Position numbers and translations under genes: made by a program. This document shows, one piece after another, positions 1-58,045 of a stretch of 58,045 nucleotides of DNA. The notes below the pieces were generated by a model. It was not told the DNA's origin. It did no database searches and saw only the letters and a list, made by a program, of their open reading frames with translations. Each line of letters starts with the position of its first letter. The stretch's first letter is position 1. This DNA is from Bacteroidota bacterium (GTDB taxonomy: Bacteria > Bacteroidota > Bacteroidia > B-17B0 > Aurantibacillaceae). The DNA lies in the NCBI GenBank assembly GCA_030681615.1, contig JAUXSA010000077.1, forward strand, positions 1 through 58,045, given 5' to 3'.

Positions 1-3000
1 CCCTCGCCATTAACACCCACAGCGCGGATCTTATAGATATAAACCCCATCCTGGGCTGGCTGACCTTTAACTGTTCCATCCCAGCCCTTGGTCACATCTT
101 TACTAAAGAACATCGAGTGGCCCCAACGGTCAAATACTTCCATGCTAAAGCCTTCTGTTTTAAAGCCAAGACCTTTTACATTAAATATATCGTTCAATCC
201 ATCACCATTTGGTGTAAATGAGTTGGGGATAAACACATTCATGTCTTCCATCACCTCAATTATCTTTATTACTGAGTCAACACAACCTTTGTCGGTTCTT
301 TGAATAAGCATGATCGGGTATTTGCCTGCTGTCTCAAAAGTACGTTGTGGGTTCTTTACATTGGTAGAATCATAACCATTAATACCCGTTCCTGAGAACA
401 TCCAGTTCATACTTGTTATTGGACCGTATTGTGACATTGGGTTAAAAGTAATTTGATTGTTGCTCGTTGTTACAACATCGGGGGTCCAGTTAAAGTCTGT
501 GCGTGGTTTTGGCCACACTACTATTGGCATTGGTAATTCATAGGTGCCTTTGCAACCATTTTTTCCCAGTGAAGTTATTTTTAAGTTGTACGTTCCGGGT
601 TCATTTAAGCAATAAGTAAAACTATCTGATTGCATAATGTTATTGCCGCCAAAATCATATGTGGTAATTGCCGATTCGTTTTGTGTTTTAGTATTATAAA
701 ATAAACATAACGGTTCGCAGCCTTGTGCTTTGTCTAATTGCAAATTCGGTACCGGGGGTTGGTTTACCTGTATTGTAAAGGTGTGAAATACTGTATAATT
801 AGGACAAGCAATATCGTAACCTGCCAGGTTATAGATCGTTGTTCCTAAAGGGTGGCCATATTGTACGCTTCCCGTTGGTGATCCTAGGAATGAGCCCGGG
901 GTCCATACATAAGCATAATTTTGACTACCCCCTGTTGAGCCTGCTATTAAGGCAACACTATCTCCCCTGCAAATAGTTCTGCTTTGCGGCGTTAGTGTAA
1001 AGGCTAATGGTGTTAATACATCTATTTGTATGTGTTGACTAGTGGTACAAGGCCCTAACGAAACATTTAATGTATAGGTTCCTGATTGGTTTGGTTGAAT
1101 GCCCGGAATAGTTAAGTTTTGTGAGTTGGAGGTAAAGCCTGTTGAGCTGGTCCATGTATAAGAAGTTGCTCCTGCGGGGCCTGGTACATTTAACAAGGTG
1201 TTATAACACATTTGTTTATAAGCATCTAAGGTAAATGTGAGTTTTGGATAAACCGTTAATTGCACAGAGTTTGTATTAAAGCAGGTTAACTGCCCATTGT
1301 TATAGGATGTTGTTACTATGTAAATTCCCGTTGCCGCTGGTGTAGGGGCAAACAAGAGTGGGTTTTGTGCCGTTGAGGTAAAACTGTTTGGCCCCGTCCA
1401 TGAATAGCCCATAGCGCCATTGGAACTAGCTGAGAGCTGGGCATTACCCGGCTGGCAGGTGGCAACCGTGGGCGTTACAATTACAGGGTTTACAGGTACC
1501 ACGTTTATTTGTGTAGAGCCTGTTGTTGTACAGCTTACAGTTCCTATTGCAAAAGTTGCTGTAGAAAAATAGATCCCCGCAGAGGCTGGTTGAATATTGT
1601 TGATAGCAGAAGCGGCTTGATTAGAACTGAAGTTATTTGGGCCAAACCAAGAATACCCTACTGCTCCGGGAGCATTGGCTGTAAGATTAGTATTGGCATA
1701 CTGACAAACATTATTTGGATTTGCTGCTACAACGTTTGGCGCCGTACCAACCACCTGAACGTTAGACGCAGCTGTTGATGTACAAACCAATGTTGTTGCA
1801 GGACTGGTATAATAGGCTGTTACATTATATACTCCCGCATTGGCAGGCATCATATTATTTATTGTTGGATTTTGTTGTCCAGAATTAAAAGGGCCAGGGC
1901 CCGTCCACGAATAAGAGGTTGGCGCAGGATTAGCGTTAGCTACAAGGTTTAAGCCTGTTCCCTGACACAAGGTAAAATTAGGTGTAGCAGTTACAGTACC
2001 AGTCGGCACAATGCCAACCGTTGTGGTACTTGTAGTATTACACGAACCACCAGGGAAGGTATTTGTTACCGTAACCGAATAGGTACCGGAATTTATTGGT
2101 TGTGCGCTTGGCAGAGAAGGGTTTTGAACATTTGAAGTAAACCCGTTTGGTCCTGTCCATGAATAGGTAACTATACCCGCCGTAGTAGCATTAGTAAGAA
2201 AATTCACTGCTGTGCCCAGGCATACCGGTCCGTTATTAGTAACTGAATTAATGGTTGGCGTAGTATTAACTGTAATTTGAACGGTTTGAGTAGATGTACA
2301 TGCAACGTTAGATGCCGTAACCGTATAAATTGTTGTGGCTGCCGGAGCTAATGAAATAGATGCTGTTGTTGGTCCAGTGTTCCAGGTAAATGTAACAATA
2401 GTGGTTGCAGTTGAACTTGCTGTTAATGTTGTTTGTTGTCCGCTACAAAGTGTATTGTTTCCTGCAATAGTAACAGGTAGTGCGCTATATGGTAATGCAG
2501 GACTGGGCAAATTAGGTAAGAATGATCCATTAGTTCCTGCTGCTGCGCCGAATGTAGTATTAAAACAAGTGCTGGCAGGATTCATAACTGTTCCTGCAGG
2601 ACCGCCAGTAGTAATATAAGTAACGCCGCCCGGAATGGCCGCTCCGCTAAAAGCATAAAGCCCGCCGCCGCCGCCGCCGCCAGGCCCATGACAGTTTCCT
2701 GCAAAAATGGTATTGTTGTTTCTGCCGCCGCTACCGCCGCTGGTATTAACCGTTAAATTTCCTACATAATTATTACACTCAATAAAAATTGTACCTCCTG
2801 CGCCGCCACCGCCAGAACCTTCATCGTTAGCAATAATTGTAACACTACCGCCACGCGCGGCAACAAATCTATTATTACCAATTATTTGATTTGCTTTTAT
2901 GTACGCAATTCCACCGCCTATAGCGCCGGCTGTTGCAGTTTGTCCGTTATCCCTAAAACCACCGCCACCACCGCCACCTAAAAATAAAGCAGCAAAAGAA

Positions 3001-3770
3001 GAAGCTAAATTTAATCCCCCAATCCCGCGTTCATTTGTAACACCACAACCATTGTATTCATGCCCGCCCAAACCACCGGCGCCGGCATTACCGCCACCGC
3101 CACCGCCTGAATTACCGCAATTAGACGCTCCACCGCCATTAGCCTGCTTGCCTTTCAAACCATCCTGTCCAACTATCCATCTCGAAATACTTTCTCCTTT
3201 TTGGCCTCCACCCGCATTAAACGCTCCGACAAAATTTCCATTGTTACAGCAAAATCCACTAGTTGCAAAATTTCCGCCTCTAAAACCACGGGCAGTTACA
3301 TCAATATCAGAATTTAAGGTAAGTGTTCCCGCTTCAAAAGCTAAGATCCCGCCAATTGTACCATTCCAGGGCGTACAGCTAAGTGTAGTGGTAACAGTGG
3401 CTTGGCAATACTTTGGTATACGCACAATTTGTGTAGATCCGGTAGCAGTATTATAAGTGTTTGCAAGTGCGGCATTAACCGTAATAACATTTCCAGCTAT
3501 ACCAGTAATATCTTTATACTCATAAACACCCGCGCCACCCATGGCGGTAATATTCCCGAAAGTTGCGTTGTTAGCTGTAACTACCGAAGCGCCCTGCATT
3601 TGAATAATCATGATCTGATCACCAACAGCAAAACCAACCGCAGATGTAACGGTGATATTTGAACCCGCTACGCCTGTAACAGCAGCATAATTATTAATTA
3701 CACCGCCTATATTTTGTGAAGAAAGGCCTCTTAAGATAAGACAAAAAATGATTACAAAATAAATTCTCAT
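1..3770 (-). CDS. Giant secreted Ig/PKD-repeat protein with gliding-motility CHU_C domain (3' end cut by window)
   Basis: Open from an ATG at 3768-3770 to the left edge, about 1256 codons. The N-terminus (MRIYFVIIFCLILRGLSS) is a signal peptide. Next comes a module with 'VGDQIMIIQMQGA', then a very glycine-rich stretch with several runs of 6-7 Gly (encoded around 2640-3150), then at least six Ig/PKD-like repeats built on 'YSWTGPNGFTS...P...SGTY.V', and finally 'FIPNSFTPNGDGLND' with 'DRWG' and 'DGVYIYKIRA', the signature of the gliding-motility-associated C-terminal domain. Proteins with this ending are exported by the type IX system and attached to the surface; function here is probably adhesion or motility, which is inference. 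Only some 10-20 residues should be missing at the 3' end. Confidence 0.9.
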   Translation of the reverse strand, partial: MRIYFVIIFCLILRGLSSQNIGGVINNYAAVTGVAGSNITVTSAVGFAVGDQIMIIQMQGASVVTANNATFGNITAMGGAGVYEYKDITGIAGNVITVNAALANTYNTATGSTQIVRIPKYCQATVTTTLSCTPWNGTIGGILAFEAGTLTLNSDIDVTARGFRGGNFATSGFCCNNGNFVGAFNAGGGQKGESISRWIVGQDGLKGKQANGGGASNCGNSGGGGGGNAGAGGLGGHEYNGCGVTNERGIGGLNLASSFAALFLGGGGGGGFRDNGQTATAGAIGGGIAYIKANQIIGNNRFVAARGGSVTIIANDEGSGGGGAGGTIFIECNNYVGNLTVNTSGGSGGRNNNTIFAGNCHGPGGGGGGGLYAFSGAAIPGGVTYITTGGPAGTVMNPASTCFNTTFGAAAGTNGSFLPNLPSPALPYSALPVTIAGNNTLCSGQQTTLTASSTATTIVTFTWNTGPTTASISLAPAATTIYTVTASNVACTSTQTVQITVNTTPTINSVTNNGPVCLGTAVNFLTNATTAGIVTYSWTGPNGFTSNVQNPSLPSAQPINSGTYSVTVTNTFPGGSCNTTSTTTVGIVPTGTVTATPNFTLCQGTGLNLVANANPAPTSYSWTGPGPFNSGQQNPTINNMMPANAGVYNVTAYYTSPATTLVCTSTAASNVQVVGTAPNVVAANPNNVCQYANTNLTANAPGAVGYSWFGPNNFSSNQAASAINNIQPASAGIYFSTATFAIGTVSCTTTGSTQINVVPVNPVIVTPTVATCQPGNAQLSASSNGAMGYSWTGPNSFTSTAQNPLLFAPTPAATGIYIVTTSYNNGQLTCFNTNSVQLTVYPKLTFTLDAYKQMCYNTLLNVPGPAGATSYTWTSSTGFTSNSQNLTIPGIQPNQSGTYTLNVSLGPCTTSQHIQIDVLTPLAFTLTPQSRTICRGDSVALIAGSTGGSQNYAYVWTPGSFLGSPTGSVQYGHPLGTTIYNLAGYDIACPNYTVFHTFTIQVNQPPVPNLQLDKAQGCEPLCLFYNTKTQNESAITTYDFGGNNIMQSDSFTYCLNEPGTYNLKITSLGKNGCKGTYELPMPIVVWPKPRTDFNWTPDVVTTSNNQITFNPMSQYGPITSMNWMFSGTGINGYDSTNVKNPQRTFETAGKYPIMLIQRTDKGCVDSVIKIIEVMEDMNVFIPNSFTPNGDGLNDIFNVKGLGFKTEGFSMEVFDRWGHSMFFSKDVTKGWDGTVKGQPAQDGVYIYKIRAVGVNGE

Positions 3771-3875
3771 TGAGAGGTAAAAATAATAAACCAAATTGAA
3801 TCGGTCTAATATTAATAAAAGTAAATGAGTGAAAGAATAGTTTTATCTAGTAGAAATGTATGTTTAAAACTAAAG

Positions 3876-4838
3876 TCAGGCCTTTTTACCTAAGGAAGCT
3901 AGTTCCTTTCCAATTCCAGTAAAGGAAACAATATTTAAAGGGAATTCTAAGAACACATGTAAAAAGCTTAAAAAGAAGAGCACTTGTAAGCCTAAATTAT
4001 AGTCATAAATATATAAAGAAATGGAAAGTAGCCATGCCCCGATAGTTGCCATTAATACTTTTTTAGGAACCATATGCCACTTAATGACCGACGTTTTTGA
4101 GAACCAGTTAAGGTAATGATAGGTATATGCAAACGCAATAAAACGCATTATAACAAAACCTGCGTTAGTAGTAAAAATTTGTTTAATGTTGGTTAACTGA
4201 TCCATATTAAAGAAGTTAATGAGTCGGTAATTTAACTCGCCAAATTGGGTATAACTTTTTTGTGAATAATCGCTCACCTGGTAAAATAAATTACCCGGTT
4301 GCACAACAATAATTATAATAGAACAGGCAATTAAAACGAGTATTGAAATTAACCCTGCCCAGGATCTTTCTTTTAAAACACCGTAAAGCATAAACGCCCA
4401 GGTAAAAATAAATACATGAATAATGGTTGGTAAAAAAACTGCTACCCAGGTAAAGAACATGGGCGAGTTATTTAAAAAGCCAATAAATACCAAGGCAAGG
4501 GCTATAATTACAAAACGGTACAACCAATCTTTGATAAACACAAAAGCAATACAAGATAACAAGCTAAACAAAATAATATCAGCCGTTAAACCATAATTTT
4601 TTGGCGGGTTATAATTCCAATACACTAAAATAACGCAGGCTACTCCTAAAAAAACAAAATCGTATTTGCCTTTAGTGAAATAATTTTTTTTGTGAAGCCA
4701 GCCTATTTCAGTTAAGTAATGTAGTGGCCCTAAAATTCCATACGAGAATAAAAATAATTCGAAGGGAATAAAGAACGCAACAATACAGGAAAGAATTATT
4801 AAACCGGTATTTAAATGATGTATGGTAGCAGATTTCAT
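3876..4838 (-). CDS. Conserved multi-pass membrane protein, function unknown
   Basis: 320 residues with roughly eight to nine hydrophobic segments spread over the full length, so an inner-membrane protein. Striking polar motifs between segments are 'GPLHYLTEI' near residue 40, 'YHYLNWFSKT' near 240, 'KWHMVPKK' and 'FLHVFLEFPLN' near the end; the several conserved-looking His residues could bind a metal or cofactor, but I recognise no named family. Its ATG overlaps the stop of the upstream thioredoxin gene by four bases (4835-4838), so the two are translationally coupled and probably work together, for example in a redox or cofactor-delivery step at the membrane. Start choice is secure because of this overlap. 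Confidence 0.75.
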   Translation of the reverse strand: MKSATIHHLNTGLIILSCIVAFFIPFELFLFSYGILGPLHYLTEIGWLHKKNYFTKGKYDFVFLGVACVILVYWNYNPPKNYGLTADIILFSLLSCIAFVFIKDWLYRFVIIALALVFIGFLNNSPMFFTWVAVFLPTIIHVFIFTWAFMLYGVLKERSWAGLISILVLIACSIIIIVVQPGNLFYQVSDYSQKSYTQFGELNYRLINFFNMDQLTNIKQIFTTNAGFVIMRFIAFAYTYHYLNWFSKTSVIKWHMVPKKVLMATIGAWLLSISLYIYDYNLGLQVLFFLSFLHVFLEFPLNIVSFTGIGKELASLGKKA

Positions 4839-5866
4839 TTTCTATTTAAGTTAACCGGGTGTAAGCTGTACTCTTTAATAAAATCGGCCCAGGGTTTTGT
4901 TTTATAAGTATTGCTGCCAATAAAATATAAAATGGGTTTTAGCTGTTCGGACGATTGGTAAAAATTTAAAACATCAACAGGGTCAAGTTTTTCATCCAAT
5001 ATACAAAGCGCTGGTAAAGAAAATTTATTGTTAGTTAACTTTATCGCTAAATTGTGTAACGGATAATTATTTACCAGTTGCTTATAATATTTATTGTTCT
5101 TAAACAAAACAGTATCGGTTGATTCAGCGTCAAAATTAACAAAATAAAAATTCTTATTTAAATAATTAGCAAGGCTTGTGTCAACAAAACTGGTTTTGGT
5201 CATAACTCTACAGGTGTTGCAAAAAGCTGTGCCAATGTTTATTAAAACTTTTTTAGGTTTCTTTTTTTGAAGTTCTTCGAGTTCTTTAACATTATAAATG
5301 TTAATTTTTCCTTTTACAAAAGTGGTGTCTACAAAAGCGTTGTTAAAGTGTTTGTTAAATTCATCAAAGGGAGCGGTTCTCCAGGCATTTTCAACCATAA
5401 AGACCAAAACAGGCTCTATTTTTTTATCTTCCAAAAAACCTTGTGTTAACAAATTATATTCAAAATTATTTGTGATGAACATGGTGGAAGGATAACTAAG
5501 ACTGTTGCCCAAAAATTTTATTGCTAGTTCATGTGGGGTCTTAGGTTCACGGGATGTAGGCTTATAGATCTTACCGTTATACTCTACGGTATCCTTAGTT
5601 TCAGCATCAAACTTTACTGGGTAAAAATTAGCATTAATATAGCCCGCGATATTAGGATTTGAGTAGGTGGTCTTCATCATATGTTTACACCAGCCACACC
5701 AATCGGTATATATATCCACTAAAAATGGTTTTTGAAGCTGTTTGTTTTTTTCCTGAGCCTCTTTAAATGTTAACCATTTAACAAGTCCGTCCTTTTCTGT
5801 TTGAGAAAAAGTAGGAATTATTAAGATAAAAAAACAAATTAGAAGTGCAAGGCCTTTATTTAACAT
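4835..5866 (-). CDS. Exported protein with two tandem thioredoxin-like domains
   Basis: 343 residues. Residues 1-21 are a signal peptide ending 'TFSQ'. Domain 1 (about 25-165) has the active site 'WCGWC' (Cys57, Cys60) within 'VDIYTDWCGWCKHM', the pattern of DUF255/thioredoxin_7-type periplasmic thioredoxins. Domain 2 (about 190-330) repeats the same layout with 'GTAFCNTCR' (Cys216, Cys219), so both CxxC pairs are retained although the second lacks the usual Trp. Both domains share 'FDAE..DTV', showing an internal duplication. It is the first gene of a two-gene unit with the membrane protein downstream. Likely role: periplasmic disulfide reduction or exchange; the partner substrate cannot be read from the sequence. 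Confidence 0.85.
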   Translation of the reverse strand: MLNKGLALLICFFILIIPTFSQTEKDGLVKWLTFKEAQEKNKQLQKPFLVDIYTDWCGWCKHMMKTTYSNPNIAGYINANFYPVKFDAETKDTVEYNGKIYKPTSREPKTPHELAIKFLGNSLSYPSTMFITNNFEYNLLTQGFLEDKKIEPVLVFMVENAWRTAPFDEFNKHFNNAFVDTTFVKGKINIYNVKELEELQKKKPKKVLINIGTAFCNTCRVMTKTSFVDTSLANYLNKNFYFVNFDAESTDTVLFKNNKYYKQLVNNYPLHNLAIKLTNNKFSLPALCILDEKLDPVDVLNFYQSSEQLKPILYFIGSNTYKTKPWADFIKEYSLHPVNLNRK

Positions 5867-5895
5867 ACATTTAACCTTATTAAATTACAAATTCT

Positions 5896-5903
5896 TAATT
5901 TTG
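5896..5903 (+). promoter_or_regulatory. Bacteroidota -7 promoter box (TAATTTTG) of the T9SS cargo gene
   Basis: An exact TAnnTTTG match 23 bases before the ATG at 5927. Such boxes are the -7 element recognised by the primary sigma factor of Bacteroidota. The expected transcript leader is about 17 bases. Confidence 0.6.
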
Positions 5904-5926
5904 TATAAATTTAAAAACTATTTACC

Positions 5927-6907
5927 ATGATTAAAAAATTACTTTCGATCGGATTGTTTGTTGCTGGTGTTAATGCGGTTAACGCGCAAAGCTTTTCATT
6001 GTATTATCCATTTAGCGCTGTACAAGGTACTGCTGCATTAATAACTGTAGATCCTACAACTCCTCCAACTGCTACTGGCATTACTTCTGGTTCTTTTACC
6101 GCAGTAGGAACAGGCACAGGCTCAACTACCAACGGTGTATTCTCTTTTGTTGGCTGGGCAACCGGAGCAACTAATGCTAACAATACAACGTTTACAGGAG
6201 CACTCGATCTAAATAAATATTATCAAATAACGCTTACTCCTCAACCAAATTATGTTATTACACTTAACAGCATGTCGTTTGGATCAACCCGTTCTGGCAC
6301 AGGTGTTCGCAACTGGGCGGTTAGAACTAACAAAGATGGTTACACTGCAAACATTGCTGCTTCTTATACACCACAAAGTGTTGCAGCTACTAATAGTCCT
6401 ATTCCAATTTCGATTCAGGGCGGTAATACATTCTTTTGGAATGATGATGCCGTAACTGGAGCTCCAGGTTTTGCTACTTATAATATGTGTGGTGTTACTT
6501 TTCCTGCTAATTGTGCCAATCAATTTACGCCTTTTAACATTCGTATGTATGGATGGAATGCAGAAGCCGGAACAGGAACTTTCCGTATTGATACTTTAAC
6601 TATTAATGGTGTTGCAACAATGTCATTAGGTGTTGGTTTACCAACAATTTCTCATGACATTAATGCAAAAATTAAATTATACCCTAATCCAAGTACTGAT
6701 GGCGTTGTTATATTAGAGCCTGCAACAACTGACTATTCAAAAATTGAAGTAGTTAATATTTTAGGCGCAGTAGTTGCTTCTCAAAACAATGCTACAACTG
6801 AAGAAAAAGTAAAATTAGATCTTACCACTTTACCGGTTGGAACTTATTTTGTAAAAATAACTTCAGGAAATAAAGTTTATACAGAGAAATTAATTATTGC
6901 GAAATAA
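5927..6907 (+). CDS. Secreted protein with T9SS type A sorting domain
   Basis: 326 residues. A signal peptide (MIKKLLSIGLFVAGVNAVNAQ) precedes a beta-rich domain of about 220 residues with many Thr, Gly and Asn. The last ~75 residues are a type IX sorting domain: 'IKLYPNPSTDGVVI', 'VVNILGAVV', 'LPVGTYFVKI' and the Lys-rich end 'EKLIIAK'. I do not recognise the central domain; 'YYQITLTPQPNYVITLNSMS' resembles beta-sandwich regions common in Bacteroidota surface proteins. The gene stands alone, with its own promoter box upstream and a strong terminator just downstream. Confidence 0.88.
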   Translation: MIKKLLSIGLFVAGVNAVNAQSFSLYYPFSAVQGTAALITVDPTTPPTATGITSGSFTAVGTGTGSTTNGVFSFVGWATGATNANNTTFTGALDLNKYYQITLTPQPNYVITLNSMSFGSTRSGTGVRNWAVRTNKDGYTANIAASYTPQSVAATNSPIPISIQGGNTFFWNDDAVTGAPGFATYNMCGVTFPANCANQFTPFNIRMYGWNAEAGTGTFRIDTLTINGVATMSLGVGLPTISHDINAKIKLYPNPSTDGVVILEPATTDYSKIEVVNILGAVVASQNNATTEEKVKLDLTTLPVGTYFVKITSGNKVYTEKLIIAK

Positions 6908-6925
6908 TTTTTCTTCTATTCAATA

Positions 6926-6962
6926 AAAAAATCCCGGTTCAAAAGTGAACCGGGATTTTTTT
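6926..6962. terminator. Bidirectional intrinsic terminator
   Basis: Perfect 10-bp stem ATCCCGGTTC / GAACCGGGAT (6931-6940 with 6947-6956) and a 6-base loop, flanked by A-run and T-run so it works on both strands. It separates the + strand T9SS cargo from the convergent permease-peptidase gene. Confidence 0.9.
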
Positions 6963-6981
6963 ATTTTTTTCGGTTAAAGTC

Positions 6982-9900
6982 TTATTCCGATTCAACAACC
7001 ACTCCACTCATGGGATCGCCTGCGGTTCCTGAATCTTTACCATTAACATCCTTAATATTATTTACAGTTTCTTTATCTATTATTTTATTGTAGGGATCTA
7101 TACCAACCATAAAGGGTTCTTTGTCAACTATAAATTCTATTGCCTGCTCTTTATTACTGATCTTATGTTTCTTAATATAAACCACATCGCCTAATTGTTT
7201 TGCATTTGTTTTTCCTTTTGCAAACACAGCAATATCGAACCAATTGTTCGGAACAACTTCTTTTGCTTTTCCTAAACTATCGCTTTGTGTTTTTATACAA
7301 GAAACTGTTGTGGTAATTTTAAATTTACCATCTCCGGTTTTTTTGAAGCTCCAATTTTTTACAGAGTTATCATACACAACAATGCGCTCGAACATATCTT
7401 TTACAGTTTCTTTTAAACTATCAGGCGTGGCCTGTTTAATGAAATCATAAAACTGGTATGAGGTAGTGTACGGCGGCTCCTGGAAAGCAACCTTTTTTAC
7501 GTACCTGCGTAAAGCTGCGTTTAAAGTGTCCTCACCTAAATAATCTTTTAAAGCATACATAATTACAGAGCCTTTATTGTAATGAATATATTGTTGGTTC
7601 TCGCACAACAATAAAGGCACTTCTTTTTTACCTTCGCTGGTGCGTCCTTTTAAATATGAATTCATTTCGTAACGCAAAAATTTACTCATCGATGCTTGTC
7701 CGTATTCTTTTTCCATTACCATTAAGGCACTATACTGGCTCATCGTTTCACTCATTACTGTACAACCTTGAACCTCGGCACCAATTACCTGGTGCGCCCA
7801 CCATTGATGCGCTACCTCATGTGCGGTAACATAAAACGGGTAATCTACTTTGTTTGGATCGGCTTCATCTACCTTTGCAATAAAACCAATTCCTTCAGAG
7901 AACGGAATTGTATTTGGAAACGATTGTGCAAAAGTTTGATAACGCGGAAATTCCAATATACGAACCTGCTTATGCTGGTACGGACTAAAATTTTTAGTAT
8001 AATAATCAAGCGATCTTTTTATGCCTTTTATCATACGCTCAATGTTGTATTCATGTCCTTTAGTATAATAGATCTCTATATTAACTGTATTTGTTTTATT
8101 TAATGGGTCGATCCATTTATCCTTTTTAATTTCATACTTTGCAGACAGAAAAGAATAGAAATTTAAGATCGGTGAATCCATTTTATATTGAAAATAATGG
8201 CGCCCGTTCTCTTTCCAGTCTTTTAATAAATAACCGGGTGCAATAGCTGTTTGTCCTTCTTTGGTCGAAACTACGCATTGAAAACGGATCCAATCAGCAT
8301 CATGCGTAATGTATGTATTTGCGTACGCAGCTGTATCTGTAATATTTGCCATACGCGGCTTAGGCGAAAGCTTGTATTTTTTTCTTGTTGAATTCTCAGA
8401 AAGCTCCGAGCTTGGATCATAACCAATTGTAGGTAAAACACGGCTATTAAAGAACGAACCATTCTTAACAACCATTTCTTCATCTGTTTGCATGATGAAA
8501 TTTTTTGGAAAATACTCCACATCGAAATCAAATTTTATTGAATCACCGGCAGCTAATGGTGTGTTTAATTCATAACCATAAAAACCATTTGCTTTATCAT
8601 CTACAAATTTTTTATTTGCAACACTAAACTTAAAATCTTTTATGGCGATCTCTGAATTAAAATTTATAAAGATCTTAGATAAAGGTTTGTTGTGTTTGTT
8701 TTTTAAATAATAAAACCCTTTGATCTTTGTTCCTAATTCATCCGGAAAAATATCTACATTCACATTTGATTCAACAACGCGTGGCTGTAACTCTTTCTCA
8801 TACTTTTTATAGGCGATCTCAAAATCGGCTTGTTGTTTTTCTTTTTCTTTTTCACTTTTATATTTATTTAGTACTCTGGTATTGTAATAAATAATTGAGC
8901 CGAATCCAAAAAAGCAAAGTAATCCAAAAACAATAGTAAGCTTATAAGATAATTTAAAATTCTTTAAGCCTTGTTTCCATCGTGTAGAAAACCTCTGTTC
9001 TTTACCTCTTTGATAAATGGCAATTGCAAAAGTGCATATCACTAACATCAAACCTATCCAATATGCTTTCATAACAAAAAAGTTTGGCAATGTGTTTCCA
9101 TGTCCGTTCATATCAGAATATTTCATAGTGTTACCTGAAATGTTAAACCTGTACAGATCATTATCATAATCTAACGCTCTTAATATTAAAGGCAAACCAA
9201 GAACAATGAATGCCATCACAAAAAAAGCAATGTACCGGTTCTTAAAGAATACTTGCAGAGAAAGGCCTAATGCCACCAATAATGAGATGCCAAATATTCT
9301 TAATAATACAACATCAGTAAGATATAGACCAAGCTCAAATTTTGTGTAACCGTTAAGGCTTTGAAGGCAGATACAGGTAAAAACACAAACAAGATTTATA
9401 ACAAGAGAAACAAATAATAATGAAAAGAATTTTGAAATAAATAAAGTACTGCTTTTTACAGGTGTGGAACCTATAAGCTCATCTATCTTACTATCTTTTT
9501 CGCGCCAGATAAGAATACCTGAATAAAAAATGATCATGATCATCTGAAAGAAACTAAACGTTCCGCTGGCTAATTCAATTTGCATGTAGGTTACGGGATA
9601 GGTTTCGGTGCCATAAATAAGACCCGAGAATTGCGAGATAACTACAACTAAAAGAACCGATATGCCAAGAATAATGATAAAGAAAACAGACTTCGCGATC
9701 TTAAGAAATTCGAATTTGGTTAAAAATAACAATTGTTCAATAACAAGGTTACGATCAAAGACCTGCGTTACTTTTGGTAAATGCCCAATAGACTGAATTG
9801 CTTTAGATGGTTGCGATTTGGTTTCTTTTGTTTTGCGCTTAAAGATACTTACAGGATTTAAAAATTGATTAAAATCAAATCGGTAATAGGTTATAAATAA

Positions 9901-10683
9901 AAGCAAGAAACCTAAACCTATCCATAATAAACGATTAAGCAAAATGTAACTGTTAAAAGGTATTAGACGAACATTATTTTCGGCAGGCGTCCAGTACTCC
10001 GTAACTGAGGATAAAGCCTGCGCTCCAAATGGATCTAATAATGCGGCAACCGTTTTGTTATCAATATCTGAAATAATGCTTCTTGAAATACCTGCAACAA
10101 CAATAAATACAAGGCTGCCAACATAACCGCTTGTCATGTTGCGTGTAAAAGTTACCAAACTAAAAAATAAACAGCCAATAAAAAAAGTATTAGGCAATAA
10201 AAAATAAATGAACGGCTGAAAGAAATTCATGAATTTAAATTCGCCGAGTTGCCCATTCTCATTACTCGCTAAGAGATAAGCGATGAGTAGCCCGAAAATA
10301 ATTCCTGTTAAAACAAAAATCGTTAATAAAAAAGAAGCGCTGAACCTGCCAAATAAATAACTGAATTTAGTAATAGGTTTTGTGAAGTAAAAAGAAAAAC
10401 AATTGTATTGAAAGTCTTTTTGCACACAACCCGCCATTAAAGCCACACAAATTAAAAGCGTAATTAAGCCAAATAAATAATCGCTATTAAAGCTGGTTAA
10501 AACACCGGCAATAGTTGTGGCAGAATTAATATAAGAGTTTGTGTCGGCATTAACACCGCTAAACATGCCTGATATAGCTGCACCCAGCAAAAATGCCAGG
10601 GCAAGAAAGACCACAAAATAAATATAAACGCCCGGCCTTTTTAGCCATTGTTTTAATTCGTAAACAAAAATTTCTTTAAACAT
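6982..10683 (-). CDS. ABC-2 type permease fused to M1-family metallopeptidase
   Basis: 1233 residues. The first ~600 hold two sets of about six membrane segments (an ABC-2 permease duplicated in one chain: 'MFKEIFVYELKQWLKRPGVY' and again near residue 330 'LLFLTKFEFLKIAKSVFF'). After a further segment near 600-620 comes a large extracytoplasmic part with a gluzincin site, His955-Glu956-xx-His959, and Glu979 in 'SETMSQYSAL'. The zinc glutamate sits 20 residues after the second His, one more than the classical M1 spacing; I recall this as usual for permease-fused members. The start lies 11 bases after the stop of the ATPase gene, so the two form one transporter. Substrate is unknown; coupling export to peptide trimming is inference. 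Confidence 0.88.
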   Translation of the reverse strand: MFKEIFVYELKQWLKRPGVYIYFVVFLALAFLLGAAISGMFSGVNADTNSYINSATTIAGVLTSFNSDYLFGLITLLICVALMAGCVQKDFQYNCFSFYFTKPITKFSYLFGRFSASFLLTIFVLTGIIFGLLIAYLLASNENGQLGEFKFMNFFQPFIYFLLPNTFFIGCLFFSLVTFTRNMTSGYVGSLVFIVVAGISRSIISDIDNKTVAALLDPFGAQALSSVTEYWTPAENNVRLIPFNSYILLNRLLWIGLGFLLLFITYYRFDFNQFLNPVSIFKRKTKETKSQPSKAIQSIGHLPKVTQVFDRNLVIEQLLFLTKFEFLKIAKSVFFIIILGISVLLVVVISQFSGLIYGTETYPVTYMQIELASGTFSFFQMIMIIFYSGILIWREKDSKIDELIGSTPVKSSTLFISKFFSLLFVSLVINLVCVFTCICLQSLNGYTKFELGLYLTDVVLLRIFGISLLVALGLSLQVFFKNRYIAFFVMAFIVLGLPLILRALDYDNDLYRFNISGNTMKYSDMNGHGNTLPNFFVMKAYWIGLMLVICTFAIAIYQRGKEQRFSTRWKQGLKNFKLSYKLTIVFGLLCFFGFGSIIYYNTRVLNKYKSEKEKEKQQADFEIAYKKYEKELQPRVVESNVNVDIFPDELGTKIKGFYYLKNKHNKPLSKIFINFNSEIAIKDFKFSVANKKFVDDKANGFYGYELNTPLAAGDSIKFDFDVEYFPKNFIMQTDEEMVVKNGSFFNSRVLPTIGYDPSSELSENSTRKKYKLSPKPRMANITDTAAYANTYITHDADWIRFQCVVSTKEGQTAIAPGYLLKDWKENGRHYFQYKMDSPILNFYSFLSAKYEIKKDKWIDPLNKTNTVNIEIYYTKGHEYNIERMIKGIKRSLDYYTKNFSPYQHKQVRILEFPRYQTFAQSFPNTIPFSEGIGFIAKVDEADPNKVDYPFYVTAHEVAHQWWAHQVIGAEVQGCTVMSETMSQYSALMVMEKEYGQASMSKFLRYEMNSYLKGRTSEGKKEVPLLLCENQQYIHYNKGSVIMYALKDYLGEDTLNAALRRYVKKVAFQEPPYTTSYQFYDFIKQATPDSLKETVKDMFERIVVYDNSVKNWSFKKTGDGKFKITTTVSCIKTQSDSLGKAKEVVPNNWFDIAVFAKGKTNAKQLGDVVYIKKHKISNKEQAIEFIVDKEPFMVGIDPYNKIIDKETVNNIKDVNGKDSGTAGDPMSGVVVESE

Positions 10684-10694
10684 AGGATGTTTTT

Positions 10695-11564
10695 TTATTT
10701 CGAGTTTATATATGAGAAGTAAACGTCTTCAAGGTCTCCTTCAATAGCTTTGAATTTAGCGTTAGGAAGCGTGTCGCTTAAAACGTGCACCACAATTTTT
10801 CCTTCTGCCACGCGGGTAGAAATGACATTGTGTTGCTGACGGTAATCTGCCAATTCTTCCTTCGCTATAATTACTTCGTATATTTTTCCTTTTAAAAGAT
10901 CTAATGCTTCGGTGGTTTTACCATTAAACATTACCTGGCCTAAATTCATTACGGCCATTTTATTACAAAGATTACTTACATCTTCTACAATATGTGTTGA
11001 AAGGATCACAATAATATTCTCACCTACTTCGCTTAATAAATTATGAAAACGGTTTCTCTCCTGCGGATCCAAACCCGCGGTTGGCTCATCAACAATAACC
11101 ACTTTTGGGTTACCTAACAAAGCCTGTGCAATACCAAAACGCTGGCGCATGCCGCCGCTATAATCTCCAATATATCTATGACGGACTTCGTATAAATTTG
11201 TCTGGTGCAACAACGCATCGCACACTTCTTTGCGCTCGGCTTTATTGGAGATGCCTTTTAAAATTGCAAAATGGTGCAACATATCATCTGCACTTACTTT
11301 GGGATAAAAGCCAAAATCCTGTGGCAAATAACCAAGCACCTTACGCATTTCTTCTTTGTTATTTATAACATCCAGCTCATCTAAAAAAATAGTGCCTTCG
11401 CTGGGTTCCTGCAAAGTAGAAATGGTGCGCATCAAACTTGATTTGCCAGCGCCATTTGGTCCCAATAAACCAAACATACCGTTCGATATTTCTAAATTTA
11501 CGTTTGATAAAGCTTTTAATCCTCCCGGATAAACTTTACTGAGGTTTGTTATTTTTAATTCCAT
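10695..11564 (-). CDS. ABC transporter ATP-binding protein
   Basis: 289 residues, a complete ATPase subunit. Walker A 'GPNGAGKSS' near residues 35-43, Q-loop 'LPQDFGFYPKVS', signature 'YSGGMRQR', Walker B 'VVIVDEPTAGLDP' and H-loop 'STHIVEDV' are all present. It is the 5' gene of a pair with the permease-M1 fusion, 11 bases apart, and is the obvious energy source for it. The family resembles multidrug or antimicrobial-peptide-type ABC-2 exporters. The ATG is preceded by a 104-base gap that should hold the operon promoter. Confidence 0.9.
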   Translation of the reverse strand: MELKITNLSKVYPGGLKALSNVNLEISNGMFGLLGPNGAGKSSLMRTISTLQEPSEGTIFLDELDVINNKEEMRKVLGYLPQDFGFYPKVSADDMLHHFAILKGISNKAERKEVCDALLHQTNLYEVRHRYIGDYSGGMRQRFGIAQALLGNPKVVIVDEPTAGLDPQERNRFHNLLSEVGENIIVILSTHIVEDVSNLCNKMAVMNLGQVMFNGKTTEALDLLKGKIYEVIIAKEELADYRQQHNVISTRVAEGKIVVHVLSDTLPNAKFKAIEGDLEDVYFSYINSK

Positions 11565-11668
11565 AATTGTATTAAAGATATAGTTAAAGACGTTATAGGT
11601 AAACTAAAAGTTACAGAAAGTAAAATACTTACATGAACAGTAAAAAAACGTGATGGGAACGCAAAAGC

Positions 11669-12301
11669 TTATTTGGTGGGTTTAAAATCTGCTACGTTCA
11701 ATTGCTTATCGCAAATAAAAAATTCGTCCTGAATGGCGTTAGAAGCAACAATAACCGTGCGGTTTTGAGAATGATCCTTAATAAGCGCCTTATACCAATC
11801 AATAGCTTTGGCATCAAGATTAGAAACAGGTTCATCCAACAACAACAAAGGCGTATCGCATAAAATAGCAACGCCTAATTTTAAGCGTTGTTTCATACCA
11901 CTGCTAAATTGTTTTATTAATTTATTCCTGGCTTTGGTAAGATCTAATAATTCTATTATCTGTTCGGTTGAAAGATCTTTTACAAAAGGTTTAAAGATCT
12001 TGGTGTGATCGATCATTTCAGTCAACGTAAATTCTTCAACTAAATGTATGTATGGAGAAGCGAATGAAATATAATTTTTTATTTTATCTATTGGAATGAT
12101 CTTGTCGTTATTTTTATAAATAACTTCGCCTTCATTCTCGGTAATAAAACCACTTATTACTTGTAATAATGTAGATTTACCCGAACCGTTACCTCCTAAA
12201 ACAACAACTTTATCGCCTGCGTTAATTGTGTAAGTAAGATCTTTAAAGATCCATTCTTTATTAAATTTTTTGCTTAGGTGATTGAGTTGAATGGATAGCA
12301 T
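11669..12301 (-). CDS. ABC-type ATPase in the lipid A operon
   Basis: 210 residues, a minimal ATPase: Walker A 'GGNGSGKST' near residue 35, signature 'FSSGMKQRLK', Walker B 'LLLLDEPVSNLD'. The H-loop region reads 'VIVASNAIQDE', lacking the usual His, which may weaken hydrolysis. It begins three bases after the lpxA stop and is the last gene of lpxC/fabZ-lpxA-ABC. No permease gene is adjacent, so its partner must be elsewhere. Size and shape recall CcmA-like subunits, but the location suggests an envelope-lipid or small regulatory role; that is inference. Confidence 0.85.
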   Translation of the reverse strand: MLSIQLNHLSKKFNKEWIFKDLTYTINAGDKVVVLGGNGSGKSTLLQVISGFITENEGEVIYKNNDKIIPIDKIKNYISFASPYIHLVEEFTLTEMIDHTKIFKPFVKDLSTEQIIELLDLTKARNKLIKQFSSGMKQRLKLGVAILCDTPLLLLDEPVSNLDAKAIDWYKALIKDHSQNRTVIVASNAIQDEFFICDKQLNVADFKPTK

Positions 12302-12304
12302 ATT

Positions 12305-13078
12305 TTAAATTCCTTTAATGATGCCATCCTTTTGATTACGGATAAAATCTACAATTTGTTTTCGCACTGCAGTGTCGGGCATTTCGTTCTCAACAATTTC
12401 TAAAGCGTTTGAAACGTTGTGACCACGCACAAAAATAATACGGTAAATATCTTCTATTTGTTTAATAAGTTCTTTGTCAAAACCTCTGCGCGCTAAACCA
12501 ATTGTGTTTACACCAATAAATTGTAATGGCTCACGTGCAACTCTGCAATAAGGGGGAACACTTTTTCTAACTAAAGATGCGCCCGCAATAAATGAATGCG
12601 CCCCAATATTTACAAATTGCTGTGCAGCAACAACACCTTCAATGATCACAAAATCTTCTACGGTAATATGTCCGGCTAAACTACCATTGTTTGCAATAAT
12701 AACATTATTTCCAATAGCGCAATCGTGTCCTAAATGTGTGTAACACATAATTAAACAATTGTCCCCAACTTTGGTGGTCATACGATCCGCAGTACCTTTA
12801 TGAATAGTAGCATATTCTCTGATGATCGTATTTTTTCCAATAACGGTATTTGACTTTTCGCCTTTGTATTTTAAGTCCTGATTAATAATACCAATTACAG
12901 CACCAGGAAAAATTTTGCAACCACTGCCAATAATTGTATCGGGATAAATTATAGCGTTTGGATGAATAAAACAATCGTCACCAATTTCAACATCTTCGTA
13001 AACAGTAGCAAAAGCTTCTATGGTTACGTTTTTGCCTATCTTAGCTTTAGGACTTACGTTTGCAAGTGGTGAAATCAT
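12305..13078 (-). CDS. lpxA: Acyl-ACP--UDP-N-acetylglucosamine O-acyltransferase
   Basis: 257 residues. The first two thirds are left-handed beta-helix hexapeptide repeats ('IGDDCFIHPNAIIYPDTIIG', 'IGNNVIIANNGSLAGHITV'), the last third is the helical C-terminal domain. The catalytic His region is 'CYTHLGHDCAIG'. LpxA puts the first acyl chain on UDP-GlcNAc in lipid A synthesis in the cytoplasm. It starts three bases after the stop of the lpxC-fabZ fusion, the usual Bacteroidota order. Length fits the family. Confidence 0.96.
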   Translation of the reverse strand: MISPLANVSPKAKIGKNVTIEAFATVYEDVEIGDDCFIHPNAIIYPDTIIGSGCKIFPGAVIGIINQDLKYKGEKSNTVIGKNTIIREYATIHKGTADRMTTKVGDNCLIMCYTHLGHDCAIGNNVIIANNGSLAGHITVEDFVIIEGVVAAQQFVNIGAHSFIAGASLVRKSVPPYCRVAREPLQFIGVNTIGLARRGFDKELIKQIEDIYRIIFVRGHNVSNALEIVENEMPDTAVRKQIVDFIRNQKDGIIKGI

Positions 13079-13081
13079 AAA

Positions 13082-14512
13082 TTAAGTAAGTTGCGGTTCA
13101 GGAGTTTTAGATTCAATATTTTTTACTTTTACTATTTGTGCCATCATTTCGGCTTCCATTACCGGTTTGTTATTTACATAGGCAACACCGCGCATGTGAC
13201 AAATACCTCTGCGAATTGGTGTTACTAATACCAAACTAAAAACAACTGTATCCCCCGGAATAACCATCTTCTTAAATTTAACACCATCAATTTTCATGAA
13301 ATAGGTTAAATAGTTTTCAGGATCGGGAACTGTTTTTAAAACCAACACACCACCGCATTGCGCCATGGCTTCGATCAACATTACACCCGGCATTACAGGA
13401 TTATCAGGAAAATGACCTTTGAAGAATTCTTCATTTAAGGTTACATTTTTTACCCCAATAACATGTTCTGCAGAAAGCTCCATAATTTTATCTACCAACA
13501 ACATAGGTTGACGGTGAGGTAAAATTTTCATGATATCTGTAATATTTAAAAGCGCAGGTTTATTAAGATCAATTTTTGGATAATCTTTTTCCTGTTTTTG
13601 TTTTTTGGCAAGAGCTTTTAATTTTTTAGCAAAATCAACATTTCCGGCGTGACCGGGACGCGCTGCTAAAACGTGTATCTTCATTGGTTTTCCAACCAAA
13701 GCAAGATCACCAACAATATCCAATAATTTATGACGCGCAGGCTCATTATAAAAATGCAGTTTTGTATTATTTAAAACGCCACGGCCTTTAACTTCTACAT
13801 TTGGTTTATTAAATACTTTGCGCAAATAATCTAATTTATCTTTGGGTAATTCGCTATCCACCAAAACAATTGCATTATCAAGATCACCACCTTTAATTAA
13901 GTTGTGCGCCAATAATGCTTCTAACTCGCGTAAAAAAACAAATGTTCTGCAAGGCGCGATTTGCGATTTAAATTCACGCAGGTTATACATAGATGCGTGT
14001 TGTGTTCCTAATACTTCACTTCCATAATCTACCATCACTGTTACGCGAAATTCATCCTGAGGCACCGCTAACATTTCTACTTTTTTAACCGAATCTTCAA
14101 AAGTTAAATTCTCAGTTAATTCAAAATATTCGCGTTCTGCTTCCTGCTCAACTATTCCTGCTTTTTCTAAAAGTTCAATAAATTTTAAAGAGCTGCCATC
14201 CATGATAGGCATTTCAGGACCGGTAACCTGTATCAAACAATTATCAATTCCAAGGCCCATTAAAGCTGCCAACACATGTTCGGTAGTATGCACTTTTGCG
14301 CCATTCTTCTCTAATGTGGTTCCTCTTGAAGTATCTACTGCAAGATCTGCATCTGCCTCAATAATTGGTGCACCGTCAAGATCGGTACGTTGAAATTTAT
14401 ACCAATGGTTTTCAGGTGCAGGATTAAAAGTTATTGAAACAGGCGCCCCTGTATGCAAACCTACGCCCGAAATGGAAACAGGCCCTTTTATGGTTCTTTG
14501 TTTATCGCTCAT
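13082..14512 (-). CDS. lpxC/fabZ: Bifunctional UDP-3-O-acyl-GlcNAc deacetylase / 3-hydroxyacyl-ACP dehydratase (LpxC-FabZ fusion)
   Basis: 476 residues. Residues 1-~300 are LpxC: 'GVGLHTG', zinc ligand His79 in 'HTTEHVLAAL', further ligands in 'HKLLDIVGDLAL', and the general-acid His in 'RPGHAGNVDFAK'. Residues ~325-460 are FabZ: 'ILPHRQPMLLVDKI', then the catalytic pair His and Glu in 'GHFPDNPVMPG' and 'EAMAQ'. The fusion is characteristic of Bacteroidota and couples the committed lipid A step to beta-hydroxyacyl-ACP supply. It leads the operon with lpxA. No frameshift separates the halves; the linker is rich in Lys. Confidence 0.97.
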   Translation of the reverse strand: MSDKQRTIKGPVSISGVGLHTGAPVSITFNPAPENHWYKFQRTDLDGAPIIEADADLAVDTSRGTTLEKNGAKVHTTEHVLAALMGLGIDNCLIQVTGPEMPIMDGSSLKFIELLEKAGIVEQEAEREYFELTENLTFEDSVKKVEMLAVPQDEFRVTVMVDYGSEVLGTQHASMYNLREFKSQIAPCRTFVFLRELEALLAHNLIKGGDLDNAIVLVDSELPKDKLDYLRKVFNKPNVEVKGRGVLNNTKLHFYNEPARHKLLDIVGDLALVGKPMKIHVLAARPGHAGNVDFAKKLKALAKKQKQEKDYPKIDLNKPALLNITDIMKILPHRQPMLLVDKIMELSAEHVIGVKNVTLNEEFFKGHFPDNPVMPGVMLIEAMAQCGGVLVLKTVPDPENYLTYFMKIDGVKFKKMVIPGDTVVFSLVLVTPIRRGICHMRGVAYVNNKPVMEAEMMAQIVKVKNIESKTPEPQLT

Positions 14513-14563
14513 GAGTATTGAAAAAACGTGTTTTGTAAATGTAGTTAAATTTACGAATTTTTA

Positions 14564-15460
14564 CTAAAATACTAAGTACGGCAGCAGTTTATTATAAACA
14601 GCGTCGTCGTTAATAATATCCCTTAAATTGATTGCCGTAATGACGGTCTTTTTGCGCCAATCGAACAGGGCTTTTGTTAATTCGTAACTCAGATAAGGGT
14701 GTTTGTTAATGGTTTTAAAATCGTCTCTATTCAGATCCAGCTTCTTAACAGAGCCCCCATCAACGCTTACAAAAGGTTTTACTTTTTCGTAAAGTTCGTC
14801 TGTAAAGCCATACACTTCTTTTAATTGTTCAATAGATGTATATCCTCCCAAAATGCTCCGGTATTTTAAAATGCGTTTTGCGAATGAAGGACCAACGCCG
14901 TTCAATTCAATTAAAGCAAGACTGTCAGCAGAATTTAACTCGACCTTTGTTTTTGTCTGACTTTTTATTGCGGTTGAAACACTATTTTCGTTGGCAGGCG
15001 CTTTTTGTTCGCTTGCAACTTTATTCTCAATTAAAATATAAGGCTCCAGTTGCCCGTAAAAATTATCAGAGATGCCATACACTTTTTGAAGGTCTTTTTT
15101 TTGTTTAAATACAAAACCCTTATCCCTGAATTTTAAAAATGTTTTTGCTGTTTTTTCTTTAAAACCTAATTGCAAAAGCTGATCAAAAGAAACGGTATTT
15201 GGATCAAACACAAACAAGTTTACTGCATTTTTATTTTCAGAAAAATTAGTTGAGAAATATTTATTTGAATTTTCATAAGAGCTATCTAACTTTCTTTCGA
15301 TCAATGGAAGGTTTTGAATTGTAATATTACCGGGACTAATAAAATAAGGATAGATAATACGCACTAAAAATAAAGTAAAACTAATTAGCGCGAGTACTAA
15401 TAAACCATTTCGCTGTTGCTTGTTAAATCCAAAATAATTATTTAGGAAGCTGCTCACCAT
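14564..15460 (-). CDS. Helix-hairpin-helix (ComEA-type) DNA-binding protein
   Basis: 298 residues from the ATG at 15460, chosen because it begins 'MVSSFLNNYFGFNKQQRNGL' just before a membrane segment ('LLVLALISFTLFLVRIIYPYF'); an ATG 39 bases earlier would lie deeper in the preceding gene. After the anchor come several helix-hairpin-helix units: 'LLQLGFKEKTAKTFLKF', 'LIELNGVGPSFAKRILKYR' and 'LDLNRDDFKTINKHPYLSYE'. Such proteins bind DNA without sequence preference; ComEA homologues take part in DNA uptake. The gene overlaps the end of the permease gene by about 20 bases. A role in competence is plausible, as comM/yifB is also in this window, but unproven. Confidence 0.82.
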   Translation of the reverse strand: MVSSFLNNYFGFNKQQRNGLLVLALISFTLFLVRIIYPYFISPGNITIQNLPLIERKLDSSYENSNKYFSTNFSENKNAVNLFVFDPNTVSFDQLLQLGFKEKTAKTFLKFRDKGFVFKQKKDLQKVYGISDNFYGQLEPYILIENKVASEQKAPANENSVSTAIKSQTKTKVELNSADSLALIELNGVGPSFAKRILKYRSILGGYTSIEQLKEVYGFTDELYEKVKPFVSVDGGSVKKLDLNRDDFKTINKHPYLSYELTKALFDWRKKTVITAINLRDIINDDAVYNKLLPYLVF

Positions 15461-16883
15461 TTTTATGCATCTTAAAAATATAAAAAATTGGAATACCAAG
15501 GAACATAATTAAAACACCTAAACCGGTATTTAGCGTTTTAAATATTAAAAGGTCAATACAAATAGCAGAAGCCAATATAATATATAACGCCGGAAGCACC
15601 GGGTAACCAAGGGCTTTATACGGACGAGGTGTATTAGGTTCTTTTTTGCGCAAATAAAATAAAGCCGAAATAGTTACGATATAAAATACCAACGATGAAA
15701 AAGTACAATAATCCAGCAATGAACCGTAAGAACCACTCAAACATAAAACAGATGCCCAAATAGCCTGAAACCACAAGGCTTTTGAAGGTACATGATTTTT
15801 ATTGATATAAGCTGCCGACTTAAAAAACAATCCTTCCTTGGCCATTGATTGAAATAAACGCGAGCCGGATAAGATCAAACCATTGTTGCAACCAAACGTT
15901 GAAATAATAATTAATAAGGCCATAATATAAGCCGACACCTCTCCAAAAACAGCGAACATGGCGGCAGTGCCTACCCTATCATTTTGCGCATAGGCAATTC
16001 CCTTTTCAAAAACAGTTGCTCCGTCAGGTGAACCAAGTGCCGGAAGCAGCATAAAATAAGCCACGTTGGCCAAAATATATAATACCGTTACAATTAAAAC
16101 ACCAATTAATAAACCCAGTGGAATATTTCTTTGAGGCTCTTTTACTTCGCCGGCAATAAAGGTTACATTGTTCCAGGCATCGCTGCTAAAAAGAGAACCA
16201 ATTAAGGCAACACCTATTGCGCTTAATAATGTTACAACACTAATATCCGGACTTGTTGATGCATCCACCATACCCGAACCAGAAAATGGTAGTTGCATAT
16301 TATCATGCCAATACCCGGCTTTATATCCAACAAAAAAACCAATGCCTATAAGTCCTAACAGTGCCAACAATTTTGCACTGGTAAAAATTCGTTGAATTAT
16401 CTTTCCGTTATTTATGCCAAGGGTGTTTAAATAAGTAAGAAAAACAACAGAGCCTACTCCTAATAATTGTGTAGTTGAAATAGCGAAACTCCCGATCTCA
16501 ACTAATTTATGCTGCTCATCAAAAAATGGAATAAAAACACCCACAAATCTCGCAAAAGCAACTGCAACCGCGGCAATAACGCCGGTTTGAATAACTGTAA
16601 AAACCGTCCAGCCATATACAAAAGCGGTTAATTTGCCGTAAGCGCGTTGTATATATATGAACTGGCCGCCGGCTTTTGGCATCATACCTGCCAGCTCGCC
16701 ATAACTTAAGGCTGCAAATAAAGTAATAACACCGCTAATGAGCCAACACATTAAAACCCAAAACGGTGAGCCTAAGGTTCGCATCATATCTGCACTCACA
16801 ATAAATATACCTGATCCGATCATGCTTCCGGAAACGATCATAATGGTATCAAATAGATTTAAACTCCTTTTTAATTCGCTCAT
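15438..16883 (-). CDS. APC-superfamily amino-acid permease
   Basis: 481 residues with about twelve membrane segments. The N-terminal 'MIGSGIFIVSADMMRTLGSP' carries the GSG(I/M)(F/G) substrate-binding motif of the APC superfamily, followed by 'YGELAGMMPKAGGQFIYI', typical of LAT/y+LAT-like exchangers. Such carriers bring in or exchange amino acids across the inner membrane; which one cannot be told. The 3' end overlaps the downstream HHH gene, so both are probably cotranscribed. Confidence 0.9.
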   Translation of the reverse strand: MSELKRSLNLFDTIMIVSGSMIGSGIFIVSADMMRTLGSPFWVLMCWLISGVITLFAALSYGELAGMMPKAGGQFIYIQRAYGKLTAFVYGWTVFTVIQTGVIAAVAVAFARFVGVFIPFFDEQHKLVEIGSFAISTTQLLGVGSVVFLTYLNTLGINNGKIIQRIFTSAKLLALLGLIGIGFFVGYKAGYWHDNMQLPFSGSGMVDASTSPDISVVTLLSAIGVALIGSLFSSDAWNNVTFIAGEVKEPQRNIPLGLLIGVLIVTVLYILANVAYFMLLPALGSPDGATVFEKGIAYAQNDRVGTAAMFAVFGEVSAYIMALLIIISTFGCNNGLILSGSRLFQSMAKEGLFFKSAAYINKNHVPSKALWFQAIWASVLCLSGSYGSLLDYCTFSSLVFYIVTISALFYLRKKEPNTPRPYKALGYPVLPALYIILASAICIDLLIFKTLNTGLGVLIMFLGIPIFYIFKMHKNGEQLPK

Positions 16884-17118
16884 AGTTGGTTTATGGATTT
16901 AAATCCAAAATAGAAAATTAATTTCTCAATTTTCTATCGATGTAAGATTTTGTAAGGTTTTCTGTATATTTCGTGGCTGTAAGAAAACCTAACAAATTCT
17001 AAATCGGGATTACCCTTAATAAGACAGATAATTCGCAATAGATTATTGCTCTTACTGTCTAATTGCGGTTAAAGATACTTAAATTTGCAAATAATTAAGA
17101 AAAGAAAGTTTTAAGGAA
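16884..17118. other. Divergent intergenic region with a dyad and a promoter box
   Basis: 235 bases between the minus-strand permease and a plus-strand gene. It holds an imperfect dyad at 17022-17060 (outer AGACAG/CTGTCT, inner GCAATA-gat-TATTGC) and an exact -7 box TAAATTTG at 17080-17087 facing right. A second inverted pair, AGGTTTTCT/AGAAAACCT, lies near 16954-16989. The dyad sits just upstream of the promoter, where a repressor or activator could bind. Confidence 0.45.
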
Positions 17119-17664
17119 ATGAAAGTAATTGGCGACCGAATAAGCGTTTTAAAAAAAGATAATTTATTAAGCATTGTAATTTTACCAACTACTGATAAAA
17201 AAAAATTAACTATTATGTTCTTGTGGCTTTTTGCCTGGACAGTTTGTGGAGTAATAGTTCTGGTAAATTATTTTAAGATGGTAGATAAGGATACCAAATT
17301 ATTTATGCTGGTGTATCTTTCCTTTTGGGGATATTTTGAATTTAAAATTGCACGCGCTTTTATCTGGAAAAAAAACGGTAAAGAAAAATTCTGGATCCAG
17401 AACGGTGTTATACATTATCAACGCGAACTAAATAAAAAAGGCAAAATTAAAGAATACAGTATTGAACTGGTGGATGATTTTAAAATTATTGACGTGAGCA
17501 ATACCAATTGGGCCGATAACATCAATCAAAGTTTTTGGATAAAAGGCGGCGAACGACTTGAGTTTATTTCTCAAGGCAAAGCCATTCGTTTTGGGATGCA
17601 AATAAGTGATGAAGAAGCCCGTGCTGTTTACAATGAAATAGATAAATTTATTTTTAAAAAGTAA
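17119..17664 (+). CDS. Membrane-anchored hypothetical protein
   Basis: 181 residues. A short N-terminal strand region is followed by two membrane segments ('TIMFLWLFAWTVCGVIVLVN' and 'LFMLVYLSFWGYFEFKIARA') and a C-terminal cytoplasmic domain rich in Lys and Glu ('FWIQNGVIHYQRELNKKGKI'), a PH-like layout often seen in small bacterial membrane proteins. I do not recognise a named family. It has its own promoter box (17080-17087) and is followed by a convergent gene. Confidence 0.7.
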   Translation: MKVIGDRISVLKKDNLLSIVILPTTDKKKLTIMFLWLFAWTVCGVIVLVNYFKMVDKDTKLFMLVYLSFWGYFEFKIARAFIWKKNGKEKFWIQNGVIHYQRELNKKGKIKEYSIELVDDFKIIDVSNTNWADNINQSFWIKGGERLEFISQGKAIRFGMQISDEEARAVYNEIDKFIFKK

Positions 17665-17738
17665 GTTCCCGACTGAACTCATTATAACAGATCCTTTTCT
17701 GTTACGCCAAGTGCAGTCGAAATACATTACTAAATTTC

Positions 17739-18740
17739 TTAAGCAACCGTATTTACTTTTCTGTTGATATAAACAACAAGCCATTTTATTCCAAAACCCA
17801 CTGCAACAAAAATTAAAAGTAAGCCCCAGATATTTGTAAGAAATAAAACAAAGTTCTTTAGGATCTGGAAACCATTTAAAAAAGAATCGCCCAATTTACT
17901 AAAGAAGGAAGGTTGGTAAGGTTCAACGTGTTCTTGCACTGCCACTAATTGTTTCATTACTGTTTGTGCCTGGTAGGCTTCTAATTTAATGGTGCTGTAA
18001 TTTACCTGGTCGGCAAGATCATAAGACTCAATTCTTTTTTCATCGGCCATGGTTTGTTTTGCTAAAATATTTTCTTCTGTATTTAAAACCTGAGGTTGTT
18101 TTGTTGTTACTTTATCTACCTTTTTCTCGATCTTATTTTTATAATTCTTGTAACAGTTCTCAGCTAATTTATTTGAAAACAATTTCATTTTTACATCGTC
18201 TGAGCGCAGAGTTCTGAAATCAATAAATAATGCAAGGTCACTTATCTGCCTTAAAACCGTATCTAATTTTTGGCTTGGAACACGAAGGGTTATATAATTA
18301 ACCGTTGTGTAATGCGTTTGTTCTAAAATTGAATCTTTGTTAATTTGCGTAGACTGTGTATAATGTTTATTTGAAGTTAATTCGCTCGACGAAATATAAC
18401 CACCATAACCCGCAACAATGTCTTCGATCTTTTTGCTGGAGTTTAAAACATCCTGTACTTTAAATTTAAGATCGGCCTTACGAATAAAATTGTGTGAAAT
18501 ACCATTAATGGTATCTGTAGCAATTCCTTTCATATAAGTGCTGACCGAATCGGCAACTTCTTGTGATGCTTTTGCGTGCTCTTCCAAATCCGACATTCGC
18601 TCGGCAGATGACCCGCAACTTATTAGAAAAGCTGAAATACTAAAGAACAAGAAAAACTTAAGTGCAAAATTTTTAGGCAATACCATTCCCGTTCTAACAA
18701 AAGCCTTGCCTTTATTAGAACAATATTTTATACTGTTCAT
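17739..18740 (-). CDS. DUF4349-type lipoprotein
   Basis: 333 residues. A hydrophobic stretch ends in the lipobox 'AFLISC', so the protein is a lipoprotein; the better start may be the inner Met at 18686 ('MVLPKNFALKFFLFFS'), which gives a normal signal peptide. The middle has 'IRKADLKFKVQDVLNSSKKI' and 'YGGYISSSELTS', the pattern of DUF4349, plus 'ITLRVPSQKLDTVL'; a coiled-coil follows and a membrane segment closes the chain ('LFLTNIWGLLLIFVAVGFGI'). DUF4349 proteins are envelope proteins of uncertain role. It is transcribed alone. Confidence 0.8.
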   Translation of the reverse strand: MNSIKYCSNKGKAFVRTGMVLPKNFALKFFLFFSISAFLISCGSSAERMSDLEEHAKASQEVADSVSTYMKGIATDTINGISHNFIRKADLKFKVQDVLNSSKKIEDIVAGYGGYISSSELTSNKHYTQSTQINKDSILEQTHYTTVNYITLRVPSQKLDTVLRQISDLALFIDFRTLRSDDVKMKLFSNKLAENCYKNYKNKIEKKVDKVTTKQPQVLNTEENILAKQTMADEKRIESYDLADQVNYSTIKLEAYQAQTVMKQLVAVQEHVEPYQPSFFSKLGDSFLNGFQILKNFVLFLTNIWGLLLIFVAVGFGIKWLVVYINRKVNTVA

Positions 18741-18827
18741 ACGTTATTAGATTTTATTATTTATACCGGAACTTAAAAAAGGTAACCTTTAAACAAAAAA
18801 GCGTGTAATTTTATAACAAATCTTATC

Positions 18828-19037
18828 ATGAAGAACCTCATCATTATCTCATTAATAAGTCTTCTTTTTAGTAATTGTAAGAAAGAATACGTTTGCGAAT
18901 GCACAAATCCGGGTGGAAAATTTAAGGCCTTTTCTAAACGAACAACCAAAGAAAAAGCCGATCAAAAGTGCAAAGACTATTACGATGAAAATTACGGGAA
19001 GATCTTAATGAGTGAAACCTTTTGCGAAGTAAGGTAA
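18828..19037 (+). CDS. Small lipoprotein
   Basis: 69 residues. The N-terminus 'MKNLIIISLISLLFSNC' is a type II signal peptide with lipobox Cys17, followed by a mature part of about 50 residues with 'CKKEYVCECTNPGG' and two more Cys ('DQKCKDYY', 'SETFCEVR'), so two disulfides are possible. No family recognised. It lies between divergent and convergent minus-strand genes and ends flush with the end of holA. Confidence 0.65.
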   Translation: MKNLIIISLISLLFSNCKKEYVCECTNPGGKFKAFSKRTTKEKADQKCKDYYDENYGKILMSETFCEVR

Positions 19038-20102
19038 TTAATGTAATATCTTAAATACTAACTCTTTTAACAACTCACCATTTTCAATACTTGGATTATC
19101 AACGCCCTTTGCTTTTAGGTCGCACTCTTTTAAGTAGGCAAAAATATTTTTTAATTTCCCTGTATTATAATTTAAAGCCGCTTTTGCATACCCATCAACA
19201 AAATAAGGATTAACACCTAATGCCCCGGCGGCGGCAAATTTACTTTTGTCAGGTAAAAAATGATATTTTAAAATTTTACTGAAATAACCATACAACGAAC
19301 TTAACACCATCACCGCAGGATGTTCTTTTTCATTAAAAGCAAAATAATTAATTATTTGGTTGGCTTTTAAAACATCTTTCTTTGCCAGAGCATCTTGCAA
19401 TTCAAAAACATTAAAATCCTTACTGATGCCAATGTTATCCTGAACAAGATCGGCTGTGATCTCTTTTCCTTTTGGCAAAGAAATTACCAACTTATTTATT
19501 TCGTTAGTTATCTTGCTAAGATCGTTCCCTAAAAATTCTGAAAGTAAAAAACTGGCTTTGGGCGCAATGCTATAACCACTATCTTTTACATAATTATTTA
19601 TCCATTCGGGTACCTGATTATCATATAATTTGTTTGACTCAAAATAAACAGCGTGTTTTTGAAGTGCCTTTGCCATCGCACTTCGTTTATCAATTGTTTT
19701 GTATTTAAAACAAAAAACCAAAATTGTAGTTGGCTGAGGATTGACAATATAATTTACAAATTGTTGCACGGCGCTGTTAGGATTATTTTTTGCAACCGCA
19801 GGACTATCATCTCCACCGGCACTTTTATTTAGTTCCTTTATGTTCTGTGCTTCTTTTACAATTACCACCTGATATTCGCTCATCATGGGAAATTGTTTTG
19901 CAAGGCCGAGGATACTTACAAAATCTATATCCTTTCCATAAACAATATTCTGGTTAAATTCCCTGTCCGCTTCATCTAAAACATTATTCTCAATATAATC
20001 GCTTATCTGATCAATGTAGTAGGCTTCTTCGCCCGATAAAAAATAAATAGGTTTGTAAATGCGGCGCTTAAGGTCGAGTAGTATTTGATTTGCTTCTTTC
20101 AA
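19038..20102 (-). CDS. holA: DNA polymerase III subunit delta
   Basis: 354 residues, the usual length. The N-terminal 'LKRRIYKPIYFLSGEEAYYI' is the entry to the AAA-like domain (no functional Walker A, as expected for delta), 'QFPMMSEYQVVIVKEA' and 'FLGNDLSKITNEINKLVI' are family hallmarks. Delta opens the sliding clamp as part of the clamp loader. It is the third gene of the minus-strand run comM/yifB, histidine kinase, holA, spaced by 19 bases. Confidence 0.93.
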   Translation of the reverse strand: MKEANQILLDLKRRIYKPIYFLSGEEAYYIDQISDYIENNVLDEADREFNQNIVYGKDIDFVSILGLAKQFPMMSEYQVVIVKEAQNIKELNKSAGGDDSPAVAKNNPNSAVQQFVNYIVNPQPTTILVFCFKYKTIDKRSAMAKALQKHAVYFESNKLYDNQVPEWINNYVKDSGYSIAPKASFLLSEFLGNDLSKITNEINKLVISLPKGKEITADLVQDNIGISKDFNVFELQDALAKKDVLKANQIINYFAFNEKEHPAVMVLSSLYGYFSKILKYHFLPDKSKFAAAGALGVNPYFVDGYAKAALNYNTGKLKNIFAYLKECDLKAKGVDNPSIENGELLKELVFKILH

Positions 20103-20121
20103 GTTCGTAGTTCTTTAAATT

Positions 20122-22089
20122 CTAAAATTTCATTTCAATTATAAATGTTGTACCATTTGTTTTTTCGATCTTTAAATTGGCATCCAATTGTTCTGCTAAA
20201 ATATGGATCAATTCCATACCCATTGATTTTTGGTTTAAATTTTCAAAGTTTTTAGGTAAACCTTTTCCATTATCGCTAATGGTTAAAATACAACCGGTAT
20301 TTGTATCGTTAAGCGAAACAGAAACATGGCCTTTTGTGCCAGCCGAAAAAGCGTGCTTATAGGCGTTTGTCAATATTTCGTTTATCATTAAACCCAAAGG
20401 CACGGCGGTATCAATATTAATTTTTCGGTCGCGCGAAGCGATGGAAGTATTTAATTCTATATTGCTGGAAAAAATAGTAGCTTCTATCTGACCAACCAAA
20501 TTCTCAACGTAATCTCCTAAACTAATTGTTGAAATGTTATCTTTTTGGTATAACATTTGGTGCGTTAACGAAATAGCATTGATCCTTTGTTGCGCATCCT
20601 TTAAAATAGTTTCTGTATTCTCATCCTCTACTTTGCCAAGCTGTAAACTTAACATGCTTGATATGATCTGTAAATTATTTTTTACACGATGGTGAATTTC
20701 TTTTATTAAAGCTTCTTTTTCTTTTAGCGACTGTTCAATTAAATGATTTTGTGAGCTGATCTGCTTATTCTTTAACGATAACTGGGCTTCACGCTTTTTA
20801 GAATTGCGATTATTTAATGTAAGGAAAATAATGATGGTAGAAAGAATAAAAATGCCTGTTAATAAATAAGCCCTGAAAGTTCTTTGTTTTGCTTCTTCAA
20901 ATTTATTTTGTTCAATCAGCCTGTCTTTTTCATTCAATTCGATCTCCGATTTTTCAATAGTAATAGCCACGCCTTGATTGTGGATCTGCCTTTCTTTTTC
21001 CATTAGCTGGAAACTATCATTAATATTTACATATTGCTGGTAACACTCATTTGACCTGTAAAAATCTTTTACTGAATTGTAATAGCTGGCGCATGTAAGC
21101 AAAAGCCTTAATTTTGGTGCAATGCCTTTTACTTTATCGTTCAAAAGATTTTGGGCTGAATCTAAATAACTTTTTGCGAGTTGTTTTTGTTTTAGGTTTA
21201 CATAACATTTTGTAAGCAGGTTGTAACTGTTGAACGCGCTTTCATAATTCTGAACTTTTAAACTGTAATACACATCCACTTTTAAAAGTGGAATCGCTGC
21301 TATTACATCCCCTTCATTAAAATAACTCATGGCCAGGTTACCATCAATTAAGGCCAGGAAAAACTTATAGAATGTTTCCCTATCCTTACTTACCTTTTTT
21401 TGAAGCAGCAGGTTTTTTGCTTTTAGAAAATAAAATTGGGCGCTATCCGATCTTTTCTTAGCATTATAAAATACGCCAATGTCATTGTAAAGATTAGCGT
21501 AACCATCTGTATCGTTCTTTGCAATATATTTTTTTCCTTCTATCCTGCGTTCATTAATTGCCTGGTCGGTTAAACCCAACATGTTATACAAAGTGCTTTT
21601 TTGATAGCCATAATCAATATTAATGCTGTCAGGCTTTCTATCCCATTTAACTTCCATTAAATGATGGATCTCAAAAGCTTTATTAATATCGCGGATCTTT
21701 ACAAATGCATTTTTAAGCATTGAATAACACTTTAAAGAATCATTTACGTTTGATGCGTGATTACGTAAACTGTTCTCTAAAATAAAGATAGCTTTGGTAT
21801 AGTTTTGATTGTACAATTCAATATCCGCTTCTATTTTAGCCAATAAAAATTTTGCTTCTTTACTTTGCGAACGCAAATACACTAATCGTTTTACATTTTC
21901 TAACGTATCTTTTATCTGGGGATAGATATCTTTTATTTCAGAAAAAGGCACAGAGGAAACCAGGCGTACTTTAGTTTTAAGATCAGCCTTGTTGAATTTT
22001 TCTAAAAATTGTTTAGGGTCAGTTTCTGCCTTAAAAAATAAAGGCAAAAAAAGTACAGCAAAATAAATATGTCTTAAATTTATTTTCAA
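20122..22089 (-). CDS. TPR-containing sensor histidine kinase (HisKA_2 type)
   Basis: 655 residues. A signal-like N-terminus precedes a periplasmic tetratricopeptide region (about 30-360) with 'AIFILENSLRNHASN', 'YANLYNDIGVFYNAKKRSDS' and similar helices. A membrane segment near 405-425 ('AYLLTGIFILSTIIIFLTL') and a coiled-coil follow. The phospho-acceptor is in 'KEIHHRVKNNLQ' (His466/His467), then the ATPase with 'NEILTNAYKHAF' (N box), 'DNGKGLP' (G1) and 'SMGMELI'. No response regulator is adjacent, so its partner is elsewhere. It lies eight bases after comM/yifB. Confidence 0.92.
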   Translation of the reverse strand: MKINLRHIYFAVLFLPLFFKAETDPKQFLEKFNKADLKTKVRLVSSVPFSEIKDIYPQIKDTLENVKRLVYLRSQSKEAKFLLAKIEADIELYNQNYTKAIFILENSLRNHASNVNDSLKCYSMLKNAFVKIRDINKAFEIHHLMEVKWDRKPDSINIDYGYQKSTLYNMLGLTDQAINERRIEGKKYIAKNDTDGYANLYNDIGVFYNAKKRSDSAQFYFLKAKNLLLQKKVSKDRETFYKFFLALIDGNLAMSYFNEGDVIAAIPLLKVDVYYSLKVQNYESAFNSYNLLTKCYVNLKQKQLAKSYLDSAQNLLNDKVKGIAPKLRLLLTCASYYNSVKDFYRSNECYQQYVNINDSFQLMEKERQIHNQGVAITIEKSEIELNEKDRLIEQNKFEEAKQRTFRAYLLTGIFILSTIIIFLTLNNRNSKKREAQLSLKNKQISSQNHLIEQSLKEKEALIKEIHHRVKNNLQIISSMLSLQLGKVEDENTETILKDAQQRINAISLTHQMLYQKDNISTISLGDYVENLVGQIEATIFSSNIELNTSIASRDRKINIDTAVPLGLMINEILTNAYKHAFSAGTKGHVSVSLNDTNTGCILTISDNGKGLPKNFENLNQKSMGMELIHILAEQLDANLKIEKTNGTTFIIEMKF

Positions 22090-22097
22090 ATGTAATA

Positions 22098-23639
22098 TTA
22101 TCCAGCCCAGCCATCACGGTCTAAACTTCTATACTGAATAGCCTCGGCAATATGGTTCGTTTCAATATTCTTTGAATTATCAAGATCAGCAATAGTTCGT
22201 GCTACTTTTAAAATTCTGTCATAAGCCCTGGCACTTAAACCTAAGCGTTCCATGGCATTTTTTAAAAGCGTGTTACCTGTTTCATTTAATTCACAATAGG
22301 TTTTTAGGTCTTTGGTACGCATTTGTGCATTGCAATGCACATTTTCATCCTCGTTAAATCTATCGCTTTGTATTAACCTTGCCTGTATAACACGCTCACG
22401 AATAGCCTTACTTGTTTCTGTATTAGTTTGTTTACTTAGTTCGCTAAAAGGTACGGGTGTTACTTCGATGTGAAGATCTATTCTATCTAACAAAGGGCCA
22501 CTTATTTTGTTTAAATATTTTTGCACTATACCCGGGGCACAAACACATTCTTTTTCAGGATGATTGTAATAACCACAAGGACAAGGATTCATGCTTGCAA
22601 TTAACATAAAGCTGGCAGGGTAATCGACACTGAATTTTGCCCGGCTAATATTTACAACTCTATCTTCTAACGGTTGGCGCATTACCTCAAGTACCGTTCT
22701 TTTAAATTCTGGTAACTCATCTAAAAATAAAACACCGTTATGCGCTAAACTAATTTCGCCCGGCTGTGGATTATTTCCTCCGCCAACTAAAGCCACATCA
22801 GAAATAGTATGATGAGGGCTCCTAAACGGACGTTGCGTTACAAGACCTTTTCCACCTTTACCGGTTTTACCTGCAACACTATGGATCTTTGTTGTTTCTA
22901 ACGCTTCTTGCATAGTAAGTGGCGGCAAGATACTTGGTAAGCGTTTGCTTAACATGGTTTTACCGGCTCCCGGCGGACCAATTAAAATTGCATTGTGCCC
23001 ACCGGCAGCGGCAATTTCAAGTGCGCGTTTAATATTTTCCTGACCTTTAACATCCGAAAAATCGAATTCAATGTTCTCTAACTGATTTAAAAATGCTGTG
23101 TTAAGATCTATTTTTGCTTTTGGCAACGCCTCGCCACTATTAAAAAATTCGATAACCTGTTTAATGTTGTTGGCGCATAAAACCTCAAGACCATCCACAA
23201 CAGCGGCTTCGCCGGAGTTTATTTCAGGAAGGATGATACCCTTAAAACCTTCTTTCTTTGCCTGTATAGCAATAGGTAACGCGCCTCTTATTGGTCTGAT
23301 GTCCCCATCCAGAGCAAGTTCTCCCATTATTACATAATCTGTAATTGTATCTGAAATAATTTGTTCGCTTGAAGCAAGAATTCCAACTGCAATGGTTAGA
23401 TCGTAGGCAGAGCCTTCTTTGCGGATATCCGCAGGTGCCATATTAACTGTAATTTGTTTTCCGGGAATTTTGTAACCGGTTTGTTTTAATGCTGTATGTA
23501 TCCGGTGATGACTCTCTTTTACTGCACTATCGGGCAATCCAACGAGGTAAAAATTGATCCCGGTACCCATACTCACCTCAACTGTAACTTTGGTAGCACT
23601 TATGCCTTGCACTGCATACCCAAATGTTTTTACCAACAT
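22098..23639 (-). CDS. comM: YifB/ComM-family Mg-chelatase-like AAA ATPase
   Basis: 513 residues, full length. The N-terminal S5/Lon-like domain ('MLVKTFGYAVQGISATKVTV') is followed by the AAA core: Walker A 'GPPGAGKTMLSK', Walker B 'LFLDELPEF', and a Cys cluster 'NPCPCGYYNHPEKECVC'. ComM homologues are hexameric helicases that help branch migration of transforming DNA. It heads the run with the histidine kinase and holA. Symbol by homology to the ComM/YifB group. Confidence 0.92.
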   Translation of the reverse strand: MLVKTFGYAVQGISATKVTVEVSMGTGINFYLVGLPDSAVKESHHRIHTALKQTGYKIPGKQITVNMAPADIRKEGSAYDLTIAVGILASSEQIISDTITDYVIMGELALDGDIRPIRGALPIAIQAKKEGFKGIILPEINSGEAAVVDGLEVLCANNIKQVIEFFNSGEALPKAKIDLNTAFLNQLENIEFDFSDVKGQENIKRALEIAAAGGHNAILIGPPGAGKTMLSKRLPSILPPLTMQEALETTKIHSVAGKTGKGGKGLVTQRPFRSPHHTISDVALVGGGNNPQPGEISLAHNGVLFLDELPEFKRTVLEVMRQPLEDRVVNISRAKFSVDYPASFMLIASMNPCPCGYYNHPEKECVCAPGIVQKYLNKISGPLLDRIDLHIEVTPVPFSELSKQTNTETSKAIRERVIQARLIQSDRFNEDENVHCNAQMRTKDLKTYCELNETGNTLLKNAMERLGLSARAYDRILKVARTIADLDNSKNIETNHIAEAIQYRSLDRDGWAG

Positions 23640-23739
23640 ATATGCAAGTTAACCAATTTTCTTATAGTAAGAACTTAAATTTTCTCGTTTAATTTTAACA
23701 AATAAGTTGCTTTTTACCTATAAAAAACAGCCCTCTTCT

Positions 23740-23772
23740 TTTACAATTCGGCTTTCTTAATTTACAATTCGG
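23740..23772. promoter_or_regulatory. Two-box LytTR-type operator
   Basis: The 12-mer TTTACAATTCGG occurs twice, at 23740-23751 and 23761-23772, a start-to-start distance of 21 bases. The core ACAATTCGG agrees at eight of nine positions with the published LytTR half-site ([TA][AC][CA]GTTN[AG][TG]), and two direct repeats about two helical turns apart are what LytTR dimers bind. The pair ends 25 bases before a near-consensus -7 box (23798-23805, GACCTTTG), a normal activator position. Confidence 0.6.
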
Positions 23773-23822
23773 TATAAATCAACTCCTTACTTTTTAAGAC
23801 CTTTGTTTTAAAACCAGCTATC

Positions 23823-24530
23823 ATGAAAAAACTATTTATCTTATTTTTTGCATTCACGTTCTATAATACTATAAAAGCTTAGGCGCCAGACCTTAAAACA
23901 GGTGTTAGTTTTAACTACAATTGGGCTCAACAAACAAACGATTTAAGCCTGACCTGCGATTTTTATAATGTTGGCGGCAATACCAGCACAACAATTACAA
24001 TTGCTTACATAGCTTCAACAGACTTAACCATTGATGTTGGCGACTATTTGCTTGATTACATATGGCTTCTGGTACTGTTGCAAACGCATTTTCTACAGTT
24101 AATTAACCGCGCAACTAGCGCCAGATGCGCTGCCTACAGCGGTAAACAACCTTATAGTTTTTATTGATTATGGTGATAATGTGTCAGAATCAAATGAGAA
24201 TAATAATATTTTTAAGTTTGGCACTTTTAATTTTACAAACCAGGGTGTTGGCATTAAAGAGAACATTTCAAATATACTGGATATTAGTGTTTACCCAAAC
24301 CCGGCAACAGAAAAGCTGAAAATTATGCTAGATCTTAAAGAAAAAATAAATGGCATTAACTATTCGCTCATGGATATTTCGGGACATGATGTACTTCACA
24401 ATTCCTTTGAAACAGATGAGCTGTCAATAAAAAAACAAGTTATCTTGCCTTCTCTTGCCGAAGGAATATATTTTTAAATATAAAAAGTAACACTGCAACA
24501 ATAGCAACTAAAAAAATTATTATTAACTAA
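23823..24530 (+). pseudogene. Decayed CARDB-like secreted protein with T9SS domain
   Basis: A signal peptide (MKKLFILFFAFTFYNTIKA) is followed at once by TAG at 23880-23882, where CAG (Gln) would give the usual cleavage site. Reading on, 'GVSFNYNWAQQTNDLSLTCD' and 'YNVGGNTSTT' look like a CARDB domain. The frame then shifts near 24055, again near 24107, resuming with 'IVFIDYGDNVSESNENNN', and the sorting domain 'ISVYPNPATEKLKIM' is cut by a one-base loss in the T-run at 24470-24475; with that base restored it would end 'ATKKIIIN' and stop at 24528. At least four lesions argue for real decay rather than a single sequencing error. Confidence 0.85.
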
Positions 24531-24650
24531 TTAATGGGATTGCCCTTTTTTAGGCTATGATTTTGGTTTATGGTAATTGAGATTTAAACATAAAGTGGGG
24601 TTTGATGAGTTAATAAACAGCATTTAATTACTTATATAGAAGATTAATTT

Positions 24651-24679
24651 TTGAGTTTTTAATTTTTTTTGTAGGTTTG
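24651..24679 (+). promoter_or_regulatory. Bacteroidota promoter (TTG ... TAGGTTTG)
   Basis: A -33 TTG at 24651-24653 and an exact -7 box TAGGTTTG at 24672-24679 with an 18-base spacer, the canonical Bacteroidota arrangement, 20 bases before the ATG at 24699. Confidence 0.65.
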
Positions 24680-24698
24680 ATTAAATATTATCCTAAAA

Positions 24699-25133
24699 AT
24701 GAAAAATTTACTACTTGCTACATCGCTTTTTTTTACATTAACTTCTTTTTCGCAGGACAAGACCATAGAGTTAAACTGCTACAATAAATGGGCTGCTAAG
24801 TTTGAAGACAGGGGTGCAGAAGATGTTAAAGATGGTGTTTACGAAGATGTTATTATTACTAACCGCCAGGGAGCAAAGGCTGTTTGCAATAACGGGAAGG
24901 CTGAAGTAATAAAAGGGAAGCTGACAAAGTTTTACATTTTATTAAGCGATGGCACTTATGAAGAAGTAAAAAGGACCTGGAAAAACGCTTCAAATGAAAA
25001 CGTTACCATAATAAACGGAATCAGCAAAAGTATGATCTCTGTACATAATGAACTTATTAATGTTTTGTGGCCAAGTAAAATAAAGCCTAAAAAAGCAAAG
25101 CCTACAACCGCACCTGATCCTACCGACGATTAA
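24699..25133 (+). CDS. Exported hypothetical protein
   Basis: 144 residues. Signal peptide 'MKNLLLATSLFFTLTSFSQ', then a small compact domain with 'ELNCYNKWAAKFEDRGAEDV' and 'DGVYEDVIITNRQGAKAVC' (two Cys that could pair), ending in a Lys/Pro-rich tail 'KIKPKKAKPTTAPDPTDD'. No family recognised. It has its own promoter and precedes hemA by 85 bases on the same strand. Confidence 0.72.
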   Translation: MKNLLLATSLFFTLTSFSQDKTIELNCYNKWAAKFEDRGAEDVKDGVYEDVIITNRQGAKAVCNNGKAEVIKGKLTKFYILLSDGTYEEVKRTWKNASNENVTIINGISKSMISVHNELINVLWPSKIKPKKAKPTTAPDPTDD

Positions 25134-25202
25134 GTATGATAATTATCATCTCCAAAGGCTGGTAAATGACAGTTTTATGACAAATAAAAGCCAATTATAT
25201 AC

Positions 25203-25210
25203 CATCTTTG
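25203..25210 (+). promoter_or_regulatory. -7 box of hemA (CATCTTTG) next to its start codon
   Basis: CATCTTTG differs from TAnnTTTG at one base and ends eight bases before the TTG start codon at 25219, which implies a leader of only a few bases. Confidence 0.45.
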
Positions 25211-25218
25211 CGGTATAA

Positions 25219-26448
25219 TTGGATTCCTTTAAAATAATAGCTTTTACTCACAAAAATTTGCCGTTCGACCTGATCGGTAAATTACATTTGAACCAGGACG
25301 AACAAAGTACCGTTTTAGGAGCCATAAAGTTAAATTTTGGGTTTGACGAGTTTTTGTTCTTAAGTACTTGTAACCGCGTAGAGCTTTTTATTACATCACC
25401 ACAAGAATTAAACAAAGTTTTTATTAAAGAGTTGGTGCTGTTCTTAAACAGTCGCTTAAATAATGTTGAAGCAAACGAGTTATCAGACAATGCCGAGTGT
25501 TATTCGGGCGACGATGCCGTTGAGCACATTTTAAAAGTTGCTTCATCATTAGACTCAATGGTGGTTGGCGAACGTGAAATTATTACGCAGGTTAGAAAAG
25601 CTTACGATTTTTGTAACATGTTAGGATTGACGGGAGATTTTATTCGTTTGTTAACCAAACAAACCATTGAAACAGCAAAAGATATTTATACCAATACAGA
25701 TATTGCAAAGAACCCCGTTTCGGTAGCATCACTAGCTTACAGACAATTAAGGGATTTAGGCATTAAGAACGACGCTCGTATAATATTTGTAGGTAGCGGC
25801 GAAACAAATACGGTGCTTGCCAGCTATTTACAAAAACACAAGTTCGCTAATTTTACTGTTTTTAACCGTTCATTGGCTAATGGTGAAAAATTGGCTGCTA
25901 TTTTAAAAGGCAAAGCTTTTGAATTCTCTAAATTAAACGATTTTAAAGAAGGCTTTGATGTGTTGATCGTTTGTACGTCAAGCAGCGAACCGTTAATAAC
26001 CAAAGCTATTTTTGACAAACTGAATGGAAAAGAAACATCCAAAAAAGTAATTATCGATCTTGCTATACCGGCTAATGTAGAAGAAGTTGTTGCTAAAGAT
26101 AAATTAGTGCGCTACATTGATATTAATTCTTTAAAAGCACAAGCCGAAGCCAACCTTGAACTACGCAAAGGCGAAATTGATAAATGCGAACAGATCATAA
26201 AAAATAAAACCGAACAGTTCCGTTGGTTACATAAAGAACGTAGAATTGAGTTAGCCTTTGGCGAAGTGCCAAAACAAGTAAAAGCCATTAAAGATCTTGC
26301 GGTAAACGAAGTGTTTGCCAAAGAAATTAATTTGTTAGATAACCAAAGCAAAGAAGTTTTAGAAAAAGTACTTTGTTACGTTGAAAAAAAATACAACGCC
26401 GTTGCTATTAAAACAGCCAAAGAGTTGTTGTTGAATTCGAAGAATTAA
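25219..26448 (+). CDS. hemA: Glutamyl-tRNA reductase
   Basis: 409 residues from a TTG start; no ATG or GTG lies nearer to the conserved N-terminus 'FKIIAFTHKNLP'. The catalytic Cys51 is in 'LSTCNRVELF'. The NADPH site follows in 'GSGETNTVLASYL' and the C-terminal dimerisation helices close the chain. It makes glutamate-1-semialdehyde, the first committed step of tetrapyrrole synthesis. A perfect terminator follows. hemC-hemD (38052) and hemE (48933) are in the same window but not in one operon. Confidence 0.96.
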   Translation: MDSFKIIAFTHKNLPFDLIGKLHLNQDEQSTVLGAIKLNFGFDEFLFLSTCNRVELFITSPQELNKVFIKELVLFLNSRLNNVEANELSDNAECYSGDDAVEHILKVASSLDSMVVGEREIITQVRKAYDFCNMLGLTGDFIRLLTKQTIETAKDIYTNTDIAKNPVSVASLAYRQLRDLGIKNDARIIFVGSGETNTVLASYLQKHKFANFTVFNRSLANGEKLAAILKGKAFEFSKLNDFKEGFDVLIVCTSSSEPLITKAIFDKLNGKETSKKVIIDLAIPANVEEVVAKDKLVRYIDINSLKAQAEANLELRKGEIDKCEQIIKNKTEQFRWLHKERRIELAFGEVPKQVKAIKDLAVNEVFAKEINLLDNQSKEVLEKVLCYVEKKYNAVAIKTAKELLLNSKN

Positions 26449-26466
26449 AATTTATTTAAAATGAAT

Positions 26467-26497
26467 AAAAAAAGCCGCAAGAATTTGCGGCTTTTTT
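26467..26497. terminator. Bidirectional intrinsic terminator
   Basis: Stem AAAAAAGCCGCAA / TTGCGGCTTTTTT around a four-base loop (26481-26484), with A- and T-runs. It ends hemA and the convergent tail-fibre-like gene. Confidence 0.9.
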
Positions 26498-26513
26498 ATG
26501 TTTAATCAATATG

Positions 26514-27566
26514 TTATTGAGTAATTAACATGGTTTTAGAATCAAATATAACACCATCAAGAATTAAAGAATAAAAATAAATACCTTGCCCTAATTCATT
26601 AGCGGCAATTTTTATATCGCTTTCGTTTCTTGCTTCAATCAATATACTTTTCTTTTTATTTCCCTCTTTATCATAAATATATAAATTGGCTGTTTTAACT
26701 GTTGAAGGAATAAAAAACTTGATCTTAGTTTCGTTATTGAAAGGATTCGGCGCGTTTTGGTAAAGAATAGCATTAGAGCCCTGACCTATATTGCCCAAAG
26801 GATTAATGCTGTTTCCATTCTGAGAATTAATAGCTCCGTTTGAAGAATTACCGTTTGAACTATTAAGTGTTTGAACTTGTTGTTGTAAATCTTCTATCTT
26901 TTTATTTTGTTCTTTAAAGGCTTCTACTAATAAAGGGATTAATGCGGTATAATTTATGCTATAGTATCCCTTTTCATCTTTTTTTACCACTTCAGGAACA
27001 ACTTGTTCAAGATCCTGTGCAATAAAACCTAATGTTTTACCATCATCAAAATTATATGGTTTATATTCATCTTTATTATATTCATAATTAACACCACTTA
27101 ATTTTAATACTTTATTCAATGCGCCATCAATAATATTGATGTTTTTCTTAAAGCGTTTATCGGAGTTAACCCAAGTTCCACCTGATGTTACAGCAGAACC
27201 AAATACTTTTAATTTATATACTCCATTACTTATGTTCGCATATTGTGTGCCGCCAGCAGTAAACCCAATAACGTTAGCACTTGGATGAAACAAGCCGGTT
27301 TGATCTGCATTGAACCATGTGTATTCTGGATTGGTTGACCCTGAAAAATTATTATTACAGCGAATAAATGCTGCAGATGTTGGCCACCCACCAGTGCTGC
27401 TAAAAACAGCAGCGTCTCCAACAACTTGTAATTTTGAAATAGGATTAAGGGTGCCAACGCCCACGTGGCCATTGCTACTTTGCACTTTTAATTGTGCAGT
27501 AATTGTTTTTGTTAAACTTAATGCCAAAATGAAGCAACTATTTAAAATTATTTTATTTGTTTTCAT
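26514..27566 (-). CDS. Secreted tail-fibre-like protein with S74 autoprocessing domain and T9SS domain
   Basis: 350 residues. Signal peptide, then 'VGVGTLNPISKLQVVGD', a motif of Bacteroidota tail-fibre-like surface proteins. The S74 intramolecular chaperone follows with Ser135 and Lys140 in 'SDKRFKKNI' (the expected Ser-Lys dyad), 'GFIAQDLEQVVPE' and the trimeric coiled-coil 'LLVEAFKEQNKKIEDLQQQV'. The last 85 residues are a T9SS sorting domain ('LYQNAPNPFNNETKIKF'). S74 domains fold as trimers and cut themselves off, so placing a sorting domain after one is odd. It follows the GH16 gene by 27 bases and is probably cotranscribed. Confidence 0.85.
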   Translation of the reverse strand: MKTNKIILNSCFILALSLTKTITAQLKVQSSNGHVGVGTLNPISKLQVVGDAAVFSSTGGWPTSAAFIRCNNNFSGSTNPEYTWFNADQTGLFHPSANVIGFTAGGTQYANISNGVYKLKVFGSAVTSGGTWVNSDKRFKKNINIIDGALNKVLKLSGVNYEYNKDEYKPYNFDDGKTLGFIAQDLEQVVPEVVKKDEKGYYSINYTALIPLLVEAFKEQNKKIEDLQQQVQTLNSSNGNSSNGAINSQNGNSINPLGNIGQGSNAILYQNAPNPFNNETKIKFFIPSTVKTANLYIYDKEGNKKKSILIEARNESDIKIAANELGQGIYFYSLILDGVIFDSKTMLITQ

Positions 27567-27593
27567 ATTTCTTGTTTTTAAAATGATTAATTA

Positions 27594-28691
27594 TTAATAA
27601 CATCCAGTAGGTAGAATCGTAAATTCAGCGCCATTTATAGTAAAATCTCCATTAATGGTAACCCCTTCAGAGGCTCTTAAAGTAATATTGCCTGAAGTTA
27701 AATTTGTGGAATTACCCACATTGAAGTTTATCGTTTTTTTTACTTTATAATCATACGTACTACTATTAAAAGGTGTAGTAAAAAACACGTTCGCAGTACT
27801 ACAATCACTTGTCATTTTTATTTGAGATACACTTACGTAATCTACATACATATATCCTGGAAAGGTGTTTGGGGTTACGTGGTTTTCCCCTTGTCCGCTA
27901 AAACCAACATCTAACCAAATTTTCATAGGATGATCAGGTGTTAGTGCATCTTCCTTTATTCTAATTGGCTTATCATCATAGTATATTACAACATGCCCCG
28001 GCATCCATTCAATTCCATACTTATGGTATGAATACTCCAGAGGTATTGTGGGTAAATAGGAATTTCCATCTGTAATTGCTGTGCAGGCGGAGGGATACCT
28101 TTTGTAAAAAAAATTTGTATTAAGGTCATGTTGAGTTGAAGGGTGGGTACCGATCTCTATATCAATTTCATCATGAAACATTGTTGTGGTCGGACAGGTA
28201 TCTGCAGCATTAAAAAGCCAAAAAGCAGGCATATAATTATTACCTGTACACGCAAAGTTAATCCTTGCTTCAAAATAACCATAAGAATAAGCAGTCTTTG
28301 AAGATATCATTCCAGAGCTTATTGGAACAGAATGGATATTATCATTTAACGCACTTAATTCTAAAACCGATCCGCCATGACCTGTACTAATTATATTCAC
28401 TCTTTCCGGATAAAAGCCAAAATCCTGATTATCCCAGCCAACAGATCCAGTATTAGCTACGTCCCAAATCGTTAAATTTAATGATGGTGCTGGAAATCCA
28501 TCAAAAAGGTAAGGAGCATTCCATGCCGGATCGTCAGCCGGTGATTGACTTTTCAAATTGAATGCAGCTAAAATAAACAGAATTGAAAATATTCTGTGTT
28601 TTATTTTATTGCCCGGTTCTTTCCAAATAATTATTGAATGCTCCTTACTATCAAAAGCCATTCCGTTTTTAAGGGTCTTTTGTTTTTTCAT
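27594..28691 (-). CDS. Secreted glycoside hydrolase family 16 protein
   Basis: 365 residues. An unusually long N-terminal tail precedes a hydrophobic signal segment ('RIFSILFILAAFNL'). The GH16 active site is 'HDEIDIEIG' with Glu175, Asp177 and Glu179 (nucleophile, helper, acid/base). Other marks are 'YGYFEARINF' and 'GIEWMPGHVVIYYDDKPI'. Family members cut beta-1,3/1,4-glucans, agar, carrageenan or laminarin; the substrate cannot be read here. The last ~35 residues ('NITLRASEGVTINGDF') form a repeat-stack ending known from Bacteroidota surface proteins instead of a standard sorting domain. First gene of a two-gene operon; its upstream region is duplicated at 32808-33000. Confidence 0.87.
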   Translation of the reverse strand: MKKQKTLKNGMAFDSKEHSIIIWKEPGNKIKHRIFSILFILAAFNLKSQSPADDPAWNAPYLFDGFPAPSLNLTIWDVANTGSVGWDNQDFGFYPERVNIISTGHGGSVLELSALNDNIHSVPISSGMISSKTAYSYGYFEARINFACTGNNYMPAFWLFNAADTCPTTTMFHDEIDIEIGTHPSTQHDLNTNFFYKRYPSACTAITDGNSYLPTIPLEYSYHKYGIEWMPGHVVIYYDDKPIRIKEDALTPDHPMKIWLDVGFSGQGENHVTPNTFPGYMYVDYVSVSQIKMTSDCSTANVFFTTPFNSSTYDYKVKKTINFNVGNSTNLTSGNITLRASEGVTINGDFTINGAEFTILPTGCY

Positions 28692-28865
28692 AATATGATT
28701 TTTGATTTACAACACAAAACTAAATTATTAAACCCGGGATTGTTTTTACCAGAATGCAGTTAACCCCAATTTTTATACAAGTGGTTTGATTTTTGAGTGG
28801 TTAATTTTTTTAAATTTCCTAAATGCATTTAATTACGGCAAACAGACAACCGTTATTTTGTTTTT
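28692..28865 (-). promoter_or_regulatory. Upstream region of the GH16 operon (copy A of a duplicated leader)
   Basis: Holds -7 box TAGTTTTG (minus strand, 28715-28722). Upstream of it lies a 21-base-spaced pair GCAGTTAAC (28756-28764) and ACAAGTGGT (28777-28785). The tract from 28692 to about 28861 aligns over its length with 32808-33000. See copy B. Confidence 0.55.
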
Positions 28866-29422
28866 TTGAGTATGTTAGAATATGGTATAAAATGGAAAAA
28901 TTTTAATCTTGTATTTACAACTGCTCACCGGGAACATGCCTTAAAAGCACTAAAAATTAATGCCAATGATTATTTGCTAAAACCAATAGATCATAAAGAA
29001 TTACAATTTGCAGTAAATAAAATAAAACAGCATGTTGCAAATAATGAAGTTACTAAAAATGAATTTGATTATACTAAGCTCATAAATACTATCAATCAAT
29101 ATCAGCGAAAAAAGATCGTCATTAATTCAAAAGCCGGTGTTGAATCAATAGATCTTCCTGAAATTATTTCCATTGAAGCGCTTTCAAATTACACGCAAAT
29201 TTCATTAAACAACTCCCGCTCTATTTTAACTTCAAAGATTTTGAGGTGCAGCTTTGTAATGGCGATCAAAATTTTATGCGTGTGCATAATTCGTATGTTA
29301 TCAATCTGCATAAAGTTCTTCGTTACTTAAAAGAAGAAGAAGCTATAATACTGGTAAATAACCAAAAAATTCCGTTAGCTAAAAGTAGAAAAGATGCTTT
29401 TTTTGAGTGGTTGAATTTGTAA
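28866..29422 (+). pseudogene. Truncated and frameshifted LytTR response regulator (decayed copy of the 37246 gene)
   Basis: The reading starts inside the receiver domain ('KNFNLVFTTAHREHALKALK', compare 'KNFHLIFTTAHQEYGLKALK' in the intact gene), so about 70 N-terminal residues with the phospho-acceptor Asp are missing. LytTR follows ('KKIVINSKAGVESIDL') until the frame breaks near 29240; in another frame the tail 'RVHNSYVINLHKVLRYLK' and 'NNQKIPLAKSRKDAFFEW' continues to TAA at 29420-29422. The intact tail ends 'FLKWLEL'. It sits directly beside the duplicated leader, so a deletion probably removed a sensor kinase and half of this gene. Confidence 0.9.
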
Positions 29423-29431
29423 ATAAAATAA

Positions 29432-29466
29432 AAAAAGCCCCTTTGCGAAATGCAGAGGGGCTTTTT
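29432..29466. terminator. Bidirectional intrinsic terminator
   Basis: Stem AAAAAGCCCCTTTGC / GCAGAGGGGCTTTTT (29432-29446 and 29452-29466) with one G-U pair and a five-base loop. It separates the decayed regulator from the convergent M43 protease. Confidence 0.88.
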
Positions 29467-29487
29467 GGTTTTAATTACTTAAAGCAT

Positions 29488-31554
29488 TTATTGTTTAATG
29501 ATTTTTTTAGTTATTACTTTATCTGTATAATTTAGTTTTACTAAATATAAACCTGAAGATTGATTCTGGATACTTACCTCCGTTGTCATACTAGGATTTT
29601 CGATTATTTGCATGGTTACACCAATAGCATTTTGAATTTCAATTGATTTTAAAACTCCTTCACGCTCATCATTTATAATTGTAAAATTGCCGTTGTTAGG
29701 ATTGGGAATAATGCTTATAGCATCCACTTTTTTCTGTAAACCCGATCCGTTTACGCTAATGTCGGGAAAAATAGAAATAGAATTAATTTCATTATTTTTT
29801 GCTGCTTTTTGGGAATTATTAGTTAATCTAAATCCTCCAATTGTATTACAATCAAAACTACCAATATAATAGCTTCCAGATGTAAGTGCGCTATTTGATA
29901 AAATCTCAATGCCGTTTTTGGCCACTACTTTAATATTTGAATTAACATTAACGTTATTTAAGCTCAAATCATCAGCATACTGGTTATCTGTAATAGTTTT
30001 ATTTGAAATAGTTACAATGCTTTTAAATACTTTTATATAACCACTGTAGTTACGAAAATATTCTCCAGCGATTTTGATTTTGTAGTACTTACCATCAACT
30101 ATTGAGCCCCCTATTTGTGGCAAATATGAATACAAATTAAAAGATTGCCCAAAATCCTGCGGAACGTCAACCCAATCCGCATGTTCAGTATTAGAAATCA
30201 AGTTTTTATTTTCGTCACATTCTTGAATTGAAATAAAAAGGCGATCATACTTACATTTATAATCATTATGCAAGGGTCGATATGCACAAGCATAAGCATA
30301 GGGTAGTCCTTGAGATGTGTTCCTTGTAATAGTTACTACGTCCCAATAGTAAGCTGTACAAGTATTTGGATAGTAAAAAGGAGAAATTGTAATATTTCCA
30401 CTATTACAAACATTAATAATTTTACCAGTGTTTATACTTTGACCATTAATTTTAAATTGTAGTACGTTACACCATGTTGTACCTATACATTGCGGGCATG
30501 AACCGCCGCAATCTATACCAGTTTCGTCCCCATTTTGAATCTGATCGTTACAAGCGGCTGGACATATAGCATTTGAATTAAGAATTCCTGATCTAAGATT
30601 TGTTAAGGTTAATCGCAATCGTACTTTTTGTTGTAAAGTAAAAATTGTTCTACAACTTTCTGGAGAATCATCCATATGATTTTCAATTTGGCGGTGATTA
30701 GACACGCCATCTAAAATGTTTTTTGCTAAACATTGATCTTCAGTTAGTATAGGATCACACGATGTAATATTGACTGCTGAACCAGAACACCATGGTGTAT
30801 CTTTGCAAAAATCATCGTTGCTAGAATCATCACAATCGGAACCATCGTCTCCAAACGTATGCCTAAGATTCATCCAATGACCTATTTCGTGAGCCAATAA
30901 TTTAGTACTAAAATTATTATAATCACAAACAACACCATCACGATATTTATTGGTTGTGCTGTTAAGATACAATGCTGGTTCGCTACCCCATGCTTTTTTA
31001 TTTTCTGTAGACGAGATGTTGCAAATCCACAGATTGAGATATTTTGAAGCATTCCAATTTGACAATGCTTTAAAAGTGGCATCATCTGTTTTGGCATAAG
31101 GGCCATAAGAACCGTTTATTACGTTTATTCCAGTAGAGGCATTTCCAGATGGATCTTTGGTCGCCAAACAGAACTCTATTTGCATATCTACCCCTAAGCT
31201 ATTGTTAGAAGTGTTTCTAAAAAGATCAGTCAATTCGGTTATTTTCTGTTGAACCGCAAATGGGCTGATATTACTAACAACATCGTTTCCAATTAGATGC
31301 ACAACAATCGGAATTTTAAGAATAGTATATGAAGCATCGGCTGTCCTTGCAAAGAAAGAATCTGGATGAATAATTGAAATCGAATCAAGCAACATGGTCT
31401 CATTTGCTTGTTTTCTAACGACATAGTTAGCATCTAATATATTCATTTCAGACTCAAAATAATAAGATCCACAATTATTAGTTTGTGCATCTATACTACC
31501 TGAATAAAACATCAGACAACCCAACAAGATTAATATATTGTATTTGGTTTTCAT
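29488..31554 (-). CDS. Secreted M43-type metalloprotease with T9SS domain
   Basis: 688 residues. Signal peptide 'MKTKYNILILLGCLMFYSGS'. The zincin site is His222-Glu223-xx-His226-xxxxx-His232 in 'HEIGHWMNLRHTFG', with Met-turn region beyond, typical of pappalysin-like (M43) proteases. 'NGDETGIDCGGSCPQC' is a Cys motif seen in Bacteroidota surface proteins. A beta domain with 'KVVAKNGIEILSNSALTSGS' and the sorting domain 'AISIIPNPNNGNFTI' close the chain. It is 23 bases after the tail-fibre-like gene, so they are one operon. Confidence 0.88.
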   Translation of the reverse strand: MKTKYNILILLGCLMFYSGSIDAQTNNCGSYYFESEMNILDANYVVRKQANETMLLDSISIIHPDSFFARTADASYTILKIPIVVHLIGNDVVSNISPFAVQQKITELTDLFRNTSNNSLGVDMQIEFCLATKDPSGNASTGINVINGSYGPYAKTDDATFKALSNWNASKYLNLWICNISSTENKKAWGSEPALYLNSTTNKYRDGVVCDYNNFSTKLLAHEIGHWMNLRHTFGDDGSDCDDSSNDDFCKDTPWCSGSAVNITSCDPILTEDQCLAKNILDGVSNHRQIENHMDDSPESCRTIFTLQQKVRLRLTLTNLRSGILNSNAICPAACNDQIQNGDETGIDCGGSCPQCIGTTWCNVLQFKINGQSINTGKIINVCNSGNITISPFYYPNTCTAYYWDVVTITRNTSQGLPYAYACAYRPLHNDYKCKYDRLFISIQECDENKNLISNTEHADWVDVPQDFGQSFNLYSYLPQIGGSIVDGKYYKIKIAGEYFRNYSGYIKVFKSIVTISNKTITDNQYADDLSLNNVNVNSNIKVVAKNGIEILSNSALTSGSYYIGSFDCNTIGGFRLTNNSQKAAKNNEINSISIFPDISVNGSGLQKKVDAISIIPNPNNGNFTIINDEREGVLKSIEIQNAIGVTMQIIENPSMTTEVSIQNQSSGLYLVKLNYTDKVITKKIIKQ

Positions 31555-31577
31555 TGGCTTTAATTTTAATTAATCTA

Positions 31578-32807
31578 TTATTTACCTTTATTTTTCAACT
31601 CATCAATTTGTCTTTGCTGTTCAACCATATGTATGGTTAACTCCTCTACCTTTTTTAATAAAATTATATTCATTTCCGCAATATCCAAACCATTTTCATC
31701 TACCTCTTTCGCACTTGGCACATCTGGCAAATGTTTGTTTGCTTTATAGTATTTCTCTACTTCATATAAGCTTTGTAATTTATAATCATTAGCAAAAACA
31801 TAATCCGGTAGCCAGTTTGGTGATCCAGGAGCAGTTATATAAAGTGATTGAGCCACCATTTTTCCTGCAACTGCAAAAGAAAAATCCGTGTGAGGGCTTT
31901 GCGGTTTTGTATTACCAATCCATACCTGTGGTTGTGCACTTCCTTGTAATCCAAAATTCATTATGTTTACCGGTGTCGGCGAATTTATGTTGCAAGCAAT
32001 GTGGCCAACAGCAGCATTATCTATTCCAAAATTATAAGAAGATAAAGAATTACAAACCCATACTTTTGATGCGTTTGTTGTTGGCGTAGTAACTCTTAGT
32101 TCAGCTAAGCCAGGGCTGCTAATAACAGTTTTACCATCACCATACACAGCAAACACATCAGCTGCCGTTGGATTAGTGCCATTAATAACGCTAATAGCTT
32201 TGTCTGTTGTAGTTACCTGCCCAAGTGTTAGAACGCTTGCGCTTGCGTTGTAAGTAATGCCCGAAAAATTTCCAATATAGGTGCATCCGTTTCCAAAGAC
32301 CTTATACCTGGTTGTACCAACCGGATTACCACTAACGCCCATCTCTATAGCTGAACTTCCTACAGAAAAAGCGCTAAGTTTTAGATCGCCATTTACATCT
32401 AATTTAGCAACTGGTGTGGTGTTTCCAATGCCGATATTTCCATCGGCACCTTTAATAAAAAAACGACTATTAACACCATCATAAATTGAAAAATTTCCTA
32501 CCCCATGATTGTTGCCAGCACCAAGAGAGTTTAAAGTCCATTGCTTGCCCCCCGAAGTAGTATTATTTAATAATAGTGCGGCTGAACCAGATGTTGTTTG
32601 TGTTATTCTTAAGCCATCATCTGATCCAGCAGTTAAAATTTCCATTTTATTTGCAGGAGTGGTAGTTCCAATTCCAACACGGCCAGCACGATATGTATTT
32701 CCGCTCGGAATTAAATTATCAGTTGAAGATGTTGAGCCGGCCCAGGTTTGTGCGTCTGCCATTCCAGCTAAAGCTAAAAAGCTTCCTAAAATTATTTGTT
32801 TTTTCAT
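31578..32807 (-). CDS. Secreted tail-fibre-like surface protein
   Basis: 409 residues. Signal peptide 'MKKQIILGSFLALAGMADAQ', then 'RAGRVGIGTTTPANKMEILT' and 'NIGIGNTTPVAKLDVNGDLK', the repeat units of these proteins, rich in Gly, Thr and Asn. The C-terminus has 'YKLQSLYEVEKYYKANKHLP' and 'LLKKVEELTIHMVEQQRQID', a trimerising coiled-coil. No sorting domain is present, unlike its neighbours. It leads an operon with the M43 protease (23 bases downstream), behind copy B of the duplicated leader. Confidence 0.8.
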   Translation of the reverse strand: MKKQIILGSFLALAGMADAQTWAGSTSSTDNLIPSGNTYRAGRVGIGTTTPANKMEILTAGSDDGLRITQTTSGSAALLLNNTTSGGKQWTLNSLGAGNNHGVGNFSIYDGVNSRFFIKGADGNIGIGNTTPVAKLDVNGDLKLSAFSVGSSAIEMGVSGNPVGTTRYKVFGNGCTYIGNFSGITYNASASVLTLGQVTTTDKAISVINGTNPTAADVFAVYGDGKTVISSPGLAELRVTTPTTNASKVWVCNSLSSYNFGIDNAAVGHIACNINSPTPVNIMNFGLQGSAQPQVWIGNTKPQSPHTDFSFAVAGKMVAQSLYITAPGSPNWLPDYVFANDYKLQSLYEVEKYYKANKHLPDVPSAKEVDENGLDIAEMNIILLKKVEELTIHMVEQQRQIDELKNKGK

Positions 32808-33000
32808 AATGTGATTTTTGATTTATGATACAAAACTAAATTATTAAACCCCGGATTGTTTTTACTTGAGTGTAGTTAACCCTAACTTTTATACAAATGG
32901 TTTAATTTTTGAGCGCTTGAATTTTTAGATATCAATGCGTGTGTTTCTAAATGCATTTAACACGTAGATAATATACGGCAAACAGGTAACCGTTATAATT
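32808..33000 (-). promoter_or_regulatory. Upstream region of the tail-fibre/M43 operon (copy B of the duplicated leader)
   Basis: Holds -7 box TAGTTTTG (minus strand, 32831-32838) and the pair GTAGTTAAC (32872-32880) and ACAAATGGT (32893-32901), again 21 bases apart and at the same distance from the box as in copy A. Alignable with 28692-28861. Confidence 0.55.
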
Positions 33001-33041
33001 TTTTATTCTTTCAGAAATTTAATTGGCAGGAAATTATATAA

Positions 33042-33074
33042 AAAAAGGCCGCTGAAAAATTCAGCGGCCTTTTT
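33042..33074. terminator. Bidirectional intrinsic terminator
   Basis: Stem AAAAAGGCCGCTGA / TCAGCGGCCTTTTT with a five-base loop, ending the LamG/Ig protein gene that reads in from the right. Confidence 0.88.
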
Positions 33075-33095
33075 ACCTATTAACTAACCAAAAAT

Positions 33096-35594
33096 TTATT
33101 CTTTTATTATCTTTTTAATAACAGTGTTGTTATCTACTTTTAATTTTACAAAATAAACACCTGCTTTTTGTTCACTCAGATCGATCTCTGTTTTATTGTC
33201 AGCAGCTTTTATTTTAAATATTAATCCACCTAACAAATTCATCACTTCAATGTCATCGTTTTCTTTAGTACCTTTTATCAAAACCAAACCGTTTGTTGGA
33301 TTTGGGTAAACAGTAATTTCATTGTTCAGGTTATTAGTTTGAATGCCCGTACATAATGACAAGTTTTGCGTTAGAGTTGCCGTATTGCTGCAGCCGGTTG
33401 CGGCATTGGTTCCGGTAACAGTATATGTAGTTGTAACCATTGGATTAACTACAATTGCCGCACCTGTTGCTGATGTGTTCCATAAATAACTTGTTGCGCC
33501 ATTTGCCGTTAATGTCACAGGATTGCCAGGGCAAATTAAACTGTTTGAACTGCTTGTTGTTAAAGATGGAAGCGCAGAAACGTTTTGTGTTAATGAGGCC
33601 GTAATAGTGCAGCCCGTTGCAGCGTTTGTTCCAAAAACAGTATAAATAGTAGTTACCGTTGGACTAACAACAATAACAGAGTTTGTTGCAGATGTATTCC
33701 AAAAATAACTTGTAGAATTACCGTTTACAGTTAAGGTGGCAGAACTTCCTGCACATAACACACTGTTTGAACTTACAACGGATGCAACAGGAGAAGAAAC
33801 AGATTGAGTAACAACTGCTACTGCTGTGCAACCTGTAACCGCACTTGTTCCCAAAACAGTATATGTTGTTGTTACCGTTGGAGTAACTACAATTGCCGCA
33901 CCAGTTGCCGATGTATTCCATAAATAATTCGTGGCGCCATTCACCGTTAGTGTGGCAGGATTGCCGGGACATATTAAATTATTTGAACTTGCAGTGGTTA
34001 AAGATAATGTGGAAACATTTTGCATTATGGATGCTGTAGCCGTACAACCCGTTACAGCATTTGTTCCAAAAACCGTATAACTAGTTGTTACCGTTGGATT
34101 AACAACGATTACTGAACCGGTTGCAGCAGTATTCCAAAAATAACTCGTTCCACTACCATATACGGTTAAAGTTACTGCATTACCCGGACATGATAAACTA
34201 TTTGAACTTCCCATAGAAACAATTGGAGTAGAAACGTTTTGAATAACAACGGCAGCAGCAGTACAACCACTTACAGCGTTTGTGCCAAAAACAGTATATG
34301 TAGTTGTAACTGTTGGATTAACTACGATTGATGGACTGGTGGCAGAAGTGTTCCATAAATAGTTTGTTCCTCCATTTACTGTTAACGTTGCAGCGTTGCC
34401 AGGACATATTATACTGTTAGAACTACTCGTTGTTAAATTGAACGGCGACACACTCTGTGTAATTACGGCACTGGCAGTGCATCCGGTTAATGCATTGGTT
34501 CCATACACAGTATACGTAGTTGTAACTGTTGGACTCACAACAAGCACCGGGCCGGTTGCAGATGTATTCCAACCATAATTCGACGCGTTTCCGGTTGCTG
34601 TTAATGTTGCCGAACTACCAGAACAAATTAAAGTGTTTGAAGTAGAGACTAATACATCTAAAGCAGAAACGTTTTGTGTTATAGCCGCTGTATAAGAACA
34701 GCCAGTAACTGTACTTGTTGCATTTACAGTATATACAGTGGTAACTGTTGGGCTAACCACAATAACCGAAGATGTTGCGGCCGTATTCCATAAATAATTT
34801 GATGCGCCGCCAAGGGCGGTTAAAGTAGCAGAACTGCCAGAACAAAGTGTATTTGTTGATGTGCTTATTAAACCCGTGCCTGAGCCGGCAGTATATAATT
34901 GCTGTATCTCGCAAGGAGTTATTACACGGTTCCAGATCCCAATATCATCTAACCCGCCGTTAAACCATCTAAATGTGGGAATAGCTGCACCAAAAATCAA
35001 AGCGTTTGTAGAATTACAAATAGTTCCCGGTACAGATGTTGTGCCTGATAGTACACCATTTATGTAGATCGCATGATAGGAAAGTGCAGCGTTGCTAACA
35101 AACACAATATGTTTCCAAACATTCAGATCTGCATTAGTTAAGTTTTGCGGCGCGTAAAAGGCGGCCACATTATTATTATTTGTTGCCGAAGCAATCGAAT
35201 TACTTACCAACGCTAAGGCATATGTATCTGAGTTGCCACCACAATTAAGGTTATAAAACCATTTTGATACAAAAGTTTGAATACCGGAAAATTGATTCAT
35301 CTTAACCCAAACAGAAATACTCATGTCGTTAAAGCCTGATAAAGTAGGGTTATTTGGCACACTAATGTAATCGGAAGTTCCATTAAAATTGTAAGCCGAA
35401 TTTGGGCTACTAAATCTATCAGAAGTAAGTAACGCACCAGATACGAACCCATTATTTAAGTTTACACTTTGATCATTTGCGTTTCCTGTAAAAGGCCAAT
35501 AGCCCACTAAGCCGTTTGTTGGCACATAGCTCGGCACTTGTGCAAAAACAGTCATGCTCAAAAATAAGCTTAAACTTAAAAGTATCTTTTTCAT
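33096..35594 (-). CDS. Secreted LamG plus seven Ig-like repeat protein with T9SS domain
   Basis: 832 residues from the ATG at 35594, which begins the signal peptide 'MKKILLSLSLFLSMTVFAQ' (an ATG six codons earlier is less likely). Residues ~20-235 are a LamG/concanavalin-like domain ('GLVGYWPFTGNANDQS', 'GLDDIGIWNRVITPCEIQQL'). Then come seven repeats of about 70 residues built on 'YLWNTSATG...VVSPTVTT.YTV.GTNA.TGC', and a sorting domain 'ITVYPNPTNGLVLI'. It is probably a surface adhesin. The divergent sensor kinase gene next to it also carries a LamG domain. Confidence 0.9.
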   Translation of the reverse strand: MKKILLSLSLFLSMTVFAQVPSYVPTNGLVGYWPFTGNANDQSVNLNNGFVSGALLTSDRFSSPNSAYNFNGTSDYISVPNNPTLSGFNDMSISVWVKMNQFSGIQTFVSKWFYNLNCGGNSDTYALALVSNSIASATNNNNVAAFYAPQNLTNADLNVWKHIVFVSNAALSYHAIYINGVLSGTTSVPGTICNSTNALIFGAAIPTFRWFNGGLDDIGIWNRVITPCEIQQLYTAGSGTGLISTSTNTLCSGSSATLTALGGASNYLWNTAATSSVIVVSPTVTTVYTVNATSTVTGCSYTAAITQNVSALDVLVSTSNTLICSGSSATLTATGNASNYGWNTSATGPVLVVSPTVTTTYTVYGTNALTGCTASAVITQSVSPFNLTTSSSNSIICPGNAATLTVNGGTNYLWNTSATSPSIVVNPTVTTTYTVFGTNAVSGCTAAAVVIQNVSTPIVSMGSSNSLSCPGNAVTLTVYGSGTSYFWNTAATGSVIVVNPTVTTSYTVFGTNAVTGCTATASIMQNVSTLSLTTASSNNLICPGNPATLTVNGATNYLWNTSATGAAIVVTPTVTTTYTVLGTSAVTGCTAVAVVTQSVSSPVASVVSSNSVLCAGSSATLTVNGNSTSYFWNTSATNSVIVVSPTVTTIYTVFGTNAATGCTITASLTQNVSALPSLTTSSSNSLICPGNPVTLTANGATSYLWNTSATGAAIVVNPMVTTTYTVTGTNAATGCSNTATLTQNLSLCTGIQTNNLNNEITVYPNPTNGLVLIKGTKENDDIEVMNLLGGLIFKIKAADNKTEIDLSEQKAGVYFVKLKVDNNTVIKKIIKE
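33365..34880. repeat. Seven tandem Ig-like domain repeats (about 210 bp each)
   Basis: Internal to the LamG/Ig protein. Each unit has a Trp-Asn-Thr core ('WNTSATG') and 'PTVTT', and the copies differ at many positions, so the array is old but could still recombine. Confidence 0.85.
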
Positions 35595-35651
35595 ATTAAA
35601 TGGTTGAGGCATTAAATTTACTAAAAAACCACCTTCCTCTTGTTATAATAA

Positions 35652-35681
35652 GCGCTTGGGCCTTATACTCTTATAAGTGGT
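35652..35681. promoter_or_regulatory. Possible third LytTR-like direct-repeat pair between adhesin and sensor genes
   Basis: GCGCTTGGG (35652-35660) and ATAAGTGGT (35673-35681), 21 bases apart, in the divergent region between the LamG/Ig protein and the LytS-like kinase. The second half resembles ACAAGTGGT and ACAAATGGT of the two duplicated leaders; the first half fits poorly. Confidence 0.35.
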
Positions 35682-35749
35682 CGCTTTTGTGAGTGATTAA
35701 ACTCCTTAAAGTATACGAATTGTTATATAAATTGGTATTATTGCATTGA

Positions 35750-37240
35750 TTGAGCCGTATAAAATTATATACTTTTTTATTTGTTTTAAGTGCCATTGCC
35801 CTTAACTCGCAAACACGATCTACGCCGGTAGTAAAATTTTTGTTCAATAATAAAAGTGATCTGGATGAGTCAAACAAGTTAAAAGCTAAACTTGTTGGTA
35901 TAAATTTCACTACCGATAGGTTTGGGAACGACAATAATGCCATTTTTTTTTCCGGCAACGCAGGCAGTTATGTTAATCTTGGAACTTCTAAACTACTTAA
36001 ACAACGAGCCGGAAGTATTTCCTTATGGTTAAAAATAGAGCACCCTGTTATGTCAGGCACGGGCGCCAAGTATAATCCAATCATTATAACTAAATGCAAC
36101 CCATCAAGTGATTTTTATGAGTCTTATGCACTTTATTATATGCTTGACTCCAAAAAAATTGTTGCGGTTTGCGCCAAAGATTCTACAAGAGATATTGGCA
36201 TATTTAGTAAAAATACTTCCTGGCAAAATAAATGGCAACATCTTGTTATGACTTACAATGACGAGCGGATGAGCTTTTATGTTGATGGTCAGCTACAAGA
36301 TGCGTTTCCAAAAAACTTTGAAACCAAATTTCTTGAGGGTGATTCGGTTTTGGTTGGTTTAACCGGAAATAAAAAAAATAACCGATGGCTTATAGGCTCA
36401 GTAGATGAAATAGCGTTTTATGAAAAAGTATTAACACCTGCAGAAATACAAGAACTTTATAATGCGCCTGATCCTAACACCAATAAAATTATTATAAATC
36501 GTATCCTTATTTGTTTGTCTATACTAACCCTAGCCATTGCTTTATATTTTTTGATCAAATACAAGTTTAAAATTGCAGTTCAAAAAGAAAAAGCGCGACT
36601 CGAACTCAACAATAAATTATTAGAAACAGAGTTGCGGGTTAACAGGGCATTAATGAACCCACATTTCATTTTTAATTCGTTAAATACACTTAATCATTAC
36701 ATTTTAACCAATAATAATGAGATTGCCAGCGATTATCTTGTAAAATTTTCGAAACTCATTCGCAAGATATTAGATAGCAATATGTCCGATACTATTTCTT
36801 TAGAACAGGAAATAGAATTGATACATGGCTACTTGGAGATTGAAGGCCTGCGTTTTAAAGAAGACATTAAATATGAGCTTAATATAGATCCCGCTATCAT
36901 TTCATCATCAGTAATAATCCCAATTATGATGATACAACCATTTATTGAAAATTCGGTTTGGCATGGCTTACGAGATAAAACAGGTGATAAAATTATCCGC
37001 ATTTCTTTTTCTTTATTAGACAATAATTATATAGAATGTACAATAGATGATAATGGTACCGGCAGAAAAAAGAAAGAACCTAACCCTCTTGAAAAAAAAT
37101 CGCTTGCAACCGGTTTTGTCATTCAACGACTTGAATTGCTGAATAAGATCCACAACTTAAATTGTAGCTTAACTATTGCCGATAAAGAAAACGGGGCCGG
37201 AACAATTGTAAAAATTATCTTACCAATTTTAAATAAATAA
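35750..37240 (+). CDS. LytS-type sensor histidine kinase with periplasmic LamG domain
   Basis: 496 residues from TTG. Signal segment 'MSRIKLYTFLFVLSAIALNS', LamG/concanavalin domain (about 30-235: 'IYVNLGTSKL'-like strands, 'RWLIGSVDEIAFYEKVLTPA'), one membrane segment near 250-270 ('ILICLSILTLAIALYFLI'), coiled-coil, then the His_kinase domain with phospho-acceptor His305 in 'NPHFIFNSLNTLNHYI' and the ATPase 'DDNGTGRKK'. It lies 5 bases before its response regulator. A LamG input suggests that it senses a glycan or surface ligand, which is inference. Confidence 0.9.
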   Translation: MSRIKLYTFLFVLSAIALNSQTRSTPVVKFLFNNKSDLDESNKLKAKLVGINFTTDRFGNDNNAIFFSGNAGSYVNLGTSKLLKQRAGSISLWLKIEHPVMSGTGAKYNPIIITKCNPSSDFYESYALYYMLDSKKIVAVCAKDSTRDIGIFSKNTSWQNKWQHLVMTYNDERMSFYVDGQLQDAFPKNFETKFLEGDSVLVGLTGNKKNNRWLIGSVDEIAFYEKVLTPAEIQELYNAPDPNTNKIIINRILICLSILTLAIALYFLIKYKFKIAVQKEKARLELNNKLLETELRVNRALMNPHFIFNSLNTLNHYILTNNNEIASDYLVKFSKLIRKILDSNMSDTISLEQEIELIHGYLEIEGLRFKEDIKYELNIDPAIISSSVIIPIMMIQPFIENSVWHGLRDKTGDKIIRISFSLLDNNYIECTIDDNGTGRKKKEPNPLEKKSLATGFVIQRLELLNKIHNLNCSLTIADKENGAGTIVKIILPILNK

Positions 37241-37245
37241 AAAAT

Positions 37246-37998
37246 ATGCGTTTACGTGCTATCATAATTGATGACGAAGAAACAGGAATTGAAACATTAA
37301 AATTCTTAGTCGAAAAGTATATTAAAGATGTAAAAATAGTAGCACAAACAACCAGTGGCAGTAAGGCAATTGAGTTAATTGAAAATTACATGCCGGAAAT
37401 AGTTTTTTTAGATATAAGTATGCCAGAAATGGATGGGTTTGAATTACTGGAAAAATTGTCCTGGAAAAATTTTCATTTGATTTTTACAACGGCGCATCAG
37501 GAATATGGCCTTAAAGCATTAAAAAATGGAGCCGTTGATTATTTGCTTAAACCAATTGATCATAGGGACCTAACTACAGCAGTTGAAAAAATAAAAACAA
37601 AACTTACCTTCGAAAAAAATAGTTTGCCGCAAATAGATTATACGCCTTTAAATGACTTACAACAATTAGGCGCAAATAAAATAGGAGTAACTTCAAAGCA
37701 CGGCATTGAATACATTGAAGTAACGGATATTATAAGTCTTGAATCTAAATCAAATTACACACTTATACATTTGACTGATGATAAAACTTTATTAACCCCT
37801 AAAACATTAAAAGAATTCGAAAATCAATTATGCAATAATCATCCGCAGTATATACGGGTTCACAATTCGTTCATTATTAATTTACATAAAGTTTTAAGAT
37901 ATATTAAAGACCTGGATGATATCATTATGACCAATAACCAAAAAATTCCTTTATCAAAAAGCCGGAGAGATGCTTTTTTAAAATGGCTCGAGCTCTAA
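37246..37998 (+). CDS. LytTR-family response regulator
   Basis: 250 residues. Receiver domain with Asp9-Asp10-Glu11-Glu12, phospho-acceptor Asp56 in 'IVFLDISMPEMDG' and Lys in 'DYLLKPIDHRDL'; C-terminal LytTR DNA-binding domain from about 140 ('KIGVTSKHGIEYIEV', 'YIRVHNSFIINLHKVLRYIK'). Partner of the upstream LytS-type kinase. A truncated copy is at 28866. Likely targets are the LytTR-type sites found in this window. Confidence 0.95.
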   Translation: MRLRAIIIDDEETGIETLKFLVEKYIKDVKIVAQTTSGSKAIELIENYMPEIVFLDISMPEMDGFELLEKLSWKNFHLIFTTAHQEYGLKALKNGAVDYLLKPIDHRDLTTAVEKIKTKLTFEKNSLPQIDYTPLNDLQQLGANKIGVTSKHGIEYIEVTDIISLESKSNYTLIHLTDDKTLLTPKTLKEFENQLCNNHPQYIRVHNSFIINLHKVLRYIKDLDDIIMTNNQKIPLSKSRRDAFLKWLEL

Positions 37999-38016
37999 AC
38001 ATCTCTATTTAGTTTT

Positions 38017-38047
38017 TTGTCCCGTTAAGTTTAAATCTCTATCTTTG
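38017..38047 (+). promoter_or_regulatory. Promoter of hemC-hemD, leaderless
   Basis: A -33 TTG at 38017-38019 and an exact -7 box TATCTTTG at 38040-38047, 20 bases apart. The GTG start at 38052 is only four bases beyond the box, so the transcript should begin at or next to the start codon. Confidence 0.75.
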
Positions 38048-38051
38048 CCAC

Positions 38052-39641
38052 GTGAAAAGAAAGATCATTATAGGTACGCGCGGAAGCGACCTGGCATTAT
38101 GGCAAGCCAATTACACCAAAAATTTATTGGAAGAAAAAGGTAACGAAGTTGAAATAAAAATTATTAAAACCGCGGGCGATAATTCTCAACAATACGAAAC
38201 AAGTTTTGATAAACTGGAAGGCAAAGGTTTTTTTACCAAGGAACTAGAAGAAGCTTTACTAAAAAAAGAGATCGATCTTGCCGTTCATTCCCATAAAGAT
38301 CTACCTACTGAAAGTCCGGATGGTTTATTAATTGCCGGTGTTTCAAAGCGCGAAGATCCATCAGATATTTTAATTATTAATGATAAAGCTGCCGATGATA
38401 AATTAAAATTTGGACTAAAGAAAAATGCTATTGTTGGCACTTCCTCTGCAAGGAGAAAATCGCAGTTGTTGGCTTTCAGACCAGACTTACAGGTAAAAGA
38501 TCTGCGCGGTAATGTGCCAACCCGAATTAATAAATTACGTGAAGGAAATTACGATGCTGTTATAATTGCAACTGCAGGAGTAGAAAGATTGGAAATAGAA
38601 CTGGATGAATTTACGGTTGAAAAATTAAACCCCGAAGAGTTCGTTCCTGCACCCGCGCAAGGCGTATTAGCGTGGCAAACACGCGAAGATGATACTTCGC
38701 TTCTTGAAATAATTGATACCATTAGCGACCTTGACGTTTTAATTAAAATAAATATCGAACGTCAATTATTAAATATGTTTGATGGCGGTTGTCATTTACC
38801 TTTTGGGGCATACTGTGATACCGAAATGGATGATGAGGACCGTTTACGTTTTAAGGTTTGGGTAAGTATTGCTAAAGAATGGAACGAGCAACCTAAACAA
38901 TTATATTTTGATACGTTAGATACAGATGGTTTTGTGGATAGAATGTATGAGCACATTAAACACGTTAAACCAAAAAAAATATTTATCACCAAAACATTTA
39001 AAGAAGGTGAATATTTAAATACTGCTTTAACAAAATTAGGTTTTGAAATTCATGGAAAAAGTTTAATCGAATTCAAACAAATTGCAATTAAATTTTTGCC
39101 AAAAACAGATTGGATCTTTTTTAGCAGCAAACATGCTGTGCGTTATTTCTTTAATCAAAAACCTGAATTGTGGCCGGGTGTTAAATATGGTTGTGTTGGA
39201 AGCTCTACCAGCGCCGAGTTACGCTCATTCGGACACCGCGCCGATTTTATTGGACAAAGTACCGACATTAAATTAGTAGGTAAACAATTTAGTAGTAAAG
39301 TTGGCAATGCGCGCGTTTTATTTCCAATTGCAAGAGGAAGTATGCAAAGCATACAATGGCAAATGGTAAAACGTGATAATGTAGTTAATTTAGAAGTATA
39401 CGCTACTTTAAAACACAGCGAAGAAATTTCTTCCGAAAATGAAATTGTAATTTTTACAAGTCCCAGTAATGTAGAATCGTATTTTGAAAAGAACACGATC
39501 CATCCGCATCAAAAAATTATTGCCATGGGCGAAGCAACCGGAAAGGCTTTAGAAAAATTAAAACATAAAAAGTATACTATGCCCCGCAGCTTTGATGACC
39601 TAGGAATGATACAGGCCATTTTGGGGTTACCGAATAACTAA
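38052..39641 (+). CDS. hemC/hemD: Porphobilinogen deaminase / uroporphyrinogen-III synthase fusion
   Basis: 529 residues from GTG. Residues 1-~310 are HemC: 'KIIIGTRGSDLALWQANY' right at the N-terminus, 'HSHKDLPTE', 'GNVPTRINKL', and Cys247 in 'DGGCHLPFGAYC' that holds the dipyrromethane cofactor. Residues ~315-529 are a HemD domain: 'IFITKTFKEGEYLNTALTKL', 'WIFFSSKHAVRYFF', 'EIVIFTSPSNVESYF'. It turns four porphobilinogens into uroporphyrinogen III. Fusions are known in this phylum. HemE (48933) uses the product. Confidence 0.95.
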   Translation: MKRKIIIGTRGSDLALWQANYTKNLLEEKGNEVEIKIIKTAGDNSQQYETSFDKLEGKGFFTKELEEALLKKEIDLAVHSHKDLPTESPDGLLIAGVSKREDPSDILIINDKAADDKLKFGLKKNAIVGTSSARRKSQLLAFRPDLQVKDLRGNVPTRINKLREGNYDAVIIATAGVERLEIELDEFTVEKLNPEEFVPAPAQGVLAWQTREDDTSLLEIIDTISDLDVLIKINIERQLLNMFDGGCHLPFGAYCDTEMDDEDRLRFKVWVSIAKEWNEQPKQLYFDTLDTDGFVDRMYEHIKHVKPKKIFITKTFKEGEYLNTALTKLGFEIHGKSLIEFKQIAIKFLPKTDWIFFSSKHAVRYFFNQKPELWPGVKYGCVGSSTSAELRSFGHRADFIGQSTDIKLVGKQFSSKVGNARVLFPIARGSMQSIQWQMVKRDNVVNLEVYATLKHSEEISSENEIVIFTSPSNVESYFEKNTIHPHQKIIAMGEATGKALEKLKHKKYTMPRSFDDLGMIQAILGLPNN

Positions 39642-39649
39642 ATTACAAA

Positions 39650-39720
39650 GCCACAGATTTCGCAGATAACACAGATTTATTTTTTAAATATAATCCGCGG
39701 GAATCAGTGAAATCTGTGGC
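39650..39720. repeat. Inverted repeat with internal ACAGATTT copies
   Basis: GCCACAGATTTC at 39650-39661 and its reverse complement at 39709-39720 flank 47 bases that repeat ACAGATTT again. The sequence resembles 'cacagatt' dispersed repeats in many bacterial genomes. It may act as a weak terminator for hemC-hemD (A-rich downstream), but the loop is long. Confidence 0.5.
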
Positions 39721-39735
39721 AAAAAATTTCAATTG

Positions 39736-41088
39736 TTACAATAAATCATTTGCTAAATTAGCCAACTCGCTACGCTCACCCTTTTCTAAAGTAATGTGCG
39801 CGTAAAGTTTCTGGCCTTTTACTTTTTCTATCAGATAACTTAAGCCATTACTTTGTGCGTCAAGATAAGGCGTGTCAATTTGATGAATATCTCCCGTAAA
39901 AATAATTTTTGTATTCTCGCCCGCTCTTGTAATAATTGTTTTTACTTCATGTGGTGTTAAGTTCTGCGCTTCATCCACAATAAAAAACACATTACTTAAG
40001 CTTCTTCCGCGTATGTATGCCAGCGGACAAACAACTAATTTTTGAGACTCTATCATCTCTGCAATTTGTTTGTGTTCTTTATCTTTTTCGCTAAAACAAC
40101 TGCGTATGTATTTTAAATTATCCCAAAGCGGTTCCATGTATGGGTTTAATTTGCTGTTCACATCGCCGGGTAAATAACCAATGTCTTTATTACTTAATGG
40201 TACGATTGGGCGCGCTAAATAGATCTGATGATAATTTCTTCTCAACTCCAAAGCACCTGCTAAGGATAATAATGTTTTTCCTGTTCCGGCAACACCTTGT
40301 ATACTTACCAGTTTAATATCCGGGTTCATAATGGCATCTAAAGCAAAAGATTGTTCTGCATTTTTTGGAATTACCCCAAAGGCAGAAGTTTTTATAACGC
40401 GGTTCAATGTATCATCTTCAGCATTATATCTTGCTAAAACACTTTGCGAACCATTTTTAATTACATAATAATGGTTAGGTAAACTTTTATAACCTTTTAA
40501 AATTGGTTTTGCCTTTGCACTTCCCTGGTTATAAATAGCAGCAATTTGTTCTGCTGTAGCTTTTATGCCTTCACTATTACCAGTATAAAGTTCGTCAACC
40601 GTTTTTATTTTACCGGTTTCATAATCTTCGGCATTTAAGCTTAAGCTTTTTGCTTTTATACGTAGGTTAATGTCCTTTGTAACTAAAACAACTTTTCTGT
40701 CGGGATGCATTTCCGCTGTATACAGTGCTGTATTTAAGATACGGTGGTCAGCTTTTCTATCTGCAAAAATCCGCTCGGCATTTATTTTAGAAGAGAAATT
40801 CATCTCTATCTTAAACTTACCGCGGTTAGGGCCGTTTATGGCAGTCCATTCCTGTAAAGTATTGTTACCACTTAACTTATCAATGTATCTCGTAAATTCG
40901 CGAGCCGAAAAGTTTTTGGTATCGTTACCCTTCTTAAAGTTATCCAACTCTTCTAAAACAGTTATTGGAATGACCACATCATGTTCTGCGAAATTTTTAA
41001 TTGCAGTGTGATCGTAAATAATAACAGAGGTATCTAACACAAAGATCTTTCTTTCGTTGGTACTTGCCTTGCTGGTTCTTTTGGCCAT
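39736..41088 (-). CDS. PhoH-like ATPase with N-terminal PIN domain
   Basis: 450 residues. Residues ~12-150 are a PIN nuclease-like domain ('FVLDTSVIIYDHTAI', 'VTKDINLRIKAKSL' with acidic residues). Residues ~235-450 are the PhoH ATPase: Walker A 'GVAGTGKTLLS', Walker B 'VFFIVDEAQNLTPHEVKTI', 'FTGDIHQIDTPYLD'. The PIN-PhoH architecture is linked to RNA unwinding and cleavage. It stands alone. Confidence 0.92.
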   Translation of the reverse strand: MAKRTSKASTNERKIFVLDTSVIIYDHTAIKNFAEHDVVIPITVLEELDNFKKGNDTKNFSAREFTRYIDKLSGNNTLQEWTAINGPNRGKFKIEMNFSSKINAERIFADRKADHRILNTALYTAEMHPDRKVVLVTKDINLRIKAKSLSLNAEDYETGKIKTVDELYTGNSEGIKATAEQIAAIYNQGSAKAKPILKGYKSLPNHYYVIKNGSQSVLARYNAEDDTLNRVIKTSAFGVIPKNAEQSFALDAIMNPDIKLVSIQGVAGTGKTLLSLAGALELRRNYHQIYLARPIVPLSNKDIGYLPGDVNSKLNPYMEPLWDNLKYIRSCFSEKDKEHKQIAEMIESQKLVVCPLAYIRGRSLSNVFFIVDEAQNLTPHEVKTIITRAGENTKIIFTGDIHQIDTPYLDAQSNGLSYLIEKVKGQKLYAHITLEKGERSELANLANDLL

Positions 41089-41247
41089 AATAAATAAATA
41101 ACTTGTGGTAAAGCTATAAATCCATCATTGGTATTTTAGTGGGATAAAAAATTGATTTGAACAGGAGATTGTTTATTTCAGAAAAAAGCCCGTTCATCTA
41201 AAGATTCGTATATATTAACAGTCTTAGGTTTATAATATTTAAAACAA

Positions 41248-41276
41248 AAAAGCACCGGTTTTTCCGATGCTTTCTT
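41248..41276 (-). terminator. Terminator of typA
   Basis: In the minus-strand direction GCATCGG-AAAAA-CCGGTGC with one G-U pair is followed by TTTTTTG. Ends the typA transcript 20 bases after its stop codon. Confidence 0.75.
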
Positions 41277-41296
41277 TAAAATTGAAAATTTATTTT

Positions 41297-43108
41297 TTAT
41301 TGCGCTTCTAATGATTTAGAGAAACGTTTACGGGTGTTCTCATCTAAATGGATCTTACGTAAGCGGATGTTTGAAGGAGTAATTTCAACATATTCATCGC
41401 CCTGGATATATTCCATAGCTTCTTCTAAACTGAATTTTATTTTTGGAACAATGCGCATTTTCTCATCTGTACCGGAAGCACGCATATTAGTTAATTGTTT
41501 TTCTGTACAAACGTTTACAACTAAGTCATCAGGACGGATATGCTCACCAATGATCATTCCCGGGTAAATTTCTTCACCTGCTTCAATAAAGAATTTACCT
41601 CTGTCTTGTAATTTATCAATAGAATAAGCAACTGCAGAGCCTTTATCTTTACTGATCAAAACCCCAGCAATACGGCTTGGGATATGACCTTTCCATGGTT
41701 CAAAACCTTTAAAACGATGCGCCATAATAGCTTCACCAGCTGTAGCAGTTAATACGTTATTACGCAAACCAATAATACCACGTGCAGGGATCTCGAACTC
41801 AATATGAGTAAGATCGCCTTTAGGCTCCATGATCAATAAATTACCTTTACGTTGTGTTACTAGGTCAATTACTTTACTTGATGATTCCTGAGGAACGTCA
41901 ACAGTTAACACCTCAATAGGCTCGCATTTTTGACCATCAATTTCTTTAACGATAACCTGTGGTTGTCCTAATTGTAACTCATACCCTTCGCGACGCATGG
42001 TCTCGATAAGTACAGATAAGTGAAGGATACCACGGCCAAACACCAGGTAAGAATCAGGAGATCCTGTTTCTTCCACACGCATGGCCAAATTCTTTTCTAA
42101 TTCTTTATATAAACGGTCGCGTAAGTGACGGGATGTAACGAATTTTCCATCTTTACCAAAGAACGGAGAGTTGTTAATTGTAAACAACATACTCATAGTT
42201 GGTTCATCAATATGCATAGTTGGCATACCTTCAGGATTATCAAAATCAGCAACTGTATCACCGATCTCAAACCCTTCAATACCTGTAAAGGCGCAAATAT
42301 CACCCGTTACAGCTTCGGTAACTTTTAATTTACCTAAGCCTTCAAAAACAAATAATTCTTTGATACGCGATTTTTGAATTTTACCATCACGTTTTACAAC
42401 GCTCACCGGCATGTTTTCTTTAATGATCCCGCGAAAGATACGGCCTACGGCAATACGACCAATGAAAGATGAATAATCTAATGACGTTATTTGGATCTGT
42501 AAAGTACCTTCGCGTTTTGGTGCAGTAGGTATTTTATCAATAATAGTATCTAATAAAAAAGTAACATCTGTTGTAGGGGTTTTATAATCCGGCCCCATCC
42601 AGCCTTGTTTACTCGAACCATAAACAGTAGGAAAATCTAACTGATCTTCGTTCGCATCAAGGTTAAAGAAAAGATCGAAAACATTATCATGCACTTCTTC
42701 CGGACGACAATTTGGTTTATCAACTTTATTGATAACCAAAATTGCTTTTTTACCCGCAGCTATTGCCTTTTGAAGCACAAAACGTGTTTGAGGCATTGGC
42801 CCTTCAAAAGCATCTACTAATAAAATAACACCGTCGGCCATGTTCATCACACGTTCAACCTCACCTCCAAAGTCGGCGTGACCAGGAGTATCAATAATAT
42901 TAATTTTAGTTCCTTTATAAGTAACGGAAACGTTCTTTGCAAGAATGGTAATTCCACGCTCACGTTCAAGGTCGTTATTATCAAGAATAAGTTCGCCAGT
43001 TGCCTGGTTATCTCTAAATAAATTACACTGATGTAATATTTTATCTACTAAGGTCGTTTTACCGTGGTCAACGTGGGCAATAATGGCAATGTTTCTAATT
43101 TCAGACAT
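41297..43108 (-). CDS. typA: Ribosome-binding translational GTPase TypA/BipA
   Basis: 603 residues. G domain 'AHVDHGKTTLVDKIL' (G1), 'DTPGHADFGGEV' (G3), 'NKVDKPNCRP' (G4), then EF-G-like domains and the BipA-specific C-terminus ('GTDEKMRIVPKIKFSLEEAM', 'YVEITPSNIRLRK'). It assists late ribosome assembly and stress adaptation. Its -7 box TATCTTTG lies at 43128-43135 (minus strand), giving a leader of about 15 bases. Confidence 0.97.
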   Translation of the reverse strand: MSEIRNIAIIAHVDHGKTTLVDKILHQCNLFRDNQATGELILDNNDLERERGITILAKNVSVTYKGTKINIIDTPGHADFGGEVERVMNMADGVILLVDAFEGPMPQTRFVLQKAIAAGKKAILVINKVDKPNCRPEEVHDNVFDLFFNLDANEDQLDFPTVYGSSKQGWMGPDYKTPTTDVTFLLDTIIDKIPTAPKREGTLQIQITSLDYSSFIGRIAVGRIFRGIIKENMPVSVVKRDGKIQKSRIKELFVFEGLGKLKVTEAVTGDICAFTGIEGFEIGDTVADFDNPEGMPTMHIDEPTMSMLFTINNSPFFGKDGKFVTSRHLRDRLYKELEKNLAMRVEETGSPDSYLVFGRGILHLSVLIETMRREGYELQLGQPQVIVKEIDGQKCEPIEVLTVDVPQESSSKVIDLVTQRKGNLLIMEPKGDLTHIEFEIPARGIIGLRNNVLTATAGEAIMAHRFKGFEPWKGHIPSRIAGVLISKDKGSAVAYSIDKLQDRGKFFIEAGEEIYPGMIIGEHIRPDDLVVNVCTEKQLTNMRASGTDEKMRIVPKIKFSLEEAMEYIQGDEYVEITPSNIRLRKIHLDENTRKRFSKSLEAQ

Positions 43109-43127
43109 ATTTGGTTTTTAAGCGCCG

Positions 43128-43135
43128 CAAAGATA
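43128..43135 (-). promoter_or_regulatory. -7 promoter box of typA
   Basis: Reverse complement of CAAAGATA is TATCTTTG, an exact TAnnTTTG. It ends 19 bases before the ATG of typA. Confidence 0.65.
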
Positions 43136-43206
43136 CTACTTTTATTGGTTAAATCACTTTACTACAAAGGATTATGTAAAATTTTCTTTATACTTTTAAC
43201 AAATAA

Positions 43207-43800
43207 TTGGAAACCGGTTCTCATATTCAAGGCATACTAAACCCATCCAAATGGGTAGAATTGTACGCCGATTATCTTTATAAGTTTGCCTATTACAGGG
43301 TAAATAACGACGAACTTGCCCAGGATCTGGTGCAGGATTGCTTTTTAGCTGCCTTAAAAGCTATTGAAACATATAGAGGGCAGGCCTCTGAAAAAACCTG
43401 GCTGGTAAGCATTTTAAAAAACAAGATCATCGATCATTACAAAAAAGCCTCTACCCGCAACGAATCGCCGCTGCAATTGAGCACTTATACGGCGCCTTCT
43501 TATGACTATTTTTTTGATAAGGACGCTAAAGGGCATTGGCAAAGTGCTGCCAAACCCAAGGATTGGGCCGTAACCGAAAATAATTTTGATACAAAAGAGT
43601 TTTATAAGACATTAGAAAATTGTTTAGCCGAATTACCTGAAAAGTGGAAAGGTGTTTTCACAATGAGCTTGCTTCATGATGCCGATACAAAATTAGTTTG
43701 TAAGGAATTTGATCTTAGCTCGTCTAACTTTTGGGTAATTATGCACCGGGCAAAGCTGCAAATGCGCGCCTGTCTTGAAAAGAACTGGTTAAAATTGTAA
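43207..43800 (+). CDS. ECF-type sigma-70 factor of the Hvf/bufferin locus
   Basis: 197 residues from TTG at 43207 ('METGSHIQGILNPSKWVEL'). Region 2 is 'YLYKFAYYRVNNDELAQDLV' with 'KTWLVSILKNKIIDHYKKA'; an insert of about 45 residues precedes region 4 ('ELPEKWKGVFTMSLLHDADT', 'LVCKEFDLSSSNFWVIMHRA'). It overlaps the stop of its anti-sigma by one base (TAATG at 43798-43802). The arrangement sigma - zinc-finger protein - DUF692 - DUF2063 is known from metal-stress ECF loci such as the Caulobacter SigF system. It probably drives the genes from 44158 on; that is inference. Confidence 0.88.
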   Translation: METGSHIQGILNPSKWVELYADYLYKFAYYRVNNDELAQDLVQDCFLAALKAIETYRGQASEKTWLVSILKNKIIDHYKKASTRNESPLQLSTYTAPSYDYFFDKDAKGHWQSAAKPKDWAVTENNFDTKEFYKTLENCLAELPEKWKGVFTMSLLHDADTKLVCKEFDLSSSNFWVIMHRAKLQMRACLEKNWLKL

Positions 43801-44078
43801 TGGAAAGTTTAAAAGAACATAAACATAAATGGTACACTTTTGGGTGTAAGGATGCAACCTACCTTACAGTTAAAGGCGAAAATGCCCCACTTTCGTTCTC
43901 AGAAAAAATGTTACTTAACTTTCACTTAATAATATGTAAATATTGCCGTCGGTTTGTAACCCAAAACCATAAAGTAACCCAGCTCTTTAGAGCATCTTAC
44001 GAGAAAAGCGGCTTAACGCTTTCGCCAGATAAAAAGAAGGCTCTAAATCAATTGATTACGAAGAATCTAAAAAAATAA
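43800..44078 (+). CDS. Zinc-finger anti-sigma factor (ZAS type, soluble)
   Basis: 92 residues. Contains the ZAS metal motif His42-xxx-Cys46-xx-Cys49 in 'NFHLIICKYCRRF' and an extra Cys16 that could complete the site. No membrane segment, so it is cytoplasmic and could sense metal or thiol stress directly. Start overlaps the sigma gene by one base, so the two are made together. Function by context and motif. Confidence 0.82.
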   Translation: MESLKEHKHKWYTFGCKDATYLTVKGENAPLSFSEKMLLNFHLIICKYCRRFVTQNHKVTQLFRASYEKSGLTLSPDKKKALNQLITKNLKK

Positions 44079-44087
44079 TAACTTTTT

Positions 44088-44116
44088 TTGTAAGGAATTA
44101 AATCCAATTGCGACTA
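44088..44116 (+). promoter_or_regulatory. Candidate ECF promoter of the precursor gene
   Basis: A GTAAGG (44090-44095) and CGACTA (44111-44116) pair with a 15-base spacer lies about 40 bases before the ATG of the RiPP precursor. It does not look like the housekeeping TAnnTTTG. Shape and spacing fit ECF promoters, but only this one example is available, so it is a guess. Confidence 0.3.
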
Positions 44117-44157
44117 TAAATACGTAAATTCATATAAACCTTTAAACTAACATTAAA

Positions 44158-44529
44158 ATGGAAAAAAAATCAACATTAGTTACTTGCTCAATGATAGCAG
44201 GTGCTTTATTAAGTGTATCAGCTATTACTGCTAACACAAACAGTTTATTAAACTATAACGGTTTGGGAACTGCCGGCGAAGTTCGTACTTCTTTAGTTAA
44301 AACTATCGAATTAAATTGCGGAGAGAAAAAAGACGCAACTAAAACTGATACAAAAACAAAAGATGCAAAATGTGGTGAGCACAAAGATGCAAAAGCTAAA
44401 GACGGAAAATGCGGTGAGCACAAAGATGCAAAAGCTAAAGACGGAAAATGTGGCGAGAAAAAAGCTAAAGACGGAAAATGTGGAGAAGGTAAATGCGGAG
44501 AAAAGAAAAAAACCGATACTCCAAAATAA
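44158..44529 (+). CDS. hvfA: HvfA/bufferin-type RiPP metallophore precursor with six Cys-Gly-Glu motifs
   Basis: 123 residues. Residues ~5-27 are a signal peptide/membrane segment ('STLVTCSMIAGALLSVSAIT'). The rest is a low-complexity core of Lys, Asp, Gly, Cys and Glu with six CGE motifs at Cys54, 72, 85, 98, 108 and 113; the last is the doublet 'GKCGEGKCGEKK'. EGKCG is the conserved core of HvfA peptides. In that family the DUF692 iron enzyme with its DUF2063 partner converts the Cys into metal-binding heterocycles (oxazolone/thioamide or thiooxazole). The gene is followed by a strong terminator, then the maturase. Modification of this peptide is inferred, not seen. Confidence 0.85.
   Translation: MEKKSTLVTCSMIAGALLSVSAITANTNSLLNYNGLGTAGEVRTSLVKTIELNCGEKKDATKTDTKTKDAKCGEHKDAKAKDGKCGEHKDAKAKDGKCGEKKAKDGKCGEGKCGEKKKTDTPK
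44362..44505. repeat. 39-bp tandem repeats in the precursor core
   Basis: Two nearly identical 39-bp units (from the Cys codons at 44371 and 44410) and a shorter 30-bp unit at 44449 encode 'KCGEHKDAKAKDG'. The number of metal-binding motifs can change by slippage of these units. Confidence 0.85.
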
Positions 44530-44545
44530 TCAAAAAATATAAAAC

Positions 44546-44581
44546 TCAACCCCTCTCCAAAAAAGAGGGGTTGATTTTTTT
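44546..44581 (+). terminator. Intrinsic terminator/attenuator between precursor and maturase genes
   Basis: A perfect 11-bp stem TCAACCCCTCT / AGAGGGGTTGA (44546-44556 and 44564-44574) with a seven-base loop and a seven-T run lies 16 bases after the hvfA stop and only seven bases before the ATG of the DUF692 gene. Since no promoter fits between them, part of the transcripts must read through. This gives much precursor and little enzyme, as expected for a RiPP. Confidence 0.9.
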
Positions 44582-44587
44582 AAGATC

Positions 44588-45433
44588 ATGCAGTTAAAAG
44601 ATAATAAACATATAGGAATTGGTTTTAGAAAAGACTTTTCTGAAGAGTTGCTTGATTCAACCATTCTTAAACCGGCTTTTATTGAATTGGCGCCTGAGAA
44701 CTGGATAGGCATGGGCGGCTATTGGAAAAAACAATTAGATAAAGCGGCCGAAAAATTTCCTATCTCCTGTCATGGCCTTTCACTTTCAATTGGAAGCCCG
44801 GATGATCTTGATCTTGATTTTCTTTACAAAATAAAAAAATTCATTAAACAATATAATGTACAGATCTATTCTGAACATTTAAGTTATGCAAAATGCGATA
44901 ACGCACATTTGTATGATCTTTTACCAATACCTTTTAGAAAAGATGCCGTTGAACATATAATTGCGCGCATTAAACAAGTACAGGATATTTTAGAAATGCC
45001 CCTGGCAATTGAAAATGTTTCTTACTACACGCCGGTTGCTGCCGAAATGGATGAAGCAACTTTTATCTCAGAAATTGTAAACGGTTCGGGTTGCAACATG
45101 TTATTAGATGTAAATAATGTGTATGTAAACTCTTTTAACCATAACTATAACGCTAAAGAATTTATAAGCAAATTGCCGCTAAATAAAGTAAGCTATATTC
45201 ATATGGCAGGGCACGAACAGATTTCGGATACCGTAATTATTGATACACATGGCGAAGCGGTAATAGAAAAGGTATTTGAATTATTTGAATATACGACTGC
45301 TTTGCTAAAACCGGTTCCGGTTTTATTGGAACGCGATTTTAATATTCCTGAATTAGAGGAATTGCAAACTGAACTTACAAGAATGGAAACTATTGTTTCA
45401 AAAACGTGGAAGAAAGAACATGTCATTGCTTAA
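44588..45433 (+). CDS. hvfB: DUF692/MNIO family maturase of the metallophore peptide
   Basis: 281 residues. The TIM-barrel of multinuclear non-heme iron oxygenases is seen with its metal-binding set: His62 ('SCHGLSLSIG'), Glu96/His97 ('YSEHLSY'), Glu142 ('AIENVSYY'), Asp174-xx-Asn177 ('LLDVNNVYVN'), His205/His209 ('YIHMAGH'), Asp219/His221 ('IDTHGE') and Glu248/Asp250 ('LERDFNIP'). These enzymes oxidise Cys (and neighbouring residues) of precursor peptides with O2, as in methanobactin (MbnB) and bufferins. The end overlaps hvfC by 14 bases. Confidence 0.94.
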   Translation: MQLKDNKHIGIGFRKDFSEELLDSTILKPAFIELAPENWIGMGGYWKKQLDKAAEKFPISCHGLSLSIGSPDDLDLDFLYKIKKFIKQYNVQIYSEHLSYAKCDNAHLYDLLPIPFRKDAVEHIIARIKQVQDILEMPLAIENVSYYTPVAAEMDEATFISEIVNGSGCNMLLDVNNVYVNSFNHNYNAKEFISKLPLNKVSYIHMAGHEQISDTVIIDTHGEAVIEKVFELFEYTTALLKPVPVLLERDFNIPELEELQTELTRMETIVSKTWKKEHVIA

Positions 45434-46175
45434 AGAATCAACCCGCGAACAGCAATCTAAATTAGCTGAATATTGCAAAACCGGTATTGTACCGGAGTTG
45501 ACAGGCATTCTTGAAGAGAACCTTCATCATTACCGCCGCCTTGTTTTTAATATTGGTATTGATACGATTGAAACAGCTTACCCTATAACGTATCGCTTTT
45601 TGCCGGATGAAGTTTGGGACAAATTAGTTTACGAATTTTACGCAGAACATAAATGCCAAACACCACAAGTTTGGCGCATGCCTTTGGAGTTTTATGAATA
45701 TTGTGTTGAAAAGGACATTCAAGGAAAACTGAACCTTCCTTTTCTTAATGATCTTTTATATTTTGAATGGTTGGAGCTGGAAGTTCATACAATGGACGAC
45801 ATTCCTTATCCGTCTTTTGACACCGAAGGCGACTTGTTAAACAACCTGCTGGCAATAAATCCCGAACATAAATTAGTTAAGTTTACTTATCCTGTACACA
45901 TTTTAGCCGCAACAGAATTGGAGGGAAAAGAAGGCAATTATTTTTTATTGATGTATCGCGAAAAAGAAAGTGGCAAGGTGCAATGCATGGATGTTTCTAT
46001 TTTATACGCTTACATTTTAGAACAAATACAAAATGGTTTAACATTGCACGCTGTGTTAACCGATGCTGATTCTCTCTTTCAAATAAATAATTTTGAAATG
46101 CTGAAAGAGCACGCCATTAATTTTATCAATGATCTAAAACAACGTCAATTTATTTTAGGTTTTTTAAATGCTTAA
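45420..46175 (+). CDS. hvfC: DUF2063-type partner protein of the maturase
   Basis: 251 residues from the ATG at 45420 ('MSLLKESTREQQSKLAEYC'), which overlaps the end of hvfB; an earlier in-frame Met would overlap it more. The N-terminal half is DUF2063 ('RLVFNIGIDTIETAYPITYR', 'FYAEHKCQTPQVWRMPLEF'), with a DUF2063-associated C-terminal half. Such partners deliver the precursor to the MNIO enzyme, as HvfC and MbnC do. Confidence 0.92.
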   Translation: MSLLKESTREQQSKLAEYCKTGIVPELTGILEENLHHYRRLVFNIGIDTIETAYPITYRFLPDEVWDKLVYEFYAEHKCQTPQVWRMPLEFYEYCVEKDIQGKLNLPFLNDLLYFEWLELEVHTMDDIPYPSFDTEGDLLNNLLAINPEHKLVKFTYPVHILAATELEGKEGNYFLLMYREKESGKVQCMDVSILYAYILEQIQNGLTLHAVLTDADSLFQINNFEMLKEHAINFINDLKQRQFILGFLNA

Positions 46176-46177
46176 CT

Positions 46178-46618
46178 ATGATAAATTTTTACAATCGCGT
46201 AAGGAACGGATTAAATAAAGCGCAAGACTTACCCTTACTATTTTTGCGTTTGATATTAGCTTACGGTTTTTGGGAGCCTGCAAAAAATAAATGGGCAGAC
46301 ATTAATGCTATTGCCGAATGGTTTGACGGTATGGGCATTTTTGCCCCAAAATTAAATGCCTATTTAGCAGCCTCAACCGAAATGGCCGGCGTATTTTTAT
46401 TGATCTTAGGATTAGGAACGCGCCTAATTTGTTTCCCATTAATTATTACTATGATCGTTGCTATTAAAACCGTGCATTGGGAAAATGGTTTTCCTGCGGG
46501 AGACAACGGTTACGAAATTCCATTATATTTTATGCTGATGCTAATAACACTGCTGTGTTTTGGTCCCGGTAAATTAAGTATTGATTACCTGATCAGGAAG
46601 AAATTGGATAAAAAATAA
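46178..46618 (+). CDS. hvfX: DoxX-family membrane protein of the hvf operon
   Basis: 146 residues with four membrane segments ('LLFLRLILAYGFWEPAKNKW', 'MAGVFLLILGLGTRLICFPL', 'LMLITLLCFGPGKLSI' and one before). The DoxX fold and position (two bases after hvfC) fit the copper-linked HvfX group of these operons. Probable role: membrane partner in metal handling or peptide maturation. Metal binding cannot be read here. Confidence 0.87.
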   Translation: MINFYNRVRNGLNKAQDLPLLFLRLILAYGFWEPAKNKWADINAIAEWFDGMGIFAPKLNAYLAASTEMAGVFLLILGLGTRLICFPLIITMIVAIKTVHWENGFPAGDNGYEIPLYFMLMLITLLCFGPGKLSIDYLIRKKLDKK

Positions 46619-46620
46619 AA

Positions 46621-47265
46621 TTATTTAAGAGTAATCTTATCCGATTCTACAATATGCTTTCCGCTTAAATTCTCGTTTGCAAGCCTGATCATTTTTTTTG
46701 CAATGGCCTTTGCATTTACACCTTTGTGTTTTTTTAATCCACCCATAAACAATGGGCCCAGCAACACTGCAAAAAAGATCCCGATCTTTTCGCCTAACCT
46801 AAATTCTTTTCTTGCCCCTAAAATAAAAGAAGGACGCAAAATTATAAAAGCATTAAAATTTAAACCGGTTATTTTTTCTTCCAGCTCACCTTTGGTCTTT
46901 AAATAAAAATTAGACGATTTTACATCTGCACCAATAGAAGACACTAAAATAAATTGTTTTACATTATTCTGTTTTGCCAGTTGTGCTATGTTAAAGGGAT
47001 ATTCGCAATCAATTTTATGTTGATTTTCTTTCGACCCTGCCTTTTTGATTGTGGTTCCGATGGCGCAAAAAATATCATCCCCTTTAATAATTGATCCGTC
47101 AATATTTTCAAAATCAATAATGCGTTCCTCAAGCTTTAAATGGTTCAAGTCGGTTTTTCTTCTTACCAGTATTATAACTTTATTGTATAAATTAGAATCG
47201 TTTAATTCGTTTACCAAATAAGCTCCCACCAATCCCGTTGCACCAATTACTATAGCCGTTTTCAT
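46621..47265 (-). CDS. NAD(P)-binding oxidoreductase (TIP30/HTATIP2-like, atypical SDR)
   Basis: 214 residues. Rossmann motif 'GATGLVGAYLVNEL' at the N-terminus, 'IFCAIGTTIKKAGSKENQHK', and 'LVSSIGADVKSSNFYLKTKG' with the YxxxK-like 'YLKTKGELE'. This is the atypical short-chain-dehydrogenase group that includes human TIP30. Substrate unknown. Convergent with the hvf operon. Confidence 0.85.
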   Translation of the reverse strand: MKTAIVIGATGLVGAYLVNELNDSNLYNKVIILVRRKTDLNHLKLEERIIDFENIDGSIIKGDDIFCAIGTTIKKAGSKENQHKIDCEYPFNIAQLAKQNNVKQFILVSSIGADVKSSNFYLKTKGELEEKITGLNFNAFIILRPSFILGARKEFRLGEKIGIFFAVLLGPLFMGGLKKHKGVNAKAIAKKMIRLANENLSGKHIVESDKITLK

Positions 47266-47514
47266 GTTTAAATATACGCCGTTTGGTTGATTTGGGTTTG
47301 TTTAGTTCTAAATTAATTTCCTTTTGTAGTTAACTGATAATCATTTTATTACATCTATTTGTACTGACCCTTAAATCTTATTGATAATATATTACGTATA
47401 TAATTTGAACAATTGTGTCATATAAAATGTTATCGTTGTTTATGCTTTTAAATTTATTGTTGTTAACCCTTGTTTATATTTCCGTTATTATAACCGTATA
47501 TTTCTAGTACATAA
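47266..47514. other. Intergenic region between two divergent genes
   Basis: 249 AT-rich bases. A near-consensus -7 box TATATTTC lies at about 47497-47504, just before the TTG start of the sigma gene at 47515. A direct repeat TTGTTAACCC / TTGTTTAT is weak. Nothing else was seen. Confidence 0.4.
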
Positions 47515-48075
47515 TTGGCAAAAAAACAAACATATAACCAGGACGAACTTATTGACCTGATAAGGCAACGAAATCAACGTGCCTTTACTTTTTTGTATGA
47601 TAATTATTCAAAGGCGTTGTTTGGTGTTATTAATTCTATTGTAAACAGCCAGGAAGAAGCTGAAGATGTTTTACAAAATACCTTTGTAAAGATCTGGAAT
47701 AATTTTTCGAGCTATGACGAATCTAAAGGTAGGCTGTACACCTGGATGCTGAACATTGCCAGAAATTTAGCAATCGATAGCACGCGCTCAAAACATGAAA
47801 AAATAAAGTCAAAGATCCAAAGCACAAGCGACACCGTATATCAGAAGAACAACTTATACCTAAATGACAATGCACATGAATCTATTGGTATAAAAACAAT
47901 TTTAAATACATTAAAAGAAGAGCATAAAATAATTATTGATCTCGCCTATTTTGAAGGATACACGCAAGAGGAAATTTCAAAAAAATTAAATTTGCCGCTT
48001 GGCACAGTAAAAACAAAAGTAAGGCAGGCAATATTAACTTTAAGGGATCTAACGAAAAAAGAATTTTTACAGTGA
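47515..48075 (+). CDS. ECF-type sigma-70 factor
   Basis: 186 residues from TTG ('AKKQTYNQDELIDLIRQRNQ' follows). Region 2 'AFTFLYDNYSKALFGVINSI', 'NTFVKIWNNFSSYDESKGRL', 'TWMLNIARNLAIDSTRS'; region 4 'LAYFEGYTQEEISKKLNLPL' and 'GTVKTKVRQAILTLRDL'. The stop overlaps the GTG start of its anti-sigma by four bases. Pairs of this type in Bacteroidota react to envelope stress. Confidence 0.92.
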   Translation: MAKKQTYNQDELIDLIRQRNQRAFTFLYDNYSKALFGVINSIVNSQEEAEDVLQNTFVKIWNNFSSYDESKGRLYTWMLNIARNLAIDSTRSKHEKIKSKIQSTSDTVYQKNNLYLNDNAHESIGIKTILNTLKEEHKIIIDLAYFEGYTQEEISKKLNLPLGTVKTKVRQAILTLRDLTKKEFLQ

Positions 48076-48872
48076 ACGAACACGAAGTGATATCATCCGG
48101 CTTATTAGAAAGCTACGTTCTAGGCACAACCAGTGTTAAAGAGAATGAACTCGTGCATGAACTTTGCCTTAAAAATCCTTCGCTAACCGATGAAATAGAA
48201 TTAATTGAAGCTGCAATAATAAATTATTCATCCCGATCTGTTGGGCCAATTAATAAAGAAATAAAAAATAAGATCAGGGATAAATTATTTTCCGATACAA
48301 CTATTGAAGCCAAAATAATTACTTTACCTCCAAATGATAAAACAATTCGTGTATATAAATTAAGTTTTGCCGCAAGTATTGTTTTTGTAATTACGAGTAT
48401 TATTTACGTTTTCTCTATTCAAAGCAAACTAAATAAATTGAATGGCGAACTTGCAAAAACAAATGTAGTAACTGCCAACCTTGAAGAACAATTAAGCTCG
48501 CAACAAACGGCATTAATTGTAGCCACTTCTAAACTTCAAATTTTATCCGATCCAAAAATTAAAACAGTTGGTTTAAAGGGGATGAACTCCTTAGCTTCCA
48601 TTTCGGCATTGATACATTGGAATACAGAATCAGATGCCGTTTATTTTAACGCTTCTAAATTACCCGCAACAGCTACAGATAAACAATATCAGTTATGGGC
48701 AATTGTAGATGGAAAACCAGTTGATATTGGTGTAATAGATCTTGTGAACGATTCTACTTTTCAAAAAATGAGATCTGTAAAAGGCGCACAATCCTTTGCA
48801 GTAACTATTGAAAAAACTGGTGGTAGTAATTCTCCTACTATGGATACAATGTGTTTATTAGGGAACGTATAA
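48072..48872 (+). CDS. RskA-type anti-sigma factor
   Basis: 266 residues from GTG, overlapping the sigma gene. Cytoplasmic N-terminal part 'GLLESYVLGTTSVKENELVH' (the usual sigma-binding zone), one membrane segment near 97-117 ('FAASIVFVITSIIYVFSI'), coiled-coil, and the extracytoplasmic RskA domain with 'YFNASKLPATATDKQYQLWA' and 'FAVTIEKTGGSNSPTMD'. It would hold the sigma at the membrane until a signal arrives. Confidence 0.92.
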   Translation: MNEHEVISSGLLESYVLGTTSVKENELVHELCLKNPSLTDEIELIEAAIINYSSRSVGPINKEIKNKIRDKLFSDTTIEAKIITLPPNDKTIRVYKLSFAASIVFVITSIIYVFSIQSKLNKLNGELAKTNVVTANLEEQLSSQQTALIVATSKLQILSDPKIKTVGLKGMNSLASISALIHWNTESDAVYFNASKLPATATDKQYQLWAIVDGKPVDIGVIDLVNDSTFQKMRSVKGAQSFAVTIEKTGGSNSPTMDTMCLLGNV

Positions 48873-48932
48873 ATAGGCAGGACACAAGACAGAGGACTAA
48901 TGACAAAAGACTAGCGACTGCCGACTCTGAGT

Positions 48933-49955
48933 TTACCACTTATAATCTTTAACCACATTCACAAACAACTTCGCTTTTTCTTTATCAATATCCGGATACA
49001 AACCGTGACCAAGGTTACAGATGTATCTTTCTTTTCCAAATGCTTTAAGCATCAATTCTGTTTCTTCAATAATTTTTTTGTCAGTTGCGTATAATAAGCA
49101 AGGATCGGCATTTCCCTGCAACGTTTTATTGCCAGATAATTTGCGTGCAGTTAGCGGATCGATGGTCCAATCCAAACCAATAGAACTACAACTTGTTTCT
49201 GAAATTTTTTGAATGGCATAATGTGCGTCCTTTGCAAACACTGTTACCGGCACTAATGGAGATAAAGCATCGCAAATTTTTGAAATATATTTTAAAGAAA
49301 ATTCATAATACATTTTCTCGCTTAGTACACCAGCCCATGAATCGAACAGTTGCACAATATCAACCCCTGCTGCAACCTGGCCCTTTAAATAATTGATAGT
49401 GCTTTGCGTTATTTTTTCTAAGAGCTGATGTGATAATTCGGGTTGTGTATATAAGAATTGTTTTGCTTTACTAAATGTTTTGCTACCACTGCCTTCTATC
49501 ATATATGCAAATAAGGTCCATGGCGCGCCGGCAAAACCAATTAAGGGCACCCTGTCATTTAATTCTTTTTTTGTAAGCTGCAGCGCTTTCATTACGTAAT
49601 CAAGATCGCCCGCTTCTGCTATTTTTAAATTATCAATATCTGTTTTATTCTTAACCGTATTTTCAAACCAGGGGCCTTTAGCCTCTATCATTTGGTAGGG
49701 CAAACCCATTGCTTCAGGTATCACTAAAATATCACTAAAAATAATCGCGGCATCCACTCCTAAAATATCAACAGGTTGAATGGTAACCTCGCAGGCCAGT
49801 TCCGGATTTTTTACAAAGTCGATAAAGTTCTTTGCTTTGGCTCTTGTAGCCCTGTATTCCGGTAAAATTCTTCCTGCCTGGCGCATAAGCCAAACGGGAG
49901 CGCGCTCTACAGCTAATCCTTTTGCGGCACGTAATAATAGGTCGTTCTTTAACAT
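48933..49955 (-). CDS. hemE: Uroporphyrinogen decarboxylase
   Basis: 340 residues from the ATG at 49955 ('[20 protein letters not shown]'), where the conserved N-terminus begins; an in-frame ATG nine codons upstream would lie beyond the promoter box. Motif '[16 protein letters not shown]', '[20 protein letters not shown]' and '[13 protein letters not shown]' are diagnostic. It makes coproporphyrinogen III, two steps after HemA/HemCD. Confidence 0.96.
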
Positions 49956-49960
49956 TAGCG

Positions 49961-49968
49961 CAAAGTTA
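49961..49968 (-). promoter_or_regulatory. -7 box of hemE next to its start codon
   Basis: TAACTTTG (minus strand) is an exact TAnnTTTG and is five bases before the ATG, so the transcript is predicted to be leaderless or nearly so. Confidence 0.65.
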
Positions 49969-50081
49969 CATGCAAAATCCACAATTCATAAAATTATTGC
50001 GATTTATTAGACTTAAAATAGTGATGAGCGGTTTTTTATCTAAACGCAAAGGGACGTATATTGCAACTACTAAAATTACAC

Positions 50082-52067
50082 ATGAAAAAATTATTATTAT
50101 CTATCGCTTTTATTGGAATAAGCCTGGTAAATGCGCAACAACATTTTTGTTCTAAATCAAAGCAAGCAGCTTTGGCTGGTCATTTTGCGCACCAAGCCAG
50201 AACCTCAGCTTTGGCGCCACAAATATCGCATGAATTAAAATACGATGTAAAATTTGTACACCTGATGCTTAATCTTGAAAGAAATACAAAGTATGTAAGC
50301 GGCGGTGTAAAAACGGTAGCTACGGTTACAGCATCCGCAATGGACACCTTTGCCTGCTCGTTACACGAAAATCATACAATTGATTCGATCAGGTTTAATG
50401 GTGTGCTTTCATCTTTTATAAGAACGGATAGTACAGTAAAAGTAGCTCCTGCTGTGCCATTAACAAACTCCCAATCATTTACCGTTACAATTTATTATAA
50501 AGGCAATCCACCTGTTGGCGGTTCCGCAATTGGAAGCGGCTTTAGCACAGGCAACTCAACATCCTGGGGCAACCAGGTAACCTGGAGTTTGAGTGAAGCT
50601 GTTGTTGCCTACCATTGGTGGCCATGCAAACAAATATTGACCGATAAAATAGATTCGAGCTGGGTATTTGTAACTACCGATTCAACAAATAAAGTTGGTT
50701 CTAACGGTTTATTAAAAAATGTGGTTGTAGTTGGTAATAAAAAGCGCTACGAGTGGAAATCAAGAATGACAATTAATTATTATTTAATATCTGTTGCCAT
50801 TGCCAGATACAAAGAGTATAATTTATATGCACACCCATTGTATTTACCAAACGATTCTATTTTAATTCAAAATTATATTTATGATAACGCTATAAACAAT
50901 ACACTTTTTAATTCACAAAAAACGCAATTAAACAAAATGCCGGCTGTAATGGAGCTTCAATGCAAACTGTTTGGTATGTACCCATTCTATAAAGAAAAAT
51001 ACGGCCATTGTATGGCGCCATTTGGTGGTGGTATGGAACACCAGACCATGACCAGTCTTGGATTTTTTGATTATTATATTGATGCGCACGAGTTGGGTCA
51101 TCAATGGTGGGGAGATAATGTTACCTGCAAGAGTTGGGGTGACATTTGGATAAACGAAGGATTTGCTTCTTATAGCGAACATTTAACAGCGCAGTATATA
51201 GATCCAACCAACTTTGCATCAAATTTAAATGCAGCGCATACCAGTGTCATGCAATTTCCCGGGGGGAAAGTATTTGTTACCGGACAAGACACCATGAACT
51301 CAAATGTAATTTTTGATTCGCGCTTAACTTACGATAAAGGTGGCGCAATTATCAGATCGCTTCAGTTCTTAACTAATAATGATAGTACTTGGTTTAATAC
51401 ACTACGCGGCTTTCAGAATACTTATAAGAACAGTACCGCATCTGTAATTGATTTTAAAAATTATTATCAAACGCAAACAGGTATTAATGCTACGCAGTTT
51501 TTTAACCAATGGTATTATGGCGAAGGATACCCAACCTTTAATGTAAAATATTATGGTGCCCCGGGATCAATGATCATTCAGAGCACACAAACAACAAGTT
51601 TCCCTTCTTCTATTCCATTATTTGTAACGCCAATTGAATATAGAATTACGCGTTCAGGTTTTCCTGATACAACAGTAAGGGTAATGCATAGCAATGCTAT
51701 TGAAACATATACCATTAATATGCTTGGCACACCAACAGGTGTTGTGTGCGATCCAAATAATTGGTTAATTAACAAAGTAATTGGTCCGGCGTTGGATAAC
51801 TCATTAGGTCTACACGAAAATGGAAATTTATTTTCAACTATTACAGTTGGTCCAAACCCAACAAAAGGTTCATTTACATTAACCAACGATCAAAATATGG
51901 AAGGTACTGCTGAAGTATTTGATATGATCGGAAAAAAATTAATGGAGAAAAAATTAGCTGCAGAAATTAATTTTGATCTGGGTAATTACGCCAATGGCAT
52001 TTATATCTTAAAAATTTCGGATACAAATGGCAATGAAAGATCTTCGCAGAAAATAATTAAACAATAA
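50082..52067 (+). CDS. Secreted M1-family aminopeptidase with T9SS domain
   Basis: 661 residues from the ATG at 50082, which begins the signal peptide 'MKKLLLSIAFIGISLVNAQ'; an upstream in-frame ATG adds only seven residues. The M1 domain has 'GGGMEHQTM' (a variant of the GAMEN exopeptidase motif) and zinc site His336-Glu337-xx-His340 with Glu359 in 'DIWINEGFASYSE', the classical 18-residue gap. The last ~80 residues are a sorting domain ('ITVGPNPTKGSFTLT', 'SSQKIIKQ'). It would digest peptides outside the cell. Confidence 0.92.
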   Translation: MKKLLLSIAFIGISLVNAQQHFCSKSKQAALAGHFAHQARTSALAPQISHELKYDVKFVHLMLNLERNTKYVSGGVKTVATVTASAMDTFACSLHENHTIDSIRFNGVLSSFIRTDSTVKVAPAVPLTNSQSFTVTIYYKGNPPVGGSAIGSGFSTGNSTSWGNQVTWSLSEAVVAYHWWPCKQILTDKIDSSWVFVTTDSTNKVGSNGLLKNVVVVGNKKRYEWKSRMTINYYLISVAIARYKEYNLYAHPLYLPNDSILIQNYIYDNAINNTLFNSQKTQLNKMPAVMELQCKLFGMYPFYKEKYGHCMAPFGGGMEHQTMTSLGFFDYYIDAHELGHQWWGDNVTCKSWGDIWINEGFASYSEHLTAQYIDPTNFASNLNAAHTSVMQFPGGKVFVTGQDTMNSNVIFDSRLTYDKGGAIIRSLQFLTNNDSTWFNTLRGFQNTYKNSTASVIDFKNYYQTQTGINATQFFNQWYYGEGYPTFNVKYYGAPGSMIIQSTQTTSFPSSIPLFVTPIEYRITRSGFPDTTVRVMHSNAIETYTINMLGTPTGVVCDPNNWLINKVIGPALDNSLGLHENGNLFSTITVGPNPTKGSFTLTNDQNMEGTAEVFDMIGKKLMEKKLAAEINFDLGNYANGIYILKISDTNGNERSSQKIIKQ

Positions 52068-52087
52068 TTTATTTTACCTTATAAAAC

Positions 52088-52117
52088 AAAAAGCCTTCCG
52101 CAATTGGAAGGCTTTTT
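52088..52117. terminator. Bidirectional intrinsic terminator
   Basis: Stem AAAAAGCCTTCC / GGAAGGCTTTTT with a six-base loop, between the M1 aminopeptidase and the convergent hypothetical gene, whose stop codon overlaps its right edge. Confidence 0.88.
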
Positions 52118-52753
52118 TTAATCCCGTTCCCATTTTCTTCTGCTAGTTCCTTTTTGCTTTACAATTTTATATCCCCTGCTCTTCGCATACCATTCTAATC
52201 TTCTCCTTAGTTTCCGCGGGTAAAATGTTTTTCGCCAGGTTCTTTTAAATGAAAATTTGTATAGCACATCTATTTGAGCCAATATATCATAGGCGGCAGC
52301 GCCACAACGCATTCCAAAAAAAGCATAATCATACGGACTACGTTTTTGATAAGCAATTACAATACTATCTAATTTATTTTTTTGCCAGGCAGATATTTTT
52401 ATGGCAATAATTGTTTTTTTAACCGAATCGTATTGACCGCCAAGAATTTCATAAAAAGAAATTGTATCGTGAACACTGAACTTACTATTAATTATTTTTG
52501 GTTTTGCAAAAACATGAAAGCCTGACCTTGGTTGAAAATTAATGATCTTGTTTGTTTCATATTCGATTCCGGCGTGGCCACCAAGAATACCTCCAAACCA
52601 TTTATCTTCTTCGTGCTTGAATTGTTTTTTTGGCTTTGAGCCGTGCAAAAAATGAACCCTGATAATTACGGAATCTGATTTTGCCTTTAACGCTTGAAAA
52701 TTATATATGATCAATGCCGATATAATGAAGCATCGTAAAAATGTTTTTTTCAT
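52118..52753 (-). CDS. Exported hypothetical protein, possibly a permuted NlpC/P60-like cysteine hydrolase
   Basis: 211 residues. Signal peptide 'MKKTFLRCFIISALIIYNFQALKAK'-like (first 25). Then 'GGILGGHAGIEYE' with His60 and 'YDYAFFGMRCGAAAYDILAQ' with Cys150. The order His first, Cys later, and the glycine-rich setting match the permuted papain-like (YaeF/YiiX-type) arrangement, so a cysteine hydrolase acting on peptidoglycan or lipids is possible. The C-terminus is very basic. Family membership is inference; no certain homologue is recognised. Confidence 0.6.
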   Translation of the reverse strand: MKKTFLRCFIISALIIYNFQALKAKSDSVIIRVHFLHGSKPKKQFKHEEDKWFGGILGGHAGIEYETNKIINFQPRSGFHVFAKPKIINSKFSVHDTISFYEILGGQYDSVKKTIIAIKISAWQKNKLDSIVIAYQKRSPYDYAFFGMRCGAAAYDILAQIDVLYKFSFKRTWRKTFYPRKLRRRLEWYAKSRGYKIVKQKGTSRRKWERD

Positions 52754-53020
52754 TTTAATTTATTTTAAGTTTAAAAAATAGAAGATCGGGCCAAAGCATT
52801 AGCCTAAACAAAAAGGTAAGATCTTACCTTAAAAAAAATTAAATAGTAGGGTATGCTGTTATTGAAAAAATAGTATTGCGAACACAATTAGAAGAACCAA
52901 CAGATGATCTCCCTTTTTTTGAAATTGTATTTGATACGTGAAGCATATAAACAAATGTAAGAATTTGTTCTTAAGAAAAATATTTTTAAGATTGTTTAAC
53001 AGCTAGAAGAATGAAGAACA
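52754..53020. other. AT-rich gap without recognisable content
   Basis: 267 bases. No reading frame of note, no clear promoter box or hairpin. It separates a hypothetical gene from the remnant sorting-domain frame. Confidence 0.4.
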
Positions 53021-53300
53021 TTACTCCTTCACAAATTTCTTTGTGACCTTTCCTAAAAAAGTAGTTATCTCAATAAAATAAATTCCGTTAGTTAAAGATT
53101 CAATATTAATTTGTTTAAAGTCGTTTGTAACGATCATTGCTTCCCGTCCTTGCAGATCAATAATTCTGATTTGTTTTACTTCTTCACTAAACTGTAAATT
53201 CAATTTCCCGCTTGCAGGATTTGGATAAACTAAAATACCAGTTTGGATCGTATTCTCATTTAATGAAGTAATTACTGAACTGAAAAAATAATGCCGGTAT
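53021..53300 (-). pseudogene. Fragment of a T9SS cargo gene (C-terminal sorting domain only)
   Basis: The minus-strand frame from about 53285 reads 'TIQTGILVYPNPASGKLNLQ', 'IRIIDLQGREAMIV', 'LTNGIYFIEI' and ends 'GKVTKKFVKE', a full type IX sorting domain with nothing recognisable before it. Upstream the frame is hydrophobic for about 15 codons and then hits a stop within the terminator at 53323-53342. Probably the 3' end of a larger secreted-protein gene whose body was lost when the neighbouring island arrived. Confidence 0.75.
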
Positions 53301-53322
53301 CACCAAAAAACTATAAAAGAAA

Positions 53323-53342
53323 AACCCGCATTACTGCGGGTT
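53323..53342 (-). terminator. Terminator facing left
   Basis: Stem AACCCGCA / TGCGGGTT with a four-base loop, followed on the minus strand by a T-rich tract. It ends the short transcript that would start near 53463. Confidence 0.7.
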
Positions 53343-53445
53343 AAAATTGAAAAATTTTGTTGTGGCTCCTCCAGAAAATGAAACACCCTTCTGGAATATG
53401 CGCTATGATTGTTTTTTGAGAGTTTTTATTTTTTCGGGTACACAT
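53341..53445 (-). CDS. Tiny frame between a promoter and a terminator at the island edge
   Basis: A 34-codon frame from ATG at 53445 with an exact -7 box TATCTTTG upstream (minus strand, 53468-53475) and a terminator just after it. The sequence GGTACAC is repeated at 53437 and 53448 (11 bases apart), over the start. I remember such GTGTACC repeats upstream of Bacteroidota integrase genes, but no integrase frame is left. It may be a leftover leader, a small RNA, or a tiny protein. Confidence 0.35.
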   Translation of the reverse strand: MCTRKNKNSQKTIIAHIPEGCFIFWRSHNKIFQF

Positions 53446-53594
53446 TAGGTACACAAATTTCTTATTTCAAAGATACAAAAAATTCGACATTTCCAACCAC
53501 CCCTAAAAACCAACCACTTGTAAAATTGATATGTTAAAACCAAACTAAAAGTCAATTTTCTGCGTTATAACATGTAATCACATTATCCCATTTT

Positions 53595-54125
53595 ATGTTT
53601 TCTAAAGAACCGGTGTGGCTACCCATACACATCATACCTGAAAGATATGGTGACTTTTGTTTTAAAAATAATCTAACCGAAAGAAGATTAGTTAAACTTT
53701 TTGATGCTTTTTTGCTTAGGGGGAGAAGTCACCGGAACTCAAAAAAGATCGAAATTCTACAAGAATCCTTTGAATATCTCCAGCGACATATCAACTATAA
53801 TCTTTTTCGGCAAGGTTCAAATATTGGAGATGTAATACCTACCCCTGAATACTTAAATTATAAATACAGGATCTTTTATGATAATGGTCAAAATTGGTAT
53901 ACTCCAAAAGAAATACTTGACACTTATCCATTCTTAAAGCATGAAAGAAATTATACGACTGAATTTATTGGGGAGATGGTTTATGTTAGTTTGATAATTG
54001 GTAAATATCAGCCCTCCGAAAATTGTTATTATATCTCATTACCATCCTTTGTTTGGTTAATGAAATACCATGAATACACGGTTAAACAATATCTATTATT
54101 TCCTCCAGAAGATTCGCACACCTGA
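53595..54125 (+). CDS. Hypothetical protein of the accessory island
   Basis: 176 residues, no signal peptide, no membrane segment; Tyr- and Leu-rich, e.g. 'MFSKEPVWLPIHIIPERYGD', 'RRLVKLFDAFLLRGRS', 'YYISLPSFVWLMKYHEYTVK'. The layout (a helical body, basic patch near 45-55) could be a DNA- or protein-binding protein of a mobile element. I do not recognise a family. First + strand gene of the island. Confidence 0.65.
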   Translation: MFSKEPVWLPIHIIPERYGDFCFKNNLTERRLVKLFDAFLLRGRSHRNSKKIEILQESFEYLQRHINYNLFRQGSNIGDVIPTPEYLNYKYRIFYDNGQNWYTPKEILDTYPFLKHERNYTTEFIGEMVYVSLIIGKYQPSENCYYISLPSFVWLMKYHEYTVKQYLLFPPEDSHT

Positions 54126-54202
54126 TCTATGACAAGACGGCACTCCTGACAAATAAACAAAGGAAACAGGGGATACCTGCCTCGTTTGTTTTTAAGTAAT
54201 GC

Positions 54203-54310
54203 TTACTTGCCTTTAGGTTTAGGTGTGTTTCCTCTCCCTTTGCCCGAACCATTTCCAGTTGTACTGGGATAATTTGGATTAGTTGCTTTTGGTTTTGTTG
54301 TTTTCGCCAT
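54203..54310 (-). CDS. Small basic Gly/Pro/Lys-rich protein
   Basis: 35 residues starting 'MAKTTKPKATNPNYPSTTG' and ending 'GNTPKPKGK'. Very basic, disordered. I have seen similar 'TNPNYPS.TG' peptides in Bacteroidota accessory regions, without known function. An overlapping longer frame on the same strand is less likely, having no such composition. Confidence 0.5.
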   Translation of the reverse strand: MAKTTKPKATNPNYPSTTGNGSGKGRGNTPKPKGK

Positions 54311-54390
54311 AATTTATTTTTAATTGATGAACAATAGTAATGGTCAAATTGTGTGCCATTTCTTTCTAACGCCACCATGTCAGATTAAAA

Positions 54391-54413
54391 GCCACTTAAT
54401 TTTGAGTGGCTTC
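54391..54413. terminator. Weak hairpin terminator
   Basis: AAGCCACT / AGTGGCTT around an eight-base AT loop, followed by a broken T tract. Confidence 0.4.
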
Positions 54414-54444
54414 TTAGTTTTAAGATATCTAAATGGATTTGGAA

Positions 54445-54630
54445 AGTTCGCAGCATGTCACCTTGCGCACTTTGGTCTTGTCAACAACTATTTCTAAGGC
54501 TATAAAATTTAATACCATAATATGGGAATGATCGTTCTAAATCATTATAGCAAACGTTGAACCCTCTGAAAGCCTGTTAATATTGACTTTTTCACCCGTT
54601 CAAATTTCGCAAGGTGACATGTAGCGAACT
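54445..54630. repeat. 23-bp inverted repeat flanking a 140-bp segment upstream of the HTH gene
   Basis: AGTTCGCAGCATGTCACC... at 54445-54467 and its reverse complement at 54608-54630 agree at 21 of 23 positions. The 140 bases between them are AT-rich without a gene and include a small dyad AATGAT/ATCATT (54527-54546). The right repeat ends 16 bases before the promoter box of the helix-turn-helix gene. Possible uses: an operator pair, an origin, or an invertible segment. Confidence 0.75.
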
Positions 54631-54645
54631 TTTTATCGTCGGAGA

Positions 54646-54658
54646 TTTGTAGTATAAA
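54646..54658 (+). promoter_or_regulatory. Island promoter motif TTTGTAGTATAAA, copy 1
   Basis: Thirteen bases identical to 55753-55765. The TTTG would be the end of a relaxed -7 box (GAGATTTG); ATG of the helix-turn-helix gene follows 11 bases later. Confidence 0.5.
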
Positions 54659-54669
54659 AATTACTAATC

Positions 54670-54957
54670 ATGGAAGGTATAACCACAGTTAAGATTTCAG
54701 ACTTAGAAGCAATACACCAATCGAATTTGGATTTGCTTAGTGAAATAAGACAACTCAAACAAATCGAAGAAGACGCTAAAGCATACACTATTCAGCAAAC
54801 TGCTGATATGCTGAATGTACATTATTGCTCGGTTAGAAAATTAGTCATCAAGGGAAGGTTATTTGCTAAATACCTTGAAGGCATTAATGGCAAATGTATT
54901 ATCCCACTCTGGTCAATCAAAGTCTATTTAAAATCAAAGGAAAATTCAAACCAATAA
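54670..54957 (+). CDS. Helix-turn-helix (excisionase/MerR-like) DNA-binding protein
   Basis: 95 residues. A coiled-coil start ('LDLLSEIRQLKQIEEDAK') is followed by a HTH_17-type winged helix: 'AYTIQQTADMLNVHYCSVRK', 'LVIKGRLFAKYLEGINGK'. Such small proteins are excisionases or plasmid/phage regulators. It leads a set of three closely spaced genes and lies directly right of the 23-bp inverted repeat, which may be its operator. Confidence 0.82.
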   Translation: MEGITTVKISDLEAIHQSNLDLLSEIRQLKQIEEDAKAYTIQQTADMLNVHYCSVRKLVIKGRLFAKYLEGINGKCIIPLWSIKVYLKSKENSNQ

Positions 54958-54969
54958 AAATTAGAAATC

Positions 54970-55356
54970 ATGGACAGAAACATTTTTGACAACCACGCTG
55001 CTTATAACCGTTACCTATCAATTGAAGGTAATCGCCCAAGCGAAACATACACGAAACCGAGCTTATACATTTGCGATAGTAAGATGAAAAAAGCGTTTAA
55101 AGAACTTTCTGATGAAGAAATTAAAATCATCTTTAAAAATCCGGCGGCTCAAATTTTAGGCATAAGAAAATACCGAGAACAGTTAGGTGAAAAACTAAAT
55201 GAGTTAGTAGAATGGCAAACATTCAATGCTTTAGTCATTTTGTTTTCAGAAGGCAATTTTGAATGTGCAAAATTTATTTTAAAAAGTCATTGGGAGGATA
55301 CTTGCCCTTTTGAAGATGAAACAGACCTGTATAGATTAATCAGTAAAAAATGGTAG
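54970..55356 (+). CDS. Hypothetical protein of the accessory island
   Basis: 128 residues, charged and helical ('KKAFKELSDEEIKIIFKNPA', 'YREQLGEKLNELVEWQTFNA'). It starts 12 bases after the HTH gene and overlaps the next gene by seven bases, so all three are one unit. No family recognised. Confidence 0.6.
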   Translation: MDRNIFDNHAAYNRYLSIEGNRPSETYTKPSLYICDSKMKKAFKELSDEEIKIIFKNPAAQILGIRKYREQLGEKLNELVEWQTFNALVILFSEGNFECAKFILKSHWEDTCPFEDETDLYRLISKKW

Positions 55357-55553
55357 GAGGAATTTTCATAACCGTAAATGATGTGCAGATTTTGCTTGGT
55401 TGTGAGCGCTATGCAACAGCTTGGGAGTATTACAACTCTGTAAAAGACGCTATAAATAAAAAGCATTCAAAGAAAATGACTATTAAAGAATTTTGCGCTT
55501 ATGAAGATTTGGATTTTGATTATATCTGGCAGGTATTGCGCTCAAACAAATAG
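55350..55553 (+). CDS. Small DNA-binding-like protein
   Basis: 67 residues. 'GGIFITVNDVQILLGCERYA' and 'KKMTIKEFCAYEDLDFDYIW' form a helix-turn-helix-like pattern typical of short phage or plasmid proteins. It overlaps the end of the preceding gene and is followed by a good terminator. Confidence 0.6.
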   Translation: MVGGIFITVNDVQILLGCERYATAWEYYNSVKDAINKKHSKKMTIKEFCAYEDLDFDYIWQVLRSNK

Positions 55554-55576
55554 TTTCTAGTTTAAATTCACATTAG

Positions 55577-55610
55577 AAGCCGACGATTTTAAAAAATCCG
55601 TCGGCTTTTT
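55577..55610 (+). terminator. Intrinsic terminator of the three-gene unit
   Basis: Stem AAGCCGACG / CGTCGGCTT (55577-55585 and 55599-55607) followed by a T tract. Confidence 0.85.
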
Positions 55611-55640
55611 CGTTTTGAAAATCAATGTGTTAAGCCCTTG

Positions 55641-55720
55641 TTTATACGCTTTTATACGGTTTTATACTATTCTATACTAGTTAATACTTATTAATACGCT
55701 TTTATACTATTTCATACGCT
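55641..55720. repeat. Eight tandem 10-bp iterons (consensus TTTATACGCT)
   Basis: Eight back-to-back units of exactly 10 bases: TTTATACGCT, TTTATACGGT, TTTATACTAT, TCTATACTAG, TTAATACTTA, TTAATACGCT, TTTATACTAT, TTCATACGCT. All keep ATAC. A 10-base period puts all copies on the same face of the helix. This fits a replication origin or a cooperative operator of a mobile element. The array lies 33 bases before the promoter of the next gene. Confidence 0.9.
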
Positions 55721-55752
55721 TTTTCAAATCCACCTCCCATAGTCTTCTGACC

Positions 55753-55765
55753 TTTGTAGTATAAA
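55753..55765 (+). promoter_or_regulatory. Island promoter motif TTTGTAGTATAAA, copy 2
   Basis: Identical to 54646-54658; preceded by GACC (relaxed -7 box GACCTTTG). ATG follows at 55777. Confidence 0.5.
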
Positions 55766-55776
55766 GCAGAAGATAA

Positions 55777-56046
55777 ATGAACACCACAGACATATTATTA
55801 ATCATCAACAGCATCTTACTAGGCTTAATTAGTTTGCTCTTTATTCTGATCGGTTATTTTTTAAAAGATCTGCATAAAGATTTTAAACACATGGTTGAGC
55901 GGGTAAACAAACTGCATTCAGAACTCTACACGCACACCAGCGTTTTTGAAAACCTGACAAAAATCTTTCAAAGACAAATTGATGGTTTAGCGGAAAGATT
56001 AAAAAAAATAGAAAAATTCATTTATAACTCACAAAAAAATAAATAG
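55777..56046 (+). CDS. Small single-pass membrane protein with coiled-coil
   Basis: 89 residues. Membrane segment near 5-28 ('LLIINSILLGLISLLFILIG') then a coiled-coil ('LHKDFKHMVERVNKLHSEL', 'QRQIDGLAERLKKIEKFIYN'). The form recalls small phage membrane or holin-like proteins and plasmid membrane proteins; no named family. Next gene begins one base after the stop. Confidence 0.65.
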   Translation: MNTTDILLIINSILLGLISLLFILIGYFLKDLHKDFKHMVERVNKLHSELYTHTSVFENLTKIFQRQIDGLAERLKKIEKFIYNSQKNK

Positions 56047-56047
56047 G

Positions 56048-56512
56048 ATGAATATTTTGATCGTACCACTAATTGGAATAGTAGGCTTGGCCATTTGGGG
56101 ATTAAGCAAAGTTGCGAAAGTTGGAAACAACATTGTTACAGAAATCAAAGCAAAGATCTTTAGTGTCAATTTTTCAAGCATTCGTATTGACGTAGATGTG
56201 AAAGTCAAAAATCCTTCCAACGGACGAGCAATCGTTAAACATCCCTTCGTTAAGATTTCTTTTAAGGATAAAGTTATTGGAAGCTCTGAAGTAATAGATA
56301 AAACGTATAACATCGAACCACTATCTCAATTCAATCTTTTCACTACACAAATCCCTGTTCAGCTTTTTAGTTTGGGGCCTTTAGCAGCAGAGTTGGTAAA
56401 AAAAGCGCAAGACAAAAAGTACCCTATCACATTACAAATTACTATTCAAACAAGTGCGGTAGTATTAGGAGCAAATATACCATACACAGATACACAAGAC
56501 ATTACCATCTAG
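56048..56512 (+). CDS. LEA-2-like beta-sandwich protein with membrane anchor
   Basis: 154 residues. N-terminal hydrophobic anchor 'MNILIVPLIGIVGLAIWGLS', then a beta domain with 'IRIDVDVKVKNPSNGRAIVK' and 'VKISFKDKVIGSSEVID', the pattern of LEA type-2 (water-stress/WHy-like) domains ('V.NPS' motif). In an island this looks like a virion or envelope component rather than a stress protein, but that is inference. Set directly after the coiled-coil membrane gene. Confidence 0.65.
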   Translation: MNILIVPLIGIVGLAIWGLSKVAKVGNNIVTEIKAKIFSVNFSSIRIDVDVKVKNPSNGRAIVKHPFVKISFKDKVIGSSEVIDKTYNIEPLSQFNLFTTQIPVQLFSLGPLAAELVKKAQDKKYPITLQITIQTSAVVLGANIPYTDTQDITI

Positions 56513-56524
56513 GTTAAGAAAAAC

Positions 56525-58045
56525 GTGAGTAACAAATACAAACATATCAGGTCAGGTAAAGAGTACGAAAAACACTTCACTAAACCCACAGGGAAAAACG
56601 AAGACATTAAACGTAACTCTAAACTAGAAGACACCATCGAGTTTTTGCCTATTGGTATTGCAAGATCACAATGGCAGATAAAAGACTTTTGCAGAACGCT
56701 AAAAAGCAGAAACGCAGAAGGGATCTGCGCTGAATTATGGGATTGGATTTACACCCATATCCGTTACAATCAGGATGTAAAAGGTAAAGAACAAATACGC
56801 AGTCCAAGAAGAAGTTTTTTTGACAGGGAGGTAGGAGTTGATTGTGATGATTATACTGTATTTATTTCTTGCGTTTTATGCGAGTTTAAAATACCGCACA
56901 CTTTAAGAATAGCAAAGTACAAAGAGCAAAACGGATTCCAACACATTTATCCAATCGTGCCATTAGAAGATGGAAATTATATCACGATGGATTGTGTAGT
57001 GGATTCATTCGATTATGAAGTCCCATTTATAGAAACAATAGACAAAGCAATGGATTTACAATTTTTAGACGGCATTGATGATGATACATCATCCATCCAA
57101 ATAAGCGGCATAGATGCCGAAGACCTTTTATCGGGTTATGAAGACATGGGCGAATTAGGAAAACGCCTAAAGGATACAAAGATTGCCAAAAAAGTGGGCG
57201 GTGCTGTAAAAAAGACGGTTCAAAAAGTAACACAAAGCAAAGTCTATAATCAAATACGTAAAGGCGTACACGCAGTTAACAGAGTTAATCCGGCTACCGC
57301 ATTATTACGTGCAGGGATTTTAGCCTCGCTGAAATTAAACGTTTTTAAAGTAGCAGAGACATTGCGCTATGGGTATTTGAGTAATCAACAAGCCCAAGCT
57401 AAAGGCTTTGATATGGAAAAATTCAATCGCCTTGTAGGAGTAAAAAACCGTCTTCAAAAAATCTTTTATGGAGCAGGCGGTAAAGAAGAAAATTTTAAAA
57501 ATGCCATACTTACGGGTAAAGGCAATCAAAACAAAGAAGTGCTGGCAGGACTGAATGCCATAGATCAAAACGAGTATACCTTAAATGACGACTTATCTCA
57601 AATTTTAGGAATCGAAAGCTACGATTCAGAAATGCAGGGAGTAGAAGGCATTGAGGGATTAGGAGAACCAGCAACAGGAGCAGCCATTGCTGCGGCAACA
57701 AGTGTAATGACAGCCATTGCCGGATTATTAAAAGGCATAGGGAGTTTGCGCAAAAAAAAGCAGGAAGAAGCAAAAAGTAATTCAGAAAAAAGTAACGGAA
57801 ACGAAGAAAGCGCATCTACCGATAGACCATCAACAGAAGCACCTTCTAATGAAACACCAACTACTGAAACACCTTTTGTAGAAACTTCACAAAATCAAAG
57901 TACCCAAGACACATCTGTTAATGCCAAAGACGGACAGGATAACAGTTCAGGTAGCAATACTACTGAAACCAACTCCGAAACGAGTAACACCACCGATGCA
58001 AACAGTTCAAGTACAACATCCGATGATACTGCTGTTACGCAAACT
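56525..58045 (+). CDS. Transglutaminase-like (cysteine-protease fold) protein with disordered C-terminus, cut by the right edge
   Basis: 507 codons in view, from GTG at 56525 ('SNKYKHIRSGKEYEKHF' follows); no ATG fits better. Cys107 in 'VGVDCDDYTVFISC', His140 in 'GFQHIYPIV' and Asp156 in 'ITMDCVVD' give the Cys-His-Asp set of transglutaminase-like hydrolases. Then a Lys-rich helix region (about 215-260), a Gly/Ala-rich hydrophobic stretch ('GAAIAAATSVMTAIAGLLKG', near 395), and a long Ser/Thr/Asn/Glu-rich disordered tail that runs off the window. Likely a structural or entry/processing protein of the mobile element. Confidence 0.72.
   Translation, partial: MSNKYKHIRSGKEYEKHFTKPTGKNEDIKRNSKLEDTIEFLPIGIARSQWQIKDFCRTLKSRNAEGICAELWDWIYTHIRYNQDVKGKEQIRSPRRSFFDREVGVDCDDYTVFISCVLCEFKIPHTLRIAKYKEQNGFQHIYPIVPLEDGNYITMDCVVDSFDYEVPFIETIDKAMDLQFLDGIDDDTSSIQISGIDAEDLLSGYEDMGELGKRLKDTKIAKKVGGAVKKTVQKVTQSKVYNQIRKGVHAVNRVNPATALLRAGILASLKLNVFKVAETLRYGYLSNQQAQAKGFDMEKFNRLVGVKNRLQKIFYGAGGKEENFKNAILTGKGNQNKEVLAGLNAIDQNEYTLNDDLSQILGIESYDSEMQGVEGIEGLGEPATGAAIAAATSVMTAIAGLLKGIGSLRKKKQEEAKSNSEKSNGNEESASTDRPSTEAPSNETPTTETPFVETSQNQSTQDTSVNAKDGQDNSSGSNTTETNSETSNTTDANSSSTTSDDTAVTQT

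Follow-up and report, generated by a model that had tools for sequence, protein, structure and literature searches.

Genes and families at the locus

Six genes, each with an open frame, occupy positions 43207 to 46618 on the plus strand of the window, the whole 58,045-nucleotide stretch that was analyzed (Table 1). The preliminary description had listed the same six, and all were found where it placed them, forming an HvfABCX-type set by Pfam and NCBIfam profiles (DUF692, DUF2063, HvfA-type and HvfX). An Rfam search of the window gave no match.

Table 1. Positions of genes and predicted elements in the window
Feature	Position	Strand	Remarks
ECF sigma factor gene (TIGR02943/RpoE2-like)	43207..43800	+	TTG start immediately 3' of in-frame TAA
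Predicted sigma-dependent promoter internal to the sigma gene	43699..43726	+	TGTAAGG 43699-43705, N15, CGTCTA 43721-43726; exact match
Soluble zinc-type (ZAS) anti-sigma	43800..44078	+	1-nt overlap with sigma gene; C16/H42/C46/C49
Predicted sigma-dependent hvfA promoter	44089..44116	+	TGTAAGG N15 CGACTA, exact match, 41 nt upstream of ATG
hvfA-type precursor gene	44158..44529	+	NF050137 above cut-off; exactly six CGE
Terminator-like hairpin (44545-44574) and T tract (44575-44581), putative attenuator	44545..44581	+	-18.6 kcal/mol
hvfB, MNIO (DUF692) enzyme gene	44588..45433	+	PF05114, NF003818 above cut-off
hvfC, DUF2063 partner	45420..46175	+	Overlaps hvfB by 14 nt; PF09836 and PF22106 above cut-off
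hvfX, DoxX-family membrane protein	46178..46618	+	NF050144 (HvfX) 123.1 bits, cut-off 80

The sigma factor matches PF04542 (E=2.8e-18), and its top NCBIfam model is TIGR02943 (E=6.3e-45), at 153.3 bits under the curated cut-off of 162.2. The anti-sigma factor lies just above the cut-off of NF052368 (50.6 bits, cut-off 50). The precursor, with an N terminus that appears signal-like by eye, scores 30.9 bits against NF050137 (cut-off 19.5) and 28.2 of the 95 bits needed for the HvfA equivalog NF050188; it had no match in Pfam, so no DUF2282. HvfB is well supported by PF05114 (330 bits), NF003818 (HvfB; 378.2 bits, cut-off 360) and PDB entry 3bww (4.1e-70), and at 277.1 bits it falls below the cut-off of 310 for NF050167 (BufB) and is not a Bufferin Buf1/BufB member. 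HvfC, whose gene adjoins that of the MNIO enzyme and likelier starts at the ATG at 45420 than at the listed TTG at 45393, matches PF09836 (53.6 bits, cut-off 27.2) and PDB entry 3dee (9.4e-6), with 124.3 bits under the cut-off of 142 for the equivalog NF050145.

Related loci were drawn from the best 80 of 209 ranked by HvfB similarity (L003-L082, mostly uncultured genomes, with taxon names as given in the records, such as Saccharibacteria for L023) and from 87 genomes of the order (L083-L112, in part duplicates of the first set). For gene-linkage and hvfA-element counts, duplicates were removed by an HvfB stretch, leaving 82 distinct loci. The sigma and anti-sigma genes adjoin hvfAB in 64 of these 82, a set drawn largely from the best 80 of 209. 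The gene-neighborhood comparison bears out the cluster: the order sigma, anti-sigma, hvfA, hvfB, hvfC recurs in most loci, with hvfX less often, and it is therefore not a chance assembly. The six genes form a genuine Bacteroidota cluster for a modified, probably copper-binding peptide.

By homology, HvfB and HvfC would act on exported HvfA and turn its C-terminal Cys residues into metal-binding heterocycles. The heterocycle assignment in the preliminary description needs correction in that the HvfA modification is now given as 5-thiooxazole in passages of two papers (PMC13419390, PMC12668002). Decay of the operon, or a peptide that goes unmodified, would fit the NF050188 and NF050145 scores under cut-off, but is highly improbable given the six open frames, the Gly that follows 443 of 450 C-terminal Cys residues in 82 distinct precursors, and the many near-invariant polar residues of HvfB in 85 sequences.

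Conservation agrees with the earlier assignment of the second gene as a soluble thiol (ZAS) anti-sigma factor, with zinc binding predicted. In an alignment unselected for the motif, C16, H42, C46 and C49 are conserved more highly than any other position, in 65-66 of 66 distinct sequences; the exceptions, L052 and L112, are both short. The exact spacing C-x25-H-x3-C-x2-C occurs in 75 of 88 matches, duplicates included. The same four positions are the sole invariant columns of a 50-row alignment, which proves nothing alone because its rows were chosen with the motif. An AlphaFold2 model (pLDDT 88.9) gave as its best two Foldseek matches the zinc anti-sigma RsiW (5wuq), weak at E=0.84 and 0.96; PDB sequence searches gave no match up to E=1 with the protein alone and an unrelated best match (E=0.22) with its profile.

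Promoter-like elements at hvfA and within the sigma gene

The element upstream of hvfA, TGTAAGG-N15-CGWCTA, is found with at most one mismatch in 46 of the 82 loci (again drawn largely from the best 80 of 209), as against 0.1% of shuffles. It accompanies the regulators, being present in 49 of 64 loci that have both sigma and anti-sigma genes and in 3 of the 14 that lack both (Fisher p=1.8e-4, leaving out four loci where one member of the pair stands alone), which supports the previously suggested link between sigma factor and operon. Counting against the model, 15 of the 64 loci with the pair have no such element at two or fewer mismatches. The copies at hvfA and in the sigma gene match the layout of the neisserial sigmaE consensus, GTMAGBWTT-12/13 nt-CGTCTAAH (PMC2893595), with sigma binding a prediction; from these patterns we infer the sigma dependence of the promoters.

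The second copy lies within the sigma gene, over the region 4.2 codons for C K E F D L S S S N, in the orientation of the anti-sigma gene and 73 nt upstream of its start. With A or C accepted at base 4 (TGTMAGG-N15-CGWCTA), it is kept to within one mismatch in 76 of 86 sigma genes made distinct by a sigma stretch; in the cultured carrier Chitinophaga polysaccharea (L054) the copy is exact. When codons are resampled synonymously according to the usage of these genes, 3.1 matches are expected, with a maximum of 10 in 2000 resamplings. The codon tests count related genes as independent, a kinship only partly remedied by 50 representatives below 65% identity, in which 41 carry the copy against 1.7 expected (maximum 7 in 2000 resamplings). 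Among 171 codon columns, the three key codons of the element rank 1, 2 and 3 for synonymous constraint: Lys is AAG in 55 of 58 genes (23% background), the NCG form persists in 53 of 60 whichever of Ser, Pro, Ala or Thr it encodes (20%), and the serine codon is TCT in 41 of 56 (17%), with L024, L059 and L075 left out of these counts as unreadable at the site.

That these codons answer to a protein, translation or mRNA constraint instead of a promoter is very unlikely. The C-K-E and S-N amino acids are indeed conserved and lie in the helix-turn-helix, but NCG is kept while the residue varies, and resampling falls far short of the observed matches. The hvfA promoter is, moreover, built of the same bases, and whether its -35 has A or C agrees with the inner copy (46 A-A pairs, 3 C-C and 1 A-C). 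The aligned site is also not kept in Pseudomonadota relatives: among nine distinct sigma genes with a ZAS gene after them, the mismatches number 2, 3, 4, 5, 5, 6, 7, 8 and 8. Since a Klebsiella plasmid gene (L205; L220 is identical) has only two, this contrast is one of none in nine within one mismatch, not of total absence. A protein-level or codon-bias account was rejected on codon counts, resampling and constraint ranks.

Agreement between inner and outer copies is incomplete. L038 and L068 have altered -10s common to both. Against the model, the outer -10 is CGTATA, CGTACA or CGTAAA in L008, L010-L012, L014-L017, L019 and L020 while the inner is still CGTCTA or CGTCAA, and the two likewise differ in L081. 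Also against it, 7 of the 86 sigma genes, all scored with a ZAS neighbor, have three or more mismatches at the inner copy. In this set of 86, the call of a following ZAS gene used a loose motif for phylum-sample loci, 30 of the 44 phylum-sample matches having loci.

A further possibility is that the inner element is a real site for the sigma-RNA polymerase complex without being a productive promoter, and serves instead to titrate the holoenzyme as a decoy or to slow it as a pause site. Silence is common among intragenic sigma sites: of 30 such FliA sites in Escherichia coli, only 5 altered RNA levels (passages of PMC4183435). L190 and L199, whose neighboring gene lacks the full H-x3-C-x2-C motif, nevertheless retain the inner copy at one mismatch. 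We consider this doubtful, as the copy is correctly oriented upstream of the anti-sigma gene, is lost in sigma genes with no adjoining ZAS (L170, L171) and where the order is hvfA-sigma-anti-sigma-hvfB (L097, L103, L109), and is kept, if weakened, in the Flavobacteriales loci L076, L079 and L082, where little DNA separates the anti-sigma gene from hvfA and the element before hvfA is not a good one.

Thus the sigma gene appears, on sequence evidence, to carry within its coding sequence a conserved promoter for its anti-sigma factor. It is fairly probable that in ECF sigma genes of Bacteroidota and Ignavibacteriota the helix-turn-helix codons hold a working self-target promoter that transcribes the anti-sigma gene. 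Such wiring would build negative feedback, with no self-activation, into an oxidant/metal stress circuit that has a metal-binding RiPP among its outputs. If true, this DNA has two readings: it encodes the recognition domain and is itself a site which that domain recognizes. It would be a notably clear example of regulatory DNA kept in coding sequence for a stated reason, with the sigma gene providing the promoter from which its inhibitor is transcribed.

Upstream of the sigma gene, by comparison, 0 of 62 loci have the element within one mismatch and one (L077) has it at two; apparent upstream matches in L023, L038 and L067 were the inner copy itself, and autoregulation of the sigma gene was rejected. 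The preliminary description of the operon as self-regulated therefore holds for the anti-sigma gene and hvfA, which have the element, and not for the sigma gene. With no copy upstream of the sigma gene and one before the anti-sigma gene, the brake would be driven by sigma without self-activation. The sequence TACTTTTA at 43191-43198, a candidate promoter element for the sigma gene, resembles the Bacteroidota TAnnTTTG element, although matches in some relatives fall in coding sequence.

Predicted regulon and the sensed signal

In one genus, 17 genomes with HvfB have 48 exact matches to the motif against 12 for a reversed-pattern control, compared with 8 against 14 in 22 genomes of the genus without HvfB. 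Of the 48, 18 belong to the operon itself, and 20 of the remaining 30 precede five recurrent gene types. Predicted targets are msrA/msrB, CMAS-type cyclopropane synthase, DsbH-type thioredoxin or thioredoxin-like, and AhpC/TSA (peroxiredoxin-like) genes. A further search, in 12 genomes hand-picked mostly for an intact inner copy, added to the predicted regulon genes. In the window's own genome the motif is not enriched at one mismatch (16 matches, 28 in the reversed control), so a one-mismatch msrA site there is weak alone; msrA has exact matches in three other genomes. Against the model, one genome (G014) has exact matches before regulon genes, yet no HvfB was found there.

The predicted targets msrA/msrB, cyclopropane synthase and thioredoxin-like genes suggest oxidant/thiol stress as the signal of the operon. 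The preliminary description favored a dedicated copper-buffering operon whose anti-sigma factor senses copper directly. Zinc-thiol sites are open to attack by Cu(I), which counts for this reading. HvfA-type peptides of Haemophilus also bind copper (PMC13419390). Copper as the sensed signal is, however, unsupported by the predicted regulon of methionine-sulfoxide reductase, cyclopropane synthase and thioredoxin/peroxiredoxin-like genes, no copper-efflux or transporter gene stood out among genes downstream of motif matches read by eye, and in Haemophilus influenzae RpoE2 responds to hypochlorite, which induces the DoxX cluster in an RpoE2-dependent manner (PMC7907618, PMC13419390). We regard the copper reading as unlikely.

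Taken together, the likely arrangement is a stress-inducible HvfA/oxazolin-type peptide operon controlled by the ECF sigma factor encoded beside it and by a zinc-thiol anti-sigma factor of the cytoplasm. The anti-sigma factor would hold sigma through a Zn site at C16, H42, C46 and C49, and oxidation or metal displacement at its thiols, by analogy with RsrA and MseR, would release it. Free sigma would read TGTAAGG-N15-CGWCTA promoters, one of them before hvfA; the promoter in its own region 4.2 codons would drive the anti-sigma gene, so that sigma makes its brake and not itself, and others would drive the envelope-repair genes msrA, CMAS-type cyclopropane synthase and thioredoxin-like. Transcription from the inner site, the signal, the peptide chemistry and the metal are parts that we infer. 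This model gives the HvfA metallophores of Bacteroidota, a family for which there is little explanation, a defined regulator, promoter and regulon, and predicts oxidant/thiol control of its operon, rather than plain copper control.

Relation to known systems and the hvfA-hvfB hairpin

The Neisseria sigmaE-MseR operon (NMB2140-2145 / NGO1943-1948) likewise has an ECF sigma factor, a soluble ZAS, DUF692, DUF2063 and DoxX proteins and a small secreted precursor, and its regulon also includes msr (passages of PMC2893595 and PMC2954202). C4/H30/C34/C37 of MseR have the spacing seen here (PMC2893595), and the precursor of a Neisseria locus (L200) has AEGSCG repeats. The component parts are thus already known, and it is the wiring that looks new: in Neisseria the gene order differs, a single upstream promoter autoregulates the entire operon, sigma included (PMC2893595, PMC2954202), and the sigma gene lacks the inner element, with 6 mismatches at the aligned site and 4 in the best nearby stretch. 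The RpoE2-HrsE/hvfABCX (oxazolin) system of H. influenzae shares the HvfA-type precursor, HvfB, HvfC and HvfX, has a small anti-sigma factor resembling MseR and RsrA, and is alike in that rpoE2 controls itself very weakly; unlike here, its hvfABCX cluster is distant from rpoE2 (passages of PMC7907618 and PMC13419390).

An ECF sigma factor is also linked to a precursor-MNIO-DUF2063-DoxX set in Bufferin (Buf1) clusters with sigma/NrsF and in the Cupriavidus gig operon, but the anti-sigma factor is NrsF in the former and a predicted membrane-bound RsqA in the latter, in place of a ZAS (PMC12452194, PMC10304878), and Buf1 precursors are DUF2282 proteins (PMC12452194). The same paper on bufferins reports sigma genes in Buf1 clusters and does not mention them in the text of its section on EGKCG/oxazolin clusters (PMC12452194). 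Titles, abstract starts and passages of the open-licence PMC literature yielded no description of a conserved promoter within an ECF sigma gene or of an ECF-ZAS-HvfA cluster in Bacteroidota. The sole related suggestion found there concerns rpoE6-ecfR6 of Sinorhizobium meliloti, for one species and the ECF26 group, offered as a suggestion with no conserved codon-embedded element described in those passages.

Between hvfA and hvfB, hairpins like that in Table 1 are found in 46 of 75 loci, compared with 1 of 375 shuffles and 2 of 59 control stretches. Given its place after hvfA, the hairpin would be expected to yield much precursor and less hvfBCX. Both this hairpin and the inner sigma-gene promoter were absent from the preliminary description.

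Operon composition and linkage in relatives

The preliminary description had recognized six genes from sequence alone, and profile searches bore out each identity, with some equivalog cut-offs missed: the sigma factor scored 153.3 bits (cut-off 162.2) for TIGR02943, the precursor 28.2 bits (cut-off 95) for NF050188, and HvfC 124.3 bits (cut-off 142) for NF050145. The MNIO matched PDB 3bww (4.1e-70) and its DUF2063 partner, HvfC, matched 3dee (9.4e-6). Across 82 distinct precursors, Cys beyond residue 60 is followed by Gly in 443 of 450 cases. Just downstream in the window, 47515-48872 encodes a further ECF and an RskA-type anti-sigma, a separate pair unrelated to the hvf pair, and the genome holds a second, distant MNIO away from the operon (L002, G000:C124:480-1115; open frame of 372 aa; PF05114, 118.6 bits).

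Features of the hvf locus and its predicted control elements
Feature	Position	Strand	Remark
ECF sigma, ZAS anti-sigma, HvfA-type precursor, HvfB (MNIO), HvfC (DUF2063), HvfX (DoxX)	43207-46618	+	six genes
Predicted inner promoter, exact	43699-43726	+	within sigma gene, region 4.2
Predicted promoter of hvfA, exact	44089-44116	+	one of four exact genome matches
Terminator-like hairpin and T tract	44545-44581	+	3' of hvfA

The anti-sigma protein has 92 residues and a confident four-helix predicted model (pLDDT 88.9). The zinc anti-sigma RsiW heads its structural matches, but the E-values (0.84 and 0.96) are weak. In an alignment of 66 distinct sequences, not chosen by motif, C49 is invariant and C16, H42, and C46 are each present in 65, the exceptions being the short sequences L112 and L052. 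This spacing is identical to that of MseR (C4, H30, C34, C37) and RsrA (C11, H37, C41, C44), according to PMC2893595.

Linkage was judged by the gene-neighborhood comparison that the preliminary description had proposed, using the best 80 of 209 loci from an HvfB scan and a survey of the order, in which 32 of 87 genomes had an HvfB-like match, 27 of them over the cut-off. The region upstream of hvfA was readable in 82 distinct loci. Sigma and anti-sigma genes are both linked in 64 of these, neither is in 14, and one alone is in 4; one lineage (L097, L103, L109) has the order hvfA-sigma-anti-sigma-hvfB. Hairpins of -9 kcal/mol or stronger follow hvfA in 46 of 75 loci; shuffled sequences gave 1 in 375, and stretches 3' of the anti-sigma stop gave 2 in 59. 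We infer an attenuator favoring precursor over enzymes.

The components are known, and the locus belongs to the HvfABCX kind. The combination of an ECF, a soluble ZAS, and a DUF692/DUF2063/DoxX set already exists in Neisseria, where the gonococcal sigmaE operon, by its sequence, looks like an HvfA-type cluster, having a small precursor with AEGSCG repeats (L200:1903-2229) ahead of the DUF692 gene. New within the literature searched are the routine sigma/ZAS-hvf linkage in Bacteroidota and the promoter and regulon shared there.

A predicted promoter before hvfA and within the sigma gene

The element TGTAAGG-N15-CGWCTA occurs with at most one mismatch upstream of hvfA in 46 of 82 loci (dinucleotide shuffles, 0.1%). 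At up to two mismatches it accompanies 49 of 64 loci with sigma and anti-sigma, versus 3 of the 14 that lack both (p=1.8e-4). The exact pattern is found at four places in the window's genome, two of them within the operon, and its reversed control at none. The neisserial sigmaE consensus deduced by Hopman et al. is GTMAGBWTT, then CGTCTAAH, with 12-13 nt between (PMC2893595); counted as GTAAGG plus three bases, the Bacteroidota element has a spacing of 12. Because layout and spacing fit this consensus, one promoter type is very probably read by the same kind of sigma in two phyla. A promoter of the published type, with one mismatch, precedes the gonococcal operon (L200:1338), and the gonococcal msrA/msrB start has been mapped six nt downstream of the consensus element (PMC2893595).

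The inner copy ends 73 nt before the anti-sigma ATG and spans the codons TGT AAG GAA TTT GAT CTT AGC TCG TCT AAC. In a comparison of 63 distinct sigma genes, AAG is the codon for Lys here in 55/58 (background, 22.8%). The second key codon is NCG in 53/60 (19.6%), with the residue changing between Ser, Pro, Thr, and Ala; the one after it, where it encodes serine, is TCT in 41/56 (16.9%). Over 171 codon columns, the key positions rank 1, 2, and 3 in synonymous constraint (2.61, 2.04, 1.64), the next column reaching 0.91 and the median being 0.35. After the addition of a wider phylum sample, there were 86 distinct sigma genes that scored as ZAS-followed, and 76 come within one mismatch of TGTMAGG-N15-CGWCTA (41 exactly), compared to a mean of 3.1 and a maximum of 10 in 2000 runs of synonymous-codon resampling; for representatives below 65% identity, the figure is 41 of 50 (expected, 1.7; maximum, 7).

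Where the outer element has at most three mismatches, the A/C of GTMAG agrees between copies in 49 of 50 loci, although 46 of these have A in both. L038 and L068 have altered -10s common to both copies; the two -10s are unlike in L081 and in some ten loci closely related to the window, the outer one in those relatives being CGTATA, CGTACA, or CGTAAA. The inner copy has three or more mismatches in L097, L103, L109, L173, L181, L183, and L184, and the site has 6-7 in sigma genes without a ZAS neighbor (L170, L171), while L190 and L199 stand at one mismatch although the adjoining gene lacks the full ZAS motif. Paralogous sigma/ZAS pairs (L136, L168) keep the predicted inner promoter, L136 being followed by a Cys/His-rich secreted protein in place of HvfA, and pairs with no HvfA within the stretch examined (L187, L194, L197) keep the element with -35 TGTAATG.

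Upstream of the sigma gene itself, the element was found in 0 of 62 cases within one mismatch and in 1 of 62 at two. Haemophilus RpoE2, whose own gene is reportedly barely under its control (PMC7907618), resembles the Bacteroidota sigma in the scant self-control predicted for the latter; the neisserial operon, described as autoregulated (PMC2893595), is unlike both. At the aligned inner site, none of nine distinct Pseudomonadota sigma genes with ZAS next came within one mismatch, the counts being 2 (Klebsiella/Enterobacter plasmids), 3, 4, 5, 5, 6 (gonococcus), 7, 8, and 8. On the plasmids (L205, L220), sigma and a small zf-HC2 protein lie beside msrP/msrQ. Within the literature searched, a promoter fixed inside the sigma gene would be the foremost novelty; an anti-sigma with an inner promoter has already been suggested for S. 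meliloti ecfR6, and intragenic sigma-dependent promoters are known in E. coli.

The predicted regulon

Exact matches in 40 genomes of the genus numbered 48 versus 12 for the reversed control in 17 genomes with HvfB, 8 versus 14 in 22 without, and 0 versus 1 in the one with a distant MNIO alone. By coordinates, 18 of the 48 are the operon's own copies, and 20 of the other 30 precede five recurrent gene types. Downstream genes were read at 41 loci and in the window's genome; counted over all genomes, these types are a CMAS-type cyclopropane synthase (8), a DsbH-type thioredoxin (5), a secreted protein with a Pfam match to the sorting tail alone (5), which we take to be Omp28/thioredoxin-like, MsrA (3, with a further site at one mismatch in the window's genome), and AhpC/TSA (2). 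Pfam searches on one or two representatives each bore out CMAS, PMSR, SelR, DsbH, and AhpC-TSA. The remaining matches shared nothing in theme except for the inner sites, of which two belong to paralogous sigma/ZAS pairs. Twelve more distant genomes gave 11 exact matches versus 1 control, including 6 inner sites and 2 that lie 33 and 139 nt upstream of msrB.

The regulon reported in Neisseria and Haemophilus likewise consists of Msr and a DUF692/DoxX cluster (PMC2893595 for Neisseria). Because genome G014 has regulon-gene matches and no HvfB match in the order survey, our data suggest that the regulon is able to exist without the peptide. At L119, a one-mismatch element, which may be there by chance, lies 20 nt before what is presumably a rifampin ADP-ribosyltransferase gene.
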